A stretch of DNA of 64,000 bases from Halobaculum saliterrae (GTDB lineage Archaea; Halobacteriota; Halobacteria; Halobacteriales; Haloferacaceae): the NCBI RefSeq assembly GCF_009831625.1, contig NZ_WUUS01000004.1, positions 139,743 through 203,742 on the forward strand. Direction: 5' to 3'. The notes under the pieces were generated by a model that had not been told where the DNA came from, did not search any database, and saw only the letters and a list, made by a program, of their open reading frames with translations. Below, piece after piece: positions 1 to 64,000 of the stretch. The position numbers were made by a program, and so were the translations under genes. The first letter of the stretch is position 1. Each line of letters starts with the position of its first letter.

Positions 1-188
1 TCGTCCTCGTCGCCGGCCTCCGTACAGGAGATGTCCATCCCGCGCCAGCGATAGCTCCGTTGTCGTCCGTCGAGCGGCGGCTCGAGTTCGCCCGCCCTCG
101 CGCGCAGTGCCCGCGTCGCGGCGACGCTGGCGCCCGCGCCGAGCGCGACGTACTTCGCGGTCGAGGCGAGCTTCGATCGGAGAGTCAT
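1..188 (-). CDS. alpha/beta hydrolase family protein, N-terminal part only
   Basis: Partial gene running off the left edge; about 62 N-terminal residues are visible from an ATG at 188. A short hydrophobic small-residue stretch (about residues 8 to 22) could be a membrane anchor or uncleaved signal. It is followed by RWRGMDISCTEAGD, which resembles the region just before the first core strand of haloarchaeal alpha/beta-fold hydrolases. The nucleophile elbow and catalytic triad lie outside the window, so the hydrolase call rests on resemblance of the N-terminus alone. No substrate can be inferred. The next gene to the right is on the same strand, about 100 bases upstream. Confidence 0.55.
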   Translation of the reverse strand, partial: MTLRSKLASTAKYVALGAGASVAATRALRARAGELEPPLDGRQRSYRWRGMDISCTEAGDED

Positions 189-295
189 ATCGTCTCATAC
201 GGGCGCCGTCGACTTAGTTCGCGTGGCACCAGCGTGACACGCCGGCGCGGGCGGACCGCCCGAACGGTCGGTGCCGTCGGGGATCCGGCGCCCGC

Positions 296-1366
296 CTACA
301 GCGGCTCCTCGCCGTCGACGATCCGCAGGCACCGCTCGGCGAGCGCCGGCACCCGCGTCTCCATCGTCGGGTACAGCGGGTCGTCGCTGTTACCCTCCAG
401 GTACCGCCGGTAGAACATCTCCCCCAGCGCGGCGAGCTTGTACACCGCGAGCGTGCGGTAGAAGCGGTCGTGCTCGTAGTCGATCCCCGTCGCGTCCTCG
501 TAGCGCGCGACGAGATCGCGCCGGCTCGGGTAGCCCTCGCGCTCCATGAACGTCGAGGTCAGCTCCGGCGTCGCCGGCGCCGGGTCTCCCGGGTCGCGCC
601 AGAACGAGAGCATCCAGCCCAGGTCCGTGAGCGGGTCGCCCAGCGCCGACAGCTCCCAGTCGAGGACGGCGACCAGTTCCGGCGGGGTCCCCGGCGCGAA
701 CATGACGTTGTCGAGCTTGTAGTCCCCGTGAACGAGCGCGTGCTCGTGGTCGGCCGGGCAGTTGTCCCGCAGCCAGTCCGTCACCTCAGCGATCTCGGGC
801 ACCTCGCGGTCCTCGGCGGTCACCTCGAACGCCCACCGGAACTGCGTCGCCCACCGGTCCACCTGTCGCTCGGTGAAGCCCGCGGGACGGCCGAAGTCGC
901 CGAGGCCGACCGCCCCGGGGTCGACCGCGTGGACCGCCGCGAGGGTGTCGACGAGTTCCTCACCGACGCGGCGGCGGTGCTCGGGCACGGCGAAGCGCTC
1001 GGGCTCGTCGTCGCGGAGCACGTCGCCCGCGGTCCGGCCCATCACGTAGAAGTCCGAGCCGAGCACGTCGCGGTCGTCGCACGCGAGCACCGTCTCGGGC
1101 AGCGGCACGGAGGTGTCCTGCAACGCGTCCATCACGCGGTACTCCCGGAGCACGTCGTGGGCCGTCTCGGCGGTCTCGCCGGGCGGCGGCCGCCGGATCA
1201 CGAGCTCTCGGTCGCCGTAGGTGACGAACAGGGTCTCGTTGGAGTGACCCTCCGGATGGCGGCGCACGTCGAACTCGTCGACCGGCCCCAACTCGGCGGA
1301 CAGTCGCTCGCGCAGCGCTGGCGGGTCGACGAGGCGGCGGAAGTACGCCTCGGAGTCGTCCGACAT
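296..1366 (-). CDS. APH-family phosphotransferase, ACAD10/11-type kinase domain
   Basis: 356 residues, start ATG at 1366, with a TATA-like ttttcg element about 28 bases upstream that fits a leaderless transcript. It has the aminoglycoside-phosphotransferase/choline-kinase fold: catalytic-loop motif HGDYKLDN at 213-220 and metal-binding DWE at 236-238, with an N-lobe around residues 30-110. Relatives in bacteria and in the eukaryotic ACAD10/11 proteins occur next to, or fused with, an acyl-CoA dehydrogenase. Here the dehydrogenase starts 126 bases away in the divergent direction. In the mammalian fusion the kinase phosphorylates a 4-hydroxyacyl-CoA before elimination; the same chemistry is inferred here, not shown. 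Antibiotic phosphorylation is unlikely given the context. Confidence 0.9.
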   Translation of the reverse strand: MSDDSEAYFRRLVDPPALRERLSAELGPVDEFDVRRHPEGHSNETLFVTYGDRELVIRRPPPGETAETAHDVLREYRVMDALQDTSVPLPETVLACDDRDVLGSDFYVMGRTAGDVLRDDEPERFAVPEHRRRVGEELVDTLAAVHAVDPGAVGLGDFGRPAGFTERQVDRWATQFRWAFEVTAEDREVPEIAEVTDWLRDNCPADHEHALVHGDYKLDNVMFAPGTPPELVAVLDWELSALGDPLTDLGWMLSFWRDPGDPAPATPELTSTFMEREGYPSRRDLVARYEDATGIDYEHDRFYRTLAVYKLAALGEMFYRRYLEGNSDDPLYPTMETRVPALAERCLRIVDGEEPL

Positions 1367-1492
1367 GCGGGTCAGTTGCACACCCCGAACGAAAAGCGCC
1401 GGGGGTCGTGAGCACCGCGGCAGCGTCCCCGCCGTGCGGTTTGAGCGACCGTTCGGGGGTACTGTTTTGCCCCGGCGGCCGGACTCGATGGT

Positions 1493-2716
1493 ATGGAGTA
1501 CGACGACAGCGAGGCGGCGCGCGCGCTGGCCGAGCGGACGCGGGAGTTCGTCGAGGAGGAGGTCATCCCGGTGGAGCGGGAGGTCCTCGGGGACGGACCC
1601 GTGAGCGACGAACAGCTCTCGGATCTCCGGGAGGCGGCTCGCGAATACGACGTGTTCTGCCCGCAGATCGGCGAGGAGTTCGGCGGCATGGGGATGGACT
1701 TCCGCGACGTGCTTCCCATGTTCGAGCAGGCGGGGCGCTCGCTGTTGGGCGCGGCGGCCTGCCGCGTCGACGCGCCCGACGAGGGCAACATGCACACGCT
1801 GGAGCTGTTGGGCACCGACGAGCAGCAGGAGCGGTGGCTCCGCCCGCTCGTCGCCGGCGAGATCTCCTCGGGGTTCTCGATGACCGAGCCGATGCAGGGC
1901 GGCGGGTCGGACCCGAAGATGATCCGCACGAGCGCGGAGAAGGAGGGCGACGAGTGGGTCATCGACGGCCACAAGTGGTGGACCACCGGCGGCACCGAGG
2001 CGGACGTGCTCATCGTGATGGCGCGCACCGACCCCGACGCCCACCCGTACGAGGGGACCTCGCTGTTCCTCGTGCCCGCGGACGCGCCCGGCGTGAACGT
2101 CGTCCGCGACGTCGCCCACGTGGGCGGCGAGGTGACCGGCGTCGGGCACGCGGAGATCGAGTACGACGGCGTGCGCGTCCCCGAGGAGAACCTCCTCGGG
2201 AACCTGAACGAGGGGTTCGCCCACGCACAGCAGCGTCTCGGCCCCGCGCGGCTCACCCACTGCATGCGGTTCGCCGGGATGGCCGAGCGCGCGCTCGACG
2301 TGGCGAAGGCGTACACCAGCGAGCGACAGGCGTTCGGCGGGCCGATCGCCGACAAGCAGGCCGTCCGCCACGACGTGGCCGACGCCGAGACCGAACTCCA
2401 CGCCGTGCGGACGATGGTGCGCGACGCCGCCGACCGCATCGACCGCGGCGAGGAGGGACGGGTGCAGGTGGCGATGAGCAAGACGTTCGCCGCCAACACG
2501 GTACAGGACATCGTCGACACCGCGCTCCAGCTGTGCGGCGGCAACGGGATCGGGAAGGACCTCCCGATCGCCGACTTCTACGAGTCGGTGCGGCAGTTCC
2601 GCATCATCGACGGCGCCGACGAGGTCCACCGGCGCGTCATCGCCCGGGACGCCTTCTCGGACGTGGACGAGTCGGAGCTCGAGAACGTCACCCGGTACGG
2701 CGAGCCGACCGAGTAG
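1493..2716 (+). CDS. acyl-CoA dehydrogenase, ACAD10/11-like
   Basis: 407 residues, a full-length FAD acyl-CoA dehydrogenase with an alpha-helical N-domain, a middle beta-barrel around residues 125-235 containing FSMTEP, and a C-terminal helical bundle. The C-terminal motif reads DGADEVH (about 373-379), close to the DGPDEVH signature of ACAD10/ACAD11 and unlike the YEGTSEIQ of short- and medium-chain enzymes such as the paralogue at 3771. Start ATG at 1493 follows a TATA-like gttttgc by about 28 bases. It is divergent from the APH-type kinase, the domain it is fused to in eukaryotes. It probably acts on a hydroxylated or phosphorylated acyl-CoA; plain beta-oxidation remains possible. Confidence 0.93.
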   Translation: MEYDDSEAARALAERTREFVEEEVIPVEREVLGDGPVSDEQLSDLREAAREYDVFCPQIGEEFGGMGMDFRDVLPMFEQAGRSLLGAAACRVDAPDEGNMHTLELLGTDEQQERWLRPLVAGEISSGFSMTEPMQGGGSDPKMIRTSAEKEGDEWVIDGHKWWTTGGTEADVLIVMARTDPDAHPYEGTSLFLVPADAPGVNVVRDVAHVGGEVTGVGHAEIEYDGVRVPEENLLGNLNEGFAHAQQRLGPARLTHCMRFAGMAERALDVAKAYTSERQAFGGPIADKQAVRHDVADAETELHAVRTMVRDAADRIDRGEEGRVQVAMSKTFAANTVQDIVDTALQLCGGNGIGKDLPIADFYESVRQFRIIDGADEVHRRVIARDAFSDVDESELENVTRYGEPTE

Positions 2717-2811
2717 GCACGGACGGCGGTTCGGTGCCGCACGGGGACCGCCGTGGAGACGGCGGCTGACCGCCGCCCCGATTTTTGTCCCCGGCGGGCG
2801 ACGCCACCGCC

Positions 2812-3672
2812 ATGGTCGCACTCGACGCGGATCACGAGGCGTGGACGGCCGCCCAGTCCTCGACGACGGCCGTCGTCGACGGGAACGAACTCGACGTGGC
2901 GTACTACGAGGCGGGCGGCGACAACGACGGCCCGCCGGCGATCTTCCTCCACGGGATCCCGACGTGGTCGTTCCTGTGGCGGGGGATCGCACCGGCGGTC
3001 GCCGAGGACCGGCACGTGATCGCGCCGGACCTCGTCGGCTACGGCAACTCCCAGCGCAGCGACGACTTCGACCGCTCGATACGCGCCCAGACGAGCGTGC
3101 TCTCCGAGCTGATCGCCGAGGCGGGCTACGACGAGGTGGATCTCGTCGCCCACGACATCGGCGGCGGGGTCGCGCTCCGCTACGCCGCCGCGCGCCCCGA
3201 GGAGGTGCGGAAGCTCGTGCTGTCGAACGCGGCGTGCTTCGACTCGTGGCCGGTCGAGTTCATCAACTCCCTCGGCGTCCCCGGCGTCGTCGAGGGCTGG
3301 GACGACGAGGAGTTCGAGGGGAAGATGTCGTTCCTGTTCGCCGAGGGCGCCCACGGCGAGGCCGACCCCGAATTCGTCGCCGGGATGCGGGCGCCGTGGG
3401 CCCGCGATGGCGGCCGGACGGCGCTATCGCGGGCGGCCGTCGCGACGAACACCAACCACACGACGGGCATCGACTACGGCGAGATCACCGCCGAGACGCT
3501 GTGTCTGTGGGGGGCCGACGACGTGCTCCAGCCGATCGACAACGCCGAGCGCCTCGCTGATGCCGTCGCCGGCGACGCCGCGGTCGTCGGGCTGGACGAC
3601 GCCTTCCACTGGGTCACCCACGACCGAACCGAGACGTACCGCGAGGAGGTCCGGGCGTTCCTGGCCGACTGA
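2812..3672 (+). CDS. alpha/beta hydrolase, haloalkane dehalogenase/epoxide hydrolase subfamily
   Basis: 286 residues. ATG 2812 is preferred to an upstream TTG because a TATA-like attttt sits 28 to 30 bases before it. Motifs: oxyanion-hole HGIPTWSFLW at 47-56, nucleophile elbow AHDIGGG with Asp (not Ser) at 115, an acid in the WGADD segment near 232, and catalytic His at about 266 (FHWVTH). An Asp nucleophile places it with C-X or C-O bond hydrolases (haloalkane dehalogenase, epoxide hydrolase, fluoroacetate dehalogenase) rather than esterases. It lies between two acyl-CoA dehydrogenases, which suggests a role in processing modified acyl chains. Substrate unknown. Confidence 0.88.
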   Translation: MVALDADHEAWTAAQSSTTAVVDGNELDVAYYEAGGDNDGPPAIFLHGIPTWSFLWRGIAPAVAEDRHVIAPDLVGYGNSQRSDDFDRSIRAQTSVLSELIAEAGYDEVDLVAHDIGGGVALRYAAARPEEVRKLVLSNAACFDSWPVEFINSLGVPGVVEGWDDEEFEGKMSFLFAEGAHGEADPEFVAGMRAPWARDGGRTALSRAAVATNTNHTTGIDYGEITAETLCLWGADDVLQPIDNAERLADAVAGDAAVVGLDDAFHWVTHDRTETYREEVRAFLAD

Positions 3673-3738
3673 TCGGTCCGGGACGGCCGCGATCTCGAAG
3701 GTGTTCGCCGCGGATCCCACGCGGCCGGCCTCGTCGGG

Positions 3739-3747
3739 AATTATTTG
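3739..3747 (+). promoter_or_regulatory. TATA-like element for the acyl-CoA dehydrogenase
   Basis: The A/T-rich aattatttg stands out in GC-rich sequence and is centred about 28 bases before ATG 3771, the spacing expected of a leaderless haloarchaeal transcript. Confidence 0.5.
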
Positions 3748-3770
3748 TCAGTGGAAAGTTTATCGCCGCT

Positions 3771-4919
3771 ATGTCGTTCCAACTCTCGAGCGAACAGGAG
3801 GCCGTCCGCGACGTGGTCAGGGAGTTCGGCGAGAACGAGATCCGCCCGGTCGCGCGCGAGCACGACGAGACGCGCGAGTACCCCCACGACCTCGTCGAGG
3901 AGGCCGCGAAGTACGACCTCGTGGCGCCGACGATCGCCGAGGAGTACGGCGGCGCGGGGATGGACCTGCTGACCGCGGTCGTCGTCACCGAGGAGCTGTG
4001 GCGGGCGGACCCCGGGATCGGCTCGGCCATCGGCTCTCGCGGCTTCGGCACCACGATGATCCAGGAGTTCGGCGACGAGTGGATGAAGGAGGAGTGGCTC
4101 CCGAAGGTCGCCGCCGGCGACGCCGCGACCTGCTCGTGCATCTCCGAGCCGGCCCACGGCTCCGACGTGGCGGGCATCGAGACCCGCGCTGAGCTCGACG
4201 AGGAGGCGGGCGAGTGGGTGCTCAACGGCGACAAGATGTGGATCACCAACGGAACGATCGCCGACGTGGCGGTCGTGATGGCGAAGACCTCGCCCGGCGA
4301 GCGCCACCGCGGCATCACCGCGTTCCTCGTCGAGGCAGACCGCGAGGGGTTCGAACCGACGAAGATCGACAACAAGCTCGGCATCCGCGCGTCCGACCTG
4401 GCGGAGATCCGTCTCAATGACGTGCGCGTTCCCGAGGACAACGTGATCGGCGCGGTCGACCAGGGCTTCTACCAACTGATGGCCTTCTTCGCGGGCGGGC
4501 GAACCTCCGTGGCGGCGCAGGCGGTCGGCGCCGCACAGGGCGCGCTCGACGCGGCGATCGACTACGCCGAGGAGCGCGAACAGGGCGGCCAGAAGATCAA
4601 GGAGTACCAGGCGATCTCCCACAAGGTGGCCGAGATGGCCACGAACGTGGAGGCGGCCCGGTCGCTCACCTACCGCGCGGCGTCCGTCGTCGACGCCGAC
4701 GGGAACGACCAGCTGGCCGCGAAGTTCGCGTCGATGGCGAAGCTGTTCGCCTCCGAGCGCGCCGTCGAGGTCGCCGACGAGGGGATTCAGGTCCACGGGG
4801 GCGCCGGCTTCGTCACCGACCATCCCGCCGAGCGCTTCTACCGCGACGCGCGCATCACGAAGATCTACGAGGGCACCTCCGAGATCCAAAAGAACATCAT
4901 CTCCGATCAGGTTTTTTGA
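3771..4919 (+). CDS. acyl-CoA dehydrogenase, short/branched-chain type
   Basis: 382 residues, the usual size for the family. It contains the flavin-contacting CSCISEPAHGSD (Ile-Ser-Glu-Pro type) around residues 120-131, WITNG near 156, and the C-terminal IYEGTSEIQ in which Glu367 is the expected catalytic base that abstracts the alpha proton. The enzyme oxidises acyl-CoA to trans-2-enoyl-CoA and passes electrons to electron-transfer flavoprotein. ATG 3771 is preceded by attatttg at 3739-3747, a TATA element at leaderless distance, so it probably has its own promoter although it lies in the same direction as the hydrolase. It is only distantly similar to the dehydrogenase at 1493. Confidence 0.95.
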   Translation: MSFQLSSEQEAVRDVVREFGENEIRPVAREHDETREYPHDLVEEAAKYDLVAPTIAEEYGGAGMDLLTAVVVTEELWRADPGIGSAIGSRGFGTTMIQEFGDEWMKEEWLPKVAAGDAATCSCISEPAHGSDVAGIETRAELDEEAGEWVLNGDKMWITNGTIADVAVVMAKTSPGERHRGITAFLVEADREGFEPTKIDNKLGIRASDLAEIRLNDVRVPEDNVIGAVDQGFYQLMAFFAGGRTSVAAQAVGAAQGALDAAIDYAEEREQGGQKIKEYQAISHKVAEMATNVEAARSLTYRAASVVDADGNDQLAAKFASMAKLFASERAVEVADEGIQVHGGAGFVTDHPAERFYRDARITKIYEGTSEIQKNIISDQVF

Positions 4920-5073
4920 GGCCCCGTCCGGGTCGCGGTCCCCGCCGCCCCCGGGATTGATGTGACGCGCCGCCCGAGTCGGGGCCGATGTTCGAATCCC
5001 CGCCTCCGGACGGTTCGACGATGCATGCCACGCGAACGCCCGCGGATCCGACGCAGATCACGGGGTGGACGGC

Positions 5074-5892
5074 GTGACCGACGCCGGCGACGACGCCGCG
5101 TCCCGCCTCGCCGAACGCTTCTCGCTCGTCGACTCCACCGCGGTGATCACCGGCGCCTCCAGCGGCATCGGCCGAGCGATCGCCGAGGAGTTCGCGGCCG
5201 ACGGCGCCGACGTGGTCGTCTGCTCGCGCGAGCAGGGGAACGTTGACCCCGTCGCCGAAGGGATCAACGAGGCCGCGGAGTCGGCGGACAGCCACGGTCG
5301 CTGTCTCGCCGTCGAGTGCGACGTGACCGACCGCGACGCCGTCGACGCGCTCGTCGAGGCGACCGTCGAGGAGTTCGGCGGGATCGACGTGCTCGTGAAC
5401 AACGCGGGCGCTTCGTTCATGGCGTCGTTCGATGACATCTCCCCGAACGGCTGGGAGACCGTCGTCGACATCAACCTCCACGGCACGTTCCACTGCACGC
5501 AGGCCGCCGGCGACCACCTCGCCGACGGCGGCGGCGCGGTCGTCAACCTCGCGAGCGTCGCCGGGCAACGGGCCGCCGAGTACATGAGCCACTACGGCGC
5601 CGCGAAGGCGGGCGTGATCAACCTCACCGAGACGCTCGCGCTCGAGTGGGCCGGCCGAGACGTGCGGGTCAACTGCATCGCTCCGGGGTTCGTGGCGACG
5701 CCGGGCGTCGAGCAACAGATGGGCGTCTCCGCGGACGAGGTCGACCGCGGCGACGTGGACCGCAGGATCGGCACGAGCGAGGAGATCGCGGACGTCGCGC
5801 GATTCCTCGCGAGCGACGCGGCGAGCTATATGACCGGCGAGACGGTGGCCGCCCAGGGCGTTCCGCAGGGCGAGGAACTCCCGCAGCAGTAG
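5074..5892 (+). CDS. short-chain dehydrogenase/reductase (SDR)
   Basis: 272 residues from GTG 5074; an in-frame GTG three codons upstream (5065) is equally possible. It is a classical SDR: cofactor motif TGASSGIG at 26-33, NNAG at 109-112, catalytic Ser161, Tyr174 and Lys178 (YGAAK). It interconverts an alcohol and a ketone with NAD(P). The position after the acyl-CoA dehydrogenases suggests a 3-hydroxyacyl-type or 3-oxoacyl-type step, but SDR substrates cannot be read from sequence. The gap from the preceding gene is about 150 bases, so it may have its own promoter; no convincing TATA element was seen there. Confidence 0.92.
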   Translation: MTDAGDDAASRLAERFSLVDSTAVITGASSGIGRAIAEEFAADGADVVVCSREQGNVDPVAEGINEAAESADSHGRCLAVECDVTDRDAVDALVEATVEEFGGIDVLVNNAGASFMASFDDISPNGWETVVDINLHGTFHCTQAAGDHLADGGGAVVNLASVAGQRAAEYMSHYGAAKAGVINLTETLALEWAGRDVRVNCIAPGFVATPGVEQQMGVSADEVDRGDVDRRIGTSEEIADVARFLASDAASYMTGETVAAQGVPQGEELPQQ

Positions 5893-5960
5893 CCGATCGC
5901 GTCGATGGCGAGGCGTCGTTCCCGGCGTCCGACGCGCCGCTCACAGCGTCCGAACCCCGC

Positions 5961-6065
5961 TCACAGCGCGATGCTGGCGAGGCCGAGCGCGGCAAGCGCC
6001 GTCACCGTGAACACGGCCGCTGTCGCGAGGCCGAGTCGAACGCGGACGGCGGTCTCGGTGCGCAT
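5961..6065 (-). CDS. small single-span membrane peptide
   Basis: 34-residue ORF from ATG 6065: a charged start (MRTETAVRVRLG), then about 20 hydrophobic residues rich in Ala, Val and Leu, ending at residue 34. This is the layout of a single transmembrane helix with a positively charged cytoplasmic N-terminus. It lies between a convergent SDR and the MarR-like regulator on the same strand, whose stop codon is 64 bases further right. Haloarchaea have many such unannotated peptides. The function is unknown, and the call rests on composition and on the lack of a better reading frame. Confidence 0.5.
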   Translation of the reverse strand: MRTETAVRVRLGLATAAVFTVTALAALGLASIAL

Positions 6066-6129
6066 ACCATCAACTCCGCGACTCCCTACTTCAACGTACG
6101 CCTCCGAGAATCGGTTCTGAAAACGAGCG

Positions 6130-7011
6130 TTACGGCTCGTGTGACGCGTCCACGACCTCGTAGCCGACGGCGGTCTCGCGGAGCCCCTCGGCGTGCGCTG
6201 ACAGTTGGCTGGCGACGACGACGAGCACGACGTCGAGCCCGCGCATGGCGGCCTCGCGGACCGCGTCAGTCGTGCCGAAGCGCACGTCCGGCTCGCGGTC
6301 GAGCCTGCCGAGGGCGGCCATCGACTCGGTTCCGGCGGCGACGACGAGGTCCGCGTCGTCGACGAGGGTCCGCAGCCGATCCGGGTCGACCGCGCCGCTC
6401 CCGCCGTCGCGGACCGCGGGGACGGGGACGGCCGTGACGGCGCCCAACTCGTAGTCGACGACGCCGTCGAACTCCGCGACGCCGACGTCGCGCCCGGACT
6501 CCGCCGAGGTGACCGCCACCGCGGTGGCGCCGTCGGCGTCGTCAGCACCGTCGGTGTCGCCGTCGGAACCGGCGGTGGCGTCGCCCACGTCGCCGTCCAC
6601 GACGCTTCGCGCGTGGAGGGCCCCGTCACGCATCGACAGCGCGACGCGGTCGCCCTCCTGAACGGGACCGTCCGCGAGGGCGGTCTCGACCTCCACGTCC
6701 CCGAGCACGTCGCTGGTGACGTGCTCGAGGTACTCGCTGAGCTCGTCGGTCCGGGAGATGAGCCAGTCGACGCCCTCCTTGGTGACGCGGTAGCGGCCGC
6801 GCCCCTCGCGGTCGACGAAGCCGCCCTCCACCAGGTCGCCGAGGTGCTCCGAGACCGCCTGCGCGGTGATCCCGATGGCGTCGGCGATCTCGCGCTGGCT
6901 CACCGCGGGCTGGCGCTCGGCGATCTCGACGAGGATCCGGTACCGCGTCGCGTCGCGCTTGTGTCGGAGGACGCCGAGGTCGGCGCCGCCGTCCGTGCCG
7001 TCGTCGCTCAC
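6130..7011 (-). CDS. MarR/winged-helix transcriptional regulator, haloarchaeal type
   Basis: 293 residues from GTG 7011. The N-terminal winged helix (about residues 15-80) contains the recognition region AVSQREIADAIGITAQAVSE. The remainder carries an acidic variable loop (about 140-160) and a C-terminal alpha/beta domain of unknown role shared by a haloarchaeal regulator family. A longer form from GTG 7035 is possible, but that codon overlaps the apparent TATA element (tatttg at about 7035-7041), which itself lies 28 bases before GTG 7011. The protein probably senses a small ligand through its C-terminal domain; ligand and targets are unknown. It is transcribed towards the small membrane peptide. 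Confidence 0.85.
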   Translation of the reverse strand: MSDDGTDGGADLGVLRHKRDATRYRILVEIAERQPAVSQREIADAIGITAQAVSEHLGDLVEGGFVDREGRGRYRVTKEGVDWLISRTDELSEYLEHVTSDVLGDVEVETALADGPVQEGDRVALSMRDGALHARSVVDGDVGDATAGSDGDTDGADDADGATAVAVTSAESGRDVGVAEFDGVVDYELGAVTAVPVPAVRDGGSGAVDPDRLRTLVDDADLVVAAGTESMAALGRLDREPDVRFGTTDAVREAAMRGLDVVLVVVASQLSAHAEGLRETAVGYEVVDASHEP

Positions 7012-7110
7012 ACCGTCAGTTGGTGACACGGACACAAATAGGATTGTGGTCCGCCTCCCGAAATCACGGCCGTGAGGCGTTCGACCGCAACCGCGTTTGT
7101 GCTCGCGGCG

Positions 7111-7788
7111 TCAGTTCCCCTCGAGCAGCCGGCGGAGGTGTGCCGGGGGCACCGCCCCCCGGGCGGCGTGGCCGTCGGCGACGAACGTCGGAACGCCCGT
7201 GACGCCGCGCTCGCGGGCCGTCTCGAACTGCGCCTCCAGCTCCTCGGCCAGCGTCTCGTCGTCGACGGCGTCGCGGATCTCCTCGCCGTCGACGCCGACC
7301 GACTCGGCCAGCTCGACGAGGGTGTCGAGGTCGTCGATCTCGCGGCCGTCCTCCCAGTGAGCCTCGAGGACGGCGTCGTAGAACGCGCGGAACGTGTCGA
7401 GGTCGTACGACTGCTTGACGTACAGCGCGGCCTGCTGTGCGTCCCACGAGTCGGCGTCGTGGACCTCGTCGAACTCCAGCATCTCGTCGGCGTCGTACTC
7501 CTCGCGCAGGCGTTCGACGTTCTCGCGAACCTGATCGTAGTAGTCCTCGTCCTTGCCGTCCTCGACGTCGTCGCGGATCTCGCCGTCGGGGCCGCGCTTG
7601 TGTCCGCGGAGGTCGAAGAACTGCCACTCCACGCCCACCTCGGGCAGGTCTCGCTCCGCCCGCTCGTCGCGGTACTGTCGCAGCGACGCCCGTCCGAGGT
7701 AGCAGAACGGACAGACGAAGTCGGAGTAGACCGTGACCGGTCGTCGATCGCTCGCCTCGTCGGCCGGGGTGGCGTCGTCGGTGCTCAT
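7111..7788 (-). CDS. DsbA/FrnE-family thioredoxin-fold oxidoreductase
   Basis: 225 residues. Start ATG 7788 lies 28-30 bases downstream of a TATA-like actaac on the minus strand. A DsbA-like thioredoxin fold carries CPFC at 26-29 after a beta strand (PVTVYSDF), followed by an inserted helical domain rich in Asp and Glu (about 65-175), and ends with the cis-Pro loop TGVPTFV and a short tail. FrnE and 2-hydroxychromene-2-carboxylate isomerase share this fold. CPFC argues for thiol-disulphide exchange, and the absence of a signal peptide puts it in the cytoplasm. The substrate is unknown. Confidence 0.9.
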   Translation of the reverse strand: MSTDDATPADEASDRRPVTVYSDFVCPFCYLGRASLRQYRDERAERDLPEVGVEWQFFDLRGHKRGPDGEIRDDVEDGKDEDYYDQVRENVERLREEYDADEMLEFDEVHDADSWDAQQAALYVKQSYDLDTFRAFYDAVLEAHWEDGREIDDLDTLVELAESVGVDGEEIRDAVDDETLAEELEAQFETARERGVTGVPTFVADGHAARGAVPPAHLRRLLEGN

Positions 7789-7922
7789 GGACCGATCGAG
7801 GTCGCCCACGGGTTAGTGTTCGTCGCTCCCGGAGGAACACCGCTGCCGAGACGTCACCGTTCCGGCGGGACGCTCGGGCGCCCACCGGCGGATTTTTCAG
7901 GGGTGCGCGCCCCGTCGGTGGT

Positions 7923-8492
7923 ATGGATATCCCCCGTCTCGGCGGTCCGACGGGTCGCAAGCGACCGTGGCTCGCGGTCCTCCTCGCGCTCGCGGTCACC
8001 GGGCTCGGCCACGCGTACCTCCGCCGGTGGCTCCGCGGGTTCGCGTGGTTCGCGGCGACGTTCGCGGCGGTCCTGCTGTTGGTCCCGCCGGACGTCATCG
8101 AGGCGCTCAACACGGCCTCCCCGATCGCGAACCCGGTCGAGGCGCTGCCGCCGGTGCTCGTCGTCGTCGCCAGCGCGGTCGACGCGTACTTCCTCGCGCG
8201 CGAGACCCACGAGCACGCGGGCGTGAATCGCCCGAGTACCGCCGCCGTCGCGGACGACGTGGACGGTGTGGACGGCGCGCCCCGAACCGGCGCCGCGAGG
8301 GGTGCCGCCGACGCGGGCGGGCGCGGGACGACGGCCGGTGCCGTCGAGGCGCCGGCGTGCCCCAACTGCGGGAAGGACCTCGACGCGGACCTCGACTTCT
8401 GTCCGTGGTGTACGACGAGGCTGGACTGGGGCGATCCCGGGGGATCGGACGCGACGAGGGACGGCGACGGCCGCAACGGATCGAACCCATAG
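7923..8492 (+). CDS. membrane protein with C-terminal zinc ribbon
   Basis: 189 residues. Three hydrophobic segments (about 16-31, 38-56 and 73-92) form a small membrane domain with a GLGHAYLRRWLRG turn. A low-complexity Gly/Ala/Arg linker follows, then a double zinc knuckle CPNC/CPWC with cysteines at about 146, 149, 160 and 163. Haloarchaea encode several proteins of this design; the ribbon probably binds one zinc on the cytoplasmic face. Function unknown. The gene is divergent from the DsbA-like gene with about 130 bases between starts. A gatttttc element lies about 30 bases before ATG 7923. Confidence 0.85.
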   Translation: MDIPRLGGPTGRKRPWLAVLLALAVTGLGHAYLRRWLRGFAWFAATFAAVLLLVPPDVIEALNTASPIANPVEALPPVLVVVASAVDAYFLARETHEHAGVNRPSTAAVADDVDGVDGAPRTGAARGAADAGGRGTTAGAVEAPACPNCGKDLDADLDFCPWCTTRLDWGDPGGSDATRDGDGRNGSNP

Positions 8493-8561
8493 CCCTCGCC
8501 TGGCCGACCTCGTGACCCTTGCCAGGCCGACCTCGTAACCCTCGTCTGGCCGACCCCGCCA
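8493..8561 (+). repeat. three tandem copies of a 23-bp unit
   Basis: Directly after the zinc-ribbon gene's stop codon, three imperfect 23-base units run head to tail (8493-8515, 8516-8538, 8539-8561), each built as CCCT(C/T)GYCWGGCCGACCYCGT followed by one or two bases. Copies differ at three to five positions. They end just before the TATA-like acgttttcc of the next gene. Confidence 0.8.
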
Positions 8562-8592
8562 CGTTTTCCACGGTGGCCGACCGACGCGACGT

Positions 8593-8955
8593 ATGGTCGC
8601 CGCTCTCGACTCGCTGATCGTGTTCGTCGTCGGCGCGCTGGTGGGGGGGATCGGGATCCACATCGGCGCGCTGGTGTTGTCCGACGCCCGGAGCTACGAG
8701 CACGCCGTCTGGACCGCCGTCATCGGCGCGCTGGCGTGGCTCGTCGCCTCCGTCCTGTTCGGGTGGCTGCCGCTGCTCGGGACCGTCCTCACCTATCTCG
8801 CGTACCTCGGGGTGATCAAGTGGCGCTACAGGGGCGGGTGGATCACCGCGGCCGGGATCGCGCTGGTCGGGTGGCTCGCGGCGTCGGTCGTGTTGTCCCT
8901 GCTGGCGGCGGTCGGCCTCGGCGGGTTCTCCGCGCTCGGCGTCCCCGGGGCGTAA
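8593..8955 (+). CDS. small polytopic membrane protein
   Basis: 120 residues with four predicted helices (about 6-30, 38-60, 62-78 and 88-115) and almost no soluble part. ATG 8593 follows acgttttcc by about 28 bases. No recognisable catalytic motif; the interhelical KWRYRGGW is the only charged segment. It resembles short haloarchaeal conserved membrane proteins of unknown function. It follows the zinc-ribbon membrane protein on the same strand after the tandem 23-bp repeats, so co-transcription is possible but the TATA element argues for a separate promoter. Confidence 0.8.
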   Translation: MVAALDSLIVFVVGALVGGIGIHIGALVLSDARSYEHAVWTAVIGALAWLVASVLFGWLPLLGTVLTYLAYLGVIKWRYRGGWITAAGIALVGWLAASVVLSLLAAVGLGGFSALGVPGA

Positions 8956-9152
8956 GTGACGGCGTCGACGGGGAGGCACCGCGGGTTCGGAGGCGAAACG
9001 TAGAAGCGCCCGCCGGAACGCAGTAGGAACCGTCGCCGCTTCTCCGCGGGCGTCGGGTAGGGGCGTCGCCCCGGGCCGCGGCGGCTCCGTACCGCTGCTC
9101 GAGTCGGACCCGTAGCGTTTTACCCCGACACGGCACCACCCCCTACCAGACA

Positions 9153-11939
9153 ATGACGACCGACGCCGGCGGCATCGTGGGCGAGTTCCTCTCGCTGAAG
9201 GAGTCCACGGACGCGGACGTGCTCGCGATGCAGTGCGGCGACTTCTACGAGTTCTTCGCCGACGACGCCGAGCTGGTGGCCGACGAGCTCGACCTCAAGG
9301 TCTCCCAGAAGTCGAGCCACGGGTCCTCGTACCCGATGGCGGGCGTTCCGCTCTCGGAGCTGACGCCGTACCTGAAGGCGCTCGTCGAGCGGGGCTACCG
9401 CGTCGCCGTCGCAGAGCAGTACGAGACCGACGACGGCCACGCCCGCGAGATCGAGCGCGTCGTCTCCCCGGGCACCGTCGTCGATCCCGACGGCGCCGAG
9501 GCGCGCTACCTCGCGGCCGTTGAGCACGACGACGGCGACGACGGCGACGCCTGGGGCGTCGCGTTCGCGGAGGTGACGACGGGGCGGTTCCACGCCGCGG
9601 CGTTCGCGGAACTGGACGACGTGCGCGCGGAGCTGCACCGCTTCGCGCCGGTGGAACTCCTCCCCGGGCCGGGGGTCCGCGACGACGACGCCCGGCTGGC
9701 CGACCTCCGGGAGGCGACCGACGCCCGGCTCACCCTCCACGAGGCCGAGGCGTTCGCACCCGGGCGCGCCAGACACCGCCTCGGCGACCACTTCGGGACG
9801 CAGGCGCTCGCGGCGGTCGGACTCGACGCCGACCCCGCGGTCGCGGCCGCCGGCGCCGTCCTCCACTACGTCGACGAGACGGGTGCGGGCGTCCTCGCCT
9901 CGATGACGAGGCTGGGCGGGCTGGACGCCGGCGGCCGGGTCGCGCTCGACGCGACGACCCAGCGCAACCTCGAGCTCGTCGAGACGATGCGGGGAGAGTC
10001 GACCGGGACGCTGCTGGACACCCTCGATCACACCGAAACCGCGGCCGGAACCCGCCTGCTCCGCGAGTGGCTCACGCGACCGCGGCGCGACCGCGCTGAA
10101 CTGGAGCGCCGCGGGAAAGCGGTCGAGGCGTTCGCGAGCGCCGCCCTCGCACGCGACCGCCTGCTCGACACCCTCGACGGTACCGCCGACCTCGAACGGC
10201 TGGCCGCCCGCGCGACGAGCGGCGCCGCGGGGCCGCGGGATCTGGTCGCCGTCCGCTCGGCGCTGGAGCGACTTCCGGAACTGGCGGCCGCGATAGACGG
10301 CACCGAACTCGCCGACTCGCCGGTGCCGGACGTGCTCGCGCGCCCCGACCAGGGCGCGGCTCGCGACCTCCACGACGAACTGAGCGAGGCCATCGCCGCG
10401 GAGCCGCCGGGGAGCATCGGCGGCGACGGCGGCGTCATCGCCCGCGGCTACGACGAGGAGCTGGACGAGCTGGTGGCGGAGTACGAGGAAGCCGTCGACT
10501 GGCTCGACACGCTCGCGGAGCGCGAGAAGCGCCAGCACGGCCTGAGTCACGTGTCGGTCGACCGCAACAAGACGGACGGCTACTACATTCAGGTCGGCAA
10601 GTCCGTCGCCGGAGGGGTGCCCGAGCACTACCACGAGATCAAGACGCTGAAGAACTCCAAGCGGTTCGTCACCGAGGAGCTGGAGGAGCGCGAACGCACC
10701 GTTCTCCGCATGGAGGAGCGACGCGAGGAGCTCGAACGCCGGATCTTCGAGGAGGTCCGGGAGCGGGTGGCTGCGGAGGCGGAACTCCTGCAGGACGTGG
10801 GGCGCGCGCTCGCGGAGCTGGACGTGCTCGCCGCGCTGGGCCACCACGCCGCGACGAACGACTGGACGCGCCCGGCGTTCACCGACGGCGACGAGCTCCG
10901 GATCGAGGCCGGGCGGCACCCGGTCGTCGAGCAGACGACCGACTTCGTGCCCAACGACCTGCGGATGGACAGCGAGCGGGGCTTCCTCATCGTGACGGGG
11001 CCGAACATGAGCGGGAAATCGACGTATATGCGACAGTGCGCGCTGATCTCCCTGCTCGCTCAGGCCGGAAGCTTCGTCCCCGCCGACTCGGCGACGCTCC
11101 CGCTCGTCGACGGCGTTTACACCCGCGTCGGCGCGCTCGACGAGCTCGCACAGGGGCGCTCCACCTTCATGGTCGAGATGCAGGAGCTGTCGAACATCCT
11201 CCACTCGGCCACGGAGGACTCGCTGGTCATCCTCGACGAGGTGGGCCGGGGGACCGCGACCTACGACGGCATCTCCATCGCGTGGGCGGCGACGGAGTAC
11301 CTCCACAACGAGGTGCGCGCGAGGACGCTGTTCGCGACCCACTACCACGAGCTGACCGCGCTCGCCGAGCACCTCCCGCGGGTCGCGAACGTCCACGTCG
11401 CGGCGGAGGAGCGCGACGGCGAGGTGACGTTCCTCCGACGCGTGCGCGAGGGACCGACCGACCGCAGCTACGGGGTCCACGTCGCCGACCTCGCGGGCGT
11501 CCCCGATCCCGTCGTGGGCCGCGCCGACGAGGTGCTCGACCGCCTGCGCGAGGAGAAGGCGATCGAGGCGAGGGGTGCCGGTGGCGGCGGAACCGGAGCT
11601 GACGGCGACGGGACGAGACAGGCGGTGTTCGACCTCTCGGCCGGGGAGTTCGTCGCCGGCGGCGACGGCGGTGGACGCGAAGACGCCGGGGACGCCGGCG
11701 ACCCCGACCGCGCGGGCGACCCGGATCGACCCGCGTCCGCTGCCGGCAACGGCGCAGCGATCACGGCGAGCGACGGCGACGGGGAGGGCGGCGGACGCGG
11801 GTTGCCGCCCGACCGTGCGCTCGATCCGGAGGTCGAGGCGGTGCTGTCGGCGCTCCGGGACACCGACGTGAACGAGACGCCCCCCGTCGAGCTCATGGCG
11901 AAGGTGCAGGAGTGGCAGGCGCGACTGGACGACGAGTAG
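9153..11939 (+). CDS. mutS: DNA mismatch repair protein MutS
   Basis: 928 residues, MutS1 type. The mismatch-binding Phe-X-Glu is F31-Y32-E33 in GDFYEFF. Connector, lever and clamp domains follow, and the ATPase carries Walker A GPNMSGKS at 616-623, then STFMVEM, Walker B LVILDEVGRGT and the FATHYHEL switch. It recognises mismatches and small loops in DNA and works with MutL. Unlike bacterial MutS, the C-terminus has an 80-residue Gly/Asp/Ala-rich linker (about 805-885) before a helical tail of the kind used for oligomerisation. ATG 9153 is preceded by gttttac about 33 bases upstream. No mutL gene is in this window. Confidence 0.97.
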   Translation: MTTDAGGIVGEFLSLKESTDADVLAMQCGDFYEFFADDAELVADELDLKVSQKSSHGSSYPMAGVPLSELTPYLKALVERGYRVAVAEQYETDDGHAREIERVVSPGTVVDPDGAEARYLAAVEHDDGDDGDAWGVAFAEVTTGRFHAAAFAELDDVRAELHRFAPVELLPGPGVRDDDARLADLREATDARLTLHEAEAFAPGRARHRLGDHFGTQALAAVGLDADPAVAAAGAVLHYVDETGAGVLASMTRLGGLDAGGRVALDATTQRNLELVETMRGESTGTLLDTLDHTETAAGTRLLREWLTRPRRDRAELERRGKAVEAFASAALARDRLLDTLDGTADLERLAARATSGAAGPRDLVAVRSALERLPELAAAIDGTELADSPVPDVLARPDQGAARDLHDELSEAIAAEPPGSIGGDGGVIARGYDEELDELVAEYEEAVDWLDTLAEREKRQHGLSHVSVDRNKTDGYYIQVGKSVAGGVPEHYHEIKTLKNSKRFVTEELEERERTVLRMEERREELERRIFEEVRERVAAEAELLQDVGRALAELDVLAALGHHAATNDWTRPAFTDGDELRIEAGRHPVVEQTTDFVPNDLRMDSERGFLIVTGPNMSGKSTYMRQCALISLLAQAGSFVPADSATLPLVDGVYTRVGALDELAQGRSTFMVEMQELSNILHSATEDSLVILDEVGRGTATYDGISIAWAATEYLHNEVRARTLFATHYHELTALAEHLPRVANVHVAAEERDGEVTFLRRVREGPTDRSYGVHVADLAGVPDPVVGRADEVLDRLREEKAIEARGAGGGGTGADGDGTRQAVFDLSAGEFVAGGDGGGREDAGDAGDPDRAGDPDRPASAAGNGAAITASDGDGEGGGRGLPPDRALDPEVEAVLSALRDTDVNETPPVELMAKVQEWQARLDDE

Positions 11940-11966
11940 GGGGCCGCACGGCGTCGCTTCCACCTG

Positions 11967-12018
11967 TTCCTTTTCTCTCCTCTCCTTCGTCTCTTCCTCT
12001 TCCCCTCTCCTTCCTCCC
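11967..12018 (+). terminator. polypyrimidine tract after mutS, probable transcription terminator
   Basis: Starting about 28 bases after the mutS stop codon, about 50 bases consist almost wholly of C and T (one G near 11989), with several T runs of two to four. Archaeal RNA polymerase terminates in U-rich tracts, and this is the most T-rich stretch near the gene end. Confidence 0.5.
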
Positions 12019-12116
12019 ATCCCCGACTCAGACACGCGCTCGCCGGAAGTTCGGACGAATTTCGGAGAGAGTTCGCCCCCACGCCGGACGCAGTCACGTC
12101 GGAGTTCGGAAATGGT

Positions 12117-12125
12117 ACTTATACT
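12117..12125 (+). promoter_or_regulatory. TATA element for the ferritin-like gene
   Basis: actt-atact stands out in GC-rich DNA and its centre is about 31 bases before ATG 12152, supporting that start over the in-frame GTG at 12131, which would sit almost at the TATA box. Confidence 0.6.
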
Positions 12126-12151
12126 GATAGGTGGTGGATGGAGGTGTAGCA

Positions 12152-13492
12152 ATGACGGACCCACGACGCGGCTCGAACGAGACCGATGACGCACCGACCG
12201 ACCGACTCTCCCGCCGCCGCTTCGGCGGCGCGCTGGCGGCCGCCGGGGCCGTTGGCATCGCCGGGTGTTCCGGCAACGGCGGCGACACGGCGACCGACGA
12301 ACCCACCGAAGCGATGGACACGCCGACGGACACCCCCATGCAGACGGAAACGGAGACGGCCGAGCCGACCGAGGAGGCGCCGCCGAACCCGGACGTGGAC
12401 GTGCTGAACTACGCGCTGACGCTGGAGCACTTGGAGAACGCCTTCTACCGGGAGGGGCTCGCGGAGTTCTCCGACGACGAGATCATGATGGCGGACTCCC
12501 TGTCGAAGTTCGGCGAGGCGGTCCGGATGGACGTTCCGGAGTTCCTCGCGGTCGCGGGCGAGCACGAGGCGGCCCACGTCGACGCCATCTCGGCGACCAT
12601 CGAGGACCTCGGCGGCACGCCAGTCGAGGAGGCGGAGTACGACTTCGGCTACTCGAACCCCTCGGAGTTCCTCGCGACCGCGCAGGCGCTCGAGAACACC
12701 GGCGTCGCCGCCTACACGGGCGCGGCGGCGGCGATCAAGCAGAACGCGGTGCTGGGCGCGGCCGCGGGTATCCAGAGCGTCGAGGCCCGCCACGCCTCGT
12801 TCCTCAACCTCGTCAACGGCGACTCGCCGTTCCCGAACGGCGTCGAGGAGGCGGCGTCCGTCGACGAGGTGCTCGAGATCGCGGGCAACTTCATCACCAG
12901 CGACGTGGCGTCCCCGGCGCCGCTCGACGGAGAGGACGAGCCGACCGCCGACAGGAAGGCCGAGAACGACGTGAGCGACGTGGACGTGCTGAACTACGCG
13001 CTGACGCTGGAGCACCTGGAGAACGCCTTCTACCGCGACGGCCTCGCGGAGTTCTCCGACGACGAGCTGATGAACGCCAGCGTGCTCTCCGACTACGGCG
13101 AGGAGCTCCGGATGGGCGTTCCGGGCCACCTGGAGACCGTCGGCGCCCACGAGGCCGCCCACGTCAGCGCCATCGCGGACACCGTCGAGCAGCTCGGCGG
13201 GACGCCCGTCGAGGAGGCGAACTACGACTTCGGCTACACCAACCCCTCGGAGTTCCTCGGGGTCGCCCGCGCGCTGGAGAACACGGGCGTCTCGGCGTAC
13301 GCCGGGCAGGCGGGCACCGTCGCCAACGACGCCGTCTTCGGCGCGGCCGTCGGCATCCACGCCGTCGAGGCGCGCCACGCGTCGTTCCTCAACGAGTTGA
13401 ACGTCGAGTCGCCGTTCCCGATGGCGGTCGACGAGCCCCGAACCATGGAGGAGGTCATCGAGATCGCCGGCCAGTTCATCGTCGAGGAGTGA
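12152..13492 (+). CDS. Tat-exported lipoprotein with two ferritin-like domains
   Basis: 446 residues from ATG 12152. A twin-arginine signal (RLSRRRFGG, about 20-28) runs into a hydrophobic stretch and a lipobox-like GIAGCSG (Cys at about 42), so it is probably folded in the cytoplasm, exported and lipid-anchored. After an acidic Thr-rich linker come two ferritin-like four-helix domains (about 82-257 and 277-446), each with LEHLENAFY, EHEAAH/AHEAAH and VEARHASF, which supply Glu and His ligands of the kind that form di-metal sites. The two halves are a recent tandem duplication (see repeat entry). The role of this extracellular family is unproven; metal storage or oxygen/peroxide chemistry is plausible. 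Confidence 0.9.
   Translation: MTDPRRGSNETDDAPTDRLSRRRFGGALAAAGAVGIAGCSGNGGDTATDEPTEAMDTPTDTPMQTETETAEPTEEAPPNPDVDVLNYALTLEHLENAFYREGLAEFSDDEIMMADSLSKFGEAVRMDVPEFLAVAGEHEAAHVDAISATIEDLGGTPVEEAEYDFGYSNPSEFLATAQALENTGVAAYTGAAAAIKQNAVLGAAAGIQSVEARHASFLNLVNGDSPFPNGVEEAASVDEVLEIAGNFITSDVASPAPLDGEDEPTADRKAENDVSDVDVLNYALTLEHLENAFYRDGLAEFSDDELMNASVLSDYGEELRMGVPGHLETVGAHEAAHVSAIADTVEQLGGTPVEEANYDFGYTNPSEFLGVARALENTGVSAYAGQAGTVANDAVFGAAVGIHAVEARHASFLNELNVESPFPMAVDEPRTMEEVIEIAGQFIVEE
12395..13066 (+). repeat. internal gene duplication, conserved core at 12395-12481 and 12980-13066
   Basis: Two 87-base segments, exactly 585 bases (195 codons) apart in frame, differ at only four positions; all four are third or synonymous first codon positions apart from one Glu/Asp change. 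They begin the two ferritin-like domains. Similarity is weaker over the remaining 400 or so bases of each domain. Confidence 0.85.
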
Positions 13493-13677
13493 GCGTGTCC
13501 GAGCGTGACGGGCGGTGTGCCCTCGCCTCTCGGCCCGGCTCCGACCACCCGGTCGCGCTCGACCCCCCGCTGACGGCTTCCCCGGAAGCCCTCCGAACCA
13601 CCACGGCGGCCGCCCGCGCGCCGCCGTCGATCTGTCCCTTCCGAACGCCGAACACAGCCGGGGGCGGGTGGTAGCGC

Positions 13678-13986
13678 GTGGTCTCCGTCTGGGCCGACGT
13701 CGCGCGGATCGCGGCCGCCGTCAACCTCGTGCTGCTGGCCGTGCTGCTGGTCGTGTGGGGGCGGAACGCGGTGCGGCTCCGATCGTCGCACGCGCTCGGG
13801 CTGAGCACGTTCGCGGCGCTGCTGTTCGCGGAGAACGCGATCGCGCTGTACTACTACCTCCTCGATCCGACGCTGTCGGCGTGGTTCTCCTCGGCGGTCC
13901 CGCCGGTCGCATGGCGAGCGATGCTGACGCTCCATCTGCTCGAGACGGTCGCGCTCGCGGCGCTGGTGCGGATCACGCTGGATTGA
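13678..13986 (+). CDS. small membrane protein, three helices
   Basis: 102 residues from GTG 13678. Three hydrophobic helices (about 4-26, 38-60 and 76-100), with WGRNAVRLRSSHALGL as the charged loop between the first two and an ALYYYLLDPTLSAWFSS segment leading into the third. This matches a conserved haloarchaeal membrane protein family often found near winged-helix regulators; no enzymatic motif is visible. The start is GTG with no nearby ATG in frame. The 185 bases upstream, after the ferritin-like gene, hold no gene I can support. Its stop is 17 bases from the convergent histidine kinase stop. Confidence 0.75.
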   Translation: MVSVWADVARIAAAVNLVLLAVLLVVWGRNAVRLRSSHALGLSTFAALLFAENAIALYYYLLDPTLSAWFSSAVPPVAWRAMLTLHLLETVALAALVRITLD

Positions 13987-14002
13987 GGCCGGTACCCTCC
14001 GG

Positions 14003-15427
14003 CTACGTTCGAGGCGGCGCCGTCGCCCCGGCGTCGGTGGCTCGTCGGAACAGCATCGTGATCCGGTTCCCGCCCTCCGGTCCGTGTTCGAACCGGATCT
14101 CCCCGTTCGAGAGCTCGACCATCCAGTGGACGAGCCAGAGGCCGAGCCCCGACCCGTGGCTGAGCCGGTCGATCTCGGACTCGCCGGCGAGGATGGCGTA
14201 CTCGTCTTCCGGGATCGGCGGCCCCTCGTCGTCGACGACGATCCCGACCCGTGCTCCTCGCTCGACCGTCGACACCGACACGGTGGGTCGGTCGGTCGCG
14301 GCGTGGGAGACGCCGTTCGTCAGGAGTTCCTGCACGGCGACGATGAGGTCCGGAACGGCGAGCGCGTGGAGGTCGTCCTCGACGCTCGTTTCGACCGTCG
14401 CCTCCGGGTGGTCGGCGCGGACCTCGTGGGCGGCGAACCGGACGGCAGCTCCGAGATCGACCGCGACGAGTTCCTCCGTGTCCGCGAGCGTCTCCACGAT
14501 GGTCCGCTCCTTGTCGGCCGTCGCGAGCAGCGACTCGACCGTCTCGACGATCGACGCGAGCGTGGCGTCGGTCGGAACCTCCTCCCGGTGTTTCAACAGC
14601 TCCACCTGCCCGAGGATCACGTTGAGGTCGTTGCGGAGGTTGTGGCGGAGGAGCCGGCCTATCACGCGCAGGTGCTGCTCGCGCCGCCGCCGGTCGGTCA
14701 CGTCGCGGACGAATCCGGCGACCCTGACGACCTCGTCGGCCTCGAACACGGGACGTCCCTGCACCCAGACCCAGCGCCGGAAGTCCGTGTCGGGGGCGAC
14801 GCGGTACTCGATGTCGACCGGCTCGCCGGCGGAAAGCTCCCGCATGGCCGCACGGACGCGCTCGCGGTCGTCTGGATGGATGCCATCGAGGAACACCCTC
14901 GGGTCCTCCCGGAGGTCGTCGACGGACATTCCCCAGACGTCCTCGTAGGCGTCGTTGACGAACAGTAGCTCGGACCAGTCGGCGTCGAACATCCACAGGA
15001 CCTCGGTCGTGTTCGCGGCGATCTCCCGGAGCAGCGACTGGATCTCCTCCCGTTCTGCCTCCGCCTGGCGACGGTCGGTCACGTCGGTCGAGCTGACGAC
15101 GTAGCCGTCGAGCCGGTCGTCCGTCGAGTTCATCACTCGGCTCCGCAGCCACACGTACTCCCCGTCCGCGGTGCGGTGACGGTACTCCGTCTCGACGGAC
15201 GCTCCGGGCTCGCCGGCGGTGACTTCCCCGAACGTCGACCGGACGCGCTCGCGGTCCTCGGGGTGGACGTAGTCGAAGCTGACGGTCCCGAGCAGATCGG
15301 TCGGCGCGAACCCCACGACCCGCTCGGTCGCCGCGTTGGCGTACCGGTAGGTTCCGTCGGCGTCGATGACGACGATCTTGTCGTGCGCGTTGTCGAGCAG
15401 CGCCAGCAGCTCCTCGGACCCGTACAC
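14003..15427 (-). CDS. PAS-PAS sensor histidine kinase
   Basis: 474 residues from GTG 15427. This start is chosen because a TATA-like atttacc lies about 28 bases upstream and the first PAS domain begins at once. Domains: PAS 1 (about 4-118), PAS 2 (about 130-247), dimerisation helix with phospho-acceptor His262 in LLRHNLRNDLN, and HATPase (about 350-470) with an N-box ELLTNGVSHA, a G1-type VDDEGPPIP and a G2-type GSGLGLWLV. There is no transmembrane segment, so it probably senses a cytoplasmic or redox signal through the PAS domains. No response regulator is adjacent, which is common for haloarchaeal orphan kinases. Confidence 0.92.
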   Translation of the reverse strand: MYGSEELLALLDNAHDKIVVIDADGTYRYANAATERVVGFAPTDLLGTVSFDYVHPEDRERVRSTFGEVTAGEPGASVETEYRHRTADGEYVWLRSRVMNSTDDRLDGYVVSSTDVTDRRQAEAEREEIQSLLREIAANTTEVLWMFDADWSELLFVNDAYEDVWGMSVDDLREDPRVFLDGIHPDDRERVRAAMRELSAGEPVDIEYRVAPDTDFRRWVWVQGRPVFEADEVVRVAGFVRDVTDRRRREQHLRVIGRLLRHNLRNDLNVILGQVELLKHREEVPTDATLASIVETVESLLATADKERTIVETLADTEELVAVDLGAAVRFAAHEVRADHPEATVETSVEDDLHALAVPDLIVAVQELLTNGVSHAATDRPTVSVSTVERGARVGIVVDDEGPPIPEDEYAILAGESEIDRLSHGSGLGLWLVHWMVELSNGEIRFEHGPEGGNRITMLFRRATDAGATAPPRT

Positions 15428-15504
15428 GTACCGCGGTGGGTGGCGGACCGAGGTAAATGCACGCCAACGTGTTCGACGGCCGTCACGGTTCGCGATGTCC
15501 GCTC

Positions 15505-16170
15505 TCAGATATCGACCGGGCAGCCACGGATCTCGGCGCCGCGCATCCCGTCCGCGAGCCAGAACAGCGACAGCAGCAGCGGGACGAGCGCGAGCAGCGT
15601 GAACTCCAACCCATCGAACGGAAGGAACAACACCGCGCCCGACGCGCCCACCAGCGACAGCAGGCCGACCAGCACCGCCGACCCACAGGCGGCACACCCG
15701 GCGCCGAGCGCGCCCAGGAGGACGCCGAGGACGCTCCCGGCGCCGCCCGCGGCGTTGCCGGCGGTCGCCTCGCTCGAACCAGCATCGCCGACCACCCCGT
15801 TCTCGCGAAGGTGGTACGTCGCGACCGCGAGGTTCCCGCCCGTCAGGAGGGCGACGAGTATCAGCATCACCCCCGCGGCCGGCTCGTATGAGGTCCCGAT
15901 CAACGGGTACTGCTCGAACAGGATGGTAAGCCGGGCGTCGAGCGGCAGACCCCCATCGATCACCGTGTCGCGCACGAGCGCGACGTTCTGTGAGAGCACG
16001 AACGCAGACAGCGCGAGGACTGCGACGACGAGCGCGAACAGCCCGTAGGCGGGCACGCCGAGGACGAGCCTGACGGTCCGCGCGACGAGCCGGAGATCCG
16101 CCCGTGACGACGGCAGACGCGGCAGGCCGAGTCGCCGGCGCGCCCGGGTGAGTCGGTTCACTCCGCTCAT
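15505..16170 (-). CDS. membrane protein with intramembrane CAAC motif, partner of the thioredoxin-fold lipoprotein
   Basis: 221 residues. A basic N-terminus (about 1-30) precedes four hydrophobic regions: about 43-63, 100-122, 143-180 (Gly-rich) and 187-207. The third contains GCAACG, a CxxC pair placed inside or at the edge of the helix. Its ATG overlaps the stop codon of the upstream thioredoxin-fold lipoprotein by four bases, so the two are translated from one mRNA. A transmembrane dithiol relay to the lipoprotein, analogous to CcdA or VKOR, is an inference: the sequence is not recognisable as either family. The C-terminus ends in CPVDI. Confidence 0.8.
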   Translation of the reverse strand: MSGVNRLTRARRRLGLPRLPSSRADLRLVARTVRLVLGVPAYGLFALVVAVLALSAFVLSQNVALVRDTVIDGGLPLDARLTILFEQYPLIGTSYEPAAGVMLILVALLTGGNLAVATYHLRENGVVGDAGSSEATAGNAAGGAGSVLGVLLGALGAGCAACGSAVLVGLLSLVGASGAVLFLPFDGLEFTLLALVPLLLSLFWLADGMRGAEIRGCPVDI

Positions 16171-16853
16171 AGCTGGAGCGCCGACGCGATCGTCTCGTAA
16201 CTCACGCTGCCCGACGCCGTGGTGACGTACGCTCCGTCGCGGAACAGGAAGACGGTCGGCGTCCGGGTCGTGTCCGCCGCCTCGCCGGCGTCGAGGTCCA
16301 CCTGCACGGCGTCATCGTACGCCTCCGCCGCCGCGTCGTCGACGACTGCGGCCGCGTCGAGGTCCGTGTTCGATGTGAGCCACGACTCGGTCCGGTCGAG
16401 GACGTTGTCCTCGCTGAACTGCCCCTGCGTGGCGAAATAGTGGTCGAACAGGTCCCAGTAGACCTCGGCGCCGCCGTCACGGGCGTAGGCTGCTTCGAGC
16501 GCCTGTACGGCAGGCTTCCCCCACGGGTAGACGATGGGGTACACCCGCGAGACGAACCGGAGGTCGCCGTCGGCGACCGGGCCCGACCGGAGCCGGGCGC
16601 CCGCGTTCTCCTCGAAGTTTCGGCAGGTGGGACACGACGGGTCCTCGAAGGCGACGATCGTCGCGGGCGCGTCGCCCGGGCCAAGTGAGGGTTGGTCGGC
16701 AACGTCCGCAGCTGCCGGGTGTTCCGCCAGCGGCGTCCCACCTCCCCCCGACGCGCCGCCCGATGTCCCGCCGCCGTCGCCGAGACAGCCAGCGAGCGTG
16801 CCGAGTCCGACGGCGCCGAGCGTCGCGAGCGCCGAGCGTCGAGTGGAGTCCAT
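16167..16853 (-). CDS. DsbA-like thioredoxin-fold lipoprotein
   Basis: 228 residues. The N-terminus MDSTRRSALATLGAVGLG has twin arginines followed by a hydrophobic stretch ending in LAGCLG (Cys23), a Tat-type lipoprotein signal. A Gly/Ser-rich spacer leads to a thioredoxin-like domain with FEDPSCPTCRNFEE (CPTC, about 74-77), an inserted helical region and the cis-Pro loop TRTPTVFLF. It should face outside and carry out thiol-disulphide exchange there, as DsbA or DsbG do. It is the first gene of a two-gene unit with the CAAC membrane protein (four-base overlap), the likely source or sink of its electrons. Confidence 0.9.
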   Translation of the reverse strand: MDSTRRSALATLGAVGLGTLAGCLGDGGGTSGGASGGGGTPLAEHPAAADVADQPSLGPGDAPATIVAFEDPSCPTCRNFEENAGARLRSGPVADGDLRFVSRVYPIVYPWGKPAVQALEAAYARDGGAEVYWDLFDHYFATQGQFSEDNVLDRTESWLTSNTDLDAAAVVDDAAAEAYDDAVQVDLDAGEAADTTRTPTVFLFRDGAYVTTASGSVSYETIASALQL

Positions 16854-17004
16854 ACGTCGTAGAGGTCACGCCACACAAGGAAGTTCGCCCGAACTGGCGT
16901 CAGTGACGCACGACCGCACGGCACGCGGCTCGGCGGCGCCCCCGGCGACACCGTCGGCGGAACGGTCGTCCCCCGCGACCGGGTGTCGCTCCCCGGGCGC
17001 GGTG

Positions 17005-17013
17005 AGTTTAACA
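17005..17013 (+). promoter_or_regulatory. TATA element for the rpa1 operon
   Basis: agtttaaca is the only A/T-rich octamer in the 190-base gap before rpa1. It lies about 35 bases before ATG 17044, giving a leader of about ten bases. Confidence 0.55.
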
Positions 17014-17043
17014 GGAGTCGGGAGGTAGGTTCGGACGGAACAC

Positions 17044-18309
17044 ATGGACATCGACGCACACGCCGAGGAGCTCGCCTCCGCTCTCGGCGAGGACAAAGAG
17101 GAGGTCAAGCGCGACCTGGAGAACCTACTGGAGTACAGCGTCCCCGTCGACGAGGCGAAGCAGTCGGTCCGCCGGAAGTACGGCGGCGCCGGCGGCGGCG
17201 ACGCCTCGCCGTCGGCGGTCGATATCGCCGACGTGAGTCCCGAATCGGGCAACGTCACCGTCACCGCGCGGGTGCTGACCGTCGGGAGGCGGTCGATCCG
17301 GTATCAGGGCGACGACACCGTCATCCGCGAGGGCGAACTCGCCGACGGGACCGGGACGATCAGCTACACCGCGTGGCAGGACTTCGGTTTCGAGCCCGGC
17401 GACACCGTCACGATCGGCAACGCGAACGTCCGCGAGTGGGAGGGCGAACCCGAACTCAACCTCGGGGAGTCCTCGTCGGTCGCGATGGAGGGGGAGACGC
17501 TCGACGTCCCCCACGAGGTCGGCGGCGAGCGCGACCTCGTCGACCTCACGGCCGGCGACCGCGGCCGGACGGTGGAGGCGAAGGTGCTCGAACTCGAACA
17601 GCGGACCATCGACGGCCGCGACGGCGAGACGACGATCCACTCCGGGGTGCTCGGCGACGAGACCGCCCGGCTTCCGTTCACCGACTGGCAGGCTCGCCCG
17701 GAGGTCACCGAGGGCGCCGAACTCCGCATGGAGGACGTGTACGTCCGGGAGTTCCGCGGCGTCCCCTCGGTGAACCTCACCGAGTTCACCGAGACCTCGC
17801 CCGCGAGCGTCGAGGTGAGCGACGCGGCCCCCCGCGTCAGCATCGGCGAGGCGGTCACCTCCGGCGGGATGTACGACGTGGAGGTGCTCGGCAACGTGCT
17901 GGAGGTCCGCGACGGGTCCGGGCTCATCGAGCGCTGTCCCGAGTGCGGCCGGCTCGTCCAGAACGGGCAGTGCCGGAGCCACGGACAGGTCGACCCCGAG
18001 GACGACCTCCGGGTCAAGGCGATCCTCGACGACGGCACCGCGACCGTCACCGCGATCCTCGACCGCGAGCTCACCGAGGACATCTACGGCGGCACCCTCG
18101 ACGACGCGCTGGAGGCCGCCCGCGACGCGATGAGCCGCGAGGTGGTCTCCGACGACATCGCCGAGACGCTCGTCGGACGGGAGTTCCGCGTTCGCGGTCA
18201 CCTCTCGGTCGACGAGTACGGCGCGAACCTCGACGCGACGGAGTTCGCGGCGAACGACGACGACCCGGCCGCGCGTGCGGCCGACCTCCTCGAGGAGGTG
18301 GGCGCGTGA
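17044..18309 (+). CDS. rpa1: replication protein A, large OB-fold single-strand DNA-binding protein
   Basis: 421 residues. A short helical N-terminus (1-50) precedes successive OB folds (about 60-150, 165-265 and 275-400), each introduced by a GRTVEAKVLEL-like strand. A zinc knuckle inside the last has C298, C301, C310 and H313 (CPECG to CRSH). It coats single-stranded DNA in replication and repair. The order RPA, RPA-associated protein, phosphoesterase is the rpa1 operon arrangement described in Haloferax volcanii, so the RPA1 class is assigned by operon and architecture. The next gene follows after a 49-base spacer that folds into a perfect hairpin. Confidence 0.93.
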   Translation: MDIDAHAEELASALGEDKEEVKRDLENLLEYSVPVDEAKQSVRRKYGGAGGGDASPSAVDIADVSPESGNVTVTARVLTVGRRSIRYQGDDTVIREGELADGTGTISYTAWQDFGFEPGDTVTIGNANVREWEGEPELNLGESSSVAMEGETLDVPHEVGGERDLVDLTAGDRGRTVEAKVLELEQRTIDGRDGETTIHSGVLGDETARLPFTDWQARPEVTEGAELRMEDVYVREFRGVPSVNLTEFTETSPASVEVSDAAPRVSIGEAVTSGGMYDVEVLGNVLEVRDGSGLIERCPECGRLVQNGQCRSHGQVDPEDDLRVKAILDDGTATVTAILDRELTEDIYGGTLDDALEAARDAMSREVVSDDIAETLVGREFRVRGHLSVDEYGANLDATEFAANDDDPAARAADLLEEVGA

Positions 18310-18332
18310 GGGACGACGATTCACGTCGAACC

Positions 18333-18361
18333 CACACGGACCACATGGGGTGGTCCGTGTG
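18333..18361 (+). promoter_or_regulatory. perfect 12-bp hairpin over the rpap1 start codon
   Basis: cacacggaccac (18333-18344), loop atggg (18345-18349), gtggtccgtgtg (18350-18361) pair without a mismatch. The GTG start of the next gene is the last three bases of the 3' arm (18359-18361). ATG 18345 in the loop opens a five-codon ORF ending in TGA at 18360-18362, which overlaps that GTG. Confidence 0.8.
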
Positions 18362-20167
18362 AGCGCCGGCGACGGCGGCGGCGACGGGAGCGACGACGCG
18401 GGGCCGGGGAACCGCGAGGTCGCCCACCGGGTGTTCGCCGCGGAGTTCGACGACGCCGACCTCGATCACTCCGAGAGCGACGAGGAACGCGCGCCCAACT
18501 ACGTCGTCACGCCGACCGGGCTTCGCGTCAACCGCCTGTTCGCCGTCGGCGTGCTCACCGAGGTCGAGTCGGTGAACGATCAGACCCTGCGCGGGCGCGT
18601 CGTCGACCCGACGGGCGCGTTCGTCACCTACGCCGGACAGTACCAGCCGGACGAGGCGGCGTTCCTCGACCGCACGACGCCGCCGGCGTTCGTCGCGCTC
18701 ACGGGGAAGGCGCGCACGTTCCAGCCGGAGGACTCCGATCTGGTGTACACCTCCGTCCGTCCGGAGAGTATCGCGACGGTCGACGCCGACACGCGCGACC
18801 GGTGGGTCGTCTCCGCCGCGGAGGCGACGCTCCGCCGGGTCGCGGTGTTCGCGGAGGCGCTCGCGATGGACGAGCGCGGCGATCGGCTCCGCGCCCGGCT
18901 CGAGGACGCCGGCGTCCCGACGGCGCTGGCCGCCGGGATCCCGCTGGCGATCGACCACTACGACACGGGGACGCGGTACTTGGAGGCGGCCCGGACGCTC
19001 GCCGTCGACGCGCTGGAGGTCGTCGCCGACGAGCGCGAGGAGGTCCGCGCGCTCGCGGCCGACCCCGGCGACCGCGGCGACGCCGACCTCGGCCCGCTCC
19101 CCGATGTTCCGTACGACTTCGAGAGCGTGAGCGCGCCGGAACCAACGGACGACGACGCCGAATCGGACGTCGATGGCTCGCCGGACGCCGCCGATCCGAC
19201 CGCCGCGGGAACCGACGCCGCCGCGTCGACGGCGTCGACGGTCGGCGATCCCGACGCTCACGACGCCGACGAGCCGGACGGGGCCGCCGAACCCGCGGAG
19301 GCGGTGGATCCGACCGAGGACGACGTCGCCGTCGCGGAGGCCGACCCCGGCGCGGGTGCGGAACCCGAACCGGTCGAGTCCGCGGACGCGGATCGCTCCG
19401 ACGAGGAGGACGCCGACGCTGGCGCCGGTCCGGACGCGGACGCCAGTCCGAACGCGGGCGCCGAACCCGCGGACGGCGCCGGCGACGACCTCGGGGAGTT
19501 CAACGACCCGGACGACGGTCTCGGGGAGTTCGACGCCGGCGGCGAGTCGGACGCGACCGACGCCGGGGGCGCGCTCGACGAGACGGACGACCTCGGGGAG
19601 TTCGACGCGGGCGAGGGCGACGCCGCGGAGACCGATGTCGACCCCGAGGACTTCGAGGACGCGCTCTCCGAGGAGGAGCGCCGCGAGGTCGAGGAGGAAC
19701 ACGGCGTCGAGTTCTCCACGGGAACCGAGGTCCCCGACGCGGGCGAGTCCGGCATCGAGGCGCCGGAGCCCGACGCCGAGGCCGTTCCCGCGGAGCCCGA
19801 CGAGGGGTCGGATCCGGACGCGACCGCGTCGGACGCCGACGGCGCCGACGGCGACGCCGAGCCCGACGCCACCACCGGAACCGAAGCGGCTGCCACGGAC
19901 GAGCCCGTTTCGGACGGTCCGGACGAGGTCGACGCCGTCGAGGCCGACGGCGACGACGCCGCGGACGCCGACATCGACCTCGAGGACGCCGCGGTCGCGG
20001 TCATGAGCGACCTCGACGACGGCGACGGCGCGGACCGCGAGGCGGTCGTCGCGGCCGCCGTCGAGCGCCACGGGGTCGACCCCGGGGACGTCGAGGACGC
20101 CATCCAGGAGGCGCTGATGAGCGGGAAGTGCTACGAGCCGACCGACGGCACGCTCAAGCCCATCTGA
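18359..20167 (+). CDS. rpap1: RPA-associated protein (RPAP) with long acidic linker
   Basis: 602 residues from GTG 18359 (GTG 18350 is an alternative). An N-terminal OB-fold-like domain (about 12-130: REVAHRVFAAEF, LRVNRLFAVGVLTEV, LRGRVVDPTGAF) and a helical region to about 255 are followed by a 260-residue acidic low-complexity linker and a C-terminal winged-helix-like domain (about 545-602, DREAVVAAAVERHGVDPGDVEDAI). RPAP partners RPA in haloarchaea and is needed with it for DNA repair. The linker holds three copies of LGEF(D/N) in acidic context. The start codon is buried in a hairpin, suggesting translation coupled to rpa1. The stop overlaps the next ATG by one base. Confidence 0.9.
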   Translation: MSAGDGGGDGSDDAGPGNREVAHRVFAAEFDDADLDHSESDEERAPNYVVTPTGLRVNRLFAVGVLTEVESVNDQTLRGRVVDPTGAFVTYAGQYQPDEAAFLDRTTPPAFVALTGKARTFQPEDSDLVYTSVRPESIATVDADTRDRWVVSAAEATLRRVAVFAEALAMDERGDRLRARLEDAGVPTALAAGIPLAIDHYDTGTRYLEAARTLAVDALEVVADEREEVRALAADPGDRGDADLGPLPDVPYDFESVSAPEPTDDDAESDVDGSPDAADPTAAGTDAAASTASTVGDPDAHDADEPDGAAEPAEAVDPTEDDVAVAEADPGAGAEPEPVESADADRSDEEDADAGAGPDADASPNAGAEPADGAGDDLGEFNDPDDGLGEFDAGGESDATDAGGALDETDDLGEFDAGEGDAAETDVDPEDFEDALSEEERREVEEEHGVEFSTGTEVPDAGESGIEAPEPDAEAVPAEPDEGSDPDATASDADGADGDAEPDATTGTEAAATDEPVSDGPDEVDAVEADGDDAADADIDLEDAAVAVMSDLDDGDGADREAVVAAAVERHGVDPGDVEDAIQEALMSGKCYEPTDGTLKPI

Positions 20168-20970
20168 TGGCCGACGGTGCGGACCGCGGGGCGGCTCGGG
20201 GTCGGCGGTCGCGGCCGCTCGTCGAGCCGGTTCCCGACGTGCCCGCCGCCGTCGCCGATCTCGGCGACGAGACCGGGTTGCTCGTCGCGGACTACCACGC
20301 CGGAATCGAGGCCGGCCTCCGCTACGAGCGTGGCGTGGAGCTCGAAAGCGCTGGCGACGAGCGACGCGAGCGCCTGCTCGACTTGCTCGCGCGGACCGGG
20401 GCCGACCGCCTCGTCGTCCTCGGCGACCTGGGGCATCGGATCGGTGGGGCGGGCGACGCCGAGACCGAGGAACTGGAGGCGCTGCTGTCGGCGATCGGCG
20501 TTCCCGTGACGCTCGCGCTCGGCAACCACGACGCGGGGATCGCGGACTCGTTCGGCGACCGGATCGACGTGACCGGGCCCGGCGGCGCCCGCCTCGGCGA
20601 CGTGGGCGTGCTCCACGGTCACACGTGGCCGGCGCCGGAGGTGCTCGGGGCCGACGTGATCTGCATGGGCCACGAGCACGTCGCCGTCAGGCTCGAGGAC
20701 GCCGTCGGCGGCGCGCGCGCGGAGAAGGCCTGGCTGCGCGGGCCGCTCGCGCTGGCGGCGTTCGACGGCGAGGTCGACCTCGCCGCCGCCGGCGTCGAGT
20801 GGCACGACCCCGAACTGGTCGTGTTCCCCGCGTTCAACGATCGCTCGGGCGGCACGTGGGTGAACGTCGAGGGGCAGGGCTTCCTCGCGCCGTTTCTCCC
20901 CGCGGGACTCGTCGACGCGGAGGCGTACCTCCTCGACGGAACCCGACTGGGTGCGTACCGCGACGTCTGA
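20167..20970 (+). CDS. calcineurin-like metallophosphoesterase of the rpa1 operon
   Basis: 267 residues. ATG 20167 overlaps the rpap1 stop codon (TGATG). Metallophosphoesterase motifs: ADYHAG with D42 and H44, LGDLGH with D87, LGNHD with N120, H121 and D122, then GHTW and GHEH near 158 and 177, a full set of ligands for a two-metal centre. It belongs to the archaeal family encoded with RPA genes (named rpe in Haloferax volcanii). Action on nucleic acid or nucleotide intermediates in RPA-dependent repair is inferred from the operon; the substrate is unknown. The C-terminal half after about residue 185 is family-specific. Confidence 0.92.
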   Translation: MADGADRGAARGRRSRPLVEPVPDVPAAVADLGDETGLLVADYHAGIEAGLRYERGVELESAGDERRERLLDLLARTGADRLVVLGDLGHRIGGAGDAETEELEALLSAIGVPVTLALGNHDAGIADSFGDRIDVTGPGGARLGDVGVLHGHTWPAPEVLGADVICMGHEHVAVRLEDAVGGARAEKAWLRGPLALAAFDGEVDLAAAGVEWHDPELVVFPAFNDRSGGTWVNVEGQGFLAPFLPAGLVDAEAYLLDGTRLGAYRDV

Positions 20971-21057
20971 TGGACTCTCCGGACGGCGCCGAGGGGTCCG
21001 ACCGGATCCGATCGCCGTCCGTCCGGCGGCGGTCGGATCGGACGAACGAGGATCGCT

Positions 21058-21074
21058 GTGTGAGCGGATCACAC
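21058..21074 (+). promoter_or_regulatory. palindromic candidate operator upstream of the coiled-coil gene
   Basis: gtgtga-gcgga-tcacac is a perfect 6-bp inverted repeat with a 5-base spacer. A similar pair, gtgtga...tcacgc at 21085-21105, follows. Both lie 25 to 75 bases upstream of the TATA box, a position compatible with an activator. Confidence 0.45.
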
Positions 21075-21130
21075 GTTTCCGGCCGTGTGAGGGTCCGTAT
21101 CACGCGTTTTCGGCACGGAACAGCGAAGGA

Positions 21131-21140
21131 GTTATATACG
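21131..21140 (+). promoter_or_regulatory. TATA box of the coiled-coil gene
   Basis: gttatatacg is one of the strongest TATA matches in the window. Transcription should start near 21160, leaving an unusually long leader of about 125 bases before ATG 21288. Confidence 0.65.
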
Positions 21141-21287
21141 GAACCTGTCTATGTGCAGGTACCAGAACGCCTTCGGGCGTGGTGGCATCGATCGCTGAAT
21201 GACACGGTGTTTTCACCCCCAGACGGACGCACGCAGCCGAGGAGCGTCCGCTCAGTCCGAAGCAGTATGGTGTCGAGGTAACGAACC

Positions 21288-22211
21288 ATGGTAACGAAAG
21301 AGGAAGTTCTCGAAGAATACGGTCTCGATCAGTTGGATGAATCACGAAACGTCTCCCTCTCCGAGGAGGAGTTGGAGAACGATTCGAAGGGCCAACTGAT
21401 CAAGAAGGCCGGTCAGCTCCGTGACCGACGTAACGATCTCAACCAGATGGCGTCCGAGCGCGCGTCCAAGCGCGACGACCTGAACGCGAAGACCCGCGAG
21501 AAGGTCGACGAGGCGCAGGAACACCGCGAGTCGCGGGACGAGCTCAACGAGCAGGTCCAGGAGCACAAGGAGTCGCGCAACGAACTCAACGCCGAGGCGA
21601 ACGAGCTGTTCGACGAGGTCGAGGAGATGAAGCAGGACCTCGAGCTCGGCTCGGGCAAGTCCATCGAGGAGCTCAAGGAGGAGATCGAGGACCTCGAGTT
21701 CAAACAGCAGACCGAAGTCCTCGGCACCGACGAGGAGCGCGAACTCATCGAGAAGATCGAGAACAAGCGCGAGAAGCTCGCCGAGAAGAAGGGCAAGGTC
21801 GACCAGAGCGGCGAGCTGGAGGAGCTCATCGAGGAGGCCGAGGAGGTCCGCTCGGAGGCGTCGACGCACCACCAGAAGGTGACCGAGCTGGCCGACGAGG
21901 CCCAGGAGCACCACAACCAGATGATCGAGGCCTACCGCGAGGCCGACGAGATCCGCGACGAGGCGGACGCCATGCACGAGCTGTTCGTGGAGGCGCAGGA
22001 GTCGGCCGACCAGCACCACGAGGACTTCGTCCGCGTCCAGAAGCGCCTGCGCGAGCTGGACAAGGAGGAGGAGGAGGAGAAGAAGGAGGAGCGCGAGGCC
22101 AAGATGGAGGAGGAGCGCGAGGAGGCCGAGGAGATCTACCAGAAGTTCAAGGAAGGCGAAACCCTCGACACCGAGGACCTGATGAAGCTCCAGAAGACGG
22201 GGCTTCTGTAA
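21288..22211 (+). CDS. long coiled-coil protein
   Basis: 307 residues, nearly all predicted coiled coil from about residue 20 to 290, rich in Glu, Lys and Arg, with phrases such as RDELNEQVQEHKESRNELN that repeat every 18 to 21 residues. The Lys content is unusual among the acidic, lysine-poor haloarchaeal proteins around it. It resembles the archaeal COG1340-type coiled-coil family; that family is sometimes labelled phosphoserine phosphatase, but no HAD motif exists here, so that label should not be used. The most N-terminal residues (VTKEEVLEEYGLDQL) and the last 30 look folded. A structural or scaffold role is likely but unproven. It has its own promoter. Confidence 0.85.
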   Translation: MVTKEEVLEEYGLDQLDESRNVSLSEEELENDSKGQLIKKAGQLRDRRNDLNQMASERASKRDDLNAKTREKVDEAQEHRESRDELNEQVQEHKESRNELNAEANELFDEVEEMKQDLELGSGKSIEELKEEIEDLEFKQQTEVLGTDEERELIEKIENKREKLAEKKGKVDQSGELEELIEEAEEVRSEASTHHQKVTELADEAQEHHNQMIEAYREADEIRDEADAMHELFVEAQESADQHHEDFVRVQKRLRELDKEEEEEKKEEREAKMEEEREEAEEIYQKFKEGETLDTEDLMKLQKTGLL

Positions 22212-22271
22212 GTCCGCCCGAAGCCGGCGTCCGAACGCCGACGGTTCTGCGATTTCCGTTCTCACGCGCTC

Positions 22272-22409
22272 AGCGACCGCGCCGCGAGTCGCCTGGGGTC
22301 GATCGATCGCACTGCGAGCGACCGCGCCGCGCGCCTCCGCGTCCGTCCGCGTTCCCGCACCCCCCGTGTCCCTGCGCCCCTCGGCGTCTCCACGTCCCTC
22401 CGCGTCCCC
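22272..22409 (+). repeat. 15-bp direct repeat and C-run cluster between the coiled-coil gene and sppA
   Basis: agcgaccgcgccgcg occurs at 22272-22286 and again, identically, at 22317-22331. From 22354 to 22409 there are six runs of three to six C (G on the minus strand), close enough to form a G-quadruplex on that strand. Confidence 0.6.
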
Positions 22410-22436
22410 GTGAATCCGGGGGCCGGACGCACCGGA

Positions 22437-22445
22437 GTCTTATCC
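22437..22445 (+). promoter_or_regulatory. TATA element for sppA
   Basis: gtcttatcc is centred 27 bases before GTG 22468, a spacing that supports both a leaderless transcript and the GTG start. Confidence 0.55.
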
Positions 22446-22467
22446 CGAGGGCGGACCAAGCGGGGCC

Positions 22468-23490
22468 GTGACAGACACGAACTCCACGGCCCGAACCGCC
22501 GTCTCCGCCGTCGCCCTCGCCGTCGTCGCGGCGGTCGCGGCGCTCCTCGGGTACCTCCTGTTCGTCCGGTTCCCGGGCGACCTGGCCGACCTGCTGGGCG
22601 TGCTTCTCGCGCTCGCGACCGTCGGGGTCGGCCTCAAGCTCGCCTCCGCGGCGCTGTCCTCCCGGTTCGCGGACTACACCGTCGCGGAGGTCGCCGTCGA
22701 AGGCCCGATCACCCGCGACGGCGACGCCGGCGGGTTTCCGCCGTCGCCCGGATCCCCCGGAGCCGACGAGATCGTCGATCAGATCGAGCGTGCGGACGAC
22801 GACCCGAACGCCGAGGCGCTGTTACTGAAGCTGAACTCCCCGGGCGGGCAGATCGTTCCCAGCGAGGACATCCGGCTGGCGGCCGAGCGATTCGACGGCC
22901 CGACCGTCGGCTACGCGACCGACACCTGCGCCAGCGGCGGCTACGCGATCGCCGTCGGCTGTGACGAGCTGTGGGCGCGCGAGGGGAGCGTCGTCGGCTC
23001 GATCGGCGTCATCGGCTCGCGCCCGAACGTCCACGAGTTGGCCGACCGTCTCGGGGTCAGCTACGAGCAGTTCACCGCCGGCGAGTACAAGGACGCCGGC
23101 CTCCCGCTGAAGGAGGTCACGCCCGACGAGCGGGCGTACCTCCAGGGCATCGTCGACGACTACTACGACCAGTTCGTCGAGCAGGTCGCCGAGGGCCGCG
23201 ACATGGACGAGGAGGCGGTCCGCGAGACGGAGGCGCGGGTGTTCCTCGGGACGGAGGCCCACGAGCGCGGCCTCGTCGACGACCTCGGGGACCGCGAAGC
23301 CGTGCTCGACCGGATGGAGGAGCTGACCGGAACCGAGGCCGCCGTCGAGGAGTTCACGCCCGGTCGGGGGCTCGCGGCGCGGCTCCGGGGCGGCGCCGCC
23401 GCGACGGCGTACGCCCTCGGCGCAGGCATCGCGAGCGCGTTCCCCGGCGAGGACGCCTCCGAGGGGATCGACGTTCGGTTCCGGCGATAG
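22468..23490 (+). CDS. sppA: signal peptide peptidase SppA (S49 family)
   Basis: 340 residues from GTG 22468. Two N-terminal transmembrane helices (about 9-31 and 36-55) anchor an extracytoplasmic serine protease. The nucleophile is Ser156 in DTCASGGYA and the general base Lys208 in GEYKDAG. The 52-residue spacing equals that of the characterised archaeal SppA (Ser162/Lys214 in Thermococcus kodakarensis). It degrades cleaved signal peptides and possibly other membrane peptides. LKLNSPGG before the nucleophile is the usual S49 oxyanion strand. Single-copy catalytic domain, as expected for archaea. The C-terminal 30 residues are variable. Confidence 0.95.
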   Translation: MTDTNSTARTAVSAVALAVVAAVAALLGYLLFVRFPGDLADLLGVLLALATVGVGLKLASAALSSRFADYTVAEVAVEGPITRDGDAGGFPPSPGSPGADEIVDQIERADDDPNAEALLLKLNSPGGQIVPSEDIRLAAERFDGPTVGYATDTCASGGYAIAVGCDELWAREGSVVGSIGVIGSRPNVHELADRLGVSYEQFTAGEYKDAGLPLKEVTPDERAYLQGIVDDYYDQFVEQVAEGRDMDEEAVRETEARVFLGTEAHERGLVDDLGDREAVLDRMEELTGTEAAVEEFTPGRGLAARLRGGAAATAYALGAGIASAFPGEDASEGIDVRFRR

Positions 23491-23515
23491 GAGGGTGGGC
23501 CGGGTCGCCGAGCTC

Positions 23516-23908
23516 TCACCCGTCGTCGACGACCGCGACCGCCTCGACCTCCACGAGCATGTCCGGGTCGATCAGCCGCGACACCTCGACCATGGTGGTC
23601 GCCGGGCGGACCTCGCCGAACGCCTCCCCGTGGGCGCGACCCACCGCCTCCCAACGGTCGATGTCGGTCACGTAGAGGCGTGTGCGCACCACGTCCGAGA
23701 GCGTCGCGTCGACCTCCGAGAGGCCGGCCTCGACGTTCGCGATCGCTCGCCTCGTCTGTTCGGCGGCGTCGTCGGGTGCGATCACCTCGCCGTCGTCGTC
23801 GGTCGCGGTCGTGCCCGACACCTCCACTCGGTCGCCGACGCGGACCGCCCGCGAGTAGCCGACCGTCCGTTCCCACTCGGTTCCCGAGGAGACGCGGCGT
23901 CGCTCCAT
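23516..23908 (-). CDS. ridA: RidA family protein
   Basis: 130 residues from ATG 23908. It has the YjgF/RidA chorismate-mutase-like fold with VEVSGTTATD near the start, the Arg-containing strand VRTRLYVTDIDRW (the Arg that binds the 2-imino acid carboxylate) and RPATTMVEV at the end. RidA hydrolyses reactive enamine or imine intermediates released by PLP enzymes, but many paralogues in this superfamily act elsewhere. The RPATTMVEV motif matches the subgroup with a conserved C-terminal Glu. A gtacttg element lies about 28 bases before the start. It is convergent with sppA and divergent from the DUF373 gene. Confidence 0.9.
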   Translation of the reverse strand: MERRRVSSGTEWERTVGYSRAVRVGDRVEVSGTTATDDDGEVIAPDDAAEQTRRAIANVEAGLSEVDATLSDVVRTRLYVTDIDRWEAVGRAHGEAFGEVRPATTMVEVSRLIDPDMLVEVEAVAVVDDG

Positions 23909-23993
23909 GGCACCGATCGCTCGCGACAGCGACAAGTACGTCCCGCTTCCGTGTGGGGTGGCATTTTTCACCCGGGGGTGCCTCAGGTCGCAT

Positions 23994-25160
23994 GTGACGA
24001 CGCTGGTCCTCTGTGTGGACCGTTCGAACGACGTCGGCCGGAAGGCCGGCGTCGACACCCCGGTCGTGGGCTGGGAGGCGGTCCGGTCGCTCGTGACGGA
24101 CCTCGGCCTCGCGGACCCCGAGGACGCCGGCGTCAACTCGCTGCTCGAGTCGCTCCGGGTCGCCCGCGACCTCTCCGACGAGGGCGAGGAGGTCGCCGTC
24201 GCGGTCGTCTCGGGCGCCGGCGACTCCGCCGTCCGTGCGGATCGCGCGCTCGCGCGCCAACTCGACGACGTGCTCGCGACGAACGAGTTCGACTCCGCGG
24301 TCGTCGTCATCGACTCCGCCGGCGACGAGCGCGCCGTCCCGATGGTCGAGTCCCGGCTGCCCGTCGACGCGGTCGACCGCGTCGTCGTCCGGCAGGCGCG
24401 CGATCTGGAGTCGACGTACTACCTCCTCAAGCAGTTCATGGCCGACGAGGAGCTCCGCGAGACCGTGCTCGTGCCGATCGGCATCGGGCTGCTCATCCTC
24501 CCTGCGTTGCTCGTGTACTTCTCCCCGGTCATCGCGGTCGCGGCGGTGACGACGCTGCTCGGCGCGACGCTGTTGTACTACGGGATGGGGATGGACGAGG
24601 TCGTCGAGTCGGCGCCCGACCACGCTCGCGAGGCGCTGTACTCGGGGCAGGTGTCGGTCGTGACGTACGTCGCCGCGCTCGGGCTCTCGATCGTCGGCGT
24701 CTTCCTCGGCGTGCTCTCGGCGTCGCCGGTGGAGGGCGCGGAGTTCGTTGCCGGCCTGCAGTTCACGTACGCCGCGGTGCCGTGGCTGGCGCTTGCGGCC
24801 CTGACGGCGTCGTTCGGCCGACTGCTCGACGAGCTCATCCGCGATGAGGGCGTCCGCACGCCGTATCTGAACCTCCCGTTCGGCGTGCTCGCCGTCGGGC
24901 TGCTGTTCCGCGGCTTCGCGGGCTACTTCCTCGAACAGGAGGCCGGCAAGGAGCCGCTCGTCCTCCTCGGGTACGCGCTGTCGCCGACCGAGCGGCTCGC
25001 GGTGTTCATCGTCGGCGGCATCGCGCTCGCGCTCGTCGGCGTCCGGGTCGCCGCCAGCGTCTCCGACGAGACGCTCGACGAGGTCATCGACGAGACCGGC
25101 GCGGCCTCCCCCGGCGAGGCGGGACGGGGGTCGAACCGCGGCGACGGCGGTCGAAACTGA
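23994..25160 (+). CDS. DUF373 family membrane protein
   Basis: 388 residues from GTG 23994, which lies 29 bases after the TATA-like cattttt; a longer ORF from 23907 would start inside the ridA gene. The N-terminal half (1-150) is a soluble alpha/beta domain opening with LVLCVDRSNDVGRKAG and containing ESTYYLLKQF. The C-terminal half has about six transmembrane helices. DUF373 is archaeal and of unknown function. A paralogue with the same architecture is at 31320-32477. GGGTG and CACCC flank the TATA-like sequence and could form a small operator. Confidence 0.9.
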   Translation: MTTLVLCVDRSNDVGRKAGVDTPVVGWEAVRSLVTDLGLADPEDAGVNSLLESLRVARDLSDEGEEVAVAVVSGAGDSAVRADRALARQLDDVLATNEFDSAVVVIDSAGDERAVPMVESRLPVDAVDRVVVRQARDLESTYYLLKQFMADEELRETVLVPIGIGLLILPALLVYFSPVIAVAAVTTLLGATLLYYGMGMDEVVESAPDHAREALYSGQVSVVTYVAALGLSIVGVFLGVLSASPVEGAEFVAGLQFTYAAVPWLALAALTASFGRLLDELIRDEGVRTPYLNLPFGVLAVGLLFRGFAGYFLEQEAGKEPLVLLGYALSPTERLAVFIVGGIALALVGVRVAASVSDETLDEVIDETGAASPGEAGRGSNRGDGGRN

Positions 25161-25177
25161 ACGCTCCCTCGACCCGG

Positions 25178-25936
25178 TCAGATCCGCGTCCCCGTCGACT
25201 GGTCGGGCTGCGGCCGGACCACGTCCGCGAGCGCGACAAGCAGTCCGAACAGCCACCCGACCGGCACGGAGATTCCCGTCCACATGAGCACGTAGGCGGT
25301 TCCGCGGAGGTCGAAGCGCGCGCGGATGAGCTCCCCGAGGCCGCCGACCGCGAGCGGACCGTCGAGGAGCCACACCGCGAGCGACGTGGTGTTCGGGAAG
25401 ACCACGTCCGCCAGCGCGGGCGAGTACAGCGCCGCGACGACCGGCGGGAGGAGGAACGCGGTCACTGCGGCGGGGTACGCGATCAGGACGCTCGTTCCCC
25501 GGCCGCCGAGGCGGGAGCCGCCGACGGCGACGACCGCGGCGACGGTCGCGACCACGCCGGCGGCGCCGACGGCGAGCAGGCCCCCGGTCGAGAACTCCCT
25601 GACCCAGGCGGCGACGGTGAGCGCTCCCCACGCGACGAGCGAGAGGAGCACGACGCCGACGAGGCCCAGGCGCGTAGCCGCCGAGTCGACCCTCGTGACG
25701 TAGAAGCGCGCGGCGAAGCCGAACAGCAACAGCGGGTAGCCGACGGCGACCAGCGGAACGCCCACCGCCGCCCAGAGGTAGTACGCGAACGTCTGCGACG
25801 TCGTCTCGGGCGTCCACTTTCCGACGACCCGTCCGGGGTCGAGCTGTCGGGGGAACGCGAGCTCCATCCACGTGGCGTGGAGCCTGGCGATGTCGATGCG
25901 GACGGCGTCCAACAGCCCCGTGGAACGTTGCTCCAT
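25178..25936 (-). CDS. polytopic membrane protein, YIP1-like
   Basis: 252 residues. A short soluble start (MEQRSTGLLDAVRID, followed by a W/F-rich segment to about residue 45) leads into five or six hydrophobic helices (about 52-75, 90-112, 120-140, 148-172 and 222-242). The layout resembles the YIP1-domain membrane proteins common in haloarchaea, but motif support is thin. No enzymatic signature. The gene ends 17 bases from the convergent DUF373 stop and has an accttcaatc element about 28 bases before ATG 25936. Function unknown. Confidence 0.75.
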   Translation of the reverse strand: MEQRSTGLLDAVRIDIARLHATWMELAFPRQLDPGRVVGKWTPETTSQTFAYYLWAAVGVPLVAVGYPLLLFGFAARFYVTRVDSAATRLGLVGVVLLSLVAWGALTVAAWVREFSTGGLLAVGAAGVVATVAAVVAVGGSRLGGRGTSVLIAYPAAVTAFLLPPVVAALYSPALADVVFPNTTSLAVWLLDGPLAVGGLGELIRARFDLRGTAYVLMWTGISVPVGWLFGLLVALADVVRPQPDQSTGTRI

Positions 25937-26053
25937 CGAGCGTCCGATCCGGCGGCCGCCGATTGAAGGTTTCGCTCGCGCCCCTCTCGTATCAGTCGGT
26001 CGATCCGTCCGCGTTCGACGGCACAGGAGCCCGCGGATCCACCCTCGCCGATC

Positions 26054-26890
26054 TCAGTTCCAGGGCGCGAATCCGGGGTCGACGCGGCGGTCCTCGCGGT
26101 CGATCGCGTCGATCGTCGCCACGTCCTCGTCGTCGAGTTCCAGCGCGAGCGACTCCCAGTTGTCGCGGATGTGCGCCTCGCTCGTCGCCTTCGGGATGGC
26201 GGTGACCCCCTTCTCGCGCAGCCACGCGAGGCTCACCTGCGCCTCGCTCGCGTCGTGCTTCTCGGCGATCTCGCTCAGCTCGGGCACGTCGAACACCTGC
26301 CCCCGCGCCAGCGGCGAGTACGCGACGACCTCCACGTCGTGTTCCGCGCACGCCTCCCGAAGCTCCGGCTGCTGGAGCAGGGGGTGCAGCTCCACCTGGT
26401 TTGCGAAGATCGGCGCGTCGCTGATCTCGATGGCCTCGGCAACCTGCTCGGGCTCGAAGTTGGAGACCCCGATGCGCTCGATCAGGCCGTCGTCGTACAG
26501 CTCGTTGAACGCGTTCAGCGTCGCCTCGGGGTCGTACTCGCGGGCCGGCCAGTGCACGTACATGAGGTCGACGGCGTCGACCCCGAGGCGGTCGAGGCTC
26601 TCCTCGGTCGTTCGGCGCACGTCCTCGGGCGCGAGGTTGTCGATCCACACCTTCGTGGCGAGGAAGACGTCCTCGCGGTCGACGGCGGCGCGTTCGATGC
26701 CGTCGCCGACCTCCGCCTCGTTGCCGTAGATCTGGGCGGTGTCGACGTGGCGATACCCCATCTCCAGGGCGGTCGCGACCGCGTCGCGGCACGCCTCGGG
26801 GTCGGTGTTCTCCCAGGTGCCGAGCCCGAGCGTCGGCATGCCGTTGGCGGACGGAACGTCGTCGGGACCGATCGACTGCTGGTCTGTCAT
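26054..26890 (-). CDS. aldo/keto reductase
   Basis: 278 residues, a TIM-barrel NADPH-dependent carbonyl reductase. The catalytic tetrad is intact: Asp50 and Tyr55 in HVDTAQIYGNE, Lys80 in LATKVW and His113 in YVHWP. The NADP-binding C-terminal IPKATSEAHIRDN is also present. ATG 26890 lies about 30 bases downstream of a ccttttcg element, fitting a leaderless transcript. It reduces aldehydes or ketones; 2,5-diketo-gluconate reductase-type and xylose-type activities cannot be separated from sequence. There are no functionally linked neighbours. Confidence 0.94.
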   Translation of the reverse strand: MTDQQSIGPDDVPSANGMPTLGLGTWENTDPEACRDAVATALEMGYRHVDTAQIYGNEAEVGDGIERAAVDREDVFLATKVWIDNLAPEDVRRTTEESLDRLGVDAVDLMYVHWPAREYDPEATLNAFNELYDDGLIERIGVSNFEPEQVAEAIEISDAPIFANQVELHPLLQQPELREACAEHDVEVVAYSPLARGQVFDVPELSEIAEKHDASEAQVSLAWLREKGVTAIPKATSEAHIRDNWESLALELDDEDVATIDAIDREDRRVDPGFAPWN

Positions 26891-27029
26891 CGATCGAACG
26901 GACGCGGCTCGCGCGAAAAGGCGTTGTGGCAGGCGCGCGGACTGCCGGTATGCGGGTGCGTCCCGTCGTCGCCGCGACCGCGCTCGATTCGCCGTGGTCG
27001 GTCTCCGTCCGTGCTCGGCCCGAGTGGGG

Positions 27030-27794
27030 TCAGCCGATGTAGCGCAGTTCGTCCTCGCTGGGCATCCCGCCGCCGCCGCCCTGCATCTCCTGGATCTTGC
27101 CGACGACCTCCTCCATCTCCTCGGCGCGGTCCTCCAGGTCCGAGAAGTCGACCTCGACGTCGAGCAGGTCCTGCAGGACCTCGAGCACGGCCTGCGCGCT
27201 CTTGGGGTCGACGAGGTAGCCGGAGGTCTCGCCCATCAGGCACGCCGCCGAGAGCCCGCGCCGTGCGCCAAGCCCGAGCACCAGCCCGGAGACGCCGACG
27301 ATGCCGCCGGCGGGCTCGTTCTCGCGGAACTCGACGCCGGCCGCCTCCAGCTCCTCGCGGTCGGTGTCGTCGGTCCGCGCGCCGAGCACGTCGTACTCGT
27401 CGTCCTCGATGAGTTCCCCCGTGGGAACGCCGCCGAGCGCGAACGCGCGCTCGCAGCCGAACTCCTCGGCGACGTCGAGGAACGCCGTCGTCAGGGTGAA
27501 GTGACCCTCGTTGCTGGCGGCCTGATGGTCGCCGGTCAGCACGACGAGGTCCTGCCCGTCGGCGTCGACGTGGTGGAACTCCGCGTGCGTCAGCTCGGCG
27601 ACGCCGTCGTCGTCGACGGTCACCTGTGGCGGGAAGTCGGTCGTGTACACGCGCCTGACGAGGTCGCCGTCGAACTCCTCGACGAGGTGCTCGGCGACGA
27701 GCTTGCCGACGTGGCCGACGCCGGGAAGGCCCTCGATGAAGACGGGGTCGGTGAGATCGGGGTCGCTCACGACCTCGATGTCGATGTCGTCCAT
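27030..27794 (-). CDS. proteasome assembly chaperone family protein (PAC2)
   Basis: 254 residues. PAC2-like fold with FIEGLPGVGHVGKLVAEHL near the N-terminus, a VVLTGDHQA strand, ALGGVPTG and a GGIVGVSGLVLGLG loop, ending in a helical Glu-rich tail and a Gly-rich stretch (GGGGGMPSEDELRYIG). Archaeal PAC2 homologues have been proposed to assist 20S proteasome assembly, although direct evidence in haloarchaea is limited. It follows nop10 on the same strand in the order aIF2a-nop10-PAC2 that recurs in archaeal genomes, but here a 223-base gap with its own TATA-like tctttatct (about 27820) separates them. Confidence 0.93.
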   Translation of the reverse strand: MDDIDIEVVSDPDLTDPVFIEGLPGVGHVGKLVAEHLVEEFDGDLVRRVYTTDFPPQVTVDDDGVAELTHAEFHHVDADGQDLVVLTGDHQAASNEGHFTLTTAFLDVAEEFGCERAFALGGVPTGELIEDDEYDVLGARTDDTDREELEAAGVEFRENEPAGGIVGVSGLVLGLGARRGLSAACLMGETSGYLVDPKSAQAVLEVLQDLLDVEVDFSDLEDRAEEMEEVVGKIQEMQGGGGGMPSEDELRYIG

Positions 27795-28017
27795 GTGCGT
27801 GGAGACGGGGCGGGGGAGATAAAGACGCGTCGGCTCGACCCGTTCGATCCGCTGGTGTCGTCACCAGATGGTCCCGAGGCCACCGCCGCTCCGGCGACTG
27901 CCCTGGATATCACTGCGGAAGTCCCACCCGTGGGTCGGACGGCCGCCGCCGTAGCTGTCTGCACGGTGTGCACGCGCGCGGCTGGTCGGGATCGAGGTCG
28001 GCAGAAACGCGGTTTCG

Positions 28018-28209
28018 TTACTCGCCGCCGTCGCGGTCTCGAACCCGCACGCGTCGCCGGTACTCCCCGTACGGGTCCTCGGGGTTGAACGGCGCGGGCG
28101 CGGAGTTGACCGCGTCGGCGCCGCACTCGGGGCAGGCGTCACCGATGGTGTAGACGGGGCGCTCGTGAGCCGTCTCCCAGTCGCCGCACACCCGGATGTC
28201 GGACTTCAC
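28018..28209 (-). CDS. nop10: H/ACA RNP protein Nop10
   Basis: 63 residues from GTG 28209. A zinc-ribbon-like N-terminus carries CGDWETAHERPVYTIGDACPECG, in which the YTIGDACP(E/K)CG strand is the family hallmark, and the C-terminal helix contains PAPFNPEDPYGEYRRR, the segment that contacts Cbf5. Nop10 is a structural subunit of the H/ACA guide-RNA complex that makes pseudouridine in rRNA. The gene starts 19 bases after the aIF2-alpha stop, so the two are co-transcribed with the ribosomal protein genes upstream. Confidence 0.96.
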   Translation of the reverse strand: MKSDIRVCGDWETAHERPVYTIGDACPECGADAVNSAPAPFNPEDPYGEYRRRVRVRDRDGGE

Positions 28210-28228
28210 GCGTCGTGATCCGCGGGGG

Positions 28229-29029
28229 TTACTCGTCCTCGGTCTCGCGCTCGCGGTGGAAGCGACCGGTGCCGCCCGCCGCCTCGATCGCCTCGCGGGC
28301 GCGCTCGGCGGACGCCTCCAGTTCGGTCTCGGCGACCTTGTAGTCGGGCGCGCGAACGCGGATTCGGTACTCCGGGGAGCCGACGTACGACACGTCGAGT
28401 TCGATCTCGTCGGGCACCTCGCCGTTGCCCTCGGCGGCCTCCAGCGCCTCGCGCACGTCGTCGACGCCGTCGTGGCCCGGCGACTCCAAGTCGACGTAGC
28501 CGGTGACGTTCACGTACGGGACCGAGACGTTCTCGCGGGCGGTCTCGACGATGGCCGAGACCTGCTCGTCGGTGAGGTCGACGTCCTCCAGCGCCTCCTC
28601 GCCGTGGATCGCCGCGGCCTCGAAGCCGTCGTACATCGACTCGAACTCGGCGTACAGCGCCTCGGCGACGGCGGTGTAGGTGTCGTCGTCGACGTCCTCG
28701 CCGAAGGCGATGCCCATCCAGTTGTCGGCCTTGCGCTCGCTCTTCCACTCCTGGATCTTGTCCGAGCGCTGGTGGTCGTTGACGTCCTTGATCGACAGGT
28801 CGATCTGCTGGCTCGACGTGTCGACGTCGAGCACCTTCGCGACGACGCGGTCGCCGACGTTCACGTGGTCGCGGATGTTCTTGATCCACCCGGAGGCGAC
28901 CTCCGAGACGTGACACAGTCCACGCTTGTCCTCGTACTCGTCGAGGTCGACGAACACGCCGAAGTCCGCGATCTCGTCGATCTCGCCCACGACGAGTTCG
29001 CCCTGCTCGGGCCAGCCGGTGAATTTCAT
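28229..29029 (-). CDS. tif2a: translation initiation factor aIF2 subunit alpha
   Basis: 266 residues from ATG 29029. An N-terminal S1/OB domain (about 5-85) contains [20 protein letters not shown] and [18 protein letters not shown]; a helical middle domain (about 90-175) and a C-terminal alpha/beta domain (about 180-260, ending in [14 protein letters not shown]) follow. As part of the heterotrimeric aIF2 it delivers initiator tRNA to the small ribosomal subunit; the alpha C-terminal domain binds the gamma subunit. It sits in the usual archaeal cluster downstream of rpl44e and rps27e. A ggtattagg element about 29 bases before the start suggests an additional promoter inside the cluster. Confidence 0.97.
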
Positions 29030-29204
29030 ACGCGAGCATACCCGACCGAGCCTAATACCGTTTGCCAATCGGCGGGGCCGGGACGCGCTCCGGGAGGGAC
29101 GGAGGGACGAACGCACGGCTCGCGGGGCTGTCGCTCCGGGGCGGGTGAGAGCGGCGCGGAGTGAGAACGGTGAGCCGCGAGAACGCCGAGCGACGAGCGC
29201 GGCG

Positions 29205-29378
29205 TTACCGGGCTTCGACGGTTTCGACGACCTCGCCGGAGAACTCGGCGTCGCCGCCGGTGGGGCGCGCGAGCGTCGTCCCGCAGACGGCGCAGTTGAC
29301 CTCGCTCGAGGCCTTGCTGAAGACGACCTGTTCGTTCTCGCAGTCCTGGCACGCGACGCGGAAGAAGCTTCCCGCCAT
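29205..29378 (-). CDS. rps27e: 30S ribosomal protein S27e
   Basis: 57 residues, a complete small zinc protein. Ligands are C10 and C13 (CQDC) and C29 and C32 (CAVCG) around a short beta sheet ([14 protein letters not shown]), with an acidic C-terminus typical of halophiles. It is part of the small ribosomal subunit. ATG 29378 is three bases after the L44e stop codon, so the two are translated from one message. About 175 bases without a gene separate it from aIF2-alpha. Confidence 0.97.
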
Positions 29379-29380
29379 GC

Positions 29381-29662
29381 TTACTCCTGGAACCGGAGGC
29401 GACCGGCGCGCCATCCCTCGCGCATGTGGGCCTTTCCGCAGTCGCCACAGCGGTACTTGAGGTGGGTCTTCTTGGTGGGCTTGTCGCCGCCGGGCACCTT
29501 CGAGAACTTGCCGGCGTTCCCGATGACGGACGTGCCGCGGGCCTGCTGGCGGTCGGTCCACTTCATGCCGGTCTGGCGGCCGGTTCGGACCTTCTCGACC
29601 TCGTGTTCGTGATGAGCGTTACAGTGCGGACAGTACGTGTTCATCCGGCGTGGCATCTCCAT
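29381..29662 (-). CDS. rpl44e: 50S ribosomal protein L44e
   Basis: 93 residues from ATG 29662 ([14 protein letters not shown]). Zinc ligands are C11 and C14 (CPHC) and a second pair, CGDCGK, near 73-76; the basic core [11 protein letters not shown] and [19 protein letters not shown] is characteristic of the family. It is a large-subunit protein near the E site. A gaggag Shine-Dalgarno-like sequence lies 7 to 12 bases before the start, and a TATA element at 29700-29708 gives a leader of about 15 bases. First gene of the L44e-S27e-aIF2a-Nop10 cluster. Confidence 0.97.
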
Positions 29663-29699
29663 AGCGGAATCTCCTCTTGACACCTGCTTCTGCGTCGGC

Positions 29700-29708
29700 G
29701 CTTAAAAC
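29700..29708 (-). promoter_or_regulatory. TATA element of the rpl44e cluster
   Basis: On the minus strand gttttaag is centred about 42 bases before ATG 29662. With the gaggag site downstream this gives one of the few leadered, Shine-Dalgarno-bearing transcripts in the window. Confidence 0.6.
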
Positions 29709-29810
29709 CCATACGGTACGGAGTTGTCGGGTGCGAGGGATCCGGTCCTCGCCGGCGGAAGATATCGGGGGAAGCGATCACGGCACGACTACGGCGGGCC
29801 CTGCGCGGCG

Positions 29811-31187
29811 TCAGTACTTCGGGTCCGCGCCGGAGACCGCGTACAGGTCGTCCATGAGCGAGTCGCGGTGCTCCTGCCAGCCGGCGAACGCGCTCGGTCG
29901 CTCCGGGTAGCGGTCGTAGTGGTCCTTCAGGTCGCCCGCGATGCCGCGGACCTTGTACAGCTCCCGCAGCGTGTCCCAGTGTCCGTACGTCTCGAACACC
30001 GTCTTCAGCTTCAGGCGTAGGCTCATCGAGGTCTCCCCCTTCGTCATCGCGTTCAACAGCTGCTGTGCCGGGAGCGCGGTGACGATGTCGGTGAGCTCGT
30101 CGACGTCGTGGGCCGTCCCCCAGATGTTGTACACGTCCATCGCGGCGAAGCGCTTCCCGAAGTCGGTCATCACGTCGTGGTTGTAGCGCCACAGCCGCTC
30201 CTCGGTCACGTCGCCCTCGACGACGGCGTCGATCGCGCGCTTGACCGCCCAGTGGGCCGACTTCGCGGCGCCGGGGATCCCGCCGCCGGTGGTGGGGTTG
30301 ACGTGGCCCGCGGCGTCGCCCACGGCGACGAAGCCGTCGGCGACCGCCGAGTCGTACGGGCGACGGGTCGGAAGCGAGGCCCCGAGCTTGTCCTTCACGG
30401 TCGCCCCCTCGAACTCCGGGCGGCGGCTCATGTCGCGCTTGAGGACCTCGACGAGCTTCATCGGCGGCTCGGTCATCTGGAAGCCGAGGCCGGCGTTGAT
30501 CTCGGTCCCCGTGCGCGGGAAGTACCAGAGGTAGCCCAGCTCCTCGGTCGGCTTGAACACGATGGCGTCCTCGTAGTCGACGGGCTCGGGAACCTCGACG
30601 ACCTCGCGGTAGGCCGAGCAGAACTGGGAGTACGAGACGTTCGTGTCGAAGCTGGCGTCGCCGAACTCGCCCTTGTCCTGCAGGATCGACAGCGATCCGG
30701 CGGCGTCGACGGTGAGGTCCGCCTCGTAGGTGATCGCGTCGCCGTTCCGCTTGGCACGCACGCCCGTCACCGTTCCGTCGTCGTCCTGCAGCACGTCCTG
30801 AACGACGGTGTCGTAGTGGATGTCGGCGCCGGCGCGCTCGGTCTCCTCGAGGATCACCTCGCCGTAGCGTTTGCGGTCGATCACCGCACCCGCCTGCCCG
30901 AAGGGGACGTCGAGCTCCTCGCCGGTTTTGGGGTTCTCGAACACCGCACGTTGGATGCTCTGGTTGGTGAACGACTCCTCGCGGAGATACTCGAGGTCGA
31001 TCACGTCGGGGAACGTCGACTTCCCCTTGATCGCGTCGCCGCAGGCGATGTGCCCCGCTTCCTCCTCGGGCTTTCGCTCGAGGACGACGACGTCGAGCCC
31101 CTCGCTGGCGGCCGTCGAGGCCGCGAAGGCGCCCGCCGTGCCCGCGCCGACGACGACGATATCGTACGAGTCCGATGCCGCAGACAT
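29811..31187 (-). CDS. geranylgeranyl reductase family flavoprotein
   Basis: 458 residues from ATG 31187; a longer in-frame extension is not needed. Rossmann FAD motif VVVGAGTAGAFAAS (12-25), GHIACGDAIKG near residue 50, a VDAAGSLSI strand and the second FAD motif FVAVGDAAGHVNPTTGGG near 290-310 are diagnostic. The enzyme saturates the geranylgeranyl chains of archaeal membrane lipids (digeranylgeranylglycerophospholipid reductase) or related isoprenoids; haloarchaea have several paralogues, so the exact substrate is not settled. A ccttttttga element 27 bases before the start suggests a leaderless transcript. Divergence from classical reductases is moderate. Confidence 0.92.
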   Translation of the reverse strand: MSAASDSYDIVVVGAGTAGAFAASTAASEGLDVVVLERKPEEEAGHIACGDAIKGKSTFPDVIDLEYLREESFTNQSIQRAVFENPKTGEELDVPFGQAGAVIDRKRYGEVILEETERAGADIHYDTVVQDVLQDDDGTVTGVRAKRNGDAITYEADLTVDAAGSLSILQDKGEFGDASFDTNVSYSQFCSAYREVVEVPEPVDYEDAIVFKPTEELGYLWYFPRTGTEINAGLGFQMTEPPMKLVEVLKRDMSRRPEFEGATVKDKLGASLPTRRPYDSAVADGFVAVGDAAGHVNPTTGGGIPGAAKSAHWAVKRAIDAVVEGDVTEERLWRYNHDVMTDFGKRFAAMDVYNIWGTAHDVDELTDIVTALPAQQLLNAMTKGETSMSLRLKLKTVFETYGHWDTLRELYKVRGIAGDLKDHYDRYPERPSAFAGWQEHRDSLMDDLYAVSGADPKY

Positions 31188-31319
31188 AGCCCCTTCTTCC
31201 CAATCGGCCCTCAAAAAAGGCGCGTATCCACCCGCGGCCGATCCGGGCCGGATCGTCACGGAACCCACCGGTTCGGCTCCCTCGCCGTCGGAACGCGTGG
31301 GTCGCGGGGATCGTCGCCG

Positions 31320-32477
31320 TCAGAGCGCGCGGGTCTCGCCCTCGTGGTCGCCGTCGCCATCGGGCTCCTGCGGGAACCGCGACTCCGCCACCGCGAACGT
31401 CAGCGTCGAGAGGACGCCGATCAGCGTTCCGGCGGTGAGCGCGAGCGCGAGTCGCGGGAGCGACAGCGGCGTCGTCCCTCCCGACGGCAGACTCGGCAGG
31501 AAGTACCCGGACAGCCCGTATAACACGATCGCGATCGCGACGACGTAGAACGGCGCGTTCAGATACCGCCAGCGGAACCGCTCGGAGAGGTACTCGTCGG
31601 TCACCTGCCCCAGCGAGGAGGTGATGCCGGCGGCCGCGACCCACTGGACGGACGCGTAGACGAACACCGCCAGGCGCTGGGTGATCGAGATCCCGTCCGG
31701 TGCGCCCGCCGCGGCGGCCTCCAGCGCGTCGAGACCCTGCACCCCGCCGATGACGATCAGCGCCGCCGCGACGAGGTAGGTGACGATGGTGACGCGCCCG
31801 GCGTACAGGCTGGTGCGGACGCGCTCCGCGACCCCGTCGACGGTCTCCTCCAGTCCGAGCCCGCGCCACAGCGAGTACAGCCCCAGGAGCGTGGAGATCG
31901 AGCCGAACACGACGGCACCGGGAAGGTCCAGTATCCCGGCGATCACCGAGAAGGGGTACACGAGCAGCAGGACGCCCAGCGGGATGAGGATCGTCCCCCT
32001 CGTCTCGGGGTCCGACAGCACCTGCTTCATCGTGTAGTAGATCGACTCGAGGTCCTGCGCCTGCCGGACGACCACGCGGCGAACGCCGTCCAGCGGGACG
32101 CGCGAGCGGATCACCGGGAGCACCGACTCGTCCTGAGCGCCGTCGGTGATCACGATGGCCCGGACCTCCTCGCCGGTCGACAGCGCCGCGAGGACGGTGT
32201 CGATCTCCTCGCCGACGGCGCGGTTCGCCTTCACGTCGCCCTCGTTGACGCCGGTGACGGCCGCGACGGCGACCTCCTCGTCGACGGCGGGGTCCGACCG
32301 GAGATCCTCGTAGGCGTTGATCGCCTGAAAGAGGACGTTCACGTCCGAGTCCTCCGGGTCCGCGGTGGCGAGCTGCACCGCCGCGTCCTCGACGGCGTCC
32401 CGACCGATGACCGGCGTGCGCACGCCGGTCTTGCGGCCGAGATCGTCGTCGAGGTCGACGGGGAGGACGAGGATCAT
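31320..32477 (-). CDS. DUF373 family membrane protein, second paralogue
   Basis: 385 residues from ATG 32477. Same plan as the protein at 23994: a soluble alpha/beta N-terminus opening ILVLPVDLDDDLGRKTGVRTPVIG and containing ESIYYTMKQVL, then about six transmembrane helices (from about residue 172). The first motif differs from the paralogue (LPVDLDDDLG against LCVDRSNDVG), so the two may bind different partners. Function unknown for the family. A TATA element agtatatc at about 32502-32510 lies 28 bases upstream, indicating a leaderless transcript divergent from gpmI. Confidence 0.9.
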   Translation of the reverse strand: MILVLPVDLDDDLGRKTGVRTPVIGRDAVEDAAVQLATADPEDSDVNVLFQAINAYEDLRSDPAVDEEVAVAAVTGVNEGDVKANRAVGEEIDTVLAALSTGEEVRAIVITDGAQDESVLPVIRSRVPLDGVRRVVVRQAQDLESIYYTMKQVLSDPETRGTILIPLGVLLLVYPFSVIAGILDLPGAVVFGSISTLLGLYSLWRGLGLEETVDGVAERVRTSLYAGRVTIVTYLVAAALIVIGGVQGLDALEAAAAGAPDGISITQRLAVFVYASVQWVAAAGITSSLGQVTDEYLSERFRWRYLNAPFYVVAIAIVLYGLSGYFLPSLPSGGTTPLSLPRLALALTAGTLIGVLSTLTFAVAESRFPQEPDGDGDHEGETRAL

Positions 32478-32501
32478 TGCCGTGCGGCGCGTTGTCCCTC
32501 C

Positions 32502-32510
32502 GAGTATATC
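32502..32510 (-). promoter_or_regulatory. TATA element for the second DUF373 gene
   Basis: Minus-strand gatatact, centred about 28 bases before ATG 32477, at leaderless spacing. Confidence 0.55.
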
Positions 32511-32718
32511 TGCCTTCGGGGGCGACCTGTCGAGTCCGGGTTCCGACCCGGCGTCGCCGTCGACACCGTGAGTGTAGCCGAGGCGGTCGCTGCGACGGGG
32601 ACGGTGGTGTTGACTTCGAAAGCCGTCCGCTCAGATACGAGCGAGAGAAGGACAACGACAACGGATCCGTGGAACCGACGCAGTCAACAGGCCGCCCGCA
32701 GAAGCGACATCCAACGAC

Positions 32719-34245
32719 ATGAGAGCGGCGCTCGTCATCCTCGACGGCTGGGGCCTCGGGGACCACGACAGACGCGACGCGGTGAAGGCCGCCGACACCC
32801 CGAACTTCGATCGGCTCCGCGAGGCGGGCGCGTTCGGGACGCTCACCGCCTGGGGTCGCGACGTTGGGCTGCCGGACGACCAGATGGGCAACTCCGAGGT
32901 CGGCCACATGAACATCGGCGCCGGGCGTACCGTCTATCAGGAGTACACCCGGATCAACGACGCGATCGAGGCCGGCGAGTTCGTCGAGGGCACCGCGATC
33001 GAGCGAGCGTTCGACAACGTCGAGGCGAACGACGGCCGCCTCCACTTCCTCGGGCTCGTCAGCGACGGCGGCGTCCACAGCGATCAGGCGCACCTCCACG
33101 CGCTGATCGACGCCGCCGCCGACCGCGGGATCGAGGCCGTCACGCACGCGTTCACCGACGGGCGCGACACCGCGCCGAGGTCCGGTCGCGGCTTCCTCGC
33201 CGAGCTGGAGGCCCACGTCGCCGACCGCGGCACCGGCGACGCCGCCACCGTCTGCGGGCGCTATCACGCGATGGATCGCGACCGCAACTGGGAGCGCACG
33301 GCGCGTGCCTACGACGCGATCGTGAACCGCGAGGCCGACCACACTGCCGCCTCCGCCGTCGACGCCGTCGAGGCGAGCTACGAGCGCGGCGACACCGACG
33401 AGTTCGTCGAGGCGACCGTGATCGACGGCGAGCCGGGGATCGAGGACGGCGACGGGGCCGTGTTCTTCAACTTCCGCGCCGACCGCGCCCGCCAGCTCAC
33501 TCGCATGCTCGCCGGTATCGACCCCGCGGATTGGGCGGTGGAGGGGATCGAGACGAGCCCGCCGGACGTCGAACTCGTCACGATGACCGAGTACGACGAG
33601 GAGTTCGGCCTCCCGGTCGCGTTCCCGCCGGTCCAGCCCGAGGACACCCTCGGCGAGGTGCTGTCGGCGGCCGGCCTGACGCAGCTGCGGATGGCCGAGT
33701 CCGAAAAGTACGCCCACGTCACCTATTTCCTCAACGGCGGCCGGGAGGTGGAGTTCGACGGCGAGTTGCGCCGGATAATCGAGAGCCCGGACGTGCCGAC
33801 CTACGACGCGACGCCGGAGATGAGCGCCGCGGAGCTCACCGACACCACGATCGATCTGATCGGGAGGGAGGACCCGGACGTGGTCGTACTCAACTACGCG
33901 AACCCGGACATGGTGGGCCACACCGGCGACTTCGAGGCCGCCGTCGCTGCCGTGGAGGCGGTCGACCGCGAACTCGGGCGACTCGCCGAGGCCGTCCGTG
34001 ACGCCGGCGGGCACCTGCTGGTCACGGCCGACCACGGCAACGCCGACGACATGGGGACGCCCGAGGACCCCCACACGGCGCACACGTTCGCGCCCGTGCC
34101 GTTCGTGTCGGTCACGCCCGCCGGCGACGACGGGGGGATGACCGTGCGGGAGGGCGGCTCGCTGGTCGACATCGCGCCGACCCTGCTCTCGATCGTTGGG
34201 GTCGAACAGCCGACGGCGATGACCGGGGAGTCGCTGCTGCGGTGA
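32719..34245 (+). CDS. gpmI: 2,3-bisphosphoglycerate-independent phosphoglycerate mutase
   Basis: 508 residues, full length for the bacterial-type iPGM. The alkaline-phosphatase-like metal site includes Asp9 (LVILDGWG) and Ser59, the phosphoserine nucleophile in QMGNSEVGH. The inserted transferase domain (about 75-300) contains GRDTAPRSG and GRYHAMDRD. VLNYANPDMVGHTGD and TADHGNADDM supply the remaining metal ligands. It interconverts 3- and 2-phosphoglycerate in lower glycolysis and gluconeogenesis; pyruvate kinase is 4.7 kb away. A 240-base gap upstream, shared with the divergent DUF373 gene, holds its promoter but no clear TATA box. Confidence 0.97.
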   Translation: MRAALVILDGWGLGDHDRRDAVKAADTPNFDRLREAGAFGTLTAWGRDVGLPDDQMGNSEVGHMNIGAGRTVYQEYTRINDAIEAGEFVEGTAIERAFDNVEANDGRLHFLGLVSDGGVHSDQAHLHALIDAAADRGIEAVTHAFTDGRDTAPRSGRGFLAELEAHVADRGTGDAATVCGRYHAMDRDRNWERTARAYDAIVNREADHTAASAVDAVEASYERGDTDEFVEATVIDGEPGIEDGDGAVFFNFRADRARQLTRMLAGIDPADWAVEGIETSPPDVELVTMTEYDEEFGLPVAFPPVQPEDTLGEVLSAAGLTQLRMAESEKYAHVTYFLNGGREVEFDGELRRIIESPDVPTYDATPEMSAAELTDTTIDLIGREDPDVVVLNYANPDMVGHTGDFEAAVAAVEAVDRELGRLAEAVRDAGGHLLVTADHGNADDMGTPEDPHTAHTFAPVPFVSVTPAGDDGGMTVREGGSLVDIAPTLLSIVGVEQPTAMTGESLLR

Positions 34246-34326
34246 CGGGAGCGTCACCGTGGGTCGAGGCGGACGACGACCGTCTGGAAGAGGAGACCGT
34301 CGGAGTCGGTCCGGCCGTTCCGGAGC

Positions 34327-35763
34327 CTACGCCGACAGCAGCTGTTCGGCGGTCACGACGCGGACGCTCGCGGGCCGTTTCACGTACTCCCCCTCCGACT
34401 CGGCGACGATCCGGTCGATCCCGCGCTGGGCGGCCACGTCGAGCACGCGCTGGCTCAACTCGCCGTCGAGCACGAGCGCGACCGGCGACCCGTCGGCGCC
34501 GGAGACGGCGTCGAACACGTCCGCCGCGGGAACCTCCGCGACGACGCCGCAGTCGGCGTCCAGCAGGCGGGCACGGTTCGAGCCCTCGGTGACGACGGCC
34601 GCGACGTGGTCCCGTAGCGACCTCGGGCGGTCGTCCGTGCCCGTCGTCTCCGCGGCGGCCGTCTCCGTGGTATCCGTCTCGGAGGTATCCGTCTCGATGG
34701 TATCCGTCTCGATGGTATCCGTCTCCGCGGCGTCGTCACTCGATTCGTCGTCGCCGACCTCGTCGCCGTCGACGGTGTCGTCGGACACGCCCGGCGTCCC
34801 GGGCGTCGCCGGCGACTCGTCCCCGACGGTCGGGTCGATGTCCGGCGCGGGCGTGGCGCTGCCGTCGGTGGCGGCGACGCCGGCGCCGGCCGCGTCGTCG
34901 TCGCGCCCCTTCGCGAGGGCGTCGTCGCCGTCCCCGTCAGTCCCCTCCGCGGCCGCGTCGAGATCGAGCGAGTCGAACGGCGCCTTCTCGCGCAGCGCGG
35001 CCATCAGCTCGTGACGCGAGAGGTCCTCGACGGAGTGTCCATCGGGCGCGAACGCGACGTAGTCCACGTCGCCCACCTGCGCGAGCTCCCTGAGGATGAG
35101 CTCGCCGCCGCGGTCGCCGTCGAGGAACGCCGTGACCGTCCGCTCGGCCGTGAGGTCCGCGACGGCGTCCGGGACGTTCGTCCCCTCGACGGCGACGCCG
35201 TTCTTGATGCCGTACTTCAGCAGCGTGAGCACGTCCGCCCGCCCCTCGACGACGACGATGGCGTCGGAGTCGTGGACGCGGGGCCCCGCCGGGAGCCCCC
35301 GGTACTCGTCGATGCGCTCGACGCGGTTGGCCTCGCGGACCTCCGAGAGGATCTCCGTGGAGTCCATGACCGACTCGTCGAACGAGGACGTGAGCAGCTC
35401 CTTCGCGCGCTCGACGACCTCGCGACGCTTGGCCGTGCGCATGTCCTCGATGTCGGCGACCTCGACGCGCGCCTCGCAGGGGCCGACGCGCGTGATCGCC
35501 TCGAGGCTGGCCGCGAGGATGGAGGTCTCGACCTTGTCGAGCCCCGACGCGATGGTGATCTCGCCGAAGCTCTGCCCGTTCTCGCTGTCTATCTGTACGT
35601 CTATTCTGCCGATCTTCGACGACTGTTGGAGGTCGCGGAGGTCGAGCTCGTCGCCGAGCAGGCCCTCCGTCTGTCCGAACACGGCGCCGACGACGTCGCT
35701 CCGCTCGACGACGCCGTCGGCCGTGATCCTGGCGTGAATGAGGTATTTGGCTGAATCGTTCAT
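34327..35763 (-). CDS. dnaG: archaeal DnaG primase-like protein
   Basis: 478 residues from ATG 35763, with a strong ggagggg Shine-Dalgarno-like site just upstream. An N-terminal domain (1-165) precedes a Toprim domain with VVVEGRADVL (Glu173) and FLDGDRGG (Asp215, Asp217). A low-complexity acidic linker (about 270-410) contains a tandem repeat of TDTIE/TDTSE units, and the C-terminal domain ends in VRVVTAEQLLSA. Archaeal DnaG can synthesise RNA primers but also co-purifies with the exosome, where it favours poly(A)-rich RNA. A TATA box at 35821-35831 drives it, with a leader of about 35 bases. Confidence 0.96.
   Translation of the reverse strand: MNDSAKYLIHARITADGVVERSDVVGAVFGQTEGLLGDELDLRDLQQSSKIGRIDVQIDSENGQSFGEITIASGLDKVETSILAASLEAITRVGPCEARVEVADIEDMRTAKRREVVERAKELLTSSFDESVMDSTEILSEVREANRVERIDEYRGLPAGPRVHDSDAIVVVEGRADVLTLLKYGIKNGVAVEGTNVPDAVADLTAERTVTAFLDGDRGGELILRELAQVGDVDYVAFAPDGHSVEDLSRHELMAALREKAPFDSLDLDAAAEGTDGDGDDALAKGRDDDAAGAGVAATDGSATPAPDIDPTVGDESPATPGTPGVSDDTVDGDEVGDDESSDDAAETDTIETDTIETDTSETDTTETAAAETTGTDDRPRSLRDHVAAVVTEGSNRARLLDADCGVVAEVPAADVFDAVSGADGSPVALVLDGELSQRVLDVAAQRGIDRIVAESEGEYVKRPASVRVVTAEQLLSA
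34670..34729 (-). repeat. four tandem 15-bp units in the dnaG linker
   Basis: gtatccgtctcgatg and near copies repeat in phase at 34670-34684, 34685-34699, 34700-34714 and 34715-34729; the two middle units are identical. They encode ETDT(I/S/T) pentapeptides. Repeat number could vary between strains without disturbing the frame. Confidence 0.8.
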
Positions 35764-35820
35764 GAGATGTCCCCTCCGTGGGGCGTGATGGTGATGTGAG
35801 GGCGGCTGGAACCGCCGACG

Positions 35821-35831
35821 AGTATATAAGT
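35821..35831 (-). promoter_or_regulatory. TATA box of dnaG
   Basis: Minus-strand acttatatact, a near-ideal haloarchaeal TATA box about 62 bases before ATG 35763. With a start point near 35798 it leaves a leader carrying the Shine-Dalgarno-like ggagg. Confidence 0.65.
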
Positions 35832-36030
35832 ACCGGCGGATGGAAATACCTGTCGTAAGGCGGCGGAATCGGCCGGACGTCAGGGTCTCACGGGCGCGGA
35901 TCGCGCCGATCGACCGACGGTCGATCCCGAGGCAGTGTGCCGGACGGCGCTGGCGCACCTCCGGGGGGGGGGGGAGTTCGCGTCGCTCTCGACGACCGAC
36001 GAGGTGCTGGCGTCGCTGACGGCGGAGTGA
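35830..36030 (+). pseudogene. orphan C-terminal coding fragment with a G12 tract
   Basis: In one plus-strand frame from 35830 to the stop at 36028-36030 the translation has typical acidic halophile composition and a C-terminus-like ending (VDPEAVCRTALAHLR, three Gly, then EFASLSTTDEVLASLTAE). No ATG precedes it; the only start-like codon is GTG 35935, which would give 31 residues. It therefore looks like the 3' end of a gene whose beginning has been lost, or a very small gene. The run of G at 35963-35974 encodes most of Arg-Gly-Gly-Gly and is the longest homopolymer in the window. Not recognised as any family. Confidence 0.35.
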
Positions 36031-36069
36031 ACGTCGGCGGTTGCGTCCGCCCGATCCGCGCGGCGTCGG

Positions 36070-36687
36070 CTACCCGTCGTAGCTGATGTAGCCCGCGGCG
36101 TCGTCGGCGAAGTCGACCGCGCCGGGTCCGAAGGAGTCCGCATAGCGGACGACGAGCGAGATGACGACCTCCGGGCGGGCGACGCGATAGCCGTCGTCGG
36201 TTCGAAGCAGTCCGGCGTCCGCCAGCTCGCCCGCGTACGTCGAGATCGTCGGCCGGGACACGTCGAGCGAGCGGGCCAGGTCGGCGCCGGAGGCGTCGGG
36301 GTCCCGGAGCAATCCGAGGACCATCCCCCGCGGCGTCTCCCGTCGGAGGTAGCCGAGCGCGCGGCGCTCGAACGCGGAGAACCGCCCCGCGGGGAAGTAC
36401 CGGCGGTAGTCGCCGTCCTTCTGTGAGACGACCTCGTCGGCCGACTCCAGTCGCTTGAGGTGGTGTTGGGTCTCGCCGGTCGCCAGCGAGAGGTCGTCCC
36501 GGAGCTTCGAGAAGTGGGCGCCGGGCGTCGTCGCGAGGTAGCCGCGGATCGCGTCTCGGGGGGCCGACTCGTCGGTGTCGCCGTCGGCCGCGCTCGCGCG
36601 GGCGCTGGCCGCAAGCGGCGTCGCGGCCCCCAGCGCGGCGAAGCGCCGGAGGGTTGCGCGCTTGTCCGCGTCGACCTCGCGTGTCAC
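36070..36687 (-). CDS. winged-helix regulator with two HTH domains
   Basis: 205 residues from GTG 36687. The N-terminus DADKRATLRRFAALGAATPL resembles a twin-arginine or membrane segment but is only about 20 residues long. Then come two winged helices: about 38-100 (FSKLRDDLSLATGETQHHLKRLE) and about 107-170 (GADLARSLDVSRPTISTYAGELADAG). The C-terminal 30 residues, including VISLVVRYADSFG, are shared by a haloarchaeal regulator family. It binds DNA presumably as a dimer; targets and signal are unknown. The hydrophobic N-terminus could tether it to the membrane. A tttgcc element lies about 28 bases upstream. Confidence 0.85.
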   Translation of the reverse strand: MTREVDADKRATLRRFAALGAATPLAASARASAADGDTDESAPRDAIRGYLATTPGAHFSKLRDDLSLATGETQHHLKRLESADEVVSQKDGDYRRYFPAGRFSAFERRALGYLRRETPRGMVLGLLRDPDASGADLARSLDVSRPTISTYAGELADAGLLRTDDGYRVARPEVVISLVVRYADSFGPGAVDFADDAAGYISYDG

Positions 36688-36817
36688 GCCGTACTGTAGC
36701 GAAGTTGCGGGCAAAAGGGTGTCGTTGTGTGGGGCGGTGACAAACCGTCGAACGACCGGTAGCGACCCTGCAACAACCGGATAACCGATGTCGCCGGGTC
36801 GGCGTCGGCGGCGTCGG

Positions 36818-37963
36818 CTACTCCGTTTCGGGCTCCGCCTCGGGGTCGTTCGACGCGACCGCCTCCTCGTCGTCGGCCTCGGCGACGACCTCGTCGGCGG
36901 GTTTGATCGAGCCGCCGATGTCCCCCTCCTTCACCGCGGCGGCCTCCTGTTCGAGCGCCTCCGTGTCCATCTGGGCGGCCTCGTCGATCTCGCCGAGGAT
37001 GTCCTCGATGTCGTCGAGCCCGAGCATCTCGCGGGTCTCCGCGTCGAAGTCGAGCGAGTCGAGCCCCTCGGAGTCCTGCACGTCCGAGCCGGTCAGCTGC
37101 TTGCCGTAGCGGCCGACGAGGCTCGTGAGCTCCTGCGGGAGGACGAACGTCGTGGAGTCGCCCTGGCCGATGCGCTCCAGCGTCTCCATTCCCTTGTCGA
37201 TGATGGCACGCTCGCCCATCGACTCGGCGGACTTCGCGCGGAGGACGGTGGAGATGGCGTCACCCTGCGCCTCGAGGATCTGGCTCTGCTTCTCCCCCTG
37301 CGCGCGGATGATGTTCGACTGCTTCTCACCCTCGGCGGACTCGACGGCGGAGCGCCGCTCCCCCTGCGCCTCGAGGATCATGGCGCGGCGACGGCGCTCG
37401 GCGGAGGTCTGCTGCTCCATCGCCTGCTGGACGTCCTTCGAGGGGTTGACCTCGCGCACCTCGACGGACTCGACGCGGATCCCCCACTCGTCGGTGGGCT
37501 CGTCGAGCTCCTTCCGGATGCGGGCGTTGATCTCCTGTCGCTTGTTCAGCGTGTCGTCGAGCTCCATGTCGCCAAGCACCGCACGGAGCGTCGTCTGCGC
37601 GAGGTTGGAGACGGCGGTCTTGTAATCCTCGACCTCGAGGAACGCCTTCTTCGCGTCCATCACCTTGATGTACACGACGGCGTCGGCGGTCACCGGCGAG
37701 TTGTCGCGGGTGATCGCCTCCTGACGAGGCACGTCGAGCGTCTGCGTGCGCATGTCGAACGTGTACGTCCGGGAGACGAACGGCGGGACGATGTTGATGC
37801 CCGGTTCGAGCAGCTTCCGGTACTCGCCGAAGACGGTGAGCGCCTTCTTCTCGTAGGCGTCGACGATGACGATCGCCTGATAGACGGCGACGATCGCGAC
37901 GATCAGGAACAACAGCCCGATCACCGCCGGGCCGAGTCCGAGGAACTGCAGTGGGAGGACCAT
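36818..37963 (-). CDS. SPFH-domain stomatin/prohibitin-like membrane protein
   Basis: 381 residues. One N-terminal transmembrane helix (about 10-33), the SPFH domain (about 35-215: FGEYRKLLEPGINIVPPFVS, RTQTLDVPRQEAITRDN, WGIRVESVEVREV) and an alanine/glutamate coiled coil (about 190-270) with repeated (I)LEAQGE/IIRAQGE phrases, then an acidic tail. These proteins form large membrane microdomain assemblies. The adjacent NfeD gene (stop about 70 bases upstream) is the classic partner: stomatin-NfeD pairs also occur with a membrane protease in other archaea, though no protease gene is adjacent here. A ctttaat element lies 30 bases before the start. Confidence 0.95.
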   Translation of the reverse strand: MVLPLQFLGLGPAVIGLLFLIVAIVAVYQAIVIVDAYEKKALTVFGEYRKLLEPGINIVPPFVSRTYTFDMRTQTLDVPRQEAITRDNSPVTADAVVYIKVMDAKKAFLEVEDYKTAVSNLAQTTLRAVLGDMELDDTLNKRQEINARIRKELDEPTDEWGIRVESVEVREVNPSKDVQQAMEQQTSAERRRRAMILEAQGERRSAVESAEGEKQSNIIRAQGEKQSQILEAQGDAISTVLRAKSAESMGERAIIDKGMETLERIGQGDSTTFVLPQELTSLVGRYGKQLTGSDVQDSEGLDSLDFDAETREMLGLDDIEDILGEIDEAAQMDTEALEQEAAAVKEGDIGGSIKPADEVVAEADDEEAVASNDPEAEPETE

Positions 37964-38032
37964 GGCTGTGGCTTCGGCCGATGGGGATTAAAGCGTTCGG
38001 CCGCTGTCACTCCGGAACCCGACGACGGCAGG

Positions 38033-38656
38033 TCACTCCCGTTCCGTTTCGAACTCCGTGTCGTCGTCGCGCGTCCCGTCGTCCGCGTCGAGGTCCCGGT
38101 CGTCCGCGTCGATGCTCTCGTCCGACGGCGCCGCATCGCGCCGCCCCTTCGCCAGCTCCCGATCGATGTCGTCGATTCCCCCCGCCAGCGACTCGACGGT
38201 GAGGACGTTGCCGCCGCCGGGGTCGACGACCATGACCTCGGTGCCGACGGGGATCTCCCCGTCCACCGACCGCGCGGAGTAGTACGGGCTGAACCCGCCC
38301 TCGTCGAGCTTCACCTCGCCGCCGGTCGGCGTGACGGTCTCGGTGACGCGGGCGTTCGACCCCCTGAGCGACCCCGAGTCGGAGGTCTGGGCCTGTCCCT
38401 TGCCGCCGTAGAGGTCGAACTCGTGGTAGCCGTAGAACGCCAGCGCGCCGAACACGAGCACTAGGAGTCCGAGCACGAACGGTCCGGCGAGGGGGCCGAG
38501 TGCGAGTCCGACGAGCCCGGCCGCCAGGAGCGCCACCCCGATGACGATGAACTGTGCGCCGGGAACAACGGCCTCGGCGATCGAGAGCACGAGCCCGGCG
38601 GCGACCAGCAACAACGGGAGGGTTTCGGGGGTGAGGAGCCCCGACTGAAGCAGCAT
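38033..38656 (-). CDS. NfeD family membrane protein
   Basis: 207 residues. Three closely spaced N-terminal helices (about 13-35, 37-57 and 59-80) are followed by an OB-fold domain (about 95-150: LRGSNARVTETVTPTGGEVKLDEGGFSPY, VPVGTEVMVVDPGGGNVLTVE), the NfeD C-terminal beta barrel, and a charged tail. It is the usual companion of SPFH proteins, here transcribed first, with the stomatin-like gene about 70 bases downstream, and is thought to modulate the microdomain complex. A gctttaac element lies 29 bases before ATG 38656, so each gene of the pair appears to have its own promoter. Confidence 0.93.
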   Translation of the reverse strand: MLLQSGLLTPETLPLLLVAAGLVLSIAEAVVPGAQFIVIGVALLAAGLVGLALGPLAGPFVLGLLVLVFGALAFYGYHEFDLYGGKGQAQTSDSGSLRGSNARVTETVTPTGGEVKLDEGGFSPYYSARSVDGEIPVGTEVMVVDPGGGNVLTVESLAGGIDDIDRELAKGRRDAAPSDESIDADDRDLDADDGTRDDDTEFETERE

Positions 38657-38680
38657 GGACTGGCTTTGGGGCCGGCGGGG

Positions 38681-38905
38681 TTAAAGCGTCACCGAGAACA
38701 CTAACAGGAGCGTCCCGAGGACGCCCGCGGCGACGAACAGCGCGTTCTCGGCGTCGATCGACTCCGGCTCGATCGGCGGGTTCCGTTCGGCCTCCCGTGC
38801 GGCCTCGGCCTCGGGGCCGACCTCGTCGATGCCGAAGCGCCACTCGTCGCCGCCGGAGTCGACATCGGGGTCGGCGGTGGCGTCCGTGCGGGGATCGTCG
38901 GGCAT
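38681..38905 (-). CDS. small haloarchaeal protein with C-terminal membrane helix
   Basis: 74 residues. An acidic soluble segment (1-50, with WRFGIDEVGPEAEAAREAERNPPIEPESI) is followed by one transmembrane helix (about 52-72) and a two-residue end, a tail-anchored layout. It belongs to a conserved haloarchaeal family of unknown function often found beside NfeD or pyruvate kinase genes. ATG 38905 lies about 26 bases after ctctttacc. It is followed 24 bases downstream by the NfeD start, so the two may be co-transcribed. Confidence 0.8.
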   Translation of the reverse strand: MPDDPRTDATADPDVDSGGDEWRFGIDEVGPEAEAAREAERNPPIEPESIDAENALFVAAGVLGTLLLVFSVTL

Positions 38906-38961
38906 GGACCTGAGTAGCTGTCGGGGCGGTAAAGAGGTGTCGGGCGCTCGGGAGGACGCGG

Positions 38962-40719
38962 TCAGCGACGCTTCGCGTGGCCGATCACGTCGCCCTCGTA
39001 GACGACCCCGCGCTCGGCGTCGACCGTCACGGTGGTGTCGTCGGTCACGTCGGCGGCCAGCGGCGCGCCGGAGACCATCGGGATCCCGATCTCGCGGGCG
39101 ACGAGCGCCGGGTAGCCGGTCATGCCCGGACGGGCGTCGATGATGCCCGCCAGCTTCTCGGTGTCGCCAGTGAACTCGGCGTCGAAGTGCGCCGGGAGGT
39201 ACGCGATCGTCCCCTGGGGCACGTCGGCGAGGTCCCCGTCGGGGAGCCGGCGCAGCGGGCCGGAGACGCGCCCGCCGACGACGTGGCGCCCCGTGGCGAT
39301 CGTCTCGGCGGCGACGTGGAGCTTCAGGGTGTTCGTCGTGTTCGTCCCCTCCAACTCCGTCATCATGCCGGAGAGCACGACGATCGTGTCCCCGGACTCG
39401 GCGGCGCCGGTCTCGAGGGCCGCCGACACGGCCGCGTCCATCACCTCCTCGATGCTGCCGTGGTAGTCGGCGGACATCGGCTGGACGCCCCACGACAGCG
39501 CGAGTTGGCGGCGGACGCGGTCGTTCGGCGTCGTCGCGACGACGGGGACCGCCGGGCGGAACTTCGCGGTCTTGCGGGCGGTGTAGCCCGACTCGGAGGC
39601 GGCGACGACGGCGGCGGCGTCGGTGTCGCGCGCGAGGAAGCGCGCAGAGCGCGCCAGCGGCTCCGTCCGCGACTCCGTCTGCGCCAGCGGGACGCGGTCC
39701 TCGCGCGTCTCCGCGTACTCGTCGCTCGCCTCGACCCGGCTCACGATCCGGTCCATCGTATCGACGACGTGTACGGGCTGGTCGCCGATCGCGGTCTCGC
39801 CCGACAGCATGACCGCGTCGGTGCCGTCGAGCACCGCGTTCGCCACGTCCGACGCCTCCGCGCGCGTCGGCCGCCGCGAGCGGACCATCGAGTCGAGCAT
39901 CTCCGTCGCGGTGATGACGGGTGTGCCCGTCTCCATGCACTTGCGGATGATGCGCTTCTGCACCATCGGCACGTCCTCCAGCGGGCACTCGACGCCGAGG
40001 TCGCCGCGCGCGACCATGACGCCGTAGGCGGCGTCGATGATCCCGTCGAGGTTCTCGACGGCGTCGGCGCGCTCGATCTTCGCGACGACGGGCACGTCGC
40101 CGGCGCCCCGCTCCTCCAGGGCGTCCGCGACGGCGTAGACGTCGCCCGCGTCGCCGATGAACGAGGCGGCGACGAAGTCGACGTCGTGCTCGGTGACGAG
40201 GTCGAGTTCGCGCTCGTCGGCTTCGGTGATCGTCGGGAGGCCGAGGTCGACGCCGGGGATGTTGACCCCCTTGCGCGAGCCGAGCTCGCCGCCGGAGTCG
40301 ATCCGGGCGCTGACGCCGTCGTCGGCCACTCCGGTCACGGTCGCCTCGATCCGCCCGTCGTCGAGGAGCACGCGGTCGCCCGGCTCGGCCCCGGTGATCC
40401 CGTGGCTCACGCCGATCCGATCGGGGGTCGCGGTGTCGCCCTCGGCGAACACCACCTCGGAGTCGGTCGCGACCTCGATCGGCTCGTCGATCTCGGCGGT
40501 CCGGACCTCGGGACCCTGGAGGTCGAGCATCGCCGCGAGCGGCTGGTCGATGGCGTCGTCGACCGCGCGGATGCGGTCGATCACCTCGCCGCGGTGGTCG
40601 GTGTCGCCGTGGCTCGCGTTGAGTCGGGCGACTGACATTCCGGCGTCGGCGAGCGCCCGTATCGTGGCCCGGTCGTCGGAGGCAGGACCGAGCGTACAGA
40701 CGATCTTGGCTCGTCGCAT
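38962..40719 (-). CDS. pyk: pyruvate kinase
   Basis: 585 residues. The TIM barrel has MSVARLNASHGD near the start, LDLQGPEVRT, VAKIERADAVENLD and the catalytic MVARGDLGVECP; TPVITATEMLDSMV and the A domain continue to about 340. The allosteric C domain (about 355-470) is followed by an extra PEP-utiliser-like domain (about 480-585, with VVGGRVSGPL and GMTGYPALVAREIGIPMVSG). That C-terminal extension is also found in some bacterial pyruvate kinases. It makes pyruvate and ATP from PEP and ADP. TATA box at 40746-40755, 30 bases before the start. Confidence 0.97.
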   Translation of the reverse strand: MRRAKIVCTLGPASDDRATIRALADAGMSVARLNASHGDTDHRGEVIDRIRAVDDAIDQPLAAMLDLQGPEVRTAEIDEPIEVATDSEVVFAEGDTATPDRIGVSHGITGAEPGDRVLLDDGRIEATVTGVADDGVSARIDSGGELGSRKGVNIPGVDLGLPTITEADERELDLVTEHDVDFVAASFIGDAGDVYAVADALEERGAGDVPVVAKIERADAVENLDGIIDAAYGVMVARGDLGVECPLEDVPMVQKRIIRKCMETGTPVITATEMLDSMVRSRRPTRAEASDVANAVLDGTDAVMLSGETAIGDQPVHVVDTMDRIVSRVEASDEYAETREDRVPLAQTESRTEPLARSARFLARDTDAAAVVAASESGYTARKTAKFRPAVPVVATTPNDRVRRQLALSWGVQPMSADYHGSIEEVMDAAVSAALETGAAESGDTIVVLSGMMTELEGTNTTNTLKLHVAAETIATGRHVVGGRVSGPLRRLPDGDLADVPQGTIAYLPAHFDAEFTGDTEKLAGIIDARPGMTGYPALVAREIGIPMVSGAPLAADVTDDTTVTVDAERGVVYEGDVIGHAKRR

Positions 40720-40745
40720 AGTCTTACCCGCACGTCTCGCGGGCG

Positions 40746-40755
40746 AGTATAAAGG
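40746..40755 (-). promoter_or_regulatory. TATA box of pyruvate kinase
   Basis: Minus-strand ctttatactc, centred about 31 bases before ATG 40719. Between it and the start lies cccgc-gagacgt-gcggg, a 5-bp inverted repeat near the presumed start point. Confidence 0.6.
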
Positions 40756-40822
40756 CCTGCGGAGAAAACTCGGTTTCGAGTGAACAGTTCGGCGGGGCGG
40801 TCGACGACGCGTCGCCCGCCGG

Positions 40823-41101
40823 CTACCGCGTCACCATCCACGTCGTTCCCGAGGAGTAGCCCCACTTCTCCACGTCGACCTCGACGGCGGCGTCGACGAT
40901 CGCCGACATGTTCGCGCCGACCTCCTTCGCGGACAGGCCCAACTCCTCGGCGATGAGTCGGGACTTGAAGTACGTCTGCTCGGCGGCGTGCTCGCGAAGG
41001 TATCCGAGGATCCGGCGTTGCTTGTCGGTCAGGTCGGCCGTCGCCTCGCCGGCCGCGGCGTTCCCGGTCTCGATCGACTCAGCGGTGCTCGTCGCGCTCA
41101 T
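40823..41101 (-). CDS. small winged-helix protein, haloarchaeal
   Basis: 92 residues. A disordered Thr/Ala-rich start (1-24) precedes a winged-helix-like fold (about 25-92): LTDKQRRILGYLREHAAEQ, YFKSRLIAEELGLSAKEVGANM, then a beta wing YSSGTTWMV. LSAKEVGANMSAI fits a recognition helix. The family is common in haloarchaea; function is unknown but DNA binding is likely. It is transcribed from the region shared with the divergent AglD-like gene, with a TATA-like cctatga about 26 bases upstream. It ends about 104 bases from the pyruvate kinase start, same direction. Confidence 0.82.
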   Translation of the reverse strand: MSATSTAESIETGNAAAGEATADLTDKQRRILGYLREHAAEQTYFKSRLIAEELGLSAKEVGANMSAIVDAAVEVDVEKWGYSSGTTWMVTR

Positions 41102-41295
41102 ACCTCACACGTCGGGCTATCGCCTCATAGGGGGTTTGGTACACGGAGTTAACACGTCGCAGTCGGGCGATCTCGCGCCGATGTCGACCGCGATCGAGGG
41201 TCCGGACTGGCCGCGTCGGTACGGTCGCCTAACACGCCGGCGAGCCGCTGGAATGACAGAAGGTTCTTACCCGGCGGCCGGCCATCGAGGAGGTA

Positions 41296-43200
41296 ATGAG
41301 CAGTCCGGACGGACGCCCCGGGTCCGCCTCCGACGGCGGCGACGCCGCCGACGCCGTCGATCGGACCCGCGTCAGCGTCGTCCTCCCCGCGTACAACGAG
41401 GCGGCGACCATCGAGGGGACCGTCCGGACGACCATCGAGGCGTTGGAGGAGTTCCTCCCGAGGGACGCCTTCGAGGTGATCGTCGCGGAGGACGGCTGCG
41501 AGGACCGGACCCCGGAGATCGCGGACCGACTAGCCCGCGAGGACGACCGGGTGAAGCACTTCCACAGCGACCGTCGGCTGGGTCGCGGCGGCGCACTGGA
41601 GTTCGCGTTCGAGCGCGCGGCCGGCGACACGCTCGTGTACTTCGACACGGACCTCGCGACGGACATGCGTCACTTGGAGGAGTTGGTCGCGAAGATCGAC
41701 CGCGAGGGGTACGACGTCGCCACGGGATCGCGGTGGATCCCCGGCGACGAGGCCGACCGGCCCGCGAAGCGGGGGGTGCCCTCGCGCGGGTTCAACCTCC
41801 TCGTTCGGACCGTCCTGCGCTCGACGGTCCGCGACCACCAGTGCGGGTTCAAGGCGCTCTCCCGTGAGTCGTTCGCGGAGCTGCACGACGCCGTCGAGGA
41901 CGACCACTGGTTCTGGGACACGGAGCTGCTCGTCCGGGCCCAGCGACGCGGCCTGCGGGTCGCCGAGTTCCCCGTCGAGTGGGAGCCGAAGGGCGACTCG
42001 AAGGTCGACCTCGTCCGCGACGTGTTCGGCATGGGCAGCCAGATCGTCCGGCTGTGGTGGCAGCTGTCGGTGTCGTCGCGGATCACCCGCACCCGTACCG
42101 TCGCGGCGGGGGCGGTGCTCACGGTCGCGGCGCTCGCACTGATGACCGTCTACCTCGACCCGTCGGCGGTGCTCGACGCGTTCCGGGACGCCGACCCGGT
42201 TCCCGTCGCCGCCGCGACGCTCGTGTACCTCGTCTCGTGGCCGCTGCGCGGGCTTCGGTACCGCGACATCCTCGAGGAACTCGGCTATCGCGAGAAGCTC
42301 GGCTTCCTCACGGGCGCGGTGTTCATCAGCCAGACCGGGAACCTCGTGTTCCCGGCCCGGGCGGGCGACGCGGTGCGCGCGTACGTCGTGAAGGCCCGCC
42401 GCGGCATCCCGTATCCGACCGGCTTCGCCTCGCTGGCGGCGGAACGGGTGTTCGACCTGCTCACGATCACCGCGATGGCCGGCGCGGTGCTGGCGGGCCT
42501 GCTCGCCACCGACGGGACGGGCGCGGTCGCGACGGCGGTGTCCGGAAACGTGCCGGGGGTCCCGCCGGCCGCCGTCTCGCGTGCGATCCAAGTCGCCGCC
42601 GCCATCGGCGTCGTCGCGGTCGTCAGCCTCCTGCTCATCGTCGCGACCGCCCGCAGCGACCGGAACTACGTCCGAGCGGCGGTCTCGCGGTTCTCCTCGG
42701 ACTCGTACGTCGACTACGTCGCCGGCGTGATCGAGGAGTTCGCCGCCGGCGTCCAGACGGTCGCCGGCACGCGGGCCTCGTTCGTCCGCGTCGGGGGCGT
42801 CTCCGTGGTCGTGTGGTCGCTCGACGTGGCGACGGCGCTGCTCGTGTTGGCGGCGTTCCCCGGGGCGACCGACGCCATGACGCTCACGCAGCTCGTCGTC
42901 GTCGGCTTCTTCGCCGTCTCCGTCGGCAACCTCGCGAAGGTGCTTCCCCTGTCGCCCGGGGGGATCGGCCTGTACGAGGCCGCCTTCACCGCCCTCGTCG
43001 TCGGGCTGGGCGGCGTCCCGGCGGCCGTCGCGTTCGCTGCCGCCGTGCTGGACCACGCCGTCAAGAATGCCGTCACCGTCGTCGGCGGCGTCGCGTCGAT
43101 GGTCGGCCTCAACGTCTCGCTCACGGACGCCGTCGACGAGACGTCGGAGCTGGACGAGGAGGCCGAACTCGAGGGCGCCGAGTTCCCGAACGACGACTGA
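41296..43200 (+). CDS. family 2 glycosyltransferase fused to a flippase-like membrane domain (AglD-like)
   Basis: 634 residues. A GT2 domain (about 25-255) has VSVVLPAYNEAATI, DTDLATD (the metal-binding DxD) and a WFWDTELLVRAQRRG acceptor loop, close to dolichol-phosphate mannosyltransferase. The remainder (about 265-610) holds about eight hydrophobic helices of the UPF0104/lysylphosphatidylglycerol-synthetase-like type with RAGDAVRAYVVKARRG. This architecture matches AglD of Haloferax volcanii, which adds the last sugar of the S-layer N-glycan through a dolichol carrier. No other agl genes are nearby. A gaggaggt Shine-Dalgarno-like site is 3 to 10 bases before ATG 41296. Confidence 0.92.
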   Translation: MSSPDGRPGSASDGGDAADAVDRTRVSVVLPAYNEAATIEGTVRTTIEALEEFLPRDAFEVIVAEDGCEDRTPEIADRLAREDDRVKHFHSDRRLGRGGALEFAFERAAGDTLVYFDTDLATDMRHLEELVAKIDREGYDVATGSRWIPGDEADRPAKRGVPSRGFNLLVRTVLRSTVRDHQCGFKALSRESFAELHDAVEDDHWFWDTELLVRAQRRGLRVAEFPVEWEPKGDSKVDLVRDVFGMGSQIVRLWWQLSVSSRITRTRTVAAGAVLTVAALALMTVYLDPSAVLDAFRDADPVPVAAATLVYLVSWPLRGLRYRDILEELGYREKLGFLTGAVFISQTGNLVFPARAGDAVRAYVVKARRGIPYPTGFASLAAERVFDLLTITAMAGAVLAGLLATDGTGAVATAVSGNVPGVPPAAVSRAIQVAAAIGVVAVVSLLLIVATARSDRNYVRAAVSRFSSDSYVDYVAGVIEEFAAGVQTVAGTRASFVRVGGVSVVVWSLDVATALLVLAAFPGATDAMTLTQLVVVGFFAVSVGNLAKVLPLSPGGIGLYEAAFTALVVGLGGVPAAVAFAAAVLDHAVKNAVTVVGGVASMVGLNVSLTDAVDETSELDEEAELEGAEFPNDD

Positions 43201-43266
43201 GGTCCCGCCCGGACCGCGTCGAGCGTCCGCGCGGATCGGTCCGGGATCAGTACGGACCTGAGGGGA

Positions 43267-43800
43267 TCAGTACAGATCGGTCACGAACGGCCCGAGCGCG
43301 CCCGCAACGGCGGTTCGGAGCGCGTCGGTTCGGTCGACCCGGCCACCGGTGAGCGCGCCCGCGGCGCCCTGCTTCCTCGCCACGTCCGACTCCCCGAGCA
43401 CGTCGTCCATCACCGGGCCGAGCTCCTCGCCGTCGCGGACGCGCGTCGCGATGCGTCCGGGCAGCGCGAGGCTCGGGCCGGCGCCGTCCCCGACGCGTTC
43501 GCCGTCCGTGACGGCCGCCCACATGACGAGATAGAGCCCGTCGTCGCCCTCGTACTCCGCGACGCCGCCCTCGATCCCCACGCCGAGATCGTACGGCTCG
43601 TCGGCCGCATCGAGCACGGCGTTCGCTCGGTTCACCGCTCCCGCGCGGGTTTCGTCGTGCCCGGACGGCTGCTCGGACACGCCCGACGGGACGGGACACG
43701 CCTCGACGACCGCGTCGTCGCCGAAGCCGTCCTCGCCCGTCACCGCCCGTTCGGTCGCTTCACGTTTCACCGGGTTGCCGGAGCCGACGCCGATGCGCAT
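43267..43800 (-). CDS. DUF84/YjjX-type inosine/xanthosine triphosphatase
   Basis: 177 residues from ATG 43800. It opens with MRIGVGSGNPVKREATERAV, has VPSGVSEQPSGHDETRAGAVNRANAV (the YjjX substrate loop), DLGVGIEGGVAEY and a GPVMDDVLGE segment, ending in DALRTAVAGALGPFV. Members hydrolyse ITP and XTP to protect nucleic acids from deaminated purines. Size and motifs are complete. The stop codon region is partly duplicated just downstream (ggatcagtac at 43244-43253 and again at 43264-43273). Confidence 0.9.
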   Translation of the reverse strand: MRIGVGSGNPVKREATERAVTGEDGFGDDAVVEACPVPSGVSEQPSGHDETRAGAVNRANAVLDAADEPYDLGVGIEGGVAEYEGDDGLYLVMWAAVTDGERVGDGAGPSLALPGRIATRVRDGEELGPVMDDVLGESDVARKQGAAGALTGGRVDRTDALRTAVAGALGPFVTDLY

Positions 43801-43892
43801 ACCTGGGGATCCGAACGACCGCAGGTGTGTCTTGCCTTCCGCGACGGGGAGCGTCCGAGGGTTGATAGCCGATGCCGGGACCAGCAGCGACG

Positions 43893-44342
43893 ATGACCGC
43901 ACAGTCGCCGGCCGCCGAGCGCGTCCGCGAGGCGCTTCGGGCCCTCGCGGTCGACCCGCACTGTGGCACCAGCGATAGCGACCGTTCGACCCGGCGACCG
44001 ACCGACGCACGGCGCGATCTCGTCGCCGAGGGCGAGCGGGCGCTGGCGAGCGTCCGGGCCGCGGCCGCGTTCGCGGACGACGACGGGTTCCGGCGGACGG
44101 GGACGGTCGCCGAGACGACGGCCGACCCCGCGTTGGCTCGGCGTGCTCGCGGGGTCGTCGAGACGGTCGAGCGTTACCGGGCGGCCCACGAGGACGCGGC
44201 TTCCGGGGTCGCTGTGGACCCGACGGATTCAGCCGACACTGAGTCCCTCGCCGACACCGAGGACCCCGCAGATCCCGCGAACCACTTTCACTCCGCTCGC
44301 GATAGGCATATCCCGACGGCGGAACAACCGGAGGGCAACTGA
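43893..44342 (+). CDS. conserved haloarchaeal protein of the mre11-rad50 operon
   Basis: 149 residues from ATG 43893, which lies about 27 bases after the TATA-like ggttgatag; ATG 43872 would precede the likely transcription start. The N-terminal 90 residues are predicted helical (AAERVREALRALAVDP, DLVAEGERALASVRAAAAFADDD, PALARRARGVVETVERYRAAH). The rest is an acidic disordered tail ending HIPTAEQPEGN. No enzymatic motif and no recognised family. It overlaps mre11 by one base (TGATG), so it is translated with the nuclease complex and is a candidate accessory or regulatory subunit. Confidence 0.7.
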   Translation: MTAQSPAAERVREALRALAVDPHCGTSDSDRSTRRPTDARRDLVAEGERALASVRAAAAFADDDGFRRTGTVAETTADPALARRARGVVETVERYRAAHEDAASGVAVDPTDSADTESLADTEDPADPANHFHSARDRHIPTAEQPEGN

Positions 44343-45613
44343 TGACGCGGGTTATCCACACCGGCGACACCCACATCGGGTACCGCCAGTACCACTCGCC
44401 CGAGCGGCGAGCGGACTTCCTCGACGCCTTCGAACGGGTCGTCGCCGACGCGGTCGACGCCGACACGGACGCGGTCGTCCACGCCGGCGACCTGTTCCAC
44501 GACCGCCGCCCGGACCTCCCCGACCTGCTCGGCGTCCTCTCGGCCCTTCGGACGCTGGACGACGCCGACATCCCGTTCCTCGCGGTCGTCGGCAACCACG
44601 AGTCCACGCGCGGGGGCCAGTGGCTCGACCTGTTCGAGTCGATGGGGCTGGCGACCCGGCTGGACGGCGAACCCACCGTGATCGGCGACACGGCGTTCTA
44701 CGGGCTCGATCACGTCCCCGAGAGTCGACGCGACGCCCTCGAGTACGAGTTCGCGCCCCACGACGCCGAGGTCGCGGCGCTGGTGAGCCACGGGCTGTTC
44801 GAGCCGTTCGCGTACGCCGACTGGGACACCGAGGAGCTGCTGCGGGAGTCCACCGTGGACTTCGACGCGGTGCTGCTCGGGGACAACCACACGGCCGACA
44901 CCGCACAGGTCGAGGGCGCGTGGGTGACCTACTGCGGGTCGACCGAGCGCGCCTCCGCGAGCGAGCGCGACCCCCGCGGCTACAACCTCGTCCGTCTCGG
45001 CACGGACGCCGACGACGGCGACGATCCGGTCGACATCCGCCGGCGAACGCTTGAGACGCGTCCGTTCGTCTTCCTCGACGTGGAACTCGGGGAGGGCGAG
45101 GGGCTCGACCGCGTCCGCGACCGCGTCCGCGAACGCGACGTGGCGGACGCTGTCGTCATCGTCCGGATCACCGGCGATGGCGAGGCGATCGCGCCGGCGG
45201 CCGTCGAGGAGTTCGCCGCCGAGCGCGGCGCGCTCATCGCTCGGGTCACCGACCGCCGCGAGGTCGAGGCGGAGACGGAGCTGTCGGTGAGCTTCGCCGA
45301 CCCCGACGAGGCCGTCCGCGAGCGCATCGGCGACCTCGGGCTGTCGGAGGCCGCCCGCGAGGTCGACGACGTGGTCCGCGGCGACCTGCCGGACTCGAAC
45401 GTCCGCGAGGAGGTGAACCGACGGATCGAGGCGCGGTTCGACGGAGACGACGACGGCAACGGCGCCGCAGGCGACGGTGCGGACGCGGCCGAGGAGGGTG
45501 ATGCGGACGCGGGCGAGGAGAACGGTGCGGACGACGGTGCCGACGGAGAGAGCGGGGAGATACCGAACGGCTCGGACGACGACGGACAGCTCACGCTGGG
45601 TGATTCGCGGTGA
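44342..45613 (+). CDS. mre11: DNA double-strand break repair nuclease Mre11
   Basis: 423 residues. Calcineurin-like phosphodiesterase domain: GDTHIGYR (Asp9, His11), HAGDLFHDRRP, VGNHES and later LVSHG and LGDNHT motifs give the seven-ligand two-metal site. A capping domain (about 220-340) follows, then an acidic, low-complexity tail (about 365-423) that in other archaea wraps onto Rad50. The complex processes DNA ends. The ATG overlaps the upstream stop codon and its own stop overlaps the rad50 GTG (GTGA), making a tightly coupled three-gene unit. Confidence 0.97.
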   Translation: MTRVIHTGDTHIGYRQYHSPERRADFLDAFERVVADAVDADTDAVVHAGDLFHDRRPDLPDLLGVLSALRTLDDADIPFLAVVGNHESTRGGQWLDLFESMGLATRLDGEPTVIGDTAFYGLDHVPESRRDALEYEFAPHDAEVAALVSHGLFEPFAYADWDTEELLRESTVDFDAVLLGDNHTADTAQVEGAWVTYCGSTERASASERDPRGYNLVRLGTDADDGDDPVDIRRRTLETRPFVFLDVELGEGEGLDRVRDRVRERDVADAVVIVRITGDGEAIAPAAVEEFAAERGALIARVTDRREVEAETELSVSFADPDEAVRERIGDLGLSEAAREVDDVVRGDLPDSNVREEVNRRIEARFDGDDDGNGAAGDGADAAEEGDADAGEENGADDGADGESGEIPNGSDDDGQLTLGDSR

Positions 45614-48318
45614 TCTTCGACCGGATCCGCCTCCGGAACTTCAAGCCGTACGCCGACACCGACCTCCGGCTGTCGGACGGCGTGACCGTCATTCACGGGC
45701 TCAACGGCAGCGGGAAGTCCTCGCTGTTGGAGGCGTGCTTCTTCGCGCTGTACGGATCGAAGGCGCTCGACGGCACGCTTGGGGACGTGGTGACCAACGG
45801 GGCCGAGGAGAGCGAGGTCGAGCTGTGGTTCACGCACGACGGCCGGTCGTATCACGTCCGCCGGGAGCTGAAACGCTACGGCGATCAGATCCAGACGACG
45901 ACGTGTACCCTCGATTCGGACGACGAGACCGTCCACCGCGACGGCGCGACGGACGTGCGGGCGTTCGTGTCGGACCTCCTTCGCATGGACGCGGAGGCGT
46001 TCGTCAACTGCGCGTACGTCCGACAGGGCGAGGTGAACAAGCTCATCAACGCCACCCCGACCGAGCGACAGGACATGATCGACGACCTCCTCCAGCTCGG
46101 CACCCTGGAGGAGTACCGGGACCGCGCCGGCGACGCCCGACTCGGCGTCGAGGACGTCCGCTCGACGACGCGGGGCGCGCTGGAGAACGTCGAGGAACAG
46201 GTGGCCGAGAAGGAGGACCGCGGCCTGCACGGCCGGCTCAACTCGCTGGAGTCGACGCTCTCGGAGGTCAACGAGAAGATCGAGAACTACGAGGCGCAGC
46301 GTGAGAAGGCGGCGTCCACGCGCGAGGAGGCCCGCGACGTGCTCGACGAGTACGAGGAACGCCGCGAGGAGCTGACGGAGCTGGAGTCGGACATCGAGGA
46401 CCTGGAGGCGACGATCCGCGAGGACGAGGCCGAACGGGAGCGGATCGGCGACCGGATCGCGGACCTCCGTGACCGCGTCGACGACGCCGAGGCGACCCTT
46501 GCGGAACGGCTCTCGGCCGTCGCGATCGACGACGCCGACCCGGAGACGCTCGACGCGCGCCGCGATCACCTCGACGACCGCGAGACGGACCTCCGCGAGG
46601 AGCTTCGCGAGACACGCTCGGAGGTGAACGCCCTCACGAACCAGTCGGAGAACCTCGCGGAGAAGGCCGACGAGGCCGCCGACCGGGCCGACGAGAAGCG
46701 TACCCGTGCGGCCGAGCTCGACGAGGACGCCGAGGCGGCCGCGGAGACGCTCGCCGAGCGCGAGGAGTCGCTCGCGGAGCTGGAGACGGAGCGCGAGGAG
46801 CTCCGTGCGACGTTCGAGGACGCCCCCGTCGCGGTCGGCGAGGCGTCCGCCCATCGCGAGTCCGTCCGCGAGGAACTGGAGGCGGTGCGTGCGGAGGTCC
46901 GGGAGACGAGCAACGAGGCGAGCGCCGCGCGCTCGAGCGTCGAGGAGGCCGAGGAGCTGCTGGCCGAGGGGAAGTGTCCCGAGTGCGGTCAGCCGGTCGA
47001 CGGCTCCCCCCACGTCGACGGGCTCGACGACGAGCGCGAGCGTCTCGACGAGCTGGAGGCGGAACTCGCCGACCTGACCGAGCGCGAGACGGACCTCGAG
47101 GGGAAGCTCGACCGCGCCGAGACGCTCGTGGAGGCGGAGAACCGACTCGGCCAGATCGCCGACACGCGCGAGCTGATCGAGGACGGCATCGCGGAGAAGG
47201 AGGACGAGATAGCGCAGGCGCGCGAACGCGCCGCCGAACTTCGGGAGGCGGCCGAGGACCTGGAGTCGCAGTCGACCGAGAAACGCGAGGTCAGCGAGCG
47301 GAAGGCCGAAGAGGCCGAGGAGGCACGGGCGGACGCCGAGGCGCTCGAGGCCGACCTCGACGACATCGAGACCGCTCGGGATCGACTGGACGCCGTCGAG
47401 GCGGCGCGCGAGGAGATCGCCGACGCGGAGGAGGAGATCGATCGGCTGACGGAGAAGCGCGTGGACGTCGCCGACCGCAACGACGAGCGCCGGGAGTTCC
47501 TCGCGACGAAGCGCGAGCGCCGCGACGAGCTCCGTGACGCGTTCGACGACGAGCGGGTGGAGTCGGCCCGCGAGCGGCTCGAGAACGCCGAGGAGTACAT
47601 CGAGAACGTGGACGACGCGCTCGACGACCTCCGGGAGCGGCGAGACGACCTCACGAGCCGGATCGGCGCCGTCGAGAACGAGCTCGAGGAGCTGGAGGCC
47701 CTGCGCGGGCGACGCGACGAGCTGGCGGACCGGCTCGCCGAGCTTGACGCGATCCACGAGGAGACCGAGGACCTGGAGGCGATGTACGGCGACCTCCGGG
47801 CGGAGCTTCGACGGGCGAACGTCGAGAGCCTCGAACGGATGCTCAACGAGACGTTCGAGCTGGTGTACGGCAACGACGCCTACTCGCACATCGAGCTGGA
47901 CGGCGAGTACGAGCTCACGGTCTACCAGAAGGACGGCGAGCCGCTGGACCCCGAACAGCTCTCGGGCGGCGAGCGCGCGCTGTTCAACCTCTCGCTTCGC
48001 TGTGCGATCTACCGCCTGCTCGCGGAGGGGATCGAGGGGGCGGCGCCGACGCCGCCGCTGATCCTCGACGAGCCGACCGTGTTCCTCGACTCGGGGCACG
48101 TCTCGCGGCTGGCGGACCTGATCGACGAGATGCGCGGCTTCGGCGTCCGCCAGATCCTGATCGTCAGCCACGACGACGAGCTCGTCGACGCCGCGGACGA
48201 ACTCGTGCGCGTCGAGAAGGACCCCACGTCGAACCGCTCGACTGTCGAGCGGCTTGCGGACCCATCGCTGTCGGCCGTCCGGGCTCGGGCGGGCGACGCC
48301 GAGCACGCGGGCGACTGA
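45610..48318 (+). CDS. rad50: DNA double-strand break repair ATPase Rad50
   Basis: 902 residues from GTG 45610. Walker A GLNGSGKS at 30-37, a Q-loop in VRQGEVNKLINA, two long coiled-coil arms (about 180-440 and 470-740) meeting at a zinc hook CPEC (Cys456, Cys459), ABC signature LSGGERALF near 785 and Walker B LILDEPTVFLD near 817. It forms the ATP-driven clamp with Mre11. The coil is about as long as in other archaeal Rad50s. The first four bases overlap mre11. Confidence 0.97.
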   Translation: MIFDRIRLRNFKPYADTDLRLSDGVTVIHGLNGSGKSSLLEACFFALYGSKALDGTLGDVVTNGAEESEVELWFTHDGRSYHVRRELKRYGDQIQTTTCTLDSDDETVHRDGATDVRAFVSDLLRMDAEAFVNCAYVRQGEVNKLINATPTERQDMIDDLLQLGTLEEYRDRAGDARLGVEDVRSTTRGALENVEEQVAEKEDRGLHGRLNSLESTLSEVNEKIENYEAQREKAASTREEARDVLDEYEERREELTELESDIEDLEATIREDEAERERIGDRIADLRDRVDDAEATLAERLSAVAIDDADPETLDARRDHLDDRETDLREELRETRSEVNALTNQSENLAEKADEAADRADEKRTRAAELDEDAEAAAETLAEREESLAELETEREELRATFEDAPVAVGEASAHRESVREELEAVRAEVRETSNEASAARSSVEEAEELLAEGKCPECGQPVDGSPHVDGLDDERERLDELEAELADLTERETDLEGKLDRAETLVEAENRLGQIADTRELIEDGIAEKEDEIAQARERAAELREAAEDLESQSTEKREVSERKAEEAEEARADAEALEADLDDIETARDRLDAVEAAREEIADAEEEIDRLTEKRVDVADRNDERREFLATKRERRDELRDAFDDERVESARERLENAEEYIENVDDALDDLRERRDDLTSRIGAVENELEELEALRGRRDELADRLAELDAIHEETEDLEAMYGDLRAELRRANVESLERMLNETFELVYGNDAYSHIELDGEYELTVYQKDGEPLDPEQLSGGERALFNLSLRCAIYRLLAEGIEGAAPTPPLILDEPTVFLDSGHVSRLADLIDEMRGFGVRQILIVSHDDELVDAADELVRVEKDPTSNRSTVERLADPSLSAVRARAGDAEHAGD

Positions 48319-48354
48319 CCGTTCGGCGTCCCTGATCGCTCGTGACGGCGCCGG

Positions 48355-48774
48355 TCAGTCGCGGAACCGCTCGACGACGTCCAGCGCCTCGTCGGTCGGC
48401 TCGTACCCCCGCTCGCCGGCGACGGTCGTCTCCGCCAGCAGCCCCGCCGCGCGAAACTCCGCGAGCAGGCCGTGGAGGTCCGATTCACACAGGTCGTAGG
48501 AGTCCAACAGCGTACGCACCGACAGCGCCCCGCGATCGGCGAACTCGACGAGCAGGCCGAGCACGCGCTCGTCGCGACACGCCAGTACGGCCCGGCGCAA
48601 CTCGGGCGGCAACCCGTCCGCGGCGGCCGACAGCGGCGATTCCCCGTCCGATCGGAGGTCGTCGTTCGGGACGTACCGCTCCTCGCCGGTCGCCGGGTCC
48701 CGCACGAGACTCGACTCCGACGATCGCTTGACGAGCAGGTACGGCGTTCCGTCCTCGTCCCGAACCGACTGCAT
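48355..48774 (-). CDS. winged-helix-like haloarchaeal protein downstream of rad50
   Basis: 139 residues from ATG 48774, preceded at 28 bases by ccttttcgc. The N-terminal 45 residues (QSVRDEDGTPYLLVKRSSES, TGEERYVPNDDL) form a small beta-rich segment; the rest is a winged helix (about 57-135: LRRAVLACRDERVLGLLVEF, YDLCESDLHGLLAEFRAAGL, YEPTDEALDVVERF). Haloarchaea keep this protein, convergent with rad50, but no function is known. DNA binding is probable. Confidence 0.8.
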   Translation of the reverse strand: MQSVRDEDGTPYLLVKRSSESSLVRDPATGEERYVPNDDLRSDGESPLSAAADGLPPELRRAVLACRDERVLGLLVEFADRGALSVRTLLDSYDLCESDLHGLLAEFRAAGLLAETTVAGERGYEPTDEALDVVERFRD

Positions 48775-48861
48775 GGTGGACGAAAGCGGACGTGCGCGAA
48801 AAGGCGTGTCGGTGCCGGCGGTCGGCGGCGTCGATGTCGATGTCGATGTCGTCGCCGGGGG

Positions 48862-49320
48862 TCAGGGGTTCTCGGGATCGGAGCTCCCGTCGGTGTCGGC
48901 GACGGCGCCGTCGGACGCGGCGGAGACGTCGTCCACCGCGGCGGGAGCGTCTCTCTCCTCGTCTCGGCACTCGGGTCCATCGGCGTCGCCGTCCCGGTCG
49001 CGCTGCTTGAACGCTCGAACCGTCTGATACACGCGGACTCCGGCGAGGACGCCGATCACGATCGCCGCGCCGCCGGCCCGCCAGTCGCCGCGAAAGCCCA
49101 CGAGCATCAGCCCCAGCGAGACGCCGAGGAGCGCGACGTTGGCGTACACGACCCCCGAGAGGAACGATCGCTGGATGGCGGGGTCCACCGTCGACGGGTC
49201 GGGCAGCGAGTCCGACGGGTCGTCGACCGACGGGACGTCGACGCGAGGCCCGCGCTCCTCGGCCTCGCCGGCCTGCCGTTCGAGGTCGAACAGCTCCCCG
49301 TCGTCGTCCTCGTCGAACAC
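48862..49320 (-). CDS. haloarchaeal membrane protein with acidic tails
   Basis: 152 residues from GTG 49320. This start fits the family start MFDED and a ccctttt element about 28 bases upstream; earlier in-frame codons would add an Arg/His-rich segment unlike halophile proteins. An acidic N-terminus (1-50), two transmembrane helices (about 58-78 and 84-104) and a charged, disordered C-terminus with QRDRDGDADG. Conserved haloarchaeal family, function unknown. It sits between the winged-helix gene and a 56-residue gene on the same strand. Confidence 0.75.
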   Translation of the reverse strand: MFDEDDDGELFDLERQAGEAEERGPRVDVPSVDDPSDSLPDPSTVDPAIQRSFLSGVVYANVALLGVSLGLMLVGFRGDWRAGGAAIVIGVLAGVRVYQTVRAFKQRDRDGDADGPECRDEERDAPAAVDDVSAASDGAVADTDGSSDPENP

Positions 49321-49409
49321 GTGAGCCCGTTTGCGAACGACCGGGAAAAGGGTTGTCAGCCGGCGCAGTTCGTGGGTTCCTCGGTGGATCTCGGTGGACC
49401 TCGGCGGCT

Positions 49410-49580
49410 CTACGCCGCGTCCGTGAGCGTGACCGCCTCGCTCGCCTCGACCCACGCGAGCGGGTTCTCAGCGTCGTACAGCACCGTTCGCCCGTCCTCC
49501 TCGTACGCCTCGACCGTCTCGACGGCCTCGTCCGGGGTCCCGCCCGAGCGCTCCAACGGGGTATCGGATGCGTGGGTCAT
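49410..49580 (-). CDS. 56-residue acidic haloarchaeal protein
   Basis: 56 residues from ATG 49580. Sequence features: a disordered start (MTHASDTPLERSGGTPDEAV), an amphipathic helix VETVEAYEEDG, then RTVLYDAENPLAWVEASEAV, a conserved short motif found in many haloarchaeal peptides annotated as a domain of unknown function (DUF7331-like, from memory). A near-ideal TATA box at 49607-49615 lies about 30 bases before the ATG, strong evidence that it is a real gene. Role unknown. Three 10-base direct repeats follow its stop codon (49380-49409). Confidence 0.8.
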   Translation of the reverse strand: MTHASDTPLERSGGTPDEAVETVEAYEEDGRTVLYDAENPLAWVEASEAVTLTDAA

Positions 49581-49606
49581 CTCCGAACCGTGGTAGGGAA
49601 TGGCAC

Positions 49607-49615
49607 GATATATGC
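49607..49615 (-). promoter_or_regulatory. TATA box of the 56-residue gene
   Basis: Minus-strand gcatatatc, centred about 31 bases before ATG 49580. Confidence 0.65.
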
Positions 49616-49788
49616 CTTTCCGTGGCGGTGGTCCTCGCCATCGTCGCCAGGGCGGGCGGATCGCGCCGGAGATCGAGCCGTGAGGACGCGGCCGTATACG
49701 TCGAAGCTACCGACTGGAACGGTCACCGTACCCGGTCGGTCCGTCGGGGGCGGGCGCACGACGGGGCGGCCTGTGACCGAAAGGGAGG

Positions 49789-49797
49789 TTTTTACCG
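49789..49797 (+). promoter_or_regulatory. TATA element of polB
   Basis: ttttaccg is centred about 27 bases before ATG 49819, so the polB message should be leaderless or nearly so. Confidence 0.55.
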
Positions 49798-49818
49798 GCG
49801 AACGGCAAAGGCCCGACA

Positions 49819-52584
49819 ATGAGCGATTCGCAGGCGGGCCTCGATCAGTTCGCCGGCGGCGGGGACGCCGACGACGGGACTGGGCACGGGGACCGCCCCG
49901 ACGAGGAGGCCGCACACGTCGCGGGGACCGGGCAGGGGCGCGTGAGCGCGGTCGTCGACCGCGAGGACGTCGTCGTCCCCGACTCCGAGGGAACTGTCGA
50001 GTTCATGGTCACCGCGGTCGACTACACCGTGGAGGGCACCGGGGCCGAGGAGTACCCGGTCGTACACGTGTTCGGCCGAACCGCCGACAACGAGCCCGAA
50101 CACGTCCGTCTGCTCGGGACCGAACCGTACTTCTACGTCCCGACGGCCGACATCGAGGGGCGGACCCTCACGGAGGAGTACGACGTTGTCCTCGACACCC
50201 GTGAGGAACGGCCCGACGGCGACCGCTTCGAGTCGATCCGCGGGGAACCGGTGACGAAGGTCGTCGCGCGCACGCCGCGAGACGTGGGGCAGATCCGCGA
50301 CGACTTCGAGCGCACCTACGAGGCGGACATCCTGTTCCCGAACCGCTTCCTCATCGACCACGGCGTCACCTCTGGGCTGCGTGTCGAGGAACGCCGGTTG
50401 GACGCGCGCGACGGCGAGGAGCGCGGCCGCCTGCAGGTGACGCCCGACCACCTCGAACCGTGTGACGTGGACGCGGACATTCGCGTGAACACGTTCGACA
50501 TCGAGGTCGACGACCGCAACGGGTTCCCGGAGGACGGCGAGGAGCCGATCGTCTGTCTCACCTCCCACGACTCCTACCGCGACGAGTACGTCGCGTGGCT
50601 GTACGATGCGCCCGTCGGCGGCGTCGACGCGCCCGCCGTCCTCGAGGACTACGAGCAGATCGGCGACCGCGACAGCGACGTGGAGGTCCGGACGTTCGCC
50701 GAGGAGGACGCCATGCTCGACGCGTTCGTCTCGTACGTCGAGGAGACCGACCCGGACGTACTCACGGGGTGGAACTTCGAGGACTTCGACGCGCCGTACT
50801 TCATGGACCGCTGTGAGGTGCTCGACGGCGCCAGCGAGTACGACCTCTCGCCGGATCGCCTCTCCCGCGTGAACGAGACGTGGCGCTCCGGCTGGGGCGG
50901 TCCCGACGTCAAGGGCCGCGTCGTCTTCGACCTGCTGTACGCCTACCAGCGCACCCAGTTCTCGGAGCTGGAGTCGTACCGACTCGACGCGGTCGGCGAG
51001 CTCGAACTCGACGTGGGGAAGGAACGGTACACGGGCGACATCGGCGATCTGTGGGAGCAGGAGCCCGAACGCCTGCTGGAGTACAACGTCCGGGACGTGG
51101 AGCTGTGCGTCGAGATCGACCGCAAGCAGAACATCGTCGCGTTCTGGGACGACGCGCGCAAGTTCGTCGGCTGCCAGCTCGAGGACGCGCCGACCCCCGG
51201 CGACGCCGTCGACATGTACGTCCTGCACAACGCCTTCGGCGACTTCGTCCTCCCGACGAAGGGGCAACAGGAGGGCGAGGACTTCGAGGGCGGCGCCGTC
51301 TTCGAGCCGATCTCCGGGGTCGAGGAGATGGTCTCCGTGCTCGACCTCAAGTCGCTGTACCCGATGTGCATGGTGACGATCAACGCCAGCCCGGAGACGA
51401 TCGTCGACGACCCCGAGTCCTTCGACGGCGAGACGTATCGGGCTCCCAACGGCACGCGGTTCCGGAAGGAGCCGGACGGGATGATGCGCGAGATGGTCGA
51501 CGAACTGCTCACCGAGCGCGAGCGCCTGAAGGGCGCCCGCGACGAGCACGACCCCGGATCGGACGCCTACGAGCAGTACGACCGACAGCAGGCGAGCGTC
51601 AAGGTGATCATGAACTCGCTGTACGGCGTGTCGGGCTGGGATCGGTTCCGCCTGTACGACAAGGACAACGCCGCGGCGATCACCGCGATGGGTCGGCGCG
51701 TGATCGAGTTCACCGAGGAGGCGGCCCGTGAGATCGACCACGAGGTGACGTACGGCGACACCGACAGCATCATGCTCGCGCTCGGGAGCGACATCTCGAC
51801 CGAGGAGGCGATCGAGCAGTCCTTCGAGATAGAGGAGCACATCAACGGGCGCTACGACGACTTCGCGCGCGAGGAGCTCGACGCCGAGGAGCACCGCTTC
51901 GAGATCGAGTTCGAGAAGCTGTATCGCAGGTTCTTCCAGGCGGGCAAGAAGAAGCGCTACGCCGGCCACATCGTCTGGAAGGAGGGGAAGGACGTCGACG
52001 ACATCGACATCACCGGCTTCGAGTACAAGCGCTCGGACATCGCGCCCGTCACGAAGCGCGTCCAGAAGCGCGTCATCGAGATGATCGTCCACGGGGAGGA
52101 CACCGAGGACATCGCCGACTACCTCCACGAAGAGATCCAGAGCTTCCTCGACGGCGACGCCGACCTCGACGAGGTGGGGATCCCCGGCGGCATCGGCAAG
52201 CGGTTGGAGAGCTACGACACCGACACCGCGCAGGTTCGGGGCGCGAAGTACGCGAACCTCATGCTGGGCACGAACTTCCAGCGCGGGTCCAAACCCAAGC
52301 GGCTCTACCTCGAGAAGATCCACCCGGACTTCTGGACCCGCATGGAGAACGAGCACGGACTCGACCCACAGACGGACCCGCTGTACGGCGAGTTCAAGCG
52401 CGACCCCGACGTGATCTGCTTCGAGTACGCCGACGAGGTGCCCGAGGAGTTCGCGGTCGGCTGGGACAAGATGCTGGACAAGACCCTCAAGGGGCCGATC
52501 GCCCGGATCATCGAGGCGCTCGGGATGTCCTGGGAGGAGGTCAAAAGCGGACAGGAGCAGACCGGCCTCGGCAGTTTCATGTGA
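49819..52584 (+). CDS. polB: family-B DNA polymerase
   Basis: 921 residues. An N-terminal domain of about 220 residues, then a 3'-5' exonuclease with FDIEVDD, NFEDFDAPYFM and the YNVRDVELC motif, then the polymerase: DLKSLYP (D509), KVIMNSLYGVSGW and YGDTDSIM (D647, D649). KKRYAG is the thumb motif. This is the main replicative B-type polymerase with proofreading. The intein insertion sites often used in haloarchaeal polB (in DLKSLYP, NSLYG and YGDTD) are all uninterrupted here. The first 50 residues are low-complexity Gly/Asp. The C-terminus GLGSFM resembles a PCNA-binding tail (QTGLGSFM). Confidence 0.97.
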   Translation: MSDSQAGLDQFAGGGDADDGTGHGDRPDEEAAHVAGTGQGRVSAVVDREDVVVPDSEGTVEFMVTAVDYTVEGTGAEEYPVVHVFGRTADNEPEHVRLLGTEPYFYVPTADIEGRTLTEEYDVVLDTREERPDGDRFESIRGEPVTKVVARTPRDVGQIRDDFERTYEADILFPNRFLIDHGVTSGLRVEERRLDARDGEERGRLQVTPDHLEPCDVDADIRVNTFDIEVDDRNGFPEDGEEPIVCLTSHDSYRDEYVAWLYDAPVGGVDAPAVLEDYEQIGDRDSDVEVRTFAEEDAMLDAFVSYVEETDPDVLTGWNFEDFDAPYFMDRCEVLDGASEYDLSPDRLSRVNETWRSGWGGPDVKGRVVFDLLYAYQRTQFSELESYRLDAVGELELDVGKERYTGDIGDLWEQEPERLLEYNVRDVELCVEIDRKQNIVAFWDDARKFVGCQLEDAPTPGDAVDMYVLHNAFGDFVLPTKGQQEGEDFEGGAVFEPISGVEEMVSVLDLKSLYPMCMVTINASPETIVDDPESFDGETYRAPNGTRFRKEPDGMMREMVDELLTERERLKGARDEHDPGSDAYEQYDRQQASVKVIMNSLYGVSGWDRFRLYDKDNAAAITAMGRRVIEFTEEAAREIDHEVTYGDTDSIMLALGSDISTEEAIEQSFEIEEHINGRYDDFAREELDAEEHRFEIEFEKLYRRFFQAGKKKRYAGHIVWKEGKDVDDIDITGFEYKRSDIAPVTKRVQKRVIEMIVHGEDTEDIADYLHEEIQSFLDGDADLDEVGIPGGIGKRLESYDTDTAQVRGAKYANLMLGTNFQRGSKPKRLYLEKIHPDFWTRMENEHGLDPQTDPLYGEFKRDPDVICFEYADEVPEEFAVGWDKMLDKTLKGPIARIIEALGMSWEEVKSGQEQTGLGSFM

Positions 52585-52721
52585 GCCCGACGGGGCTCCC
52601 GGACCCCTCGGGATTTCGGATTCGAAAAACGATTTTTCTATAGCGAAAAGGACACGCGTGCGGATGCGAAACCTTCATGCGTCGAACGACCCCATTCACT
52701 CGTAGAGGCGTATACACGAAC

Positions 52722-53636
52722 ATGGCCACACTCGAACTCAAGGACCTCCAGGCGGAGGTCGCAGACACGGGCGAAGAGATCCTCCGGGGCGTCGACCTCG
52801 AAGTGAAGAACGGCGAGATCCACGCCCTGATGGGGCCCAACGGGTCCGGGAAGTCGACGACGGCGAAGGTCATCGCGGGCCACCCGGCCTACGAGGTCAC
52901 CGGCGGCTCGGTGACGCTGACGCTCTCGGAGGCCGACGTCGAGGACATCGACGCCGACATCGACGAGGAGGACCTCAGCTGGGAGCTGCTCGATCTCGAA
53001 CCCAACGAGCGCGCGGCGCTCGGTATCTTCCTCGGGTTCCAGTACCCCGCCGAGATCGAGGGCGTGACGATGGTGAACTTCCTCCGGCAGGCGCTCAACG
53101 CCAAGCTCGACGAGCGCGAGGAGCTCTTCGAGGACGAGGACGACGAGGAGGCCGAGGCCGAGGACGACGCGGGCTACGACACCTCCCCGATGGAGGGCCC
53201 CGCCGACGACGGCGACGTGGGCGTCGCGGAGTTCCAGCAGCTCCTGAAGGAGAAGATGGAGCTGCTCGACATGGACGAGAAGTTCGCCGAGCGCTACCTC
53301 AACGCCGGCTTCTCCGGCGGCGAGAAGAAGCAGAACGAGGTGCTGCAGGCCGCGATCCTCGAGCCCTCGATCGCCGTGCTCGACGAGATCGACTCCGGGC
53401 TCGACATCGACCGCCTGCAGGACGTCTCGAAGGGAATCAACGCCCTCCGCGACGAGCAGGACACCGGCATCCTCCAGATCACCCACTACCAGCGCATCCT
53501 CGACTACGTCGAGCCCGATCACGTCCACGTGATGATCGACGGGAAGATCGCCAAGTCCGGCGGCGCCGAGCTCGCCGAGGAGCTCGAGGACAAGGGGTAC
53601 GACTGGGTCCGCGAGGAAGTCTACGAGGCGGCGTAA
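52722..53636 (+). CDS. sufC: Fe-S cluster assembly ATPase SufC
   Basis: 304 residues from ATG 52722. ABC ATPase: Walker A GPNGSGKST at 38-46, the Q-loop in LGFQYPAEIEGVT, signature FSGGEKKQNEV and Walker B IAVLDEIDSGLD. SufC powers the SufBCD scaffold. It is about 50 residues longer than the bacterial protein because of an acidic insert (about 135-170, rich in Glu and Asp, GYDTSPMEGPADDGDVGV) between the Q-loop and signature, probably an adaptation of halophiles. AT-rich DNA with ttttctatag around 52630 is a likely promoter, about 90 bases upstream. First gene of sufC-B-D. Confidence 0.96.
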   Translation: MATLELKDLQAEVADTGEEILRGVDLEVKNGEIHALMGPNGSGKSTTAKVIAGHPAYEVTGGSVTLTLSEADVEDIDADIDEEDLSWELLDLEPNERAALGIFLGFQYPAEIEGVTMVNFLRQALNAKLDEREELFEDEDDEEAEAEDDAGYDTSPMEGPADDGDVGVAEFQQLLKEKMELLDMDEKFAERYLNAGFSGGEKKQNEVLQAAILEPSIAVLDEIDSGLDIDRLQDVSKGINALRDEQDTGILQITHYQRILDYVEPDHVHVMIDGKIAKSGGAELAEELEDKGYDWVREEVYEAA

Positions 53637-53663
53637 CTGAAAATGATTACTGAACAGCCTAAT

Positions 53664-53675
53664 GGGTGTACACCC
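53664..53675 (+). promoter_or_regulatory. 12-bp perfect palindrome between sufC and sufB
   Basis: gggtgtacaccc is an uninterrupted palindrome 17 bases before ATG 53693, in a 56-base spacer that is unusually AT-rich on its left side (aaaatgattact). It could be an operator of an internal promoter or an mRNA hairpin. Confidence 0.45.
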
Positions 53676-53692
53676 GTAAACACGATCAACAC

Positions 53693-55123
53693 ATGAGTTC
53701 GGACCAGGACCACCTGCAGAAGACCGACACCGAGGAGCGCTTCGACTTCAAGAAGGAGTCGAAAGCGGCGTTCGCGGCAGAGAAGGGCCTCACCGAGGAG
53801 ACGATCCACGCGATCTCCGAGGACAAGGACGAGCCCGAGTGGATGCTGGAGCGGCGCCTCCGCGCCCTCGAGCAGTTCCAGGAGATGCCGATGCCGACCG
53901 ACTGGCCCGGCCAGCCGGACCTGAGCGAGGTCGACATCGACGAGATCGTCCCGTACATCCGCCCCGACGTGGACGTCCGCGCGGGCGTCGACGACTGGAC
54001 GGAGCTCCCCGACGAGATCAAGGACACCTTCGACAAGCTGGGCATCCCCGAGGCCGAGAAGAACGCGCTCTCGGGCGTCGGCGCCCAGTACGAGTCGGAG
54101 GTCGTCTACCAGAACATGCAGGAGCGGTGGGAGGAGAAGGGCGTCATCTTCTGCAACATGGACGAGGCCGTCCGTGAACACGAGGACATCGTCCGCGAGC
54201 ACTTCATGACGACGTGCGTCCCCCCGAGCGACAACAAGTTCGCCGCGCTCCACGGCGCCGTCTGGTCGGGCGGCTCGTTCGTGTACGTCCCCGAGGACGT
54301 CACCGTCGAGATGCCCGTGCAGGCGTACTTCCGAATGAACTCCGAGGGGATGGGCCAGTTCGAGCACACGCTCATCGTCGCCGAGGAGGGCTCGGAGGTC
54401 CACTACATCGAGGGCTGCTCGGCCCCGAAGTACTCCGCGATCAACCTCCACTCCGGCGGCGTCGAGGTGTTCGTCGGCGAGGACGCCCACGTCCAGTACT
54501 CGACCGTCCAGAACTGGTCGAAGAACACGTACAACCTCAACACCAAGCGCGCGCTCGTCGAGAAGAACGGCCGGATGGAGTGGATATCCGGCTCGATGGG
54601 GTCGAAGGCGACGATGCTGTACCCCTCGTCGATCCTCAAGGGCCGCGGCGCCTCCGACAACCACATCACCATCGCCTTCGCGGGCGAGGGCCAGAACATC
54701 GACACCGGCGCGAAGGTGTACCACAACGCGCCGGACACGAAGTCGACCATCGAGTCGAAGTCCATCTCGAAGGACGGCGGCCGCACGAACTACCGCGGCC
54801 TCGTTCACATCGCCGACGGCGCCGAGAACTCCTCGACGGCCGTCGAGTGTGACGCGCTGATGTTCGACAACGAGTCGACCTCCGACACCATGCCGTACAT
54901 GGAGATCAACGAGTCGAAGGTCGACGTCGCCCACGAGGCGACCGTCGGGAAGATCGGCGACGAGGACGTGTTCTACCTGCAGTCGCGCGGCCTCGACGAC
55001 GACGACGCCAAGCAGATGATCGTCTCGGGCTTCATCGAGCCGATCACGGAGGAACTGCCCATCGAGTACGCCGTCGAGCTCAACCGGCTCGTCGAACTGG
55101 AGATGGAGGGCTCGCTCGGGTAA
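53693..55123 (+). CDS. sufB: Fe-S cluster assembly protein SufB
   Basis: 476 residues from ATG 53693; the longer ORF would begin within the palindromic spacer. N-terminal helical domain (about 10-110 with LTEETIHAISEDKDEPEWML), then the right-handed beta-helix core and C-terminal helical domain. CSAPKYSAINLHSGGVEV carries the Cys expected to hold the nascent cluster, and the family's DEPEWMLERRLRALE and DDDDAKQMIVSGFIEP motifs are present. With SufC and SufD it assembles Fe-S clusters under oxidative or iron-limited conditions; in archaea this is the main route. Confidence 0.97.
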   Translation: MSSDQDHLQKTDTEERFDFKKESKAAFAAEKGLTEETIHAISEDKDEPEWMLERRLRALEQFQEMPMPTDWPGQPDLSEVDIDEIVPYIRPDVDVRAGVDDWTELPDEIKDTFDKLGIPEAEKNALSGVGAQYESEVVYQNMQERWEEKGVIFCNMDEAVREHEDIVREHFMTTCVPPSDNKFAALHGAVWSGGSFVYVPEDVTVEMPVQAYFRMNSEGMGQFEHTLIVAEEGSEVHYIEGCSAPKYSAINLHSGGVEVFVGEDAHVQYSTVQNWSKNTYNLNTKRALVEKNGRMEWISGSMGSKATMLYPSSILKGRGASDNHITIAFAGEGQNIDTGAKVYHNAPDTKSTIESKSISKDGGRTNYRGLVHIADGAENSSTAVECDALMFDNESTSDTMPYMEINESKVDVAHEATVGKIGDEDVFYLQSRGLDDDDAKQMIVSGFIEPITEELPIEYAVELNRLVELEMEGSLG

Positions 55124-55160
55124 TCCCCGGCGCTCCGTCACCATCCATTCACCACACACA

Positions 55161-56369
55161 ATGAGCACACAGCTACCCGCAAGCATCTCCGAGGAGACGG
55201 TGCGAACCATCTCCGAGGAGCGCGACGAACCGGACTGGCTCCTCCAGACGCGCCTCGAGGCGCTGTCGGCGCTGGACGAGCTGGAGATGCCGAGCGTCAT
55301 CGAGACGCCCGGCCGGCGCTGGACGAACCTCGAGGGCCTCGACTACGAGTCGATCGTCGACCCCCTCGACCAGCGCGACGAGACCGAGCGCGTCTCGGCG
55401 GAGGGCGCGGAGGTCCTCGACTTCGAGACCGCGCTCGACGAGCACCCCGAGCTGCTGGAGGAGCACTTCGGCTCGGTCACCGACCCGCAGACGAACTACC
55501 TCACCGCGCTGTCGACGGCGCTGTTCACCACGGGGACGGTCATCTACGTCCCCGAGGGCGTCGACGCCGAGGACGTGAAGGTGCGCGCCGAGATGAACAG
55601 CACCTCGCTGTTCAGTCACACGCTCGTCGTCGCCGAGGACAACGCCTCCGCGACGATCCTCGAGCGGATCTCCAACGGCTCCGCGGTCGACGGCGACCGC
55701 TACTTCAGCAACCTCGTGGAGATCGTCACGGGCGAGAACGCGTACGTCCAGTACGGCTCGCTGCAGGACCTCGACGAGGACGTGTACGACTTCACGCTGA
55801 AGCGCGGCGACGCGAACAGGTACGCCACGATCGACTGGATCGAGGGGAACATCGGCTCCCGGCTCACCCGCTCGGACATCGAGACGGAGCTGAACGGCGA
55901 CTCCTCGGAGACGAAGATCGTCGGCGCGTTCTTCGGCCACGACGACCAGCACTTCGACATCAACGCCCGCGTGTGGCACAACGGCGAGCACACCACCGCG
56001 GACCTGGTGACCCGCGGTGTCCTCGACGACGAGGCGCGCTCGGTGTACGAGGGCGTTCAGGACGTCGGCCGCGACGCGTGGGACACCAGCTCCTACCAGC
56101 GCGAGAACACGCTGATGTTGAGCGACGAGTCGGAGGCCGACGCCTCGCCGAAGCTCATCATTCACAACCACGACACCGAGGCGTCGCACTCGGCGACGGT
56201 CGGGCAGGTGGACGCGGAGGACCTGTTCTACATGACCTCCCGGTCCATCCCGGAGACCACCGCGCGCAACATGCTCGTGGAGGGCTTCTTCGTGCCCGTC
56301 CTCGAGGAGGTCGAGGTCGACGAGCTCCGCGAGGACATCGACGAGCTGATCGTCGAGCGCCTCGACTGA
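55161..56369 (+). CDS. sufD: Fe-S cluster assembly protein SufD
   Basis: 402 residues. Paralogue of SufB: the N-terminus repeats the SufB-like VRTISEERDEPDWLLQTRLEAL, then a shorter beta-helix core with IYVPEGVD and HNHDTEASHSATVGQVDAEDLFYMTSR, where the His is the cluster-ligand candidate of the SufBC2D complex. The C-terminal VEGFFVPVLEEV pairs with SufB. ATG 55161 follows the sufB stop by 37 bases. It completes a minimal sufCBD operon; no SufS desulfurase or SufE is in the window. Confidence 0.96.
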   Translation: MSTQLPASISEETVRTISEERDEPDWLLQTRLEALSALDELEMPSVIETPGRRWTNLEGLDYESIVDPLDQRDETERVSAEGAEVLDFETALDEHPELLEEHFGSVTDPQTNYLTALSTALFTTGTVIYVPEGVDAEDVKVRAEMNSTSLFSHTLVVAEDNASATILERISNGSAVDGDRYFSNLVEIVTGENAYVQYGSLQDLDEDVYDFTLKRGDANRYATIDWIEGNIGSRLTRSDIETELNGDSSETKIVGAFFGHDDQHFDINARVWHNGEHTTADLVTRGVLDDEARSVYEGVQDVGRDAWDTSSYQRENTLMLSDESEADASPKLIIHNHDTEASHSATVGQVDAEDLFYMTSRSIPETTARNMLVEGFFVPVLEEVEVDELREDIDELIVERLD

Positions 56370-56454
56370 GGCGTTCACGACCCGCGACTCCCGGTTTCGA
56401 ACTCCCGCGTTTCTCCGTCCCGCCGCCCACTCGCGAGCGACCGCGTCGTCCGTC

Positions 56455-57720
56455 TCAGTCCCCGCGTTCGACCGTCTCCACCTCGAAGGAGACGCCCGTC
56501 CCCTCCAGTCGCTCGACCAACGGGAGGCCGATCCCGGACGCGGGGGTCAACACGCCGCCGTCGTGGGGGGAGTCGACCTCGCCCCTGGCGAGACACACGG
56601 CCGACTCACCGAGCATCCGGCAGGTCGAGCCGTATCCGGGATCGCGGTCGCCGCGGACGGTCACCTCGACGGCGAAGCCGCCGGGATGGTGGTCCGAGGC
56701 GCCCGTTCCCCGGAGACGAACCTCGAAGGAGCTCCCCTCGATGGTCGCCTCGTCGGGACCGTCGCCGGAGTCGGGGAGGACGTAACGGTCGAGCGCCTCG
56801 CGGACGGGACCGACCGAGAGGGCGCCCGCGAGCAGCCCCTGACCGGCGGCGAGCGCGCCGGCGCGGGCGAGGCCACCGACCCCGTCGCCCGTCCGTAGCG
56901 CCTCGCCGTAGCGGAAGGTGTGGCCCCAGGGGTAGTCGAGGAGGGCGTTCGAGCGACTGACGACCGGCTCGTTGATCCGGGCCATGACGAAGGGCGCGGT
57001 CCAGGTGTCGGCGTCGCGGTCGCGACGCACCCCACGTTGCGGCCGCTCGGCCGGTGCGTCGCGGCTCTCCGGCGGGTCGAGCGCGCGCGGGTCGGCGAGG
57101 AGTCGACGGACCTCGCGGTCCTCGGTCGCGGTCTCGTACAGTTCGACCATGCTCGCGATCGTCCCGCCGCTGAGGGCGCCGCCGCGTATCGAGACGAGCC
57201 CACGCACCTCGTCGCAGGGCGTTCCGAACTCCTCCTCGGCGTGCGTCTGGAGGAGGAGCGTGCCGAGGTCGCTCGGCACCGAGTCGAAGCCGCAGCCGTG
57301 GACGATCCGCGCGCCGGTCTCGCGGGCCCGCTCGTGGTGTTCGTCGATCGTCCGGCGCATCCAGTGGACCTCGCCCGAGAGGTCGCAGTAGTTCGTCCCG
57401 TGTTCGACGCAGGCGGCGACGAGATCGGAGCCGTATCTCGCATAGGGGCCGACGGTCGTGCAGACCACCGCGGTGCGCGCCGCGATCCGATCGAGGCTCT
57501 CGCGGTCGAACGCGTCGCCCGTGAGGAGATCGAGCGATGCGAGCGCGTCGTCGCGGGCGGCCAACTCGTCGCGGACGCCGGCGAGTCGCTTCTCGCTGCG
57601 TCCGGCCAGCGCCCACTCGAGATCGCTCGCACCGTAGCGGTCGGCGAGGTACTCGGCGACGAGTCGGCCGGTGAACCCGGTGGCACCCCAGAGGACGACG
57701 TCGTACTCGCGGTCTGACAT
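56455..57720 (-). CDS. saccharopine dehydrogenase-like / trans-acting enoyl reductase family protein
   Basis: 421 residues. An N-terminal Rossmann domain with VVLWGATGFTGRLVAEYL (8-25) and AVVCTTVGPYARYGSDLVAACVEHGTNYCDLSGE, then GCGFDSVPSDLGTLL, the motif common to the saccharopine dehydrogenase-like family that includes mycobacterial trans-acting enoyl reductase. Such enzymes reduce double bonds in lipids or polyketides; here the lipid substrate is unknown and archaeal isoprenoids are possible. There is no lysine pathway context. It is convergent with sufD. Confidence 0.9.
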   Translation of the reverse strand: MSDREYDVVLWGATGFTGRLVAEYLADRYGASDLEWALAGRSEKRLAGVRDELAARDDALASLDLLTGDAFDRESLDRIAARTAVVCTTVGPYARYGSDLVAACVEHGTNYCDLSGEVHWMRRTIDEHHERARETGARIVHGCGFDSVPSDLGTLLLQTHAEEEFGTPCDEVRGLVSIRGGALSGGTIASMVELYETATEDREVRRLLADPRALDPPESRDAPAERPQRGVRRDRDADTWTAPFVMARINEPVVSRSNALLDYPWGHTFRYGEALRTGDGVGGLARAGALAAGQGLLAGALSVGPVREALDRYVLPDSGDGPDEATIEGSSFEVRLRGTGASDHHPGGFAVEVTVRGDRDPGYGSTCRMLGESAVCLARGEVDSPHDGGVLTPASGIGLPLVERLEGTGVSFEVETVERGD

Positions 57721-57846
57721 TGTTGCGTGGGCGGTCGACGGCCTCGTGCATCAGCCTTGTCCGCCGAGCGCCGGCGTCGGCCGCAGTCGTCGTCCGACGC
57801 AGTCGTCGCCTGAGCCGGTCGCTCCGCCGCTGGGTCACCGCCCGGT

Positions 57847-59145
57847 TCAGTCGCCGCCGCCGAACACGGCCGTCCGTCCGCTCTGTCGACCCAGTCGGAC
57901 CAGCGCCGGCAGCGTCACCACCGCGAGGAGGAACTCGCTGCCGCCGGCGACGACGAACGCGGCGGTGAAGCCGAACTCGGCGGCGACGGCGCCGCCGACC
58001 AGCGACCCCGCGAGGAAGCCGAGGCTGCCGGCGGCGTTGAACCCCGCGACTGCGGCGCCGCGGCCGTCCTCGCCCCCGAGGTCGACGACGAGCGCGAGCG
58101 TCGCCGGCGCCATCAGCGCGCCGAGCACGCCCACGACGACCATCGTCGCGGCGACCGCCGGCACCGACGGCGCGAAGCCGACAGCGATCACCGCGAGGCC
58201 GAAGACGGCCGACCCGGCGGCGACGGGGACCACGCGGCCGATCCGGTCCGAGAGGAGGCCGAACGGGTACTGCAGCAGCGCGAACGGCGCGAAGAACGCC
58301 GCAAGCAGCAGGCCCGTCGCGCCCGGACCGAGCCCGAACGCCTCACGGAAGTACAGGGTCCCGACGAGCGCGAAGAAGCCGGCGACGAGGCGGTCGGCGA
58401 ACGCGAACGCGTACGGGACGGCGAGCTCGCGTCGGTCGCGCACTCCCGCCAGCAACGCCCCCAGTCCGCCGTGGCCGCCATCGGCGTCGCCCCCGGAATC
58501 GGTCCCGTTTGGCGTCGCCCCCGTCGCCTCCGGCGGTCGGTCGGGGATCGTGAGCGATCCCGCCGCGGCGACGGCGAGCAGCCCCGCGGCGGCGTACAGC
58601 GGGACGGTCGCGCCGACCTCGAACAGCTGGCCGCCGATGGGTGCGCCGCTGGCGGTCCCGAGCCCGATCGCGATGCCGGCGACGCCCATGTTCCGTCCGT
58701 TGCCGCCGGATCGGTCGGCGAGCGCCGATATCGCGAGCGAGAGCGCGCCGACGGTCATCGCGCCCTGGACCCCCCGAAGCAGCAACGCCACGGGGAACCG
58801 GGATCCGCCGTCGCCGCCGCCGCTGGCGACGACCGCGAGCGCGAGATAGCCGATCGCGCCGCCGCCGGCCGCGAGGGCGACGAGCCGCCGCCGCTCGCCG
58901 AGCCGGTCCGAAAGGGCGCCCCATGGGCCGGCGAACAGCGCGAAGGCGGCGAACTCGACGGCGAGGAACAGCGTCGGACCGGCGACGCCGCTCCCGCCGA
59001 ACTCGGCGGTGAGCAGGTCGACTCCGGGGTACACGAGGGTCTGCCCGAGCAACACGGCGTACACGACGAGCGCGAGAGCCAGCCGATCGCGGCGGTCGCT
59101 GGCGGGGGACGTCCTCGCCGACGGCGCGTCGCTCGGGGCTGCCAT
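57847..59145 (-). CDS. MFS transporter
   Basis: 432 residues from ATG 59145. Twelve predicted helices in two halves joined by a loop near 215-250 rich in Gly/Asp (GTDSGGDADGGHGG). The motif WGALSDRLGERRRL in the first half and FGLLSDRIGRVV in the second are the MFS loop 2-3 and 8-9 signatures. Substrate not identifiable: most similar to drug or sugar/anion efflux types by eye only. It is divergent from the ferritin-like/sirR pair, with about 130 bases between starts. Confidence 0.9.
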   Translation of the reverse strand: MAAPSDAPSARTSPASDRRDRLALALVVYAVLLGQTLVYPGVDLLTAEFGGSGVAGPTLFLAVEFAAFALFAGPWGALSDRLGERRRLVALAAGGGAIGYLALAVVASGGGDGGSRFPVALLLRGVQGAMTVGALSLAISALADRSGGNGRNMGVAGIAIGLGTASGAPIGGQLFEVGATVPLYAAAGLLAVAAAGSLTIPDRPPEATGATPNGTDSGGDADGGHGGLGALLAGVRDRRELAVPYAFAFADRLVAGFFALVGTLYFREAFGLGPGATGLLLAAFFAPFALLQYPFGLLSDRIGRVVPVAAGSAVFGLAVIAVGFAPSVPAVAATMVVVGVLGALMAPATLALVVDLGGEDGRGAAVAGFNAAGSLGFLAGSLVGGAVAAEFGFTAAFVVAGGSEFLLAVVTLPALVRLGRQSGRTAVFGGGD

Positions 59146-59273
59146 CGGCGGGCGTTGGACCCCGGCCGGCTTGAGCGTTCGGCGTCGGGACGGTCGGCGC
59201 CCCCGGTTCCGTCGGCGGCGCCGGGGGACGGGGAGGGGAAGGCTTACGGTCGCCGTCCTCCGACGCCCAAGCG

Positions 59274-59336
59274 ATGACCGTGGAACAGGTCGGCGACCGA
59301 TTCCTCGCCGTCGTGCGGACGGGTGGTCGGCCGTGA
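59274..59336 (+). CDS. 20-codon ORF immediately before the ferritin-like gene
   Basis: ATG 59274 to TGA 59336 encodes a 20-residue peptide (MTVEQVGDRFLAVVRTGGRP). Its stop overlaps the GTG of the next gene by four bases (GTGA). A TATA-like gcttacgg lies about 30 bases before the ATG, so the transcript would begin near this ORF and not near the ferritin-like start. Whether the peptide has a job or the ORF only couples translation cannot be told from sequence. Confidence 0.4.
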   Translation: MTVEQVGDRFLAVVRTGGRP

Positions 59337-59818
59337 GCGTCGGACAGCGGGTCACCTCCGACCACCAGCTCGCCCGGCTCCTCCAGATCGGCGTGGTGCT
59401 CGAGGAGGTCGTGGAGGCCCGATCGACTCAGCACCACCGCGAGATGGACAACGACGTCGACGCCGAGCTCGGGGCGCTGTTGCGCCACGCGGCCGAGGAG
59501 TCGGCCGACCACCGCGACCGGCTCGAGGACCTCATCGGCGAACTCGACGCCGAGTCCGTCTCCTACGAGGAGATCGAGGCGCTCGTCGAAGCGCAGTACG
59601 GCAACACGAAGCCCGAGGACTTCGACGGCGTGCTGTACGACCAGCTGTGTAACGAGGAGACCGCGTACAAGTTCTACGACGACCTCATCGAGGCGATCGA
59701 GGGGAGCGACTCGACGTTCTCCGTCGACCGCGACCGGGTGCTCGACACGCTCCGGGGGATCCGCGCGGAGGAGGAGGAGGGCGTCGAGGAGGTAACGGCG
59801 ATCATGGAGCGTCGATAA
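59333..59818 (+). CDS. ferritin-like four-helix protein paired with SirR
   Basis: 161 residues from GTG 59333. A four-helix bundle is predicted with RLLQIGVVLEEVVEARSTQHH, EESADHRDRLEDLI and LYDQLCNEETAYKFYDDLIEAI, giving a di-metal-like set of Glu and His residues; the exact ligand pairing cannot be seen. The family is found upstream of metal-dependent regulators in haloarchaea. It ends two bases before the sirR ATG, so the two are co-transcribed and the protein may bind iron or manganese, or act as a sensor for SirR. No Tat signal, hence cytoplasmic. Confidence 0.8.
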   Translation: MSVGQRVTSDHQLARLLQIGVVLEEVVEARSTQHHREMDNDVDAELGALLRHAAEESADHRDRLEDLIGELDAESVSYEEIEALVEAQYGNTKPEDFDGVLYDQLCNEETAYKFYDDLIEAIEGSDSTFSVDRDRVLDTLRGIRAEEEEGVEEVTAIMERR

Positions 59819-59820
59819 CG

Positions 59821-60258
59821 ATGAACACGGCAGACCAGTATCTGAAGGCCATCTACCTCGTTCAGGAGACGGAGGACGGCCCCGCCTCGACGGGCGCGGT
59901 CGCGGACGCGCTCGACGTGAGCCCCGCCTCCGCCAACGAGATGATCGGCAAACTCGAGGAGCGCGACCTCGCCGAACACGAGAAGTACAAGGGCGTCTCG
60001 CTCACCGACGAGGGGATCGTTCGGGCCCGCGAGGCGCTGTCGAACTACTGCATCATCGAGCGGTTCCTCGCGAACGTGCTCGAGGTCGAGGAGTTCCGCG
60101 CGGAGGCGCGCTCGCTGGAGGCGGTCATCGACGACACCGTCGCCGAGCGCCTCGACACCATCATCGACCGCTCCTCGGAGTGTCCGGACTGCTTCGACGC
60201 CGAGACGGACGCCTGCAAGTACCTCGCGGAGGTCGAGTCGGAGAACCCGGCCGACTGA
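59821..60258 (+). CDS. sirR: DtxR-family metal-dependent regulator SirR
   Basis: 145 residues. Winged helix (about 3-65) with STGAVADALDVSPASANEMIGKLEERDL, then the dimerisation and metal-binding domain (about 66-145): YCIIERFLANVLEVEEFRAEA, VAERLDTII and a Cys-rich C-terminus CPDCFDAETDACKYL. DtxR/SirR proteins bind Fe2+ or Mn2+ and repress uptake genes. The CPDC...C cluster in place of an SH3-like domain is seen in haloarchaeal members. ATG 59821 is two bases after the stop of the ferritin-like protein. Confidence 0.93.
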   Translation: MNTADQYLKAIYLVQETEDGPASTGAVADALDVSPASANEMIGKLEERDLAEHEKYKGVSLTDEGIVRAREALSNYCIIERFLANVLEVEEFRAEARSLEAVIDDTVAERLDTIIDRSSECPDCFDAETDACKYLAEVESENPAD

Positions 60259-60346
60259 CCGGGTATCGTCGTCGTTCTGTTCGAAGAGCGGCCCGTCGCA
60301 ACCACCCGCCAGAGTTACCCGTTTCCCCTCGGTAGACGGGTCCCAC

Positions 60347-60496
60347 ATGGGTGCTGGTGTGACCGATCGGATCAAGTCGCTCGTGGGGGCGGGCGCCGAC
60401 GATCCCGATTTCGAGTGCGGGGGGTGTGGGCGCGGATTCGAGGCGAACAGGCAGCAGTGCCCCGACTGCGACGGGTTCGACATTCGACGGGCGTGA
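60347..60496 (+). CDS. 49-residue zinc-ribbon peptide
   Basis: 49 residues from ATG 60347: a short amphipathic start (VTDRIKSLVGAGADDPDF), then CGGCG and CPDC, two Cys knuckles 14 to 15 residues apart (FECGGCGRGFEANRQQCPDCDGF). This is a treble-clef or rubredoxin-like zinc ribbon of the CPxCG class common in haloarchaea, where several such peptides affect swarming or stress responses. A ttacccg element lies about 32 bases before the ATG. It precedes the tRNA gene. Confidence 0.75.
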   Translation: MGAGVTDRIKSLVGAGADDPDFECGGCGRGFEANRQQCPDCDGFDIRRA

Positions 60497-60544
60497 CCGG
60501 TGGCCGGGAACGATGGGGTCGGTCCGACCAGTGCGGAAGGCAAT

Positions 60545-60553
60545 CCTATTGTA
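60545..60553 (+). promoter_or_regulatory. TATA element of the tRNA-Gln gene
   Basis: cctattgta is centred about 31 bases before the first base of the mature tRNA. Confidence 0.5.
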
Positions 60554-60579
60554 CGTCGGTCCAGTACGGCCGAACGCGC

Positions 60580-60652
60580 AGTCCCGTGGTGTAGTGGCCA
60601 ATCATGAGGGCCTTTGGAGCCTTCGACGGCGGTTCGAATCCGCCCGGGACTA
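60580..60652 (+). tRNA. tRNA-Gln, anticodon UUG
   Basis: A complete cloverleaf: acceptor AGTCCCG pairs with CGGGACT (60645-60651) followed by discriminator A. The D arm contains GTAGTGG. Anticodon stem AGGGC/GCCTT encloses loop CTTTGGA with anticodon TTG. T arm GGCGG-TTCGAAT-CCGCC is perfect. The 3' CCA is not encoded. It marks the boundary between core sequence and the lower-GC region to the right. Confidence 0.93.
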
Positions 60653-60779
60653 TACAGCGGCGCTTTAGCATCCTTCATCTGTTGACTGTTGTTGAGCAGC
60701 AAGGGGGCCCCTCGTCTGTGGGTTGATCTAAGTAGTATGTGGCACGAACCACACCGAAGCCGACAGAGGTGTACCGGCG

Positions 60780-60944
60780 ATGAATCGCGGCACCGACCCA
60801 CGAGTGACCGGGCCGCATGCCTTTCTGATCTCGAATGGTACCAGACTGGTCTGGCGGTGTGAGATCTGCGGATACGAGTCCGCCGACCCCGCACTTCGCT
60901 TGGGCTGTCCTGAGTGCAACCGTCAAGTCGGGTGGTGGCCATGA
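60780..60944 (+). CDS. 54-residue zinc-ribbon peptide at the island edge
   Basis: 54 residues from ATG 60780: N-terminus HAFLISNGTRLVWRCEICGYESADPALRLGCPECNRQVGWW. CEIC and CPEC give four zinc ligands in a compact ribbon. It is the first gene after tRNA-Gln; its last four bases (ATGA) overlap the ATG of the next gene. A gatctaagtag element about 50 bases upstream may be the promoter. Function unknown; similar peptides serve as DNA- or protein-binding modules. Confidence 0.6.
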   Translation: MNRGTDPRVTGPHAFLISNGTRLVWRCEICGYESADPALRLGCPECNRQVGWWP

Positions 60945-61195
60945 CCGACAGGCAGCGATTCCCGGAGCCACTCGCTTCAATCGTCGTCTGGAGTGCGATA
61001 ATGAGTCGCGCGAAACGTGAAAAGTACAAGCAGGGAGTATTAGTTGTCGATGTCCTCGACAAAGCAGAGGAAATCGGGGTAGCGCGTCACCGCGCAGCAG
61101 ATATTCTCGTCGAGTGGGTTAGCGAGGGGAAAGTCGAGAAATCCGAAGACAGGAACCGTATCGACTGGTCGAGTAATGGACAGTCGATAACGTAG
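60941..61195 (+). CDS. 84-residue small protein, possible winged helix
   Basis: 84 residues from ATG 60941, which overlaps the upstream stop codon by four bases. The middle (RAKREKYKQGVLVVDVLDKAEEIGVARHRAADILVEWVSEGKVEKSEDRNRIDW) can be read as helix-turn-helix plus wing. It is basic in the first part, unlike core proteins. It lies between the zinc-ribbon peptide and hsdM, so it could regulate the restriction system, but I recognise no family. Confidence 0.6.
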   Translation: MTDRQRFPEPLASIVVWSAIMSRAKREKYKQGVLVVDVLDKAEEIGVARHRAADILVEWVSEGKVEKSEDRNRIDWSSNGQSIT

Positions 61196-61283
61196 CGACG
61201 TCCTCGCTCCCACTTCGCCACCATCGTCTTTCTTGCAGGGGTCTGTATCGTTGGCTCGCCGTCAGCGGATCTCCGACGCTGGT

Positions 61284-61292
61284 GTTATTACA
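61284..61292 (+). promoter_or_regulatory. TATA element of hsdM
   Basis: gttattaca is centred about 26 bases before ATG 61314, at leaderless spacing; this favours 61314 over the in-frame start at 61233. Confidence 0.55.
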
Positions 61293-61313
61293 TCGGAAGG
61301 GTATCGCTGTCCT

Positions 61314-62873
61314 ATGGCTGAACAAGACCAGGCGACGCTGCCTGGAACGGAGCCGGATCTACTCACTCTCGATATACTCGAAAACCATCTGTGGGCAGCC
61401 GCAGACAAGCTGCGCGGGAGCATCGACTCGGCCGACTACAAGAACTACATCTTCGGGCTGCTCTTCCTCAAGCGCGCCAACGACCGCTTCGAGGAGGAGA
61501 CAGAAGAAGTCGCTGAGGAACTCGGGATCGACGTTGAGACGGCCAGGGACGACCGGGACCTCCACGAGGAGTTCTGGATCCCGGAGCGCGCCCGCTGGGA
61601 CCACATCAAGGCACAGGAGACGGACGTCGGCGCGGCGCTGAACAAGGCGCTCGCGGCGGTCGAAGACGAGAACGACCCGATCGCCGACCGCGTGCTCACC
61701 ACAGTCGATTTCAACGACAAAGAGCGGTTGCCCGATTCACTGCTATCCGATCTCGTCTCGCACTTCTCGAAGCACCGCTATCGGAACGAGGATCTCGAAG
61801 ATCCCGACATCTTCGGACGGGCCTACGAGTACCTCATTCGCGAGTTCGCCGACGACGCCGGGAAGAAAGGCGGCGAGTTCTACACGCCGCGTGAGGTCGT
61901 CCGACTGATCGTCAAGTGCGTCAACCCGGAACCGGGCCATCGTGTCTACGACCCCTGCTGTGGCTCCGGCGGGATGCTCATCTACTCCGCCGAGCACATC
62001 CGTGAGTTGGGCGGCGACATGGAAGACATCTCGCTGTATGGTCAGGAGAAGAACCTGAATACGTGGGCCATCGGCCAGATGAACGTCCTGCTCCACGAAC
62101 TATACGACGCCAAGGTCGAGAAGGGTGACACCATCACCGACCCGAAGCGCGTCACTAAGCACGACGAGCTGGAGGTGTTCGACCGGGTCATCGCGAACCC
62201 GATGTGGAACCAGAAGGAGTGGAACAAGGACTGGGTGCAGGACAACGAACCGTACAACCGCTTCCCGTACGGGCTTCCGCCGTCGAACCGTGGTGACTGG
62301 GCGTGGATTCAGCTCATGATCGCGTCGCTCAACGAGACTGGAAAGGCTGGTGTCGTGATGGACAATGGCGTGCTGTTCCGCTCGCGCTCGGAAAAGAAGA
62401 TCCGCAAGCCGATTCTGGAGAACGATCTCGTTGAGGCCGTGATCGCACTTCCGGAGAACCTCTTCTACAACACTTCGTCGCCCGGCTGCATCCTGATCCT
62501 GAACAAGAACAAGCCCGAGGAACGCGAGGGGAAAGTTCACTTCATCTATGCCGAGGACCAGACGCTTCGCGAGTCGAGCGTGCAGGTGTTCAAAGAACTC
62601 TCGAACCAGAACCAGCTGACCGATGAGGGCGTCGAGTACATCTCCGAGACGTTCCGTACTGGGCGTAAGGAGGATCACCACAGTCGGCTCGTCGATCTGG
62701 AAGAGATCGAAGAGAACGACTGGAACCTGAACGTGCCGCGGTATATCGATACAACCGAACCTCAAGAGCCGGTCGACGTGAGCCAGAAGCTACGGGAACT
62801 CGACAAACTGGCTGAACAGCGGCGTAAGACCAACAAGGAATTGCAGCGGTACATGGAGGAGTTGGAGTACTAA
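61314..62873 (+). CDS. hsdM: type I restriction-modification DNA methyltransferase subunit HsdM
   Basis: 519 residues from ATG 61314. An N-terminal helical domain (about 1-150) is followed by an adenine N6-methyltransferase: AdoMet motif I YDPCCGSGG (212-220), an LYGQEKN strand, and motif IV read as NPMW (295-298) in place of the common NPPF/Y. GEFYTPREVVRLIV is the HsdM hallmark before motif I, and a C-terminal coiled helix ends the protein. It methylates adenine in the sequence chosen by HsdS. The stop overlaps the hsdS ATG by one base. Confidence 0.96.
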   Translation: MAEQDQATLPGTEPDLLTLDILENHLWAAADKLRGSIDSADYKNYIFGLLFLKRANDRFEEETEEVAEELGIDVETARDDRDLHEEFWIPERARWDHIKAQETDVGAALNKALAAVEDENDPIADRVLTTVDFNDKERLPDSLLSDLVSHFSKHRYRNEDLEDPDIFGRAYEYLIREFADDAGKKGGEFYTPREVVRLIVKCVNPEPGHRVYDPCCGSGGMLIYSAEHIRELGGDMEDISLYGQEKNLNTWAIGQMNVLLHELYDAKVEKGDTITDPKRVTKHDELEVFDRVIANPMWNQKEWNKDWVQDNEPYNRFPYGLPPSNRGDWAWIQLMIASLNETGKAGVVMDNGVLFRSRSEKKIRKPILENDLVEAVIALPENLFYNTSSPGCILILNKNKPEEREGKVHFIYAEDQTLRESSVQVFKELSNQNQLTDEGVEYISETFRTGRKEDHHSRLVDLEEIEENDWNLNVPRYIDTTEPQEPVDVSQKLRELDKLAEQRRKTNKELQRYMEELEY

Positions 62874-64000
62874 TGAGTGAATCGTCTAAACTCTCGAAGC
62901 ATAGTGAGGAGGGCAAAAGGGTCAAGATGGGACCTCGAACCCTCATTATTCCGGAGGACTGGGAGGACGTAGCGTTCGAGGATGCCATTGAACTGAATCC
63001 AAGCTACGACAAGCCCGATCGCGAGTCATTTGCATTCCTCCCGATGGACGCAGTAGATGAGGACAAGCAAACAATCGAGTACTGGATGGAACGCGAAAGG
63101 GACGACTGTACGTCAACGTGGTTCACGAACGGCGATACCGTCTACCCGAAAATCACGCCCTGTACCGAGAACGGGAAAATCGCACTCATCGAGGGGGTGG
63201 AGACGGAGTTCGGTTCCGGTTCCACCGAGTTTCTGGTTTTTCACCCCCGAGAGGGCATAACTGATGATCGGTTCGTATACTACCTTTCGAACCTTCCGGA
63301 TTTCCGTGCAGTAACAATTTCTCTCATGGAGGGGTCGACGGGTCGTCAACGGGTGCCGAGTGACGTTTTCGAGGGGGGAATACATATTCCACTTCCGTCG
63401 CTTGCCGAACAGCGCCACCTCGCTGATATTCTCTCAACAGTTGACGAGCAGATTCAACAGACAGCTGAAATAATCGAAAAGCGGGATGAACTGCTCACAG
63501 GACTGAAACAGGATCTCCTGCTCGGTCGCAGTGGAACTGATCAACAGGAAATCCAGATGGGTCCGAAATCAGTATGGATTGATTCGAGTTGGGATGTATC
63601 GAAACTTGGCGACGTAGGGCACGACGGCGAGAAGTCGTTCGTTGATGGTGACTGGGTAGAGAGTGATGATATGGTTGCCGACGGTCCATACCAACTTATT
63701 CAACTGGGGAATATTGGAATTGGAGAATTCAAGGGAGAATGCGATAAGTTCGTCTCTGAAGGATTCTTTCAGGAAAATAACTGCACACTCGTTGAAAAGG
63801 GAGACCTCCTTATTTCACGGCTCGCCGACCCAGTCCTCCGCACAATTGAGGTTCCGGAGTTTGAAAAGAAATCTATCACTGCTGTAGATATCGTCGTCGC
63901 AAAAGTAGACGAGTCGGCGTGGGACAAACGCTATCTAAGATTCTTGCTGAATTCAAAAGTGATGAGCGATGTCGGTGGAGCGCTGGCTACCGGTTCAACG
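62873..64000 (+). CDS. hsdS: type I specificity subunit HsdS, 3' end outside window
   Basis: 376 codons are visible, open to the edge. The first target-recognition domain (about 1-170) is followed by a conserved helical spacer (LPSLAEQRHLADILSTVDEQ, then QQTAEIIEKRDELLTGLKQDLL; about 178-222) and the start of the second target-recognition domain. HsdS chooses the bipartite recognition sequence. The DNA is distinctly poorer in GC (near 50 percent) than the core. ATG 62873 overlaps the hsdM stop codon (TAATG). No hsdR nuclease gene is in the window; it may be to the right. Confidence 0.93.
   Translation, partial: MSESSKLSKHSEEGKRVKMGPRTLIIPEDWEDVAFEDAIELNPSYDKPDRESFAFLPMDAVDEDKQTIEYWMERERDDCTSTWFTNGDTVYPKITPCTENGKIALIEGVETEFGSGSTEFLVFHPREGITDDRFVYYLSNLPDFRAVTISLMEGSTGRQRVPSDVFEGGIHIPLPSLAEQRHLADILSTVDEQIQQTAEIIEKRDELLTGLKQDLLLGRSGTDQQEIQMGPKSVWIDSSWDVSKLGDVGHDGEKSFVDGDWVESDDMVADGPYQLIQLGNIGIGEFKGECDKFVSEGFFQENNCTLVEKGDLLISRLADPVLRTIEVPEFEKKSITAVDIVVAKVDESAWDKRYLRFLLNSKVMSDVGGALATGST

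Follow-up and report, generated by a model that had tools for sequence, protein, structure and literature searches.

Why should a perfect hairpin cover the start codon of rpap, the gene that directly follows the replication protein A gene rpa in Halobaculum saliterrae? A preliminary description of the region had raised this question and proposed that the structure controls translation from within its own loop or, alternatively, binds a protein. We have examined the junction in a window of 64,000 nucleotides (the whole stretch of DNA that was analyzed), and compared it with the same junction in relatives and with similar inserts across haloarchaeal genomes.

The rpa-rpap junction

The features of the junction, in window coordinates, are the following.

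17044 to 18309, + strand: rpa (single-stranded DNA binding protein, replication protein A; NCBIfam NF005554 equivalog, E 9.6e-195), with its stop TGA at 18307-18309
18294 to 18300, + strand: GGAGGTG, a Shine-Dalgarno-like site at the end of rpa, recognized from the sequence and from relatives, here preceding the relay ORF
18306 to 18362, + strand: relay ORF of 18 codons, MRDDDSRRTHTDHMGWSV, with its GTG start on the rpa stop and its TGA on the rpap start
18306 to 18364, + strand: whole element, matched by covariance model R1 (38.1 bits, E 4e-6; this copy is among the 17 training sequences)
18310 to 18332, + strand: hairpin I from folding, in a short version here (CGACG/CGTCG plus GG/CC), the longer form of which covaries in the family
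18333 to 18361, + strand: hairpin II from folding, a perfect 12-bp stem with the loop ATGGG (18345-18349) and the start codon in its 3' arm
18347 to 18356, + strand: GGGGTGGTCC, Shine-Dalgarno-like, inside hairpin II and complementary to the 3' end of 16S rRNA
18359 to 20167, + strand: rpap (RPA-associated protein), an ORF with its GTG start on the relay ORF stop, neighbour of rpa in 80 relatives

The name rpap is one that we take from synteny and general knowledge, and the protein gave no match to Pfam or NCBIfam models. In its C-terminal half RPAP contains a long acidic low-complexity stretch (window 19140-19900).

The perfect 12-bp hairpin with a five-base loop that had been described as hiding the rpap GTG was confirmed. 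Its arms (18333-18344 and 18350-18361) are 100% complementary around a 5-nt loop, and the 3' arm includes the GTG at 18359-18361. The 81-nt fold around it gave a z of -5.1, and the element folded alone -33.3 kcal/mol (z = -5.5). It is the sole perfect hairpin of at least 12 bp with a loop of 3-8 nt in the window; since about 0.55 such hairpins per 64 kb are expected when so GC-rich a window is described by a first-order Markov model, its size alone is not remarkable. What takes it beyond chance is its position on a start codon, together with the covariation in the family, the covariance-model match and the absence of the insert from most relatives. A second copy of the exact hairpin sequence was not found in the same genome. 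The stem is perfect here because the TC/TC internal mismatch that is usual in the family is replaced by GG/CC.

A five-codon ORF had also been placed in the loop. Its stop does fall on the rpap start, but the frame ending at TGA 18360-18362 is open back to GTG 18306, giving 18 codons, and this GTG overlaps the rpa stop as GTGA. The loop ATG at 18345 opens ATG GGG TGG TCC GTG TGA, which is the tail of the longer ORF. The order is thus rpa, GTGA (18306-18309), the 18-codon ORF, GTGA (18359-18362) and rpap. The GGGGTGGTCC site is predicted to form a duplex of -18.2 kcal/mol with GGAUCACCUCCU. The corresponding 16S end, CTGCGGCTGGATCACCTCC, is present in two other genomes of the genus (G002 and G008) and was not found in the assembly of H. 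saliterrae itself (relatives have two copies), from whose contigs the rRNA may be missing.

In nearly all of the 80 haloarchaeal relatives the rpa stop directly overlaps the rpap start (RTGA), and the rpap start mostly follows a GGAGGTG-like site, located immediately 5' of it in the insert-free relatives. Within the genus the overlap is direct and the site empty in 8 of 11 genomes. H. saliterrae and G008 carry a nearly identical insert of 53 bp between GTGAG copies (18306-18310 and 18359-18363), and G009 a diverged one of equal length. The relay frame and both GTGA overlaps are kept in G008 and also in G009, which in addition keeps GGGGTGGTCC. Relative to the window copy, the stem of G009 (L091) differs by a double change from A-U to G-C, a G-U and a break. 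Part of the original stem is lost there, and folding predicts an alternative hairpin in which the rpap start is paired. In this genome, therefore, the exact stem is less constrained than the frame.

The same comparison bears on the idea that a ribosome initiates at the loop ATG and, five codons later, terminates at the start of rpap. An ATG in frame does exist, but it reads GCG in G009 and lies outside the family consensus, and what is kept is the whole 18-codon frame; besides, a 5-nt loop closed by a very stable stem would be a poor landing site. We consider this reading very improbable.

A contig of Halorubrum aidingense JCM 13560 (L013, around 2960-2990) contains an adapter-like sequence, AGATGTGTATAAGAGACAG, with a repeated rpa-rpap junction, which is probably an assembly artefact.

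A dispersed family at gene overlaps

We searched 391 genomes of the class with the 3' part of the element as a pattern, GGGGTGGTYCGNRTGAGC, and found 62 matches in 55 genomes, against 0 for the reversed pattern. About half of the matches belonged to inserts, 53-209 nt long, that separate genes of an operon and have the double overlap seen at rpa-rpap. This initial pattern demanded RTGAGC, and the statements on the reading frame below rest instead on a search with a covariance model, R1, built from 17 elements chosen for open frames (the window copy included) and encoding no reading frame itself. R1 matched more than 130 places in 97 of the 391 haloarchaeal genomes and 44 of 86 genera (per-genome E <= 1e-3), with 1-4 matches per genome; six weak matches overlapping stronger ones, on the opposite strand or nearby, were excluded from the counts. 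Being part of the training set, the window copy gives with its match (E = 4e-6) no independent proof alone; the other copies do. Outside the order of the window R1 had no match in a phylum sample of 295 genomes. The 4227 covariance models of Rfam gave no family match at eight loci up to E = 1, the only hit being a sub-threshold one to guanidine-II (23 bits versus 32). The consensus right end was not found in the viral contigs searched, and we found no description of this element in the open-licence literature.

Some matches of the short pattern, those at cheB-cheA and beside tRNAs, were set aside as ordinary coding sequence or a different leader. The apparent cheB-cheA overlaps (L143-L149, L154-L155 and L161-L164) carry GGGGTGGTCCGC-RTGAGC as ordinary coding for NAFRGWSA. 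At L104, L125 and L132 (around 1450-1520) GGGGTGGTYCG is located directly 5' of small CxxC-rich protein genes, in tRNA-like surroundings; this leader has a similar strong Shine-Dalgarno site and lacks the relay ORF. Palindromes resembling hairpin I appear outside operons at L228, L248, L255 and L261, beside tRNA-like sequence and partial copies, and may be a related dispersed repeat.

The downstream proteins of the aligned copies were clustered and their representatives scanned with Pfam; some of the pair names that follow combine these results with what we presume from general knowledge. The contexts include sucC-sucD, argC-argB, lysX-argC, nuoB-nuoC, rpl24e-ndk, a pair before leuC, leuC-leuD, moeA-moeA, purS-purQ, livG-livF, rpl7Ae-rps28e, rpoB''-rpoB', ilvB-ilvN, etfB-etfA, rpl2-rps19, a B12-binding mutase subunit with meaB, ABC-2 exporters, the Mnh antiporter and others. 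The argB, nuoC, leuC, ndk, purQ and moeA contexts, like most of the others, were outside the training set of R1. The anatomy of the element, like its covarying stem, is shared by copies in at least 20 gene contexts and is established as that of a family. Many of the host pairs encode subunits of one complex, a category of genes known to be enriched among overlapping gene pairs (Huber 2023, PMC10666635). The matches at gene junctions are in sense orientation and keep the frame. Comparison of empty and filled sucC-sucD sites places the insertion exactly at RTGA, with RTGA at both ends; H. saliterrae lacks the element at sucC-sucD, and G008 has it both there and at rpa-rpap.

The recurrence in so many operons also speaks to the second proposal of the preliminary description, a DNA site bound by RPAP or the RPA complex, and to any operator or regulator acting on rpap transcription. 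A perfect inverted repeat is what such a site might look like. However, the same element sits in more than 20 unrelated operons, its junction copies are sense-oriented with the frame kept, and the exact sequence is unique in its genome, so that the operator idea is left unsupported and we give it hardly any credence, less than any other reading considered here.

Kept frame and covarying hairpins

The right end is RTGA in 95 of 100 loci, and a single small ORF spans the element in 92 of these 95 copies. The spanning ORF overlaps the upstream gene by RTGA in 83 cases and starts 0-9 nt after its stop in the other 9, with a start-to-start spacing of 53-143 nt. When the body is shuffled it stays open in about 54% of cases, and a third of lengths would fit the frame by chance; frame+2, taken as a control, is open in 37 of 92, while frame+1 is uninformative, since the upstream stop always closes it. 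As the copies are related, no single probability is attached to the kept frame, which is nonetheless an established property of the family, seen alike in more than 20 gene contexts.

The frame could be thought to encode a functional micropeptide, and it is open in nearly all copies. However, substitutions are spread about evenly over the three codon positions, without third-position excess, and the peptides differ widely between copies, indicating that the frame is kept and the peptide is not. A working micropeptide is accordingly most improbable, and the relay peptide is probably a by-product. At such gene junctions a small ORF can thus be conserved in its frame and not in its peptide.

Compensatory changes of the stem in relatives were the test by which the hairpin had been proposed to stand or fall, and they are abundant. 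We aligned 61 distinct sequences without reference to structure. Of the cells in the 13 pairs of hairpin II, 91.4% were paired, and 10 pairs had changed on both sides. The double-changed cells numbered 93; the shuffled controls gave 20.1 +/- 7.2 and the slid ones no more than 18. Such changes appear in same-locus copies too. The 5' arm follows the start codon (C-G with GTG, U-A with ATG) and also the nucleotide that follows RTGA (C-G or G-C). Covariation is seen in hairpin I as well, in an alignment fitted to the model. At the leuC side, copies from one genus (L198, L201 and L214) have the inner stem changed on both sides within near-identical flanks. The pairing is thereby established as kept.

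Matched changes can arise without selection by template switching between the arms of a hairpin. As main cause we disfavour it, because 75 of 88 copies retain the unpaired TC/TC step. In the inner stem G-U cells exceed A-C cells by 24 to 4 (structure-free alignment, summed per pair) or 18 to 1 (model-fitted), and this comparison of sequences favours a pairing that acts at the RNA level. Over all hairpin II pairs the figures are 31 to 40. The outer stem, where G-U is not in excess, and the start codon account for this ratio, which does not tell RNA structure from DNA structure.

Of 88 right hairpins, 76 have every base of the start codon paired. The duplex of the buried Shine-Dalgarno site with the 16S end has a predicted mean of -15.2 kcal/mol, versus -6.6 for shuffled sequences. 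Its role is uncertain, since Shine-Dalgarno sites are reported not to be used at 5' UTRs of Haloferax volcanii (PMC3986360).

The identity between copies is 72% for the same locus across genera and 64% within one genome (12 pairs). Grouping by locus prevails over grouping by genome, and we thus see the copies as old residents; of recent within-genome copying these values give no sign. They bear on the strongest competing explanation, in which a dispersed repeat, selfish or neutral and either MIRU-like or derived from a transposon, persists since it happens to preserve coupling, its palindromes serving DNA mobility and not translation. Several observations fit it well. Presence is sporadic per locus, and parsimony requires no fewer than 6 changes at rpa-rpap on a tree of weak resolution (the well-supported branches force only 2). 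Copies of RTGAG flank the element and the empty sites are clean, there are two hairpins as in some mobile elements, and palindromic matches are found in the intergenic sequence of some genomes (L251, L257). MIRUs, moreover, are regarded as mobile and as leaving expression intact through coupling (PMC12548453). Against it are the higher same-locus identity, the compensatory changes between same-locus copies and the inner-stem excess of G-U, the latter two pointing to selection on the RNA in place. On balance we judge this explanation unlikely, although a good deal less so than the loop start, the operator or the micropeptide.

A putative ribosome relay and its known counterparts

We consider it probable that the feature at rpap is a copy of a dispersed translation relay cassette of haloarchaea, inserted at the RTGAG overlap of coupled genes. 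From the arrangement of its parts we infer how it might work. A ribosome finishing rpa would reinitiate at GTG 18306 and translate 18 codons, melting the hairpin on the way; it would end at TGA 18360-18362 and reinitiate at GTG 18359 to make RPAP. With the start and its Shine-Dalgarno site paired in hairpin II, fresh initiation at rpap would not take place, ribosomes from solution being kept off. Thus rpap would stay tied to rpa despite the 53-nt separation, the relay ORF restoring two -4 overlaps and the hairpin barring an independent start.

In Haloferax volcanii a gap of 13-14 nt reduces reinitiation to about half and one of 22 nt abolishes it (Huber 2023, PMC10666635), and a bare insert of 53 nt should for that reason uncouple rpap. 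Overlapping pairs were strictly coupled in 13 of 14 cases tested in that organism (Huber 2019, PMC6728339). Control of the RPA to RPAP stoichiometry is a possible consequence. A wider interpretation, which we put forward only tentatively, would see here an undescribed class of archaeal cis elements that inserted time and again into core operons (those of ribosomal proteins, RNA polymerase, NADH dehydrogenase, succinyl-CoA synthetase and RPA) and was kept since, through its hairpin and relay ORF, it adjusts or enforces the subunit ratio from one mRNA.

A precedent in the same domain is the termination-reinitiation at ATGA overlaps of Haloferax volcanii (Huber 2019, 2023), where the downstream gene is translated by ribosomes coming from the upstream one. 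The stop/start overlaps GTGA at 18306-18309 and 18359-18362 are of this kind, and by analogy the same coupling is proposed here; the difference is that two such overlaps follow each other, the tiny ORF between them being the putative relay. Structures that hide a downstream start and are opened by upstream translation are also known elsewhere (examples cited in PMC6728339). Ours likewise hides the start and would be opened by translation, but it sits in a separate relay ORF and belongs to a repeat common to many operons.

The element is small, with two hairpins and a fixed target-like sequence, and in this general anatomy, the level at which we compare them, it resembles the palindromic mini-elements derived from IS200/IS605, such as the PATEs of Haloquadratum, which have the same three traits. 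The copies of the present element studied at gene junctions are sense-oriented.

A relay of ribosomes through a tiny ORF is, to our knowledge, known so far mainly from the mycobacterial MIRUs, which are the closest known kind. The element described here would be the first MIRU-like relay element in archaea that we know of, where few structured cis elements are known. Nature has here set up an experiment that may show if ribosomes can be carried over 50-140 nt by termination-reinitiation in series, for what reason certain core operons acquire a tiny ORF between subunits, and in what way a coupled operon can take up an insert and remain coupled.

MIRUs have a high copy number per genome, whereas the haloarchaeal element has only 1-4 copies. 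These short mycobacterial repeats insert at start codons and contain an ORF whose coupling to the following gene is at -4 (Supply et al. 1997, as referred to in PMC12548453). Both are short dispersed repeats at gene overlaps in operons, with empty sites in relatives and an ORF that overlaps the next gene at -4 spacing. The present element was found only in haloarchaea, within the phylum sampled, and has a strongly covarying hairpin that hides the Shine-Dalgarno site and the downstream start. By analogy it would work like a MIRU, but in this comparison of anatomy and copy number its few copies and its distinctive start-hiding hairpin set it apart, and we do not class it as one. The likeness extends in a few cases to tandem copies. 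At L252, L254 and L256 (around 960-1200), in an ABC-2 exporter, a Mnh antiporter and one other context, chains of at least two tiny ORFs with successive RTGA overlaps lie between operon genes, and the element appears to be tandemly repeated there.
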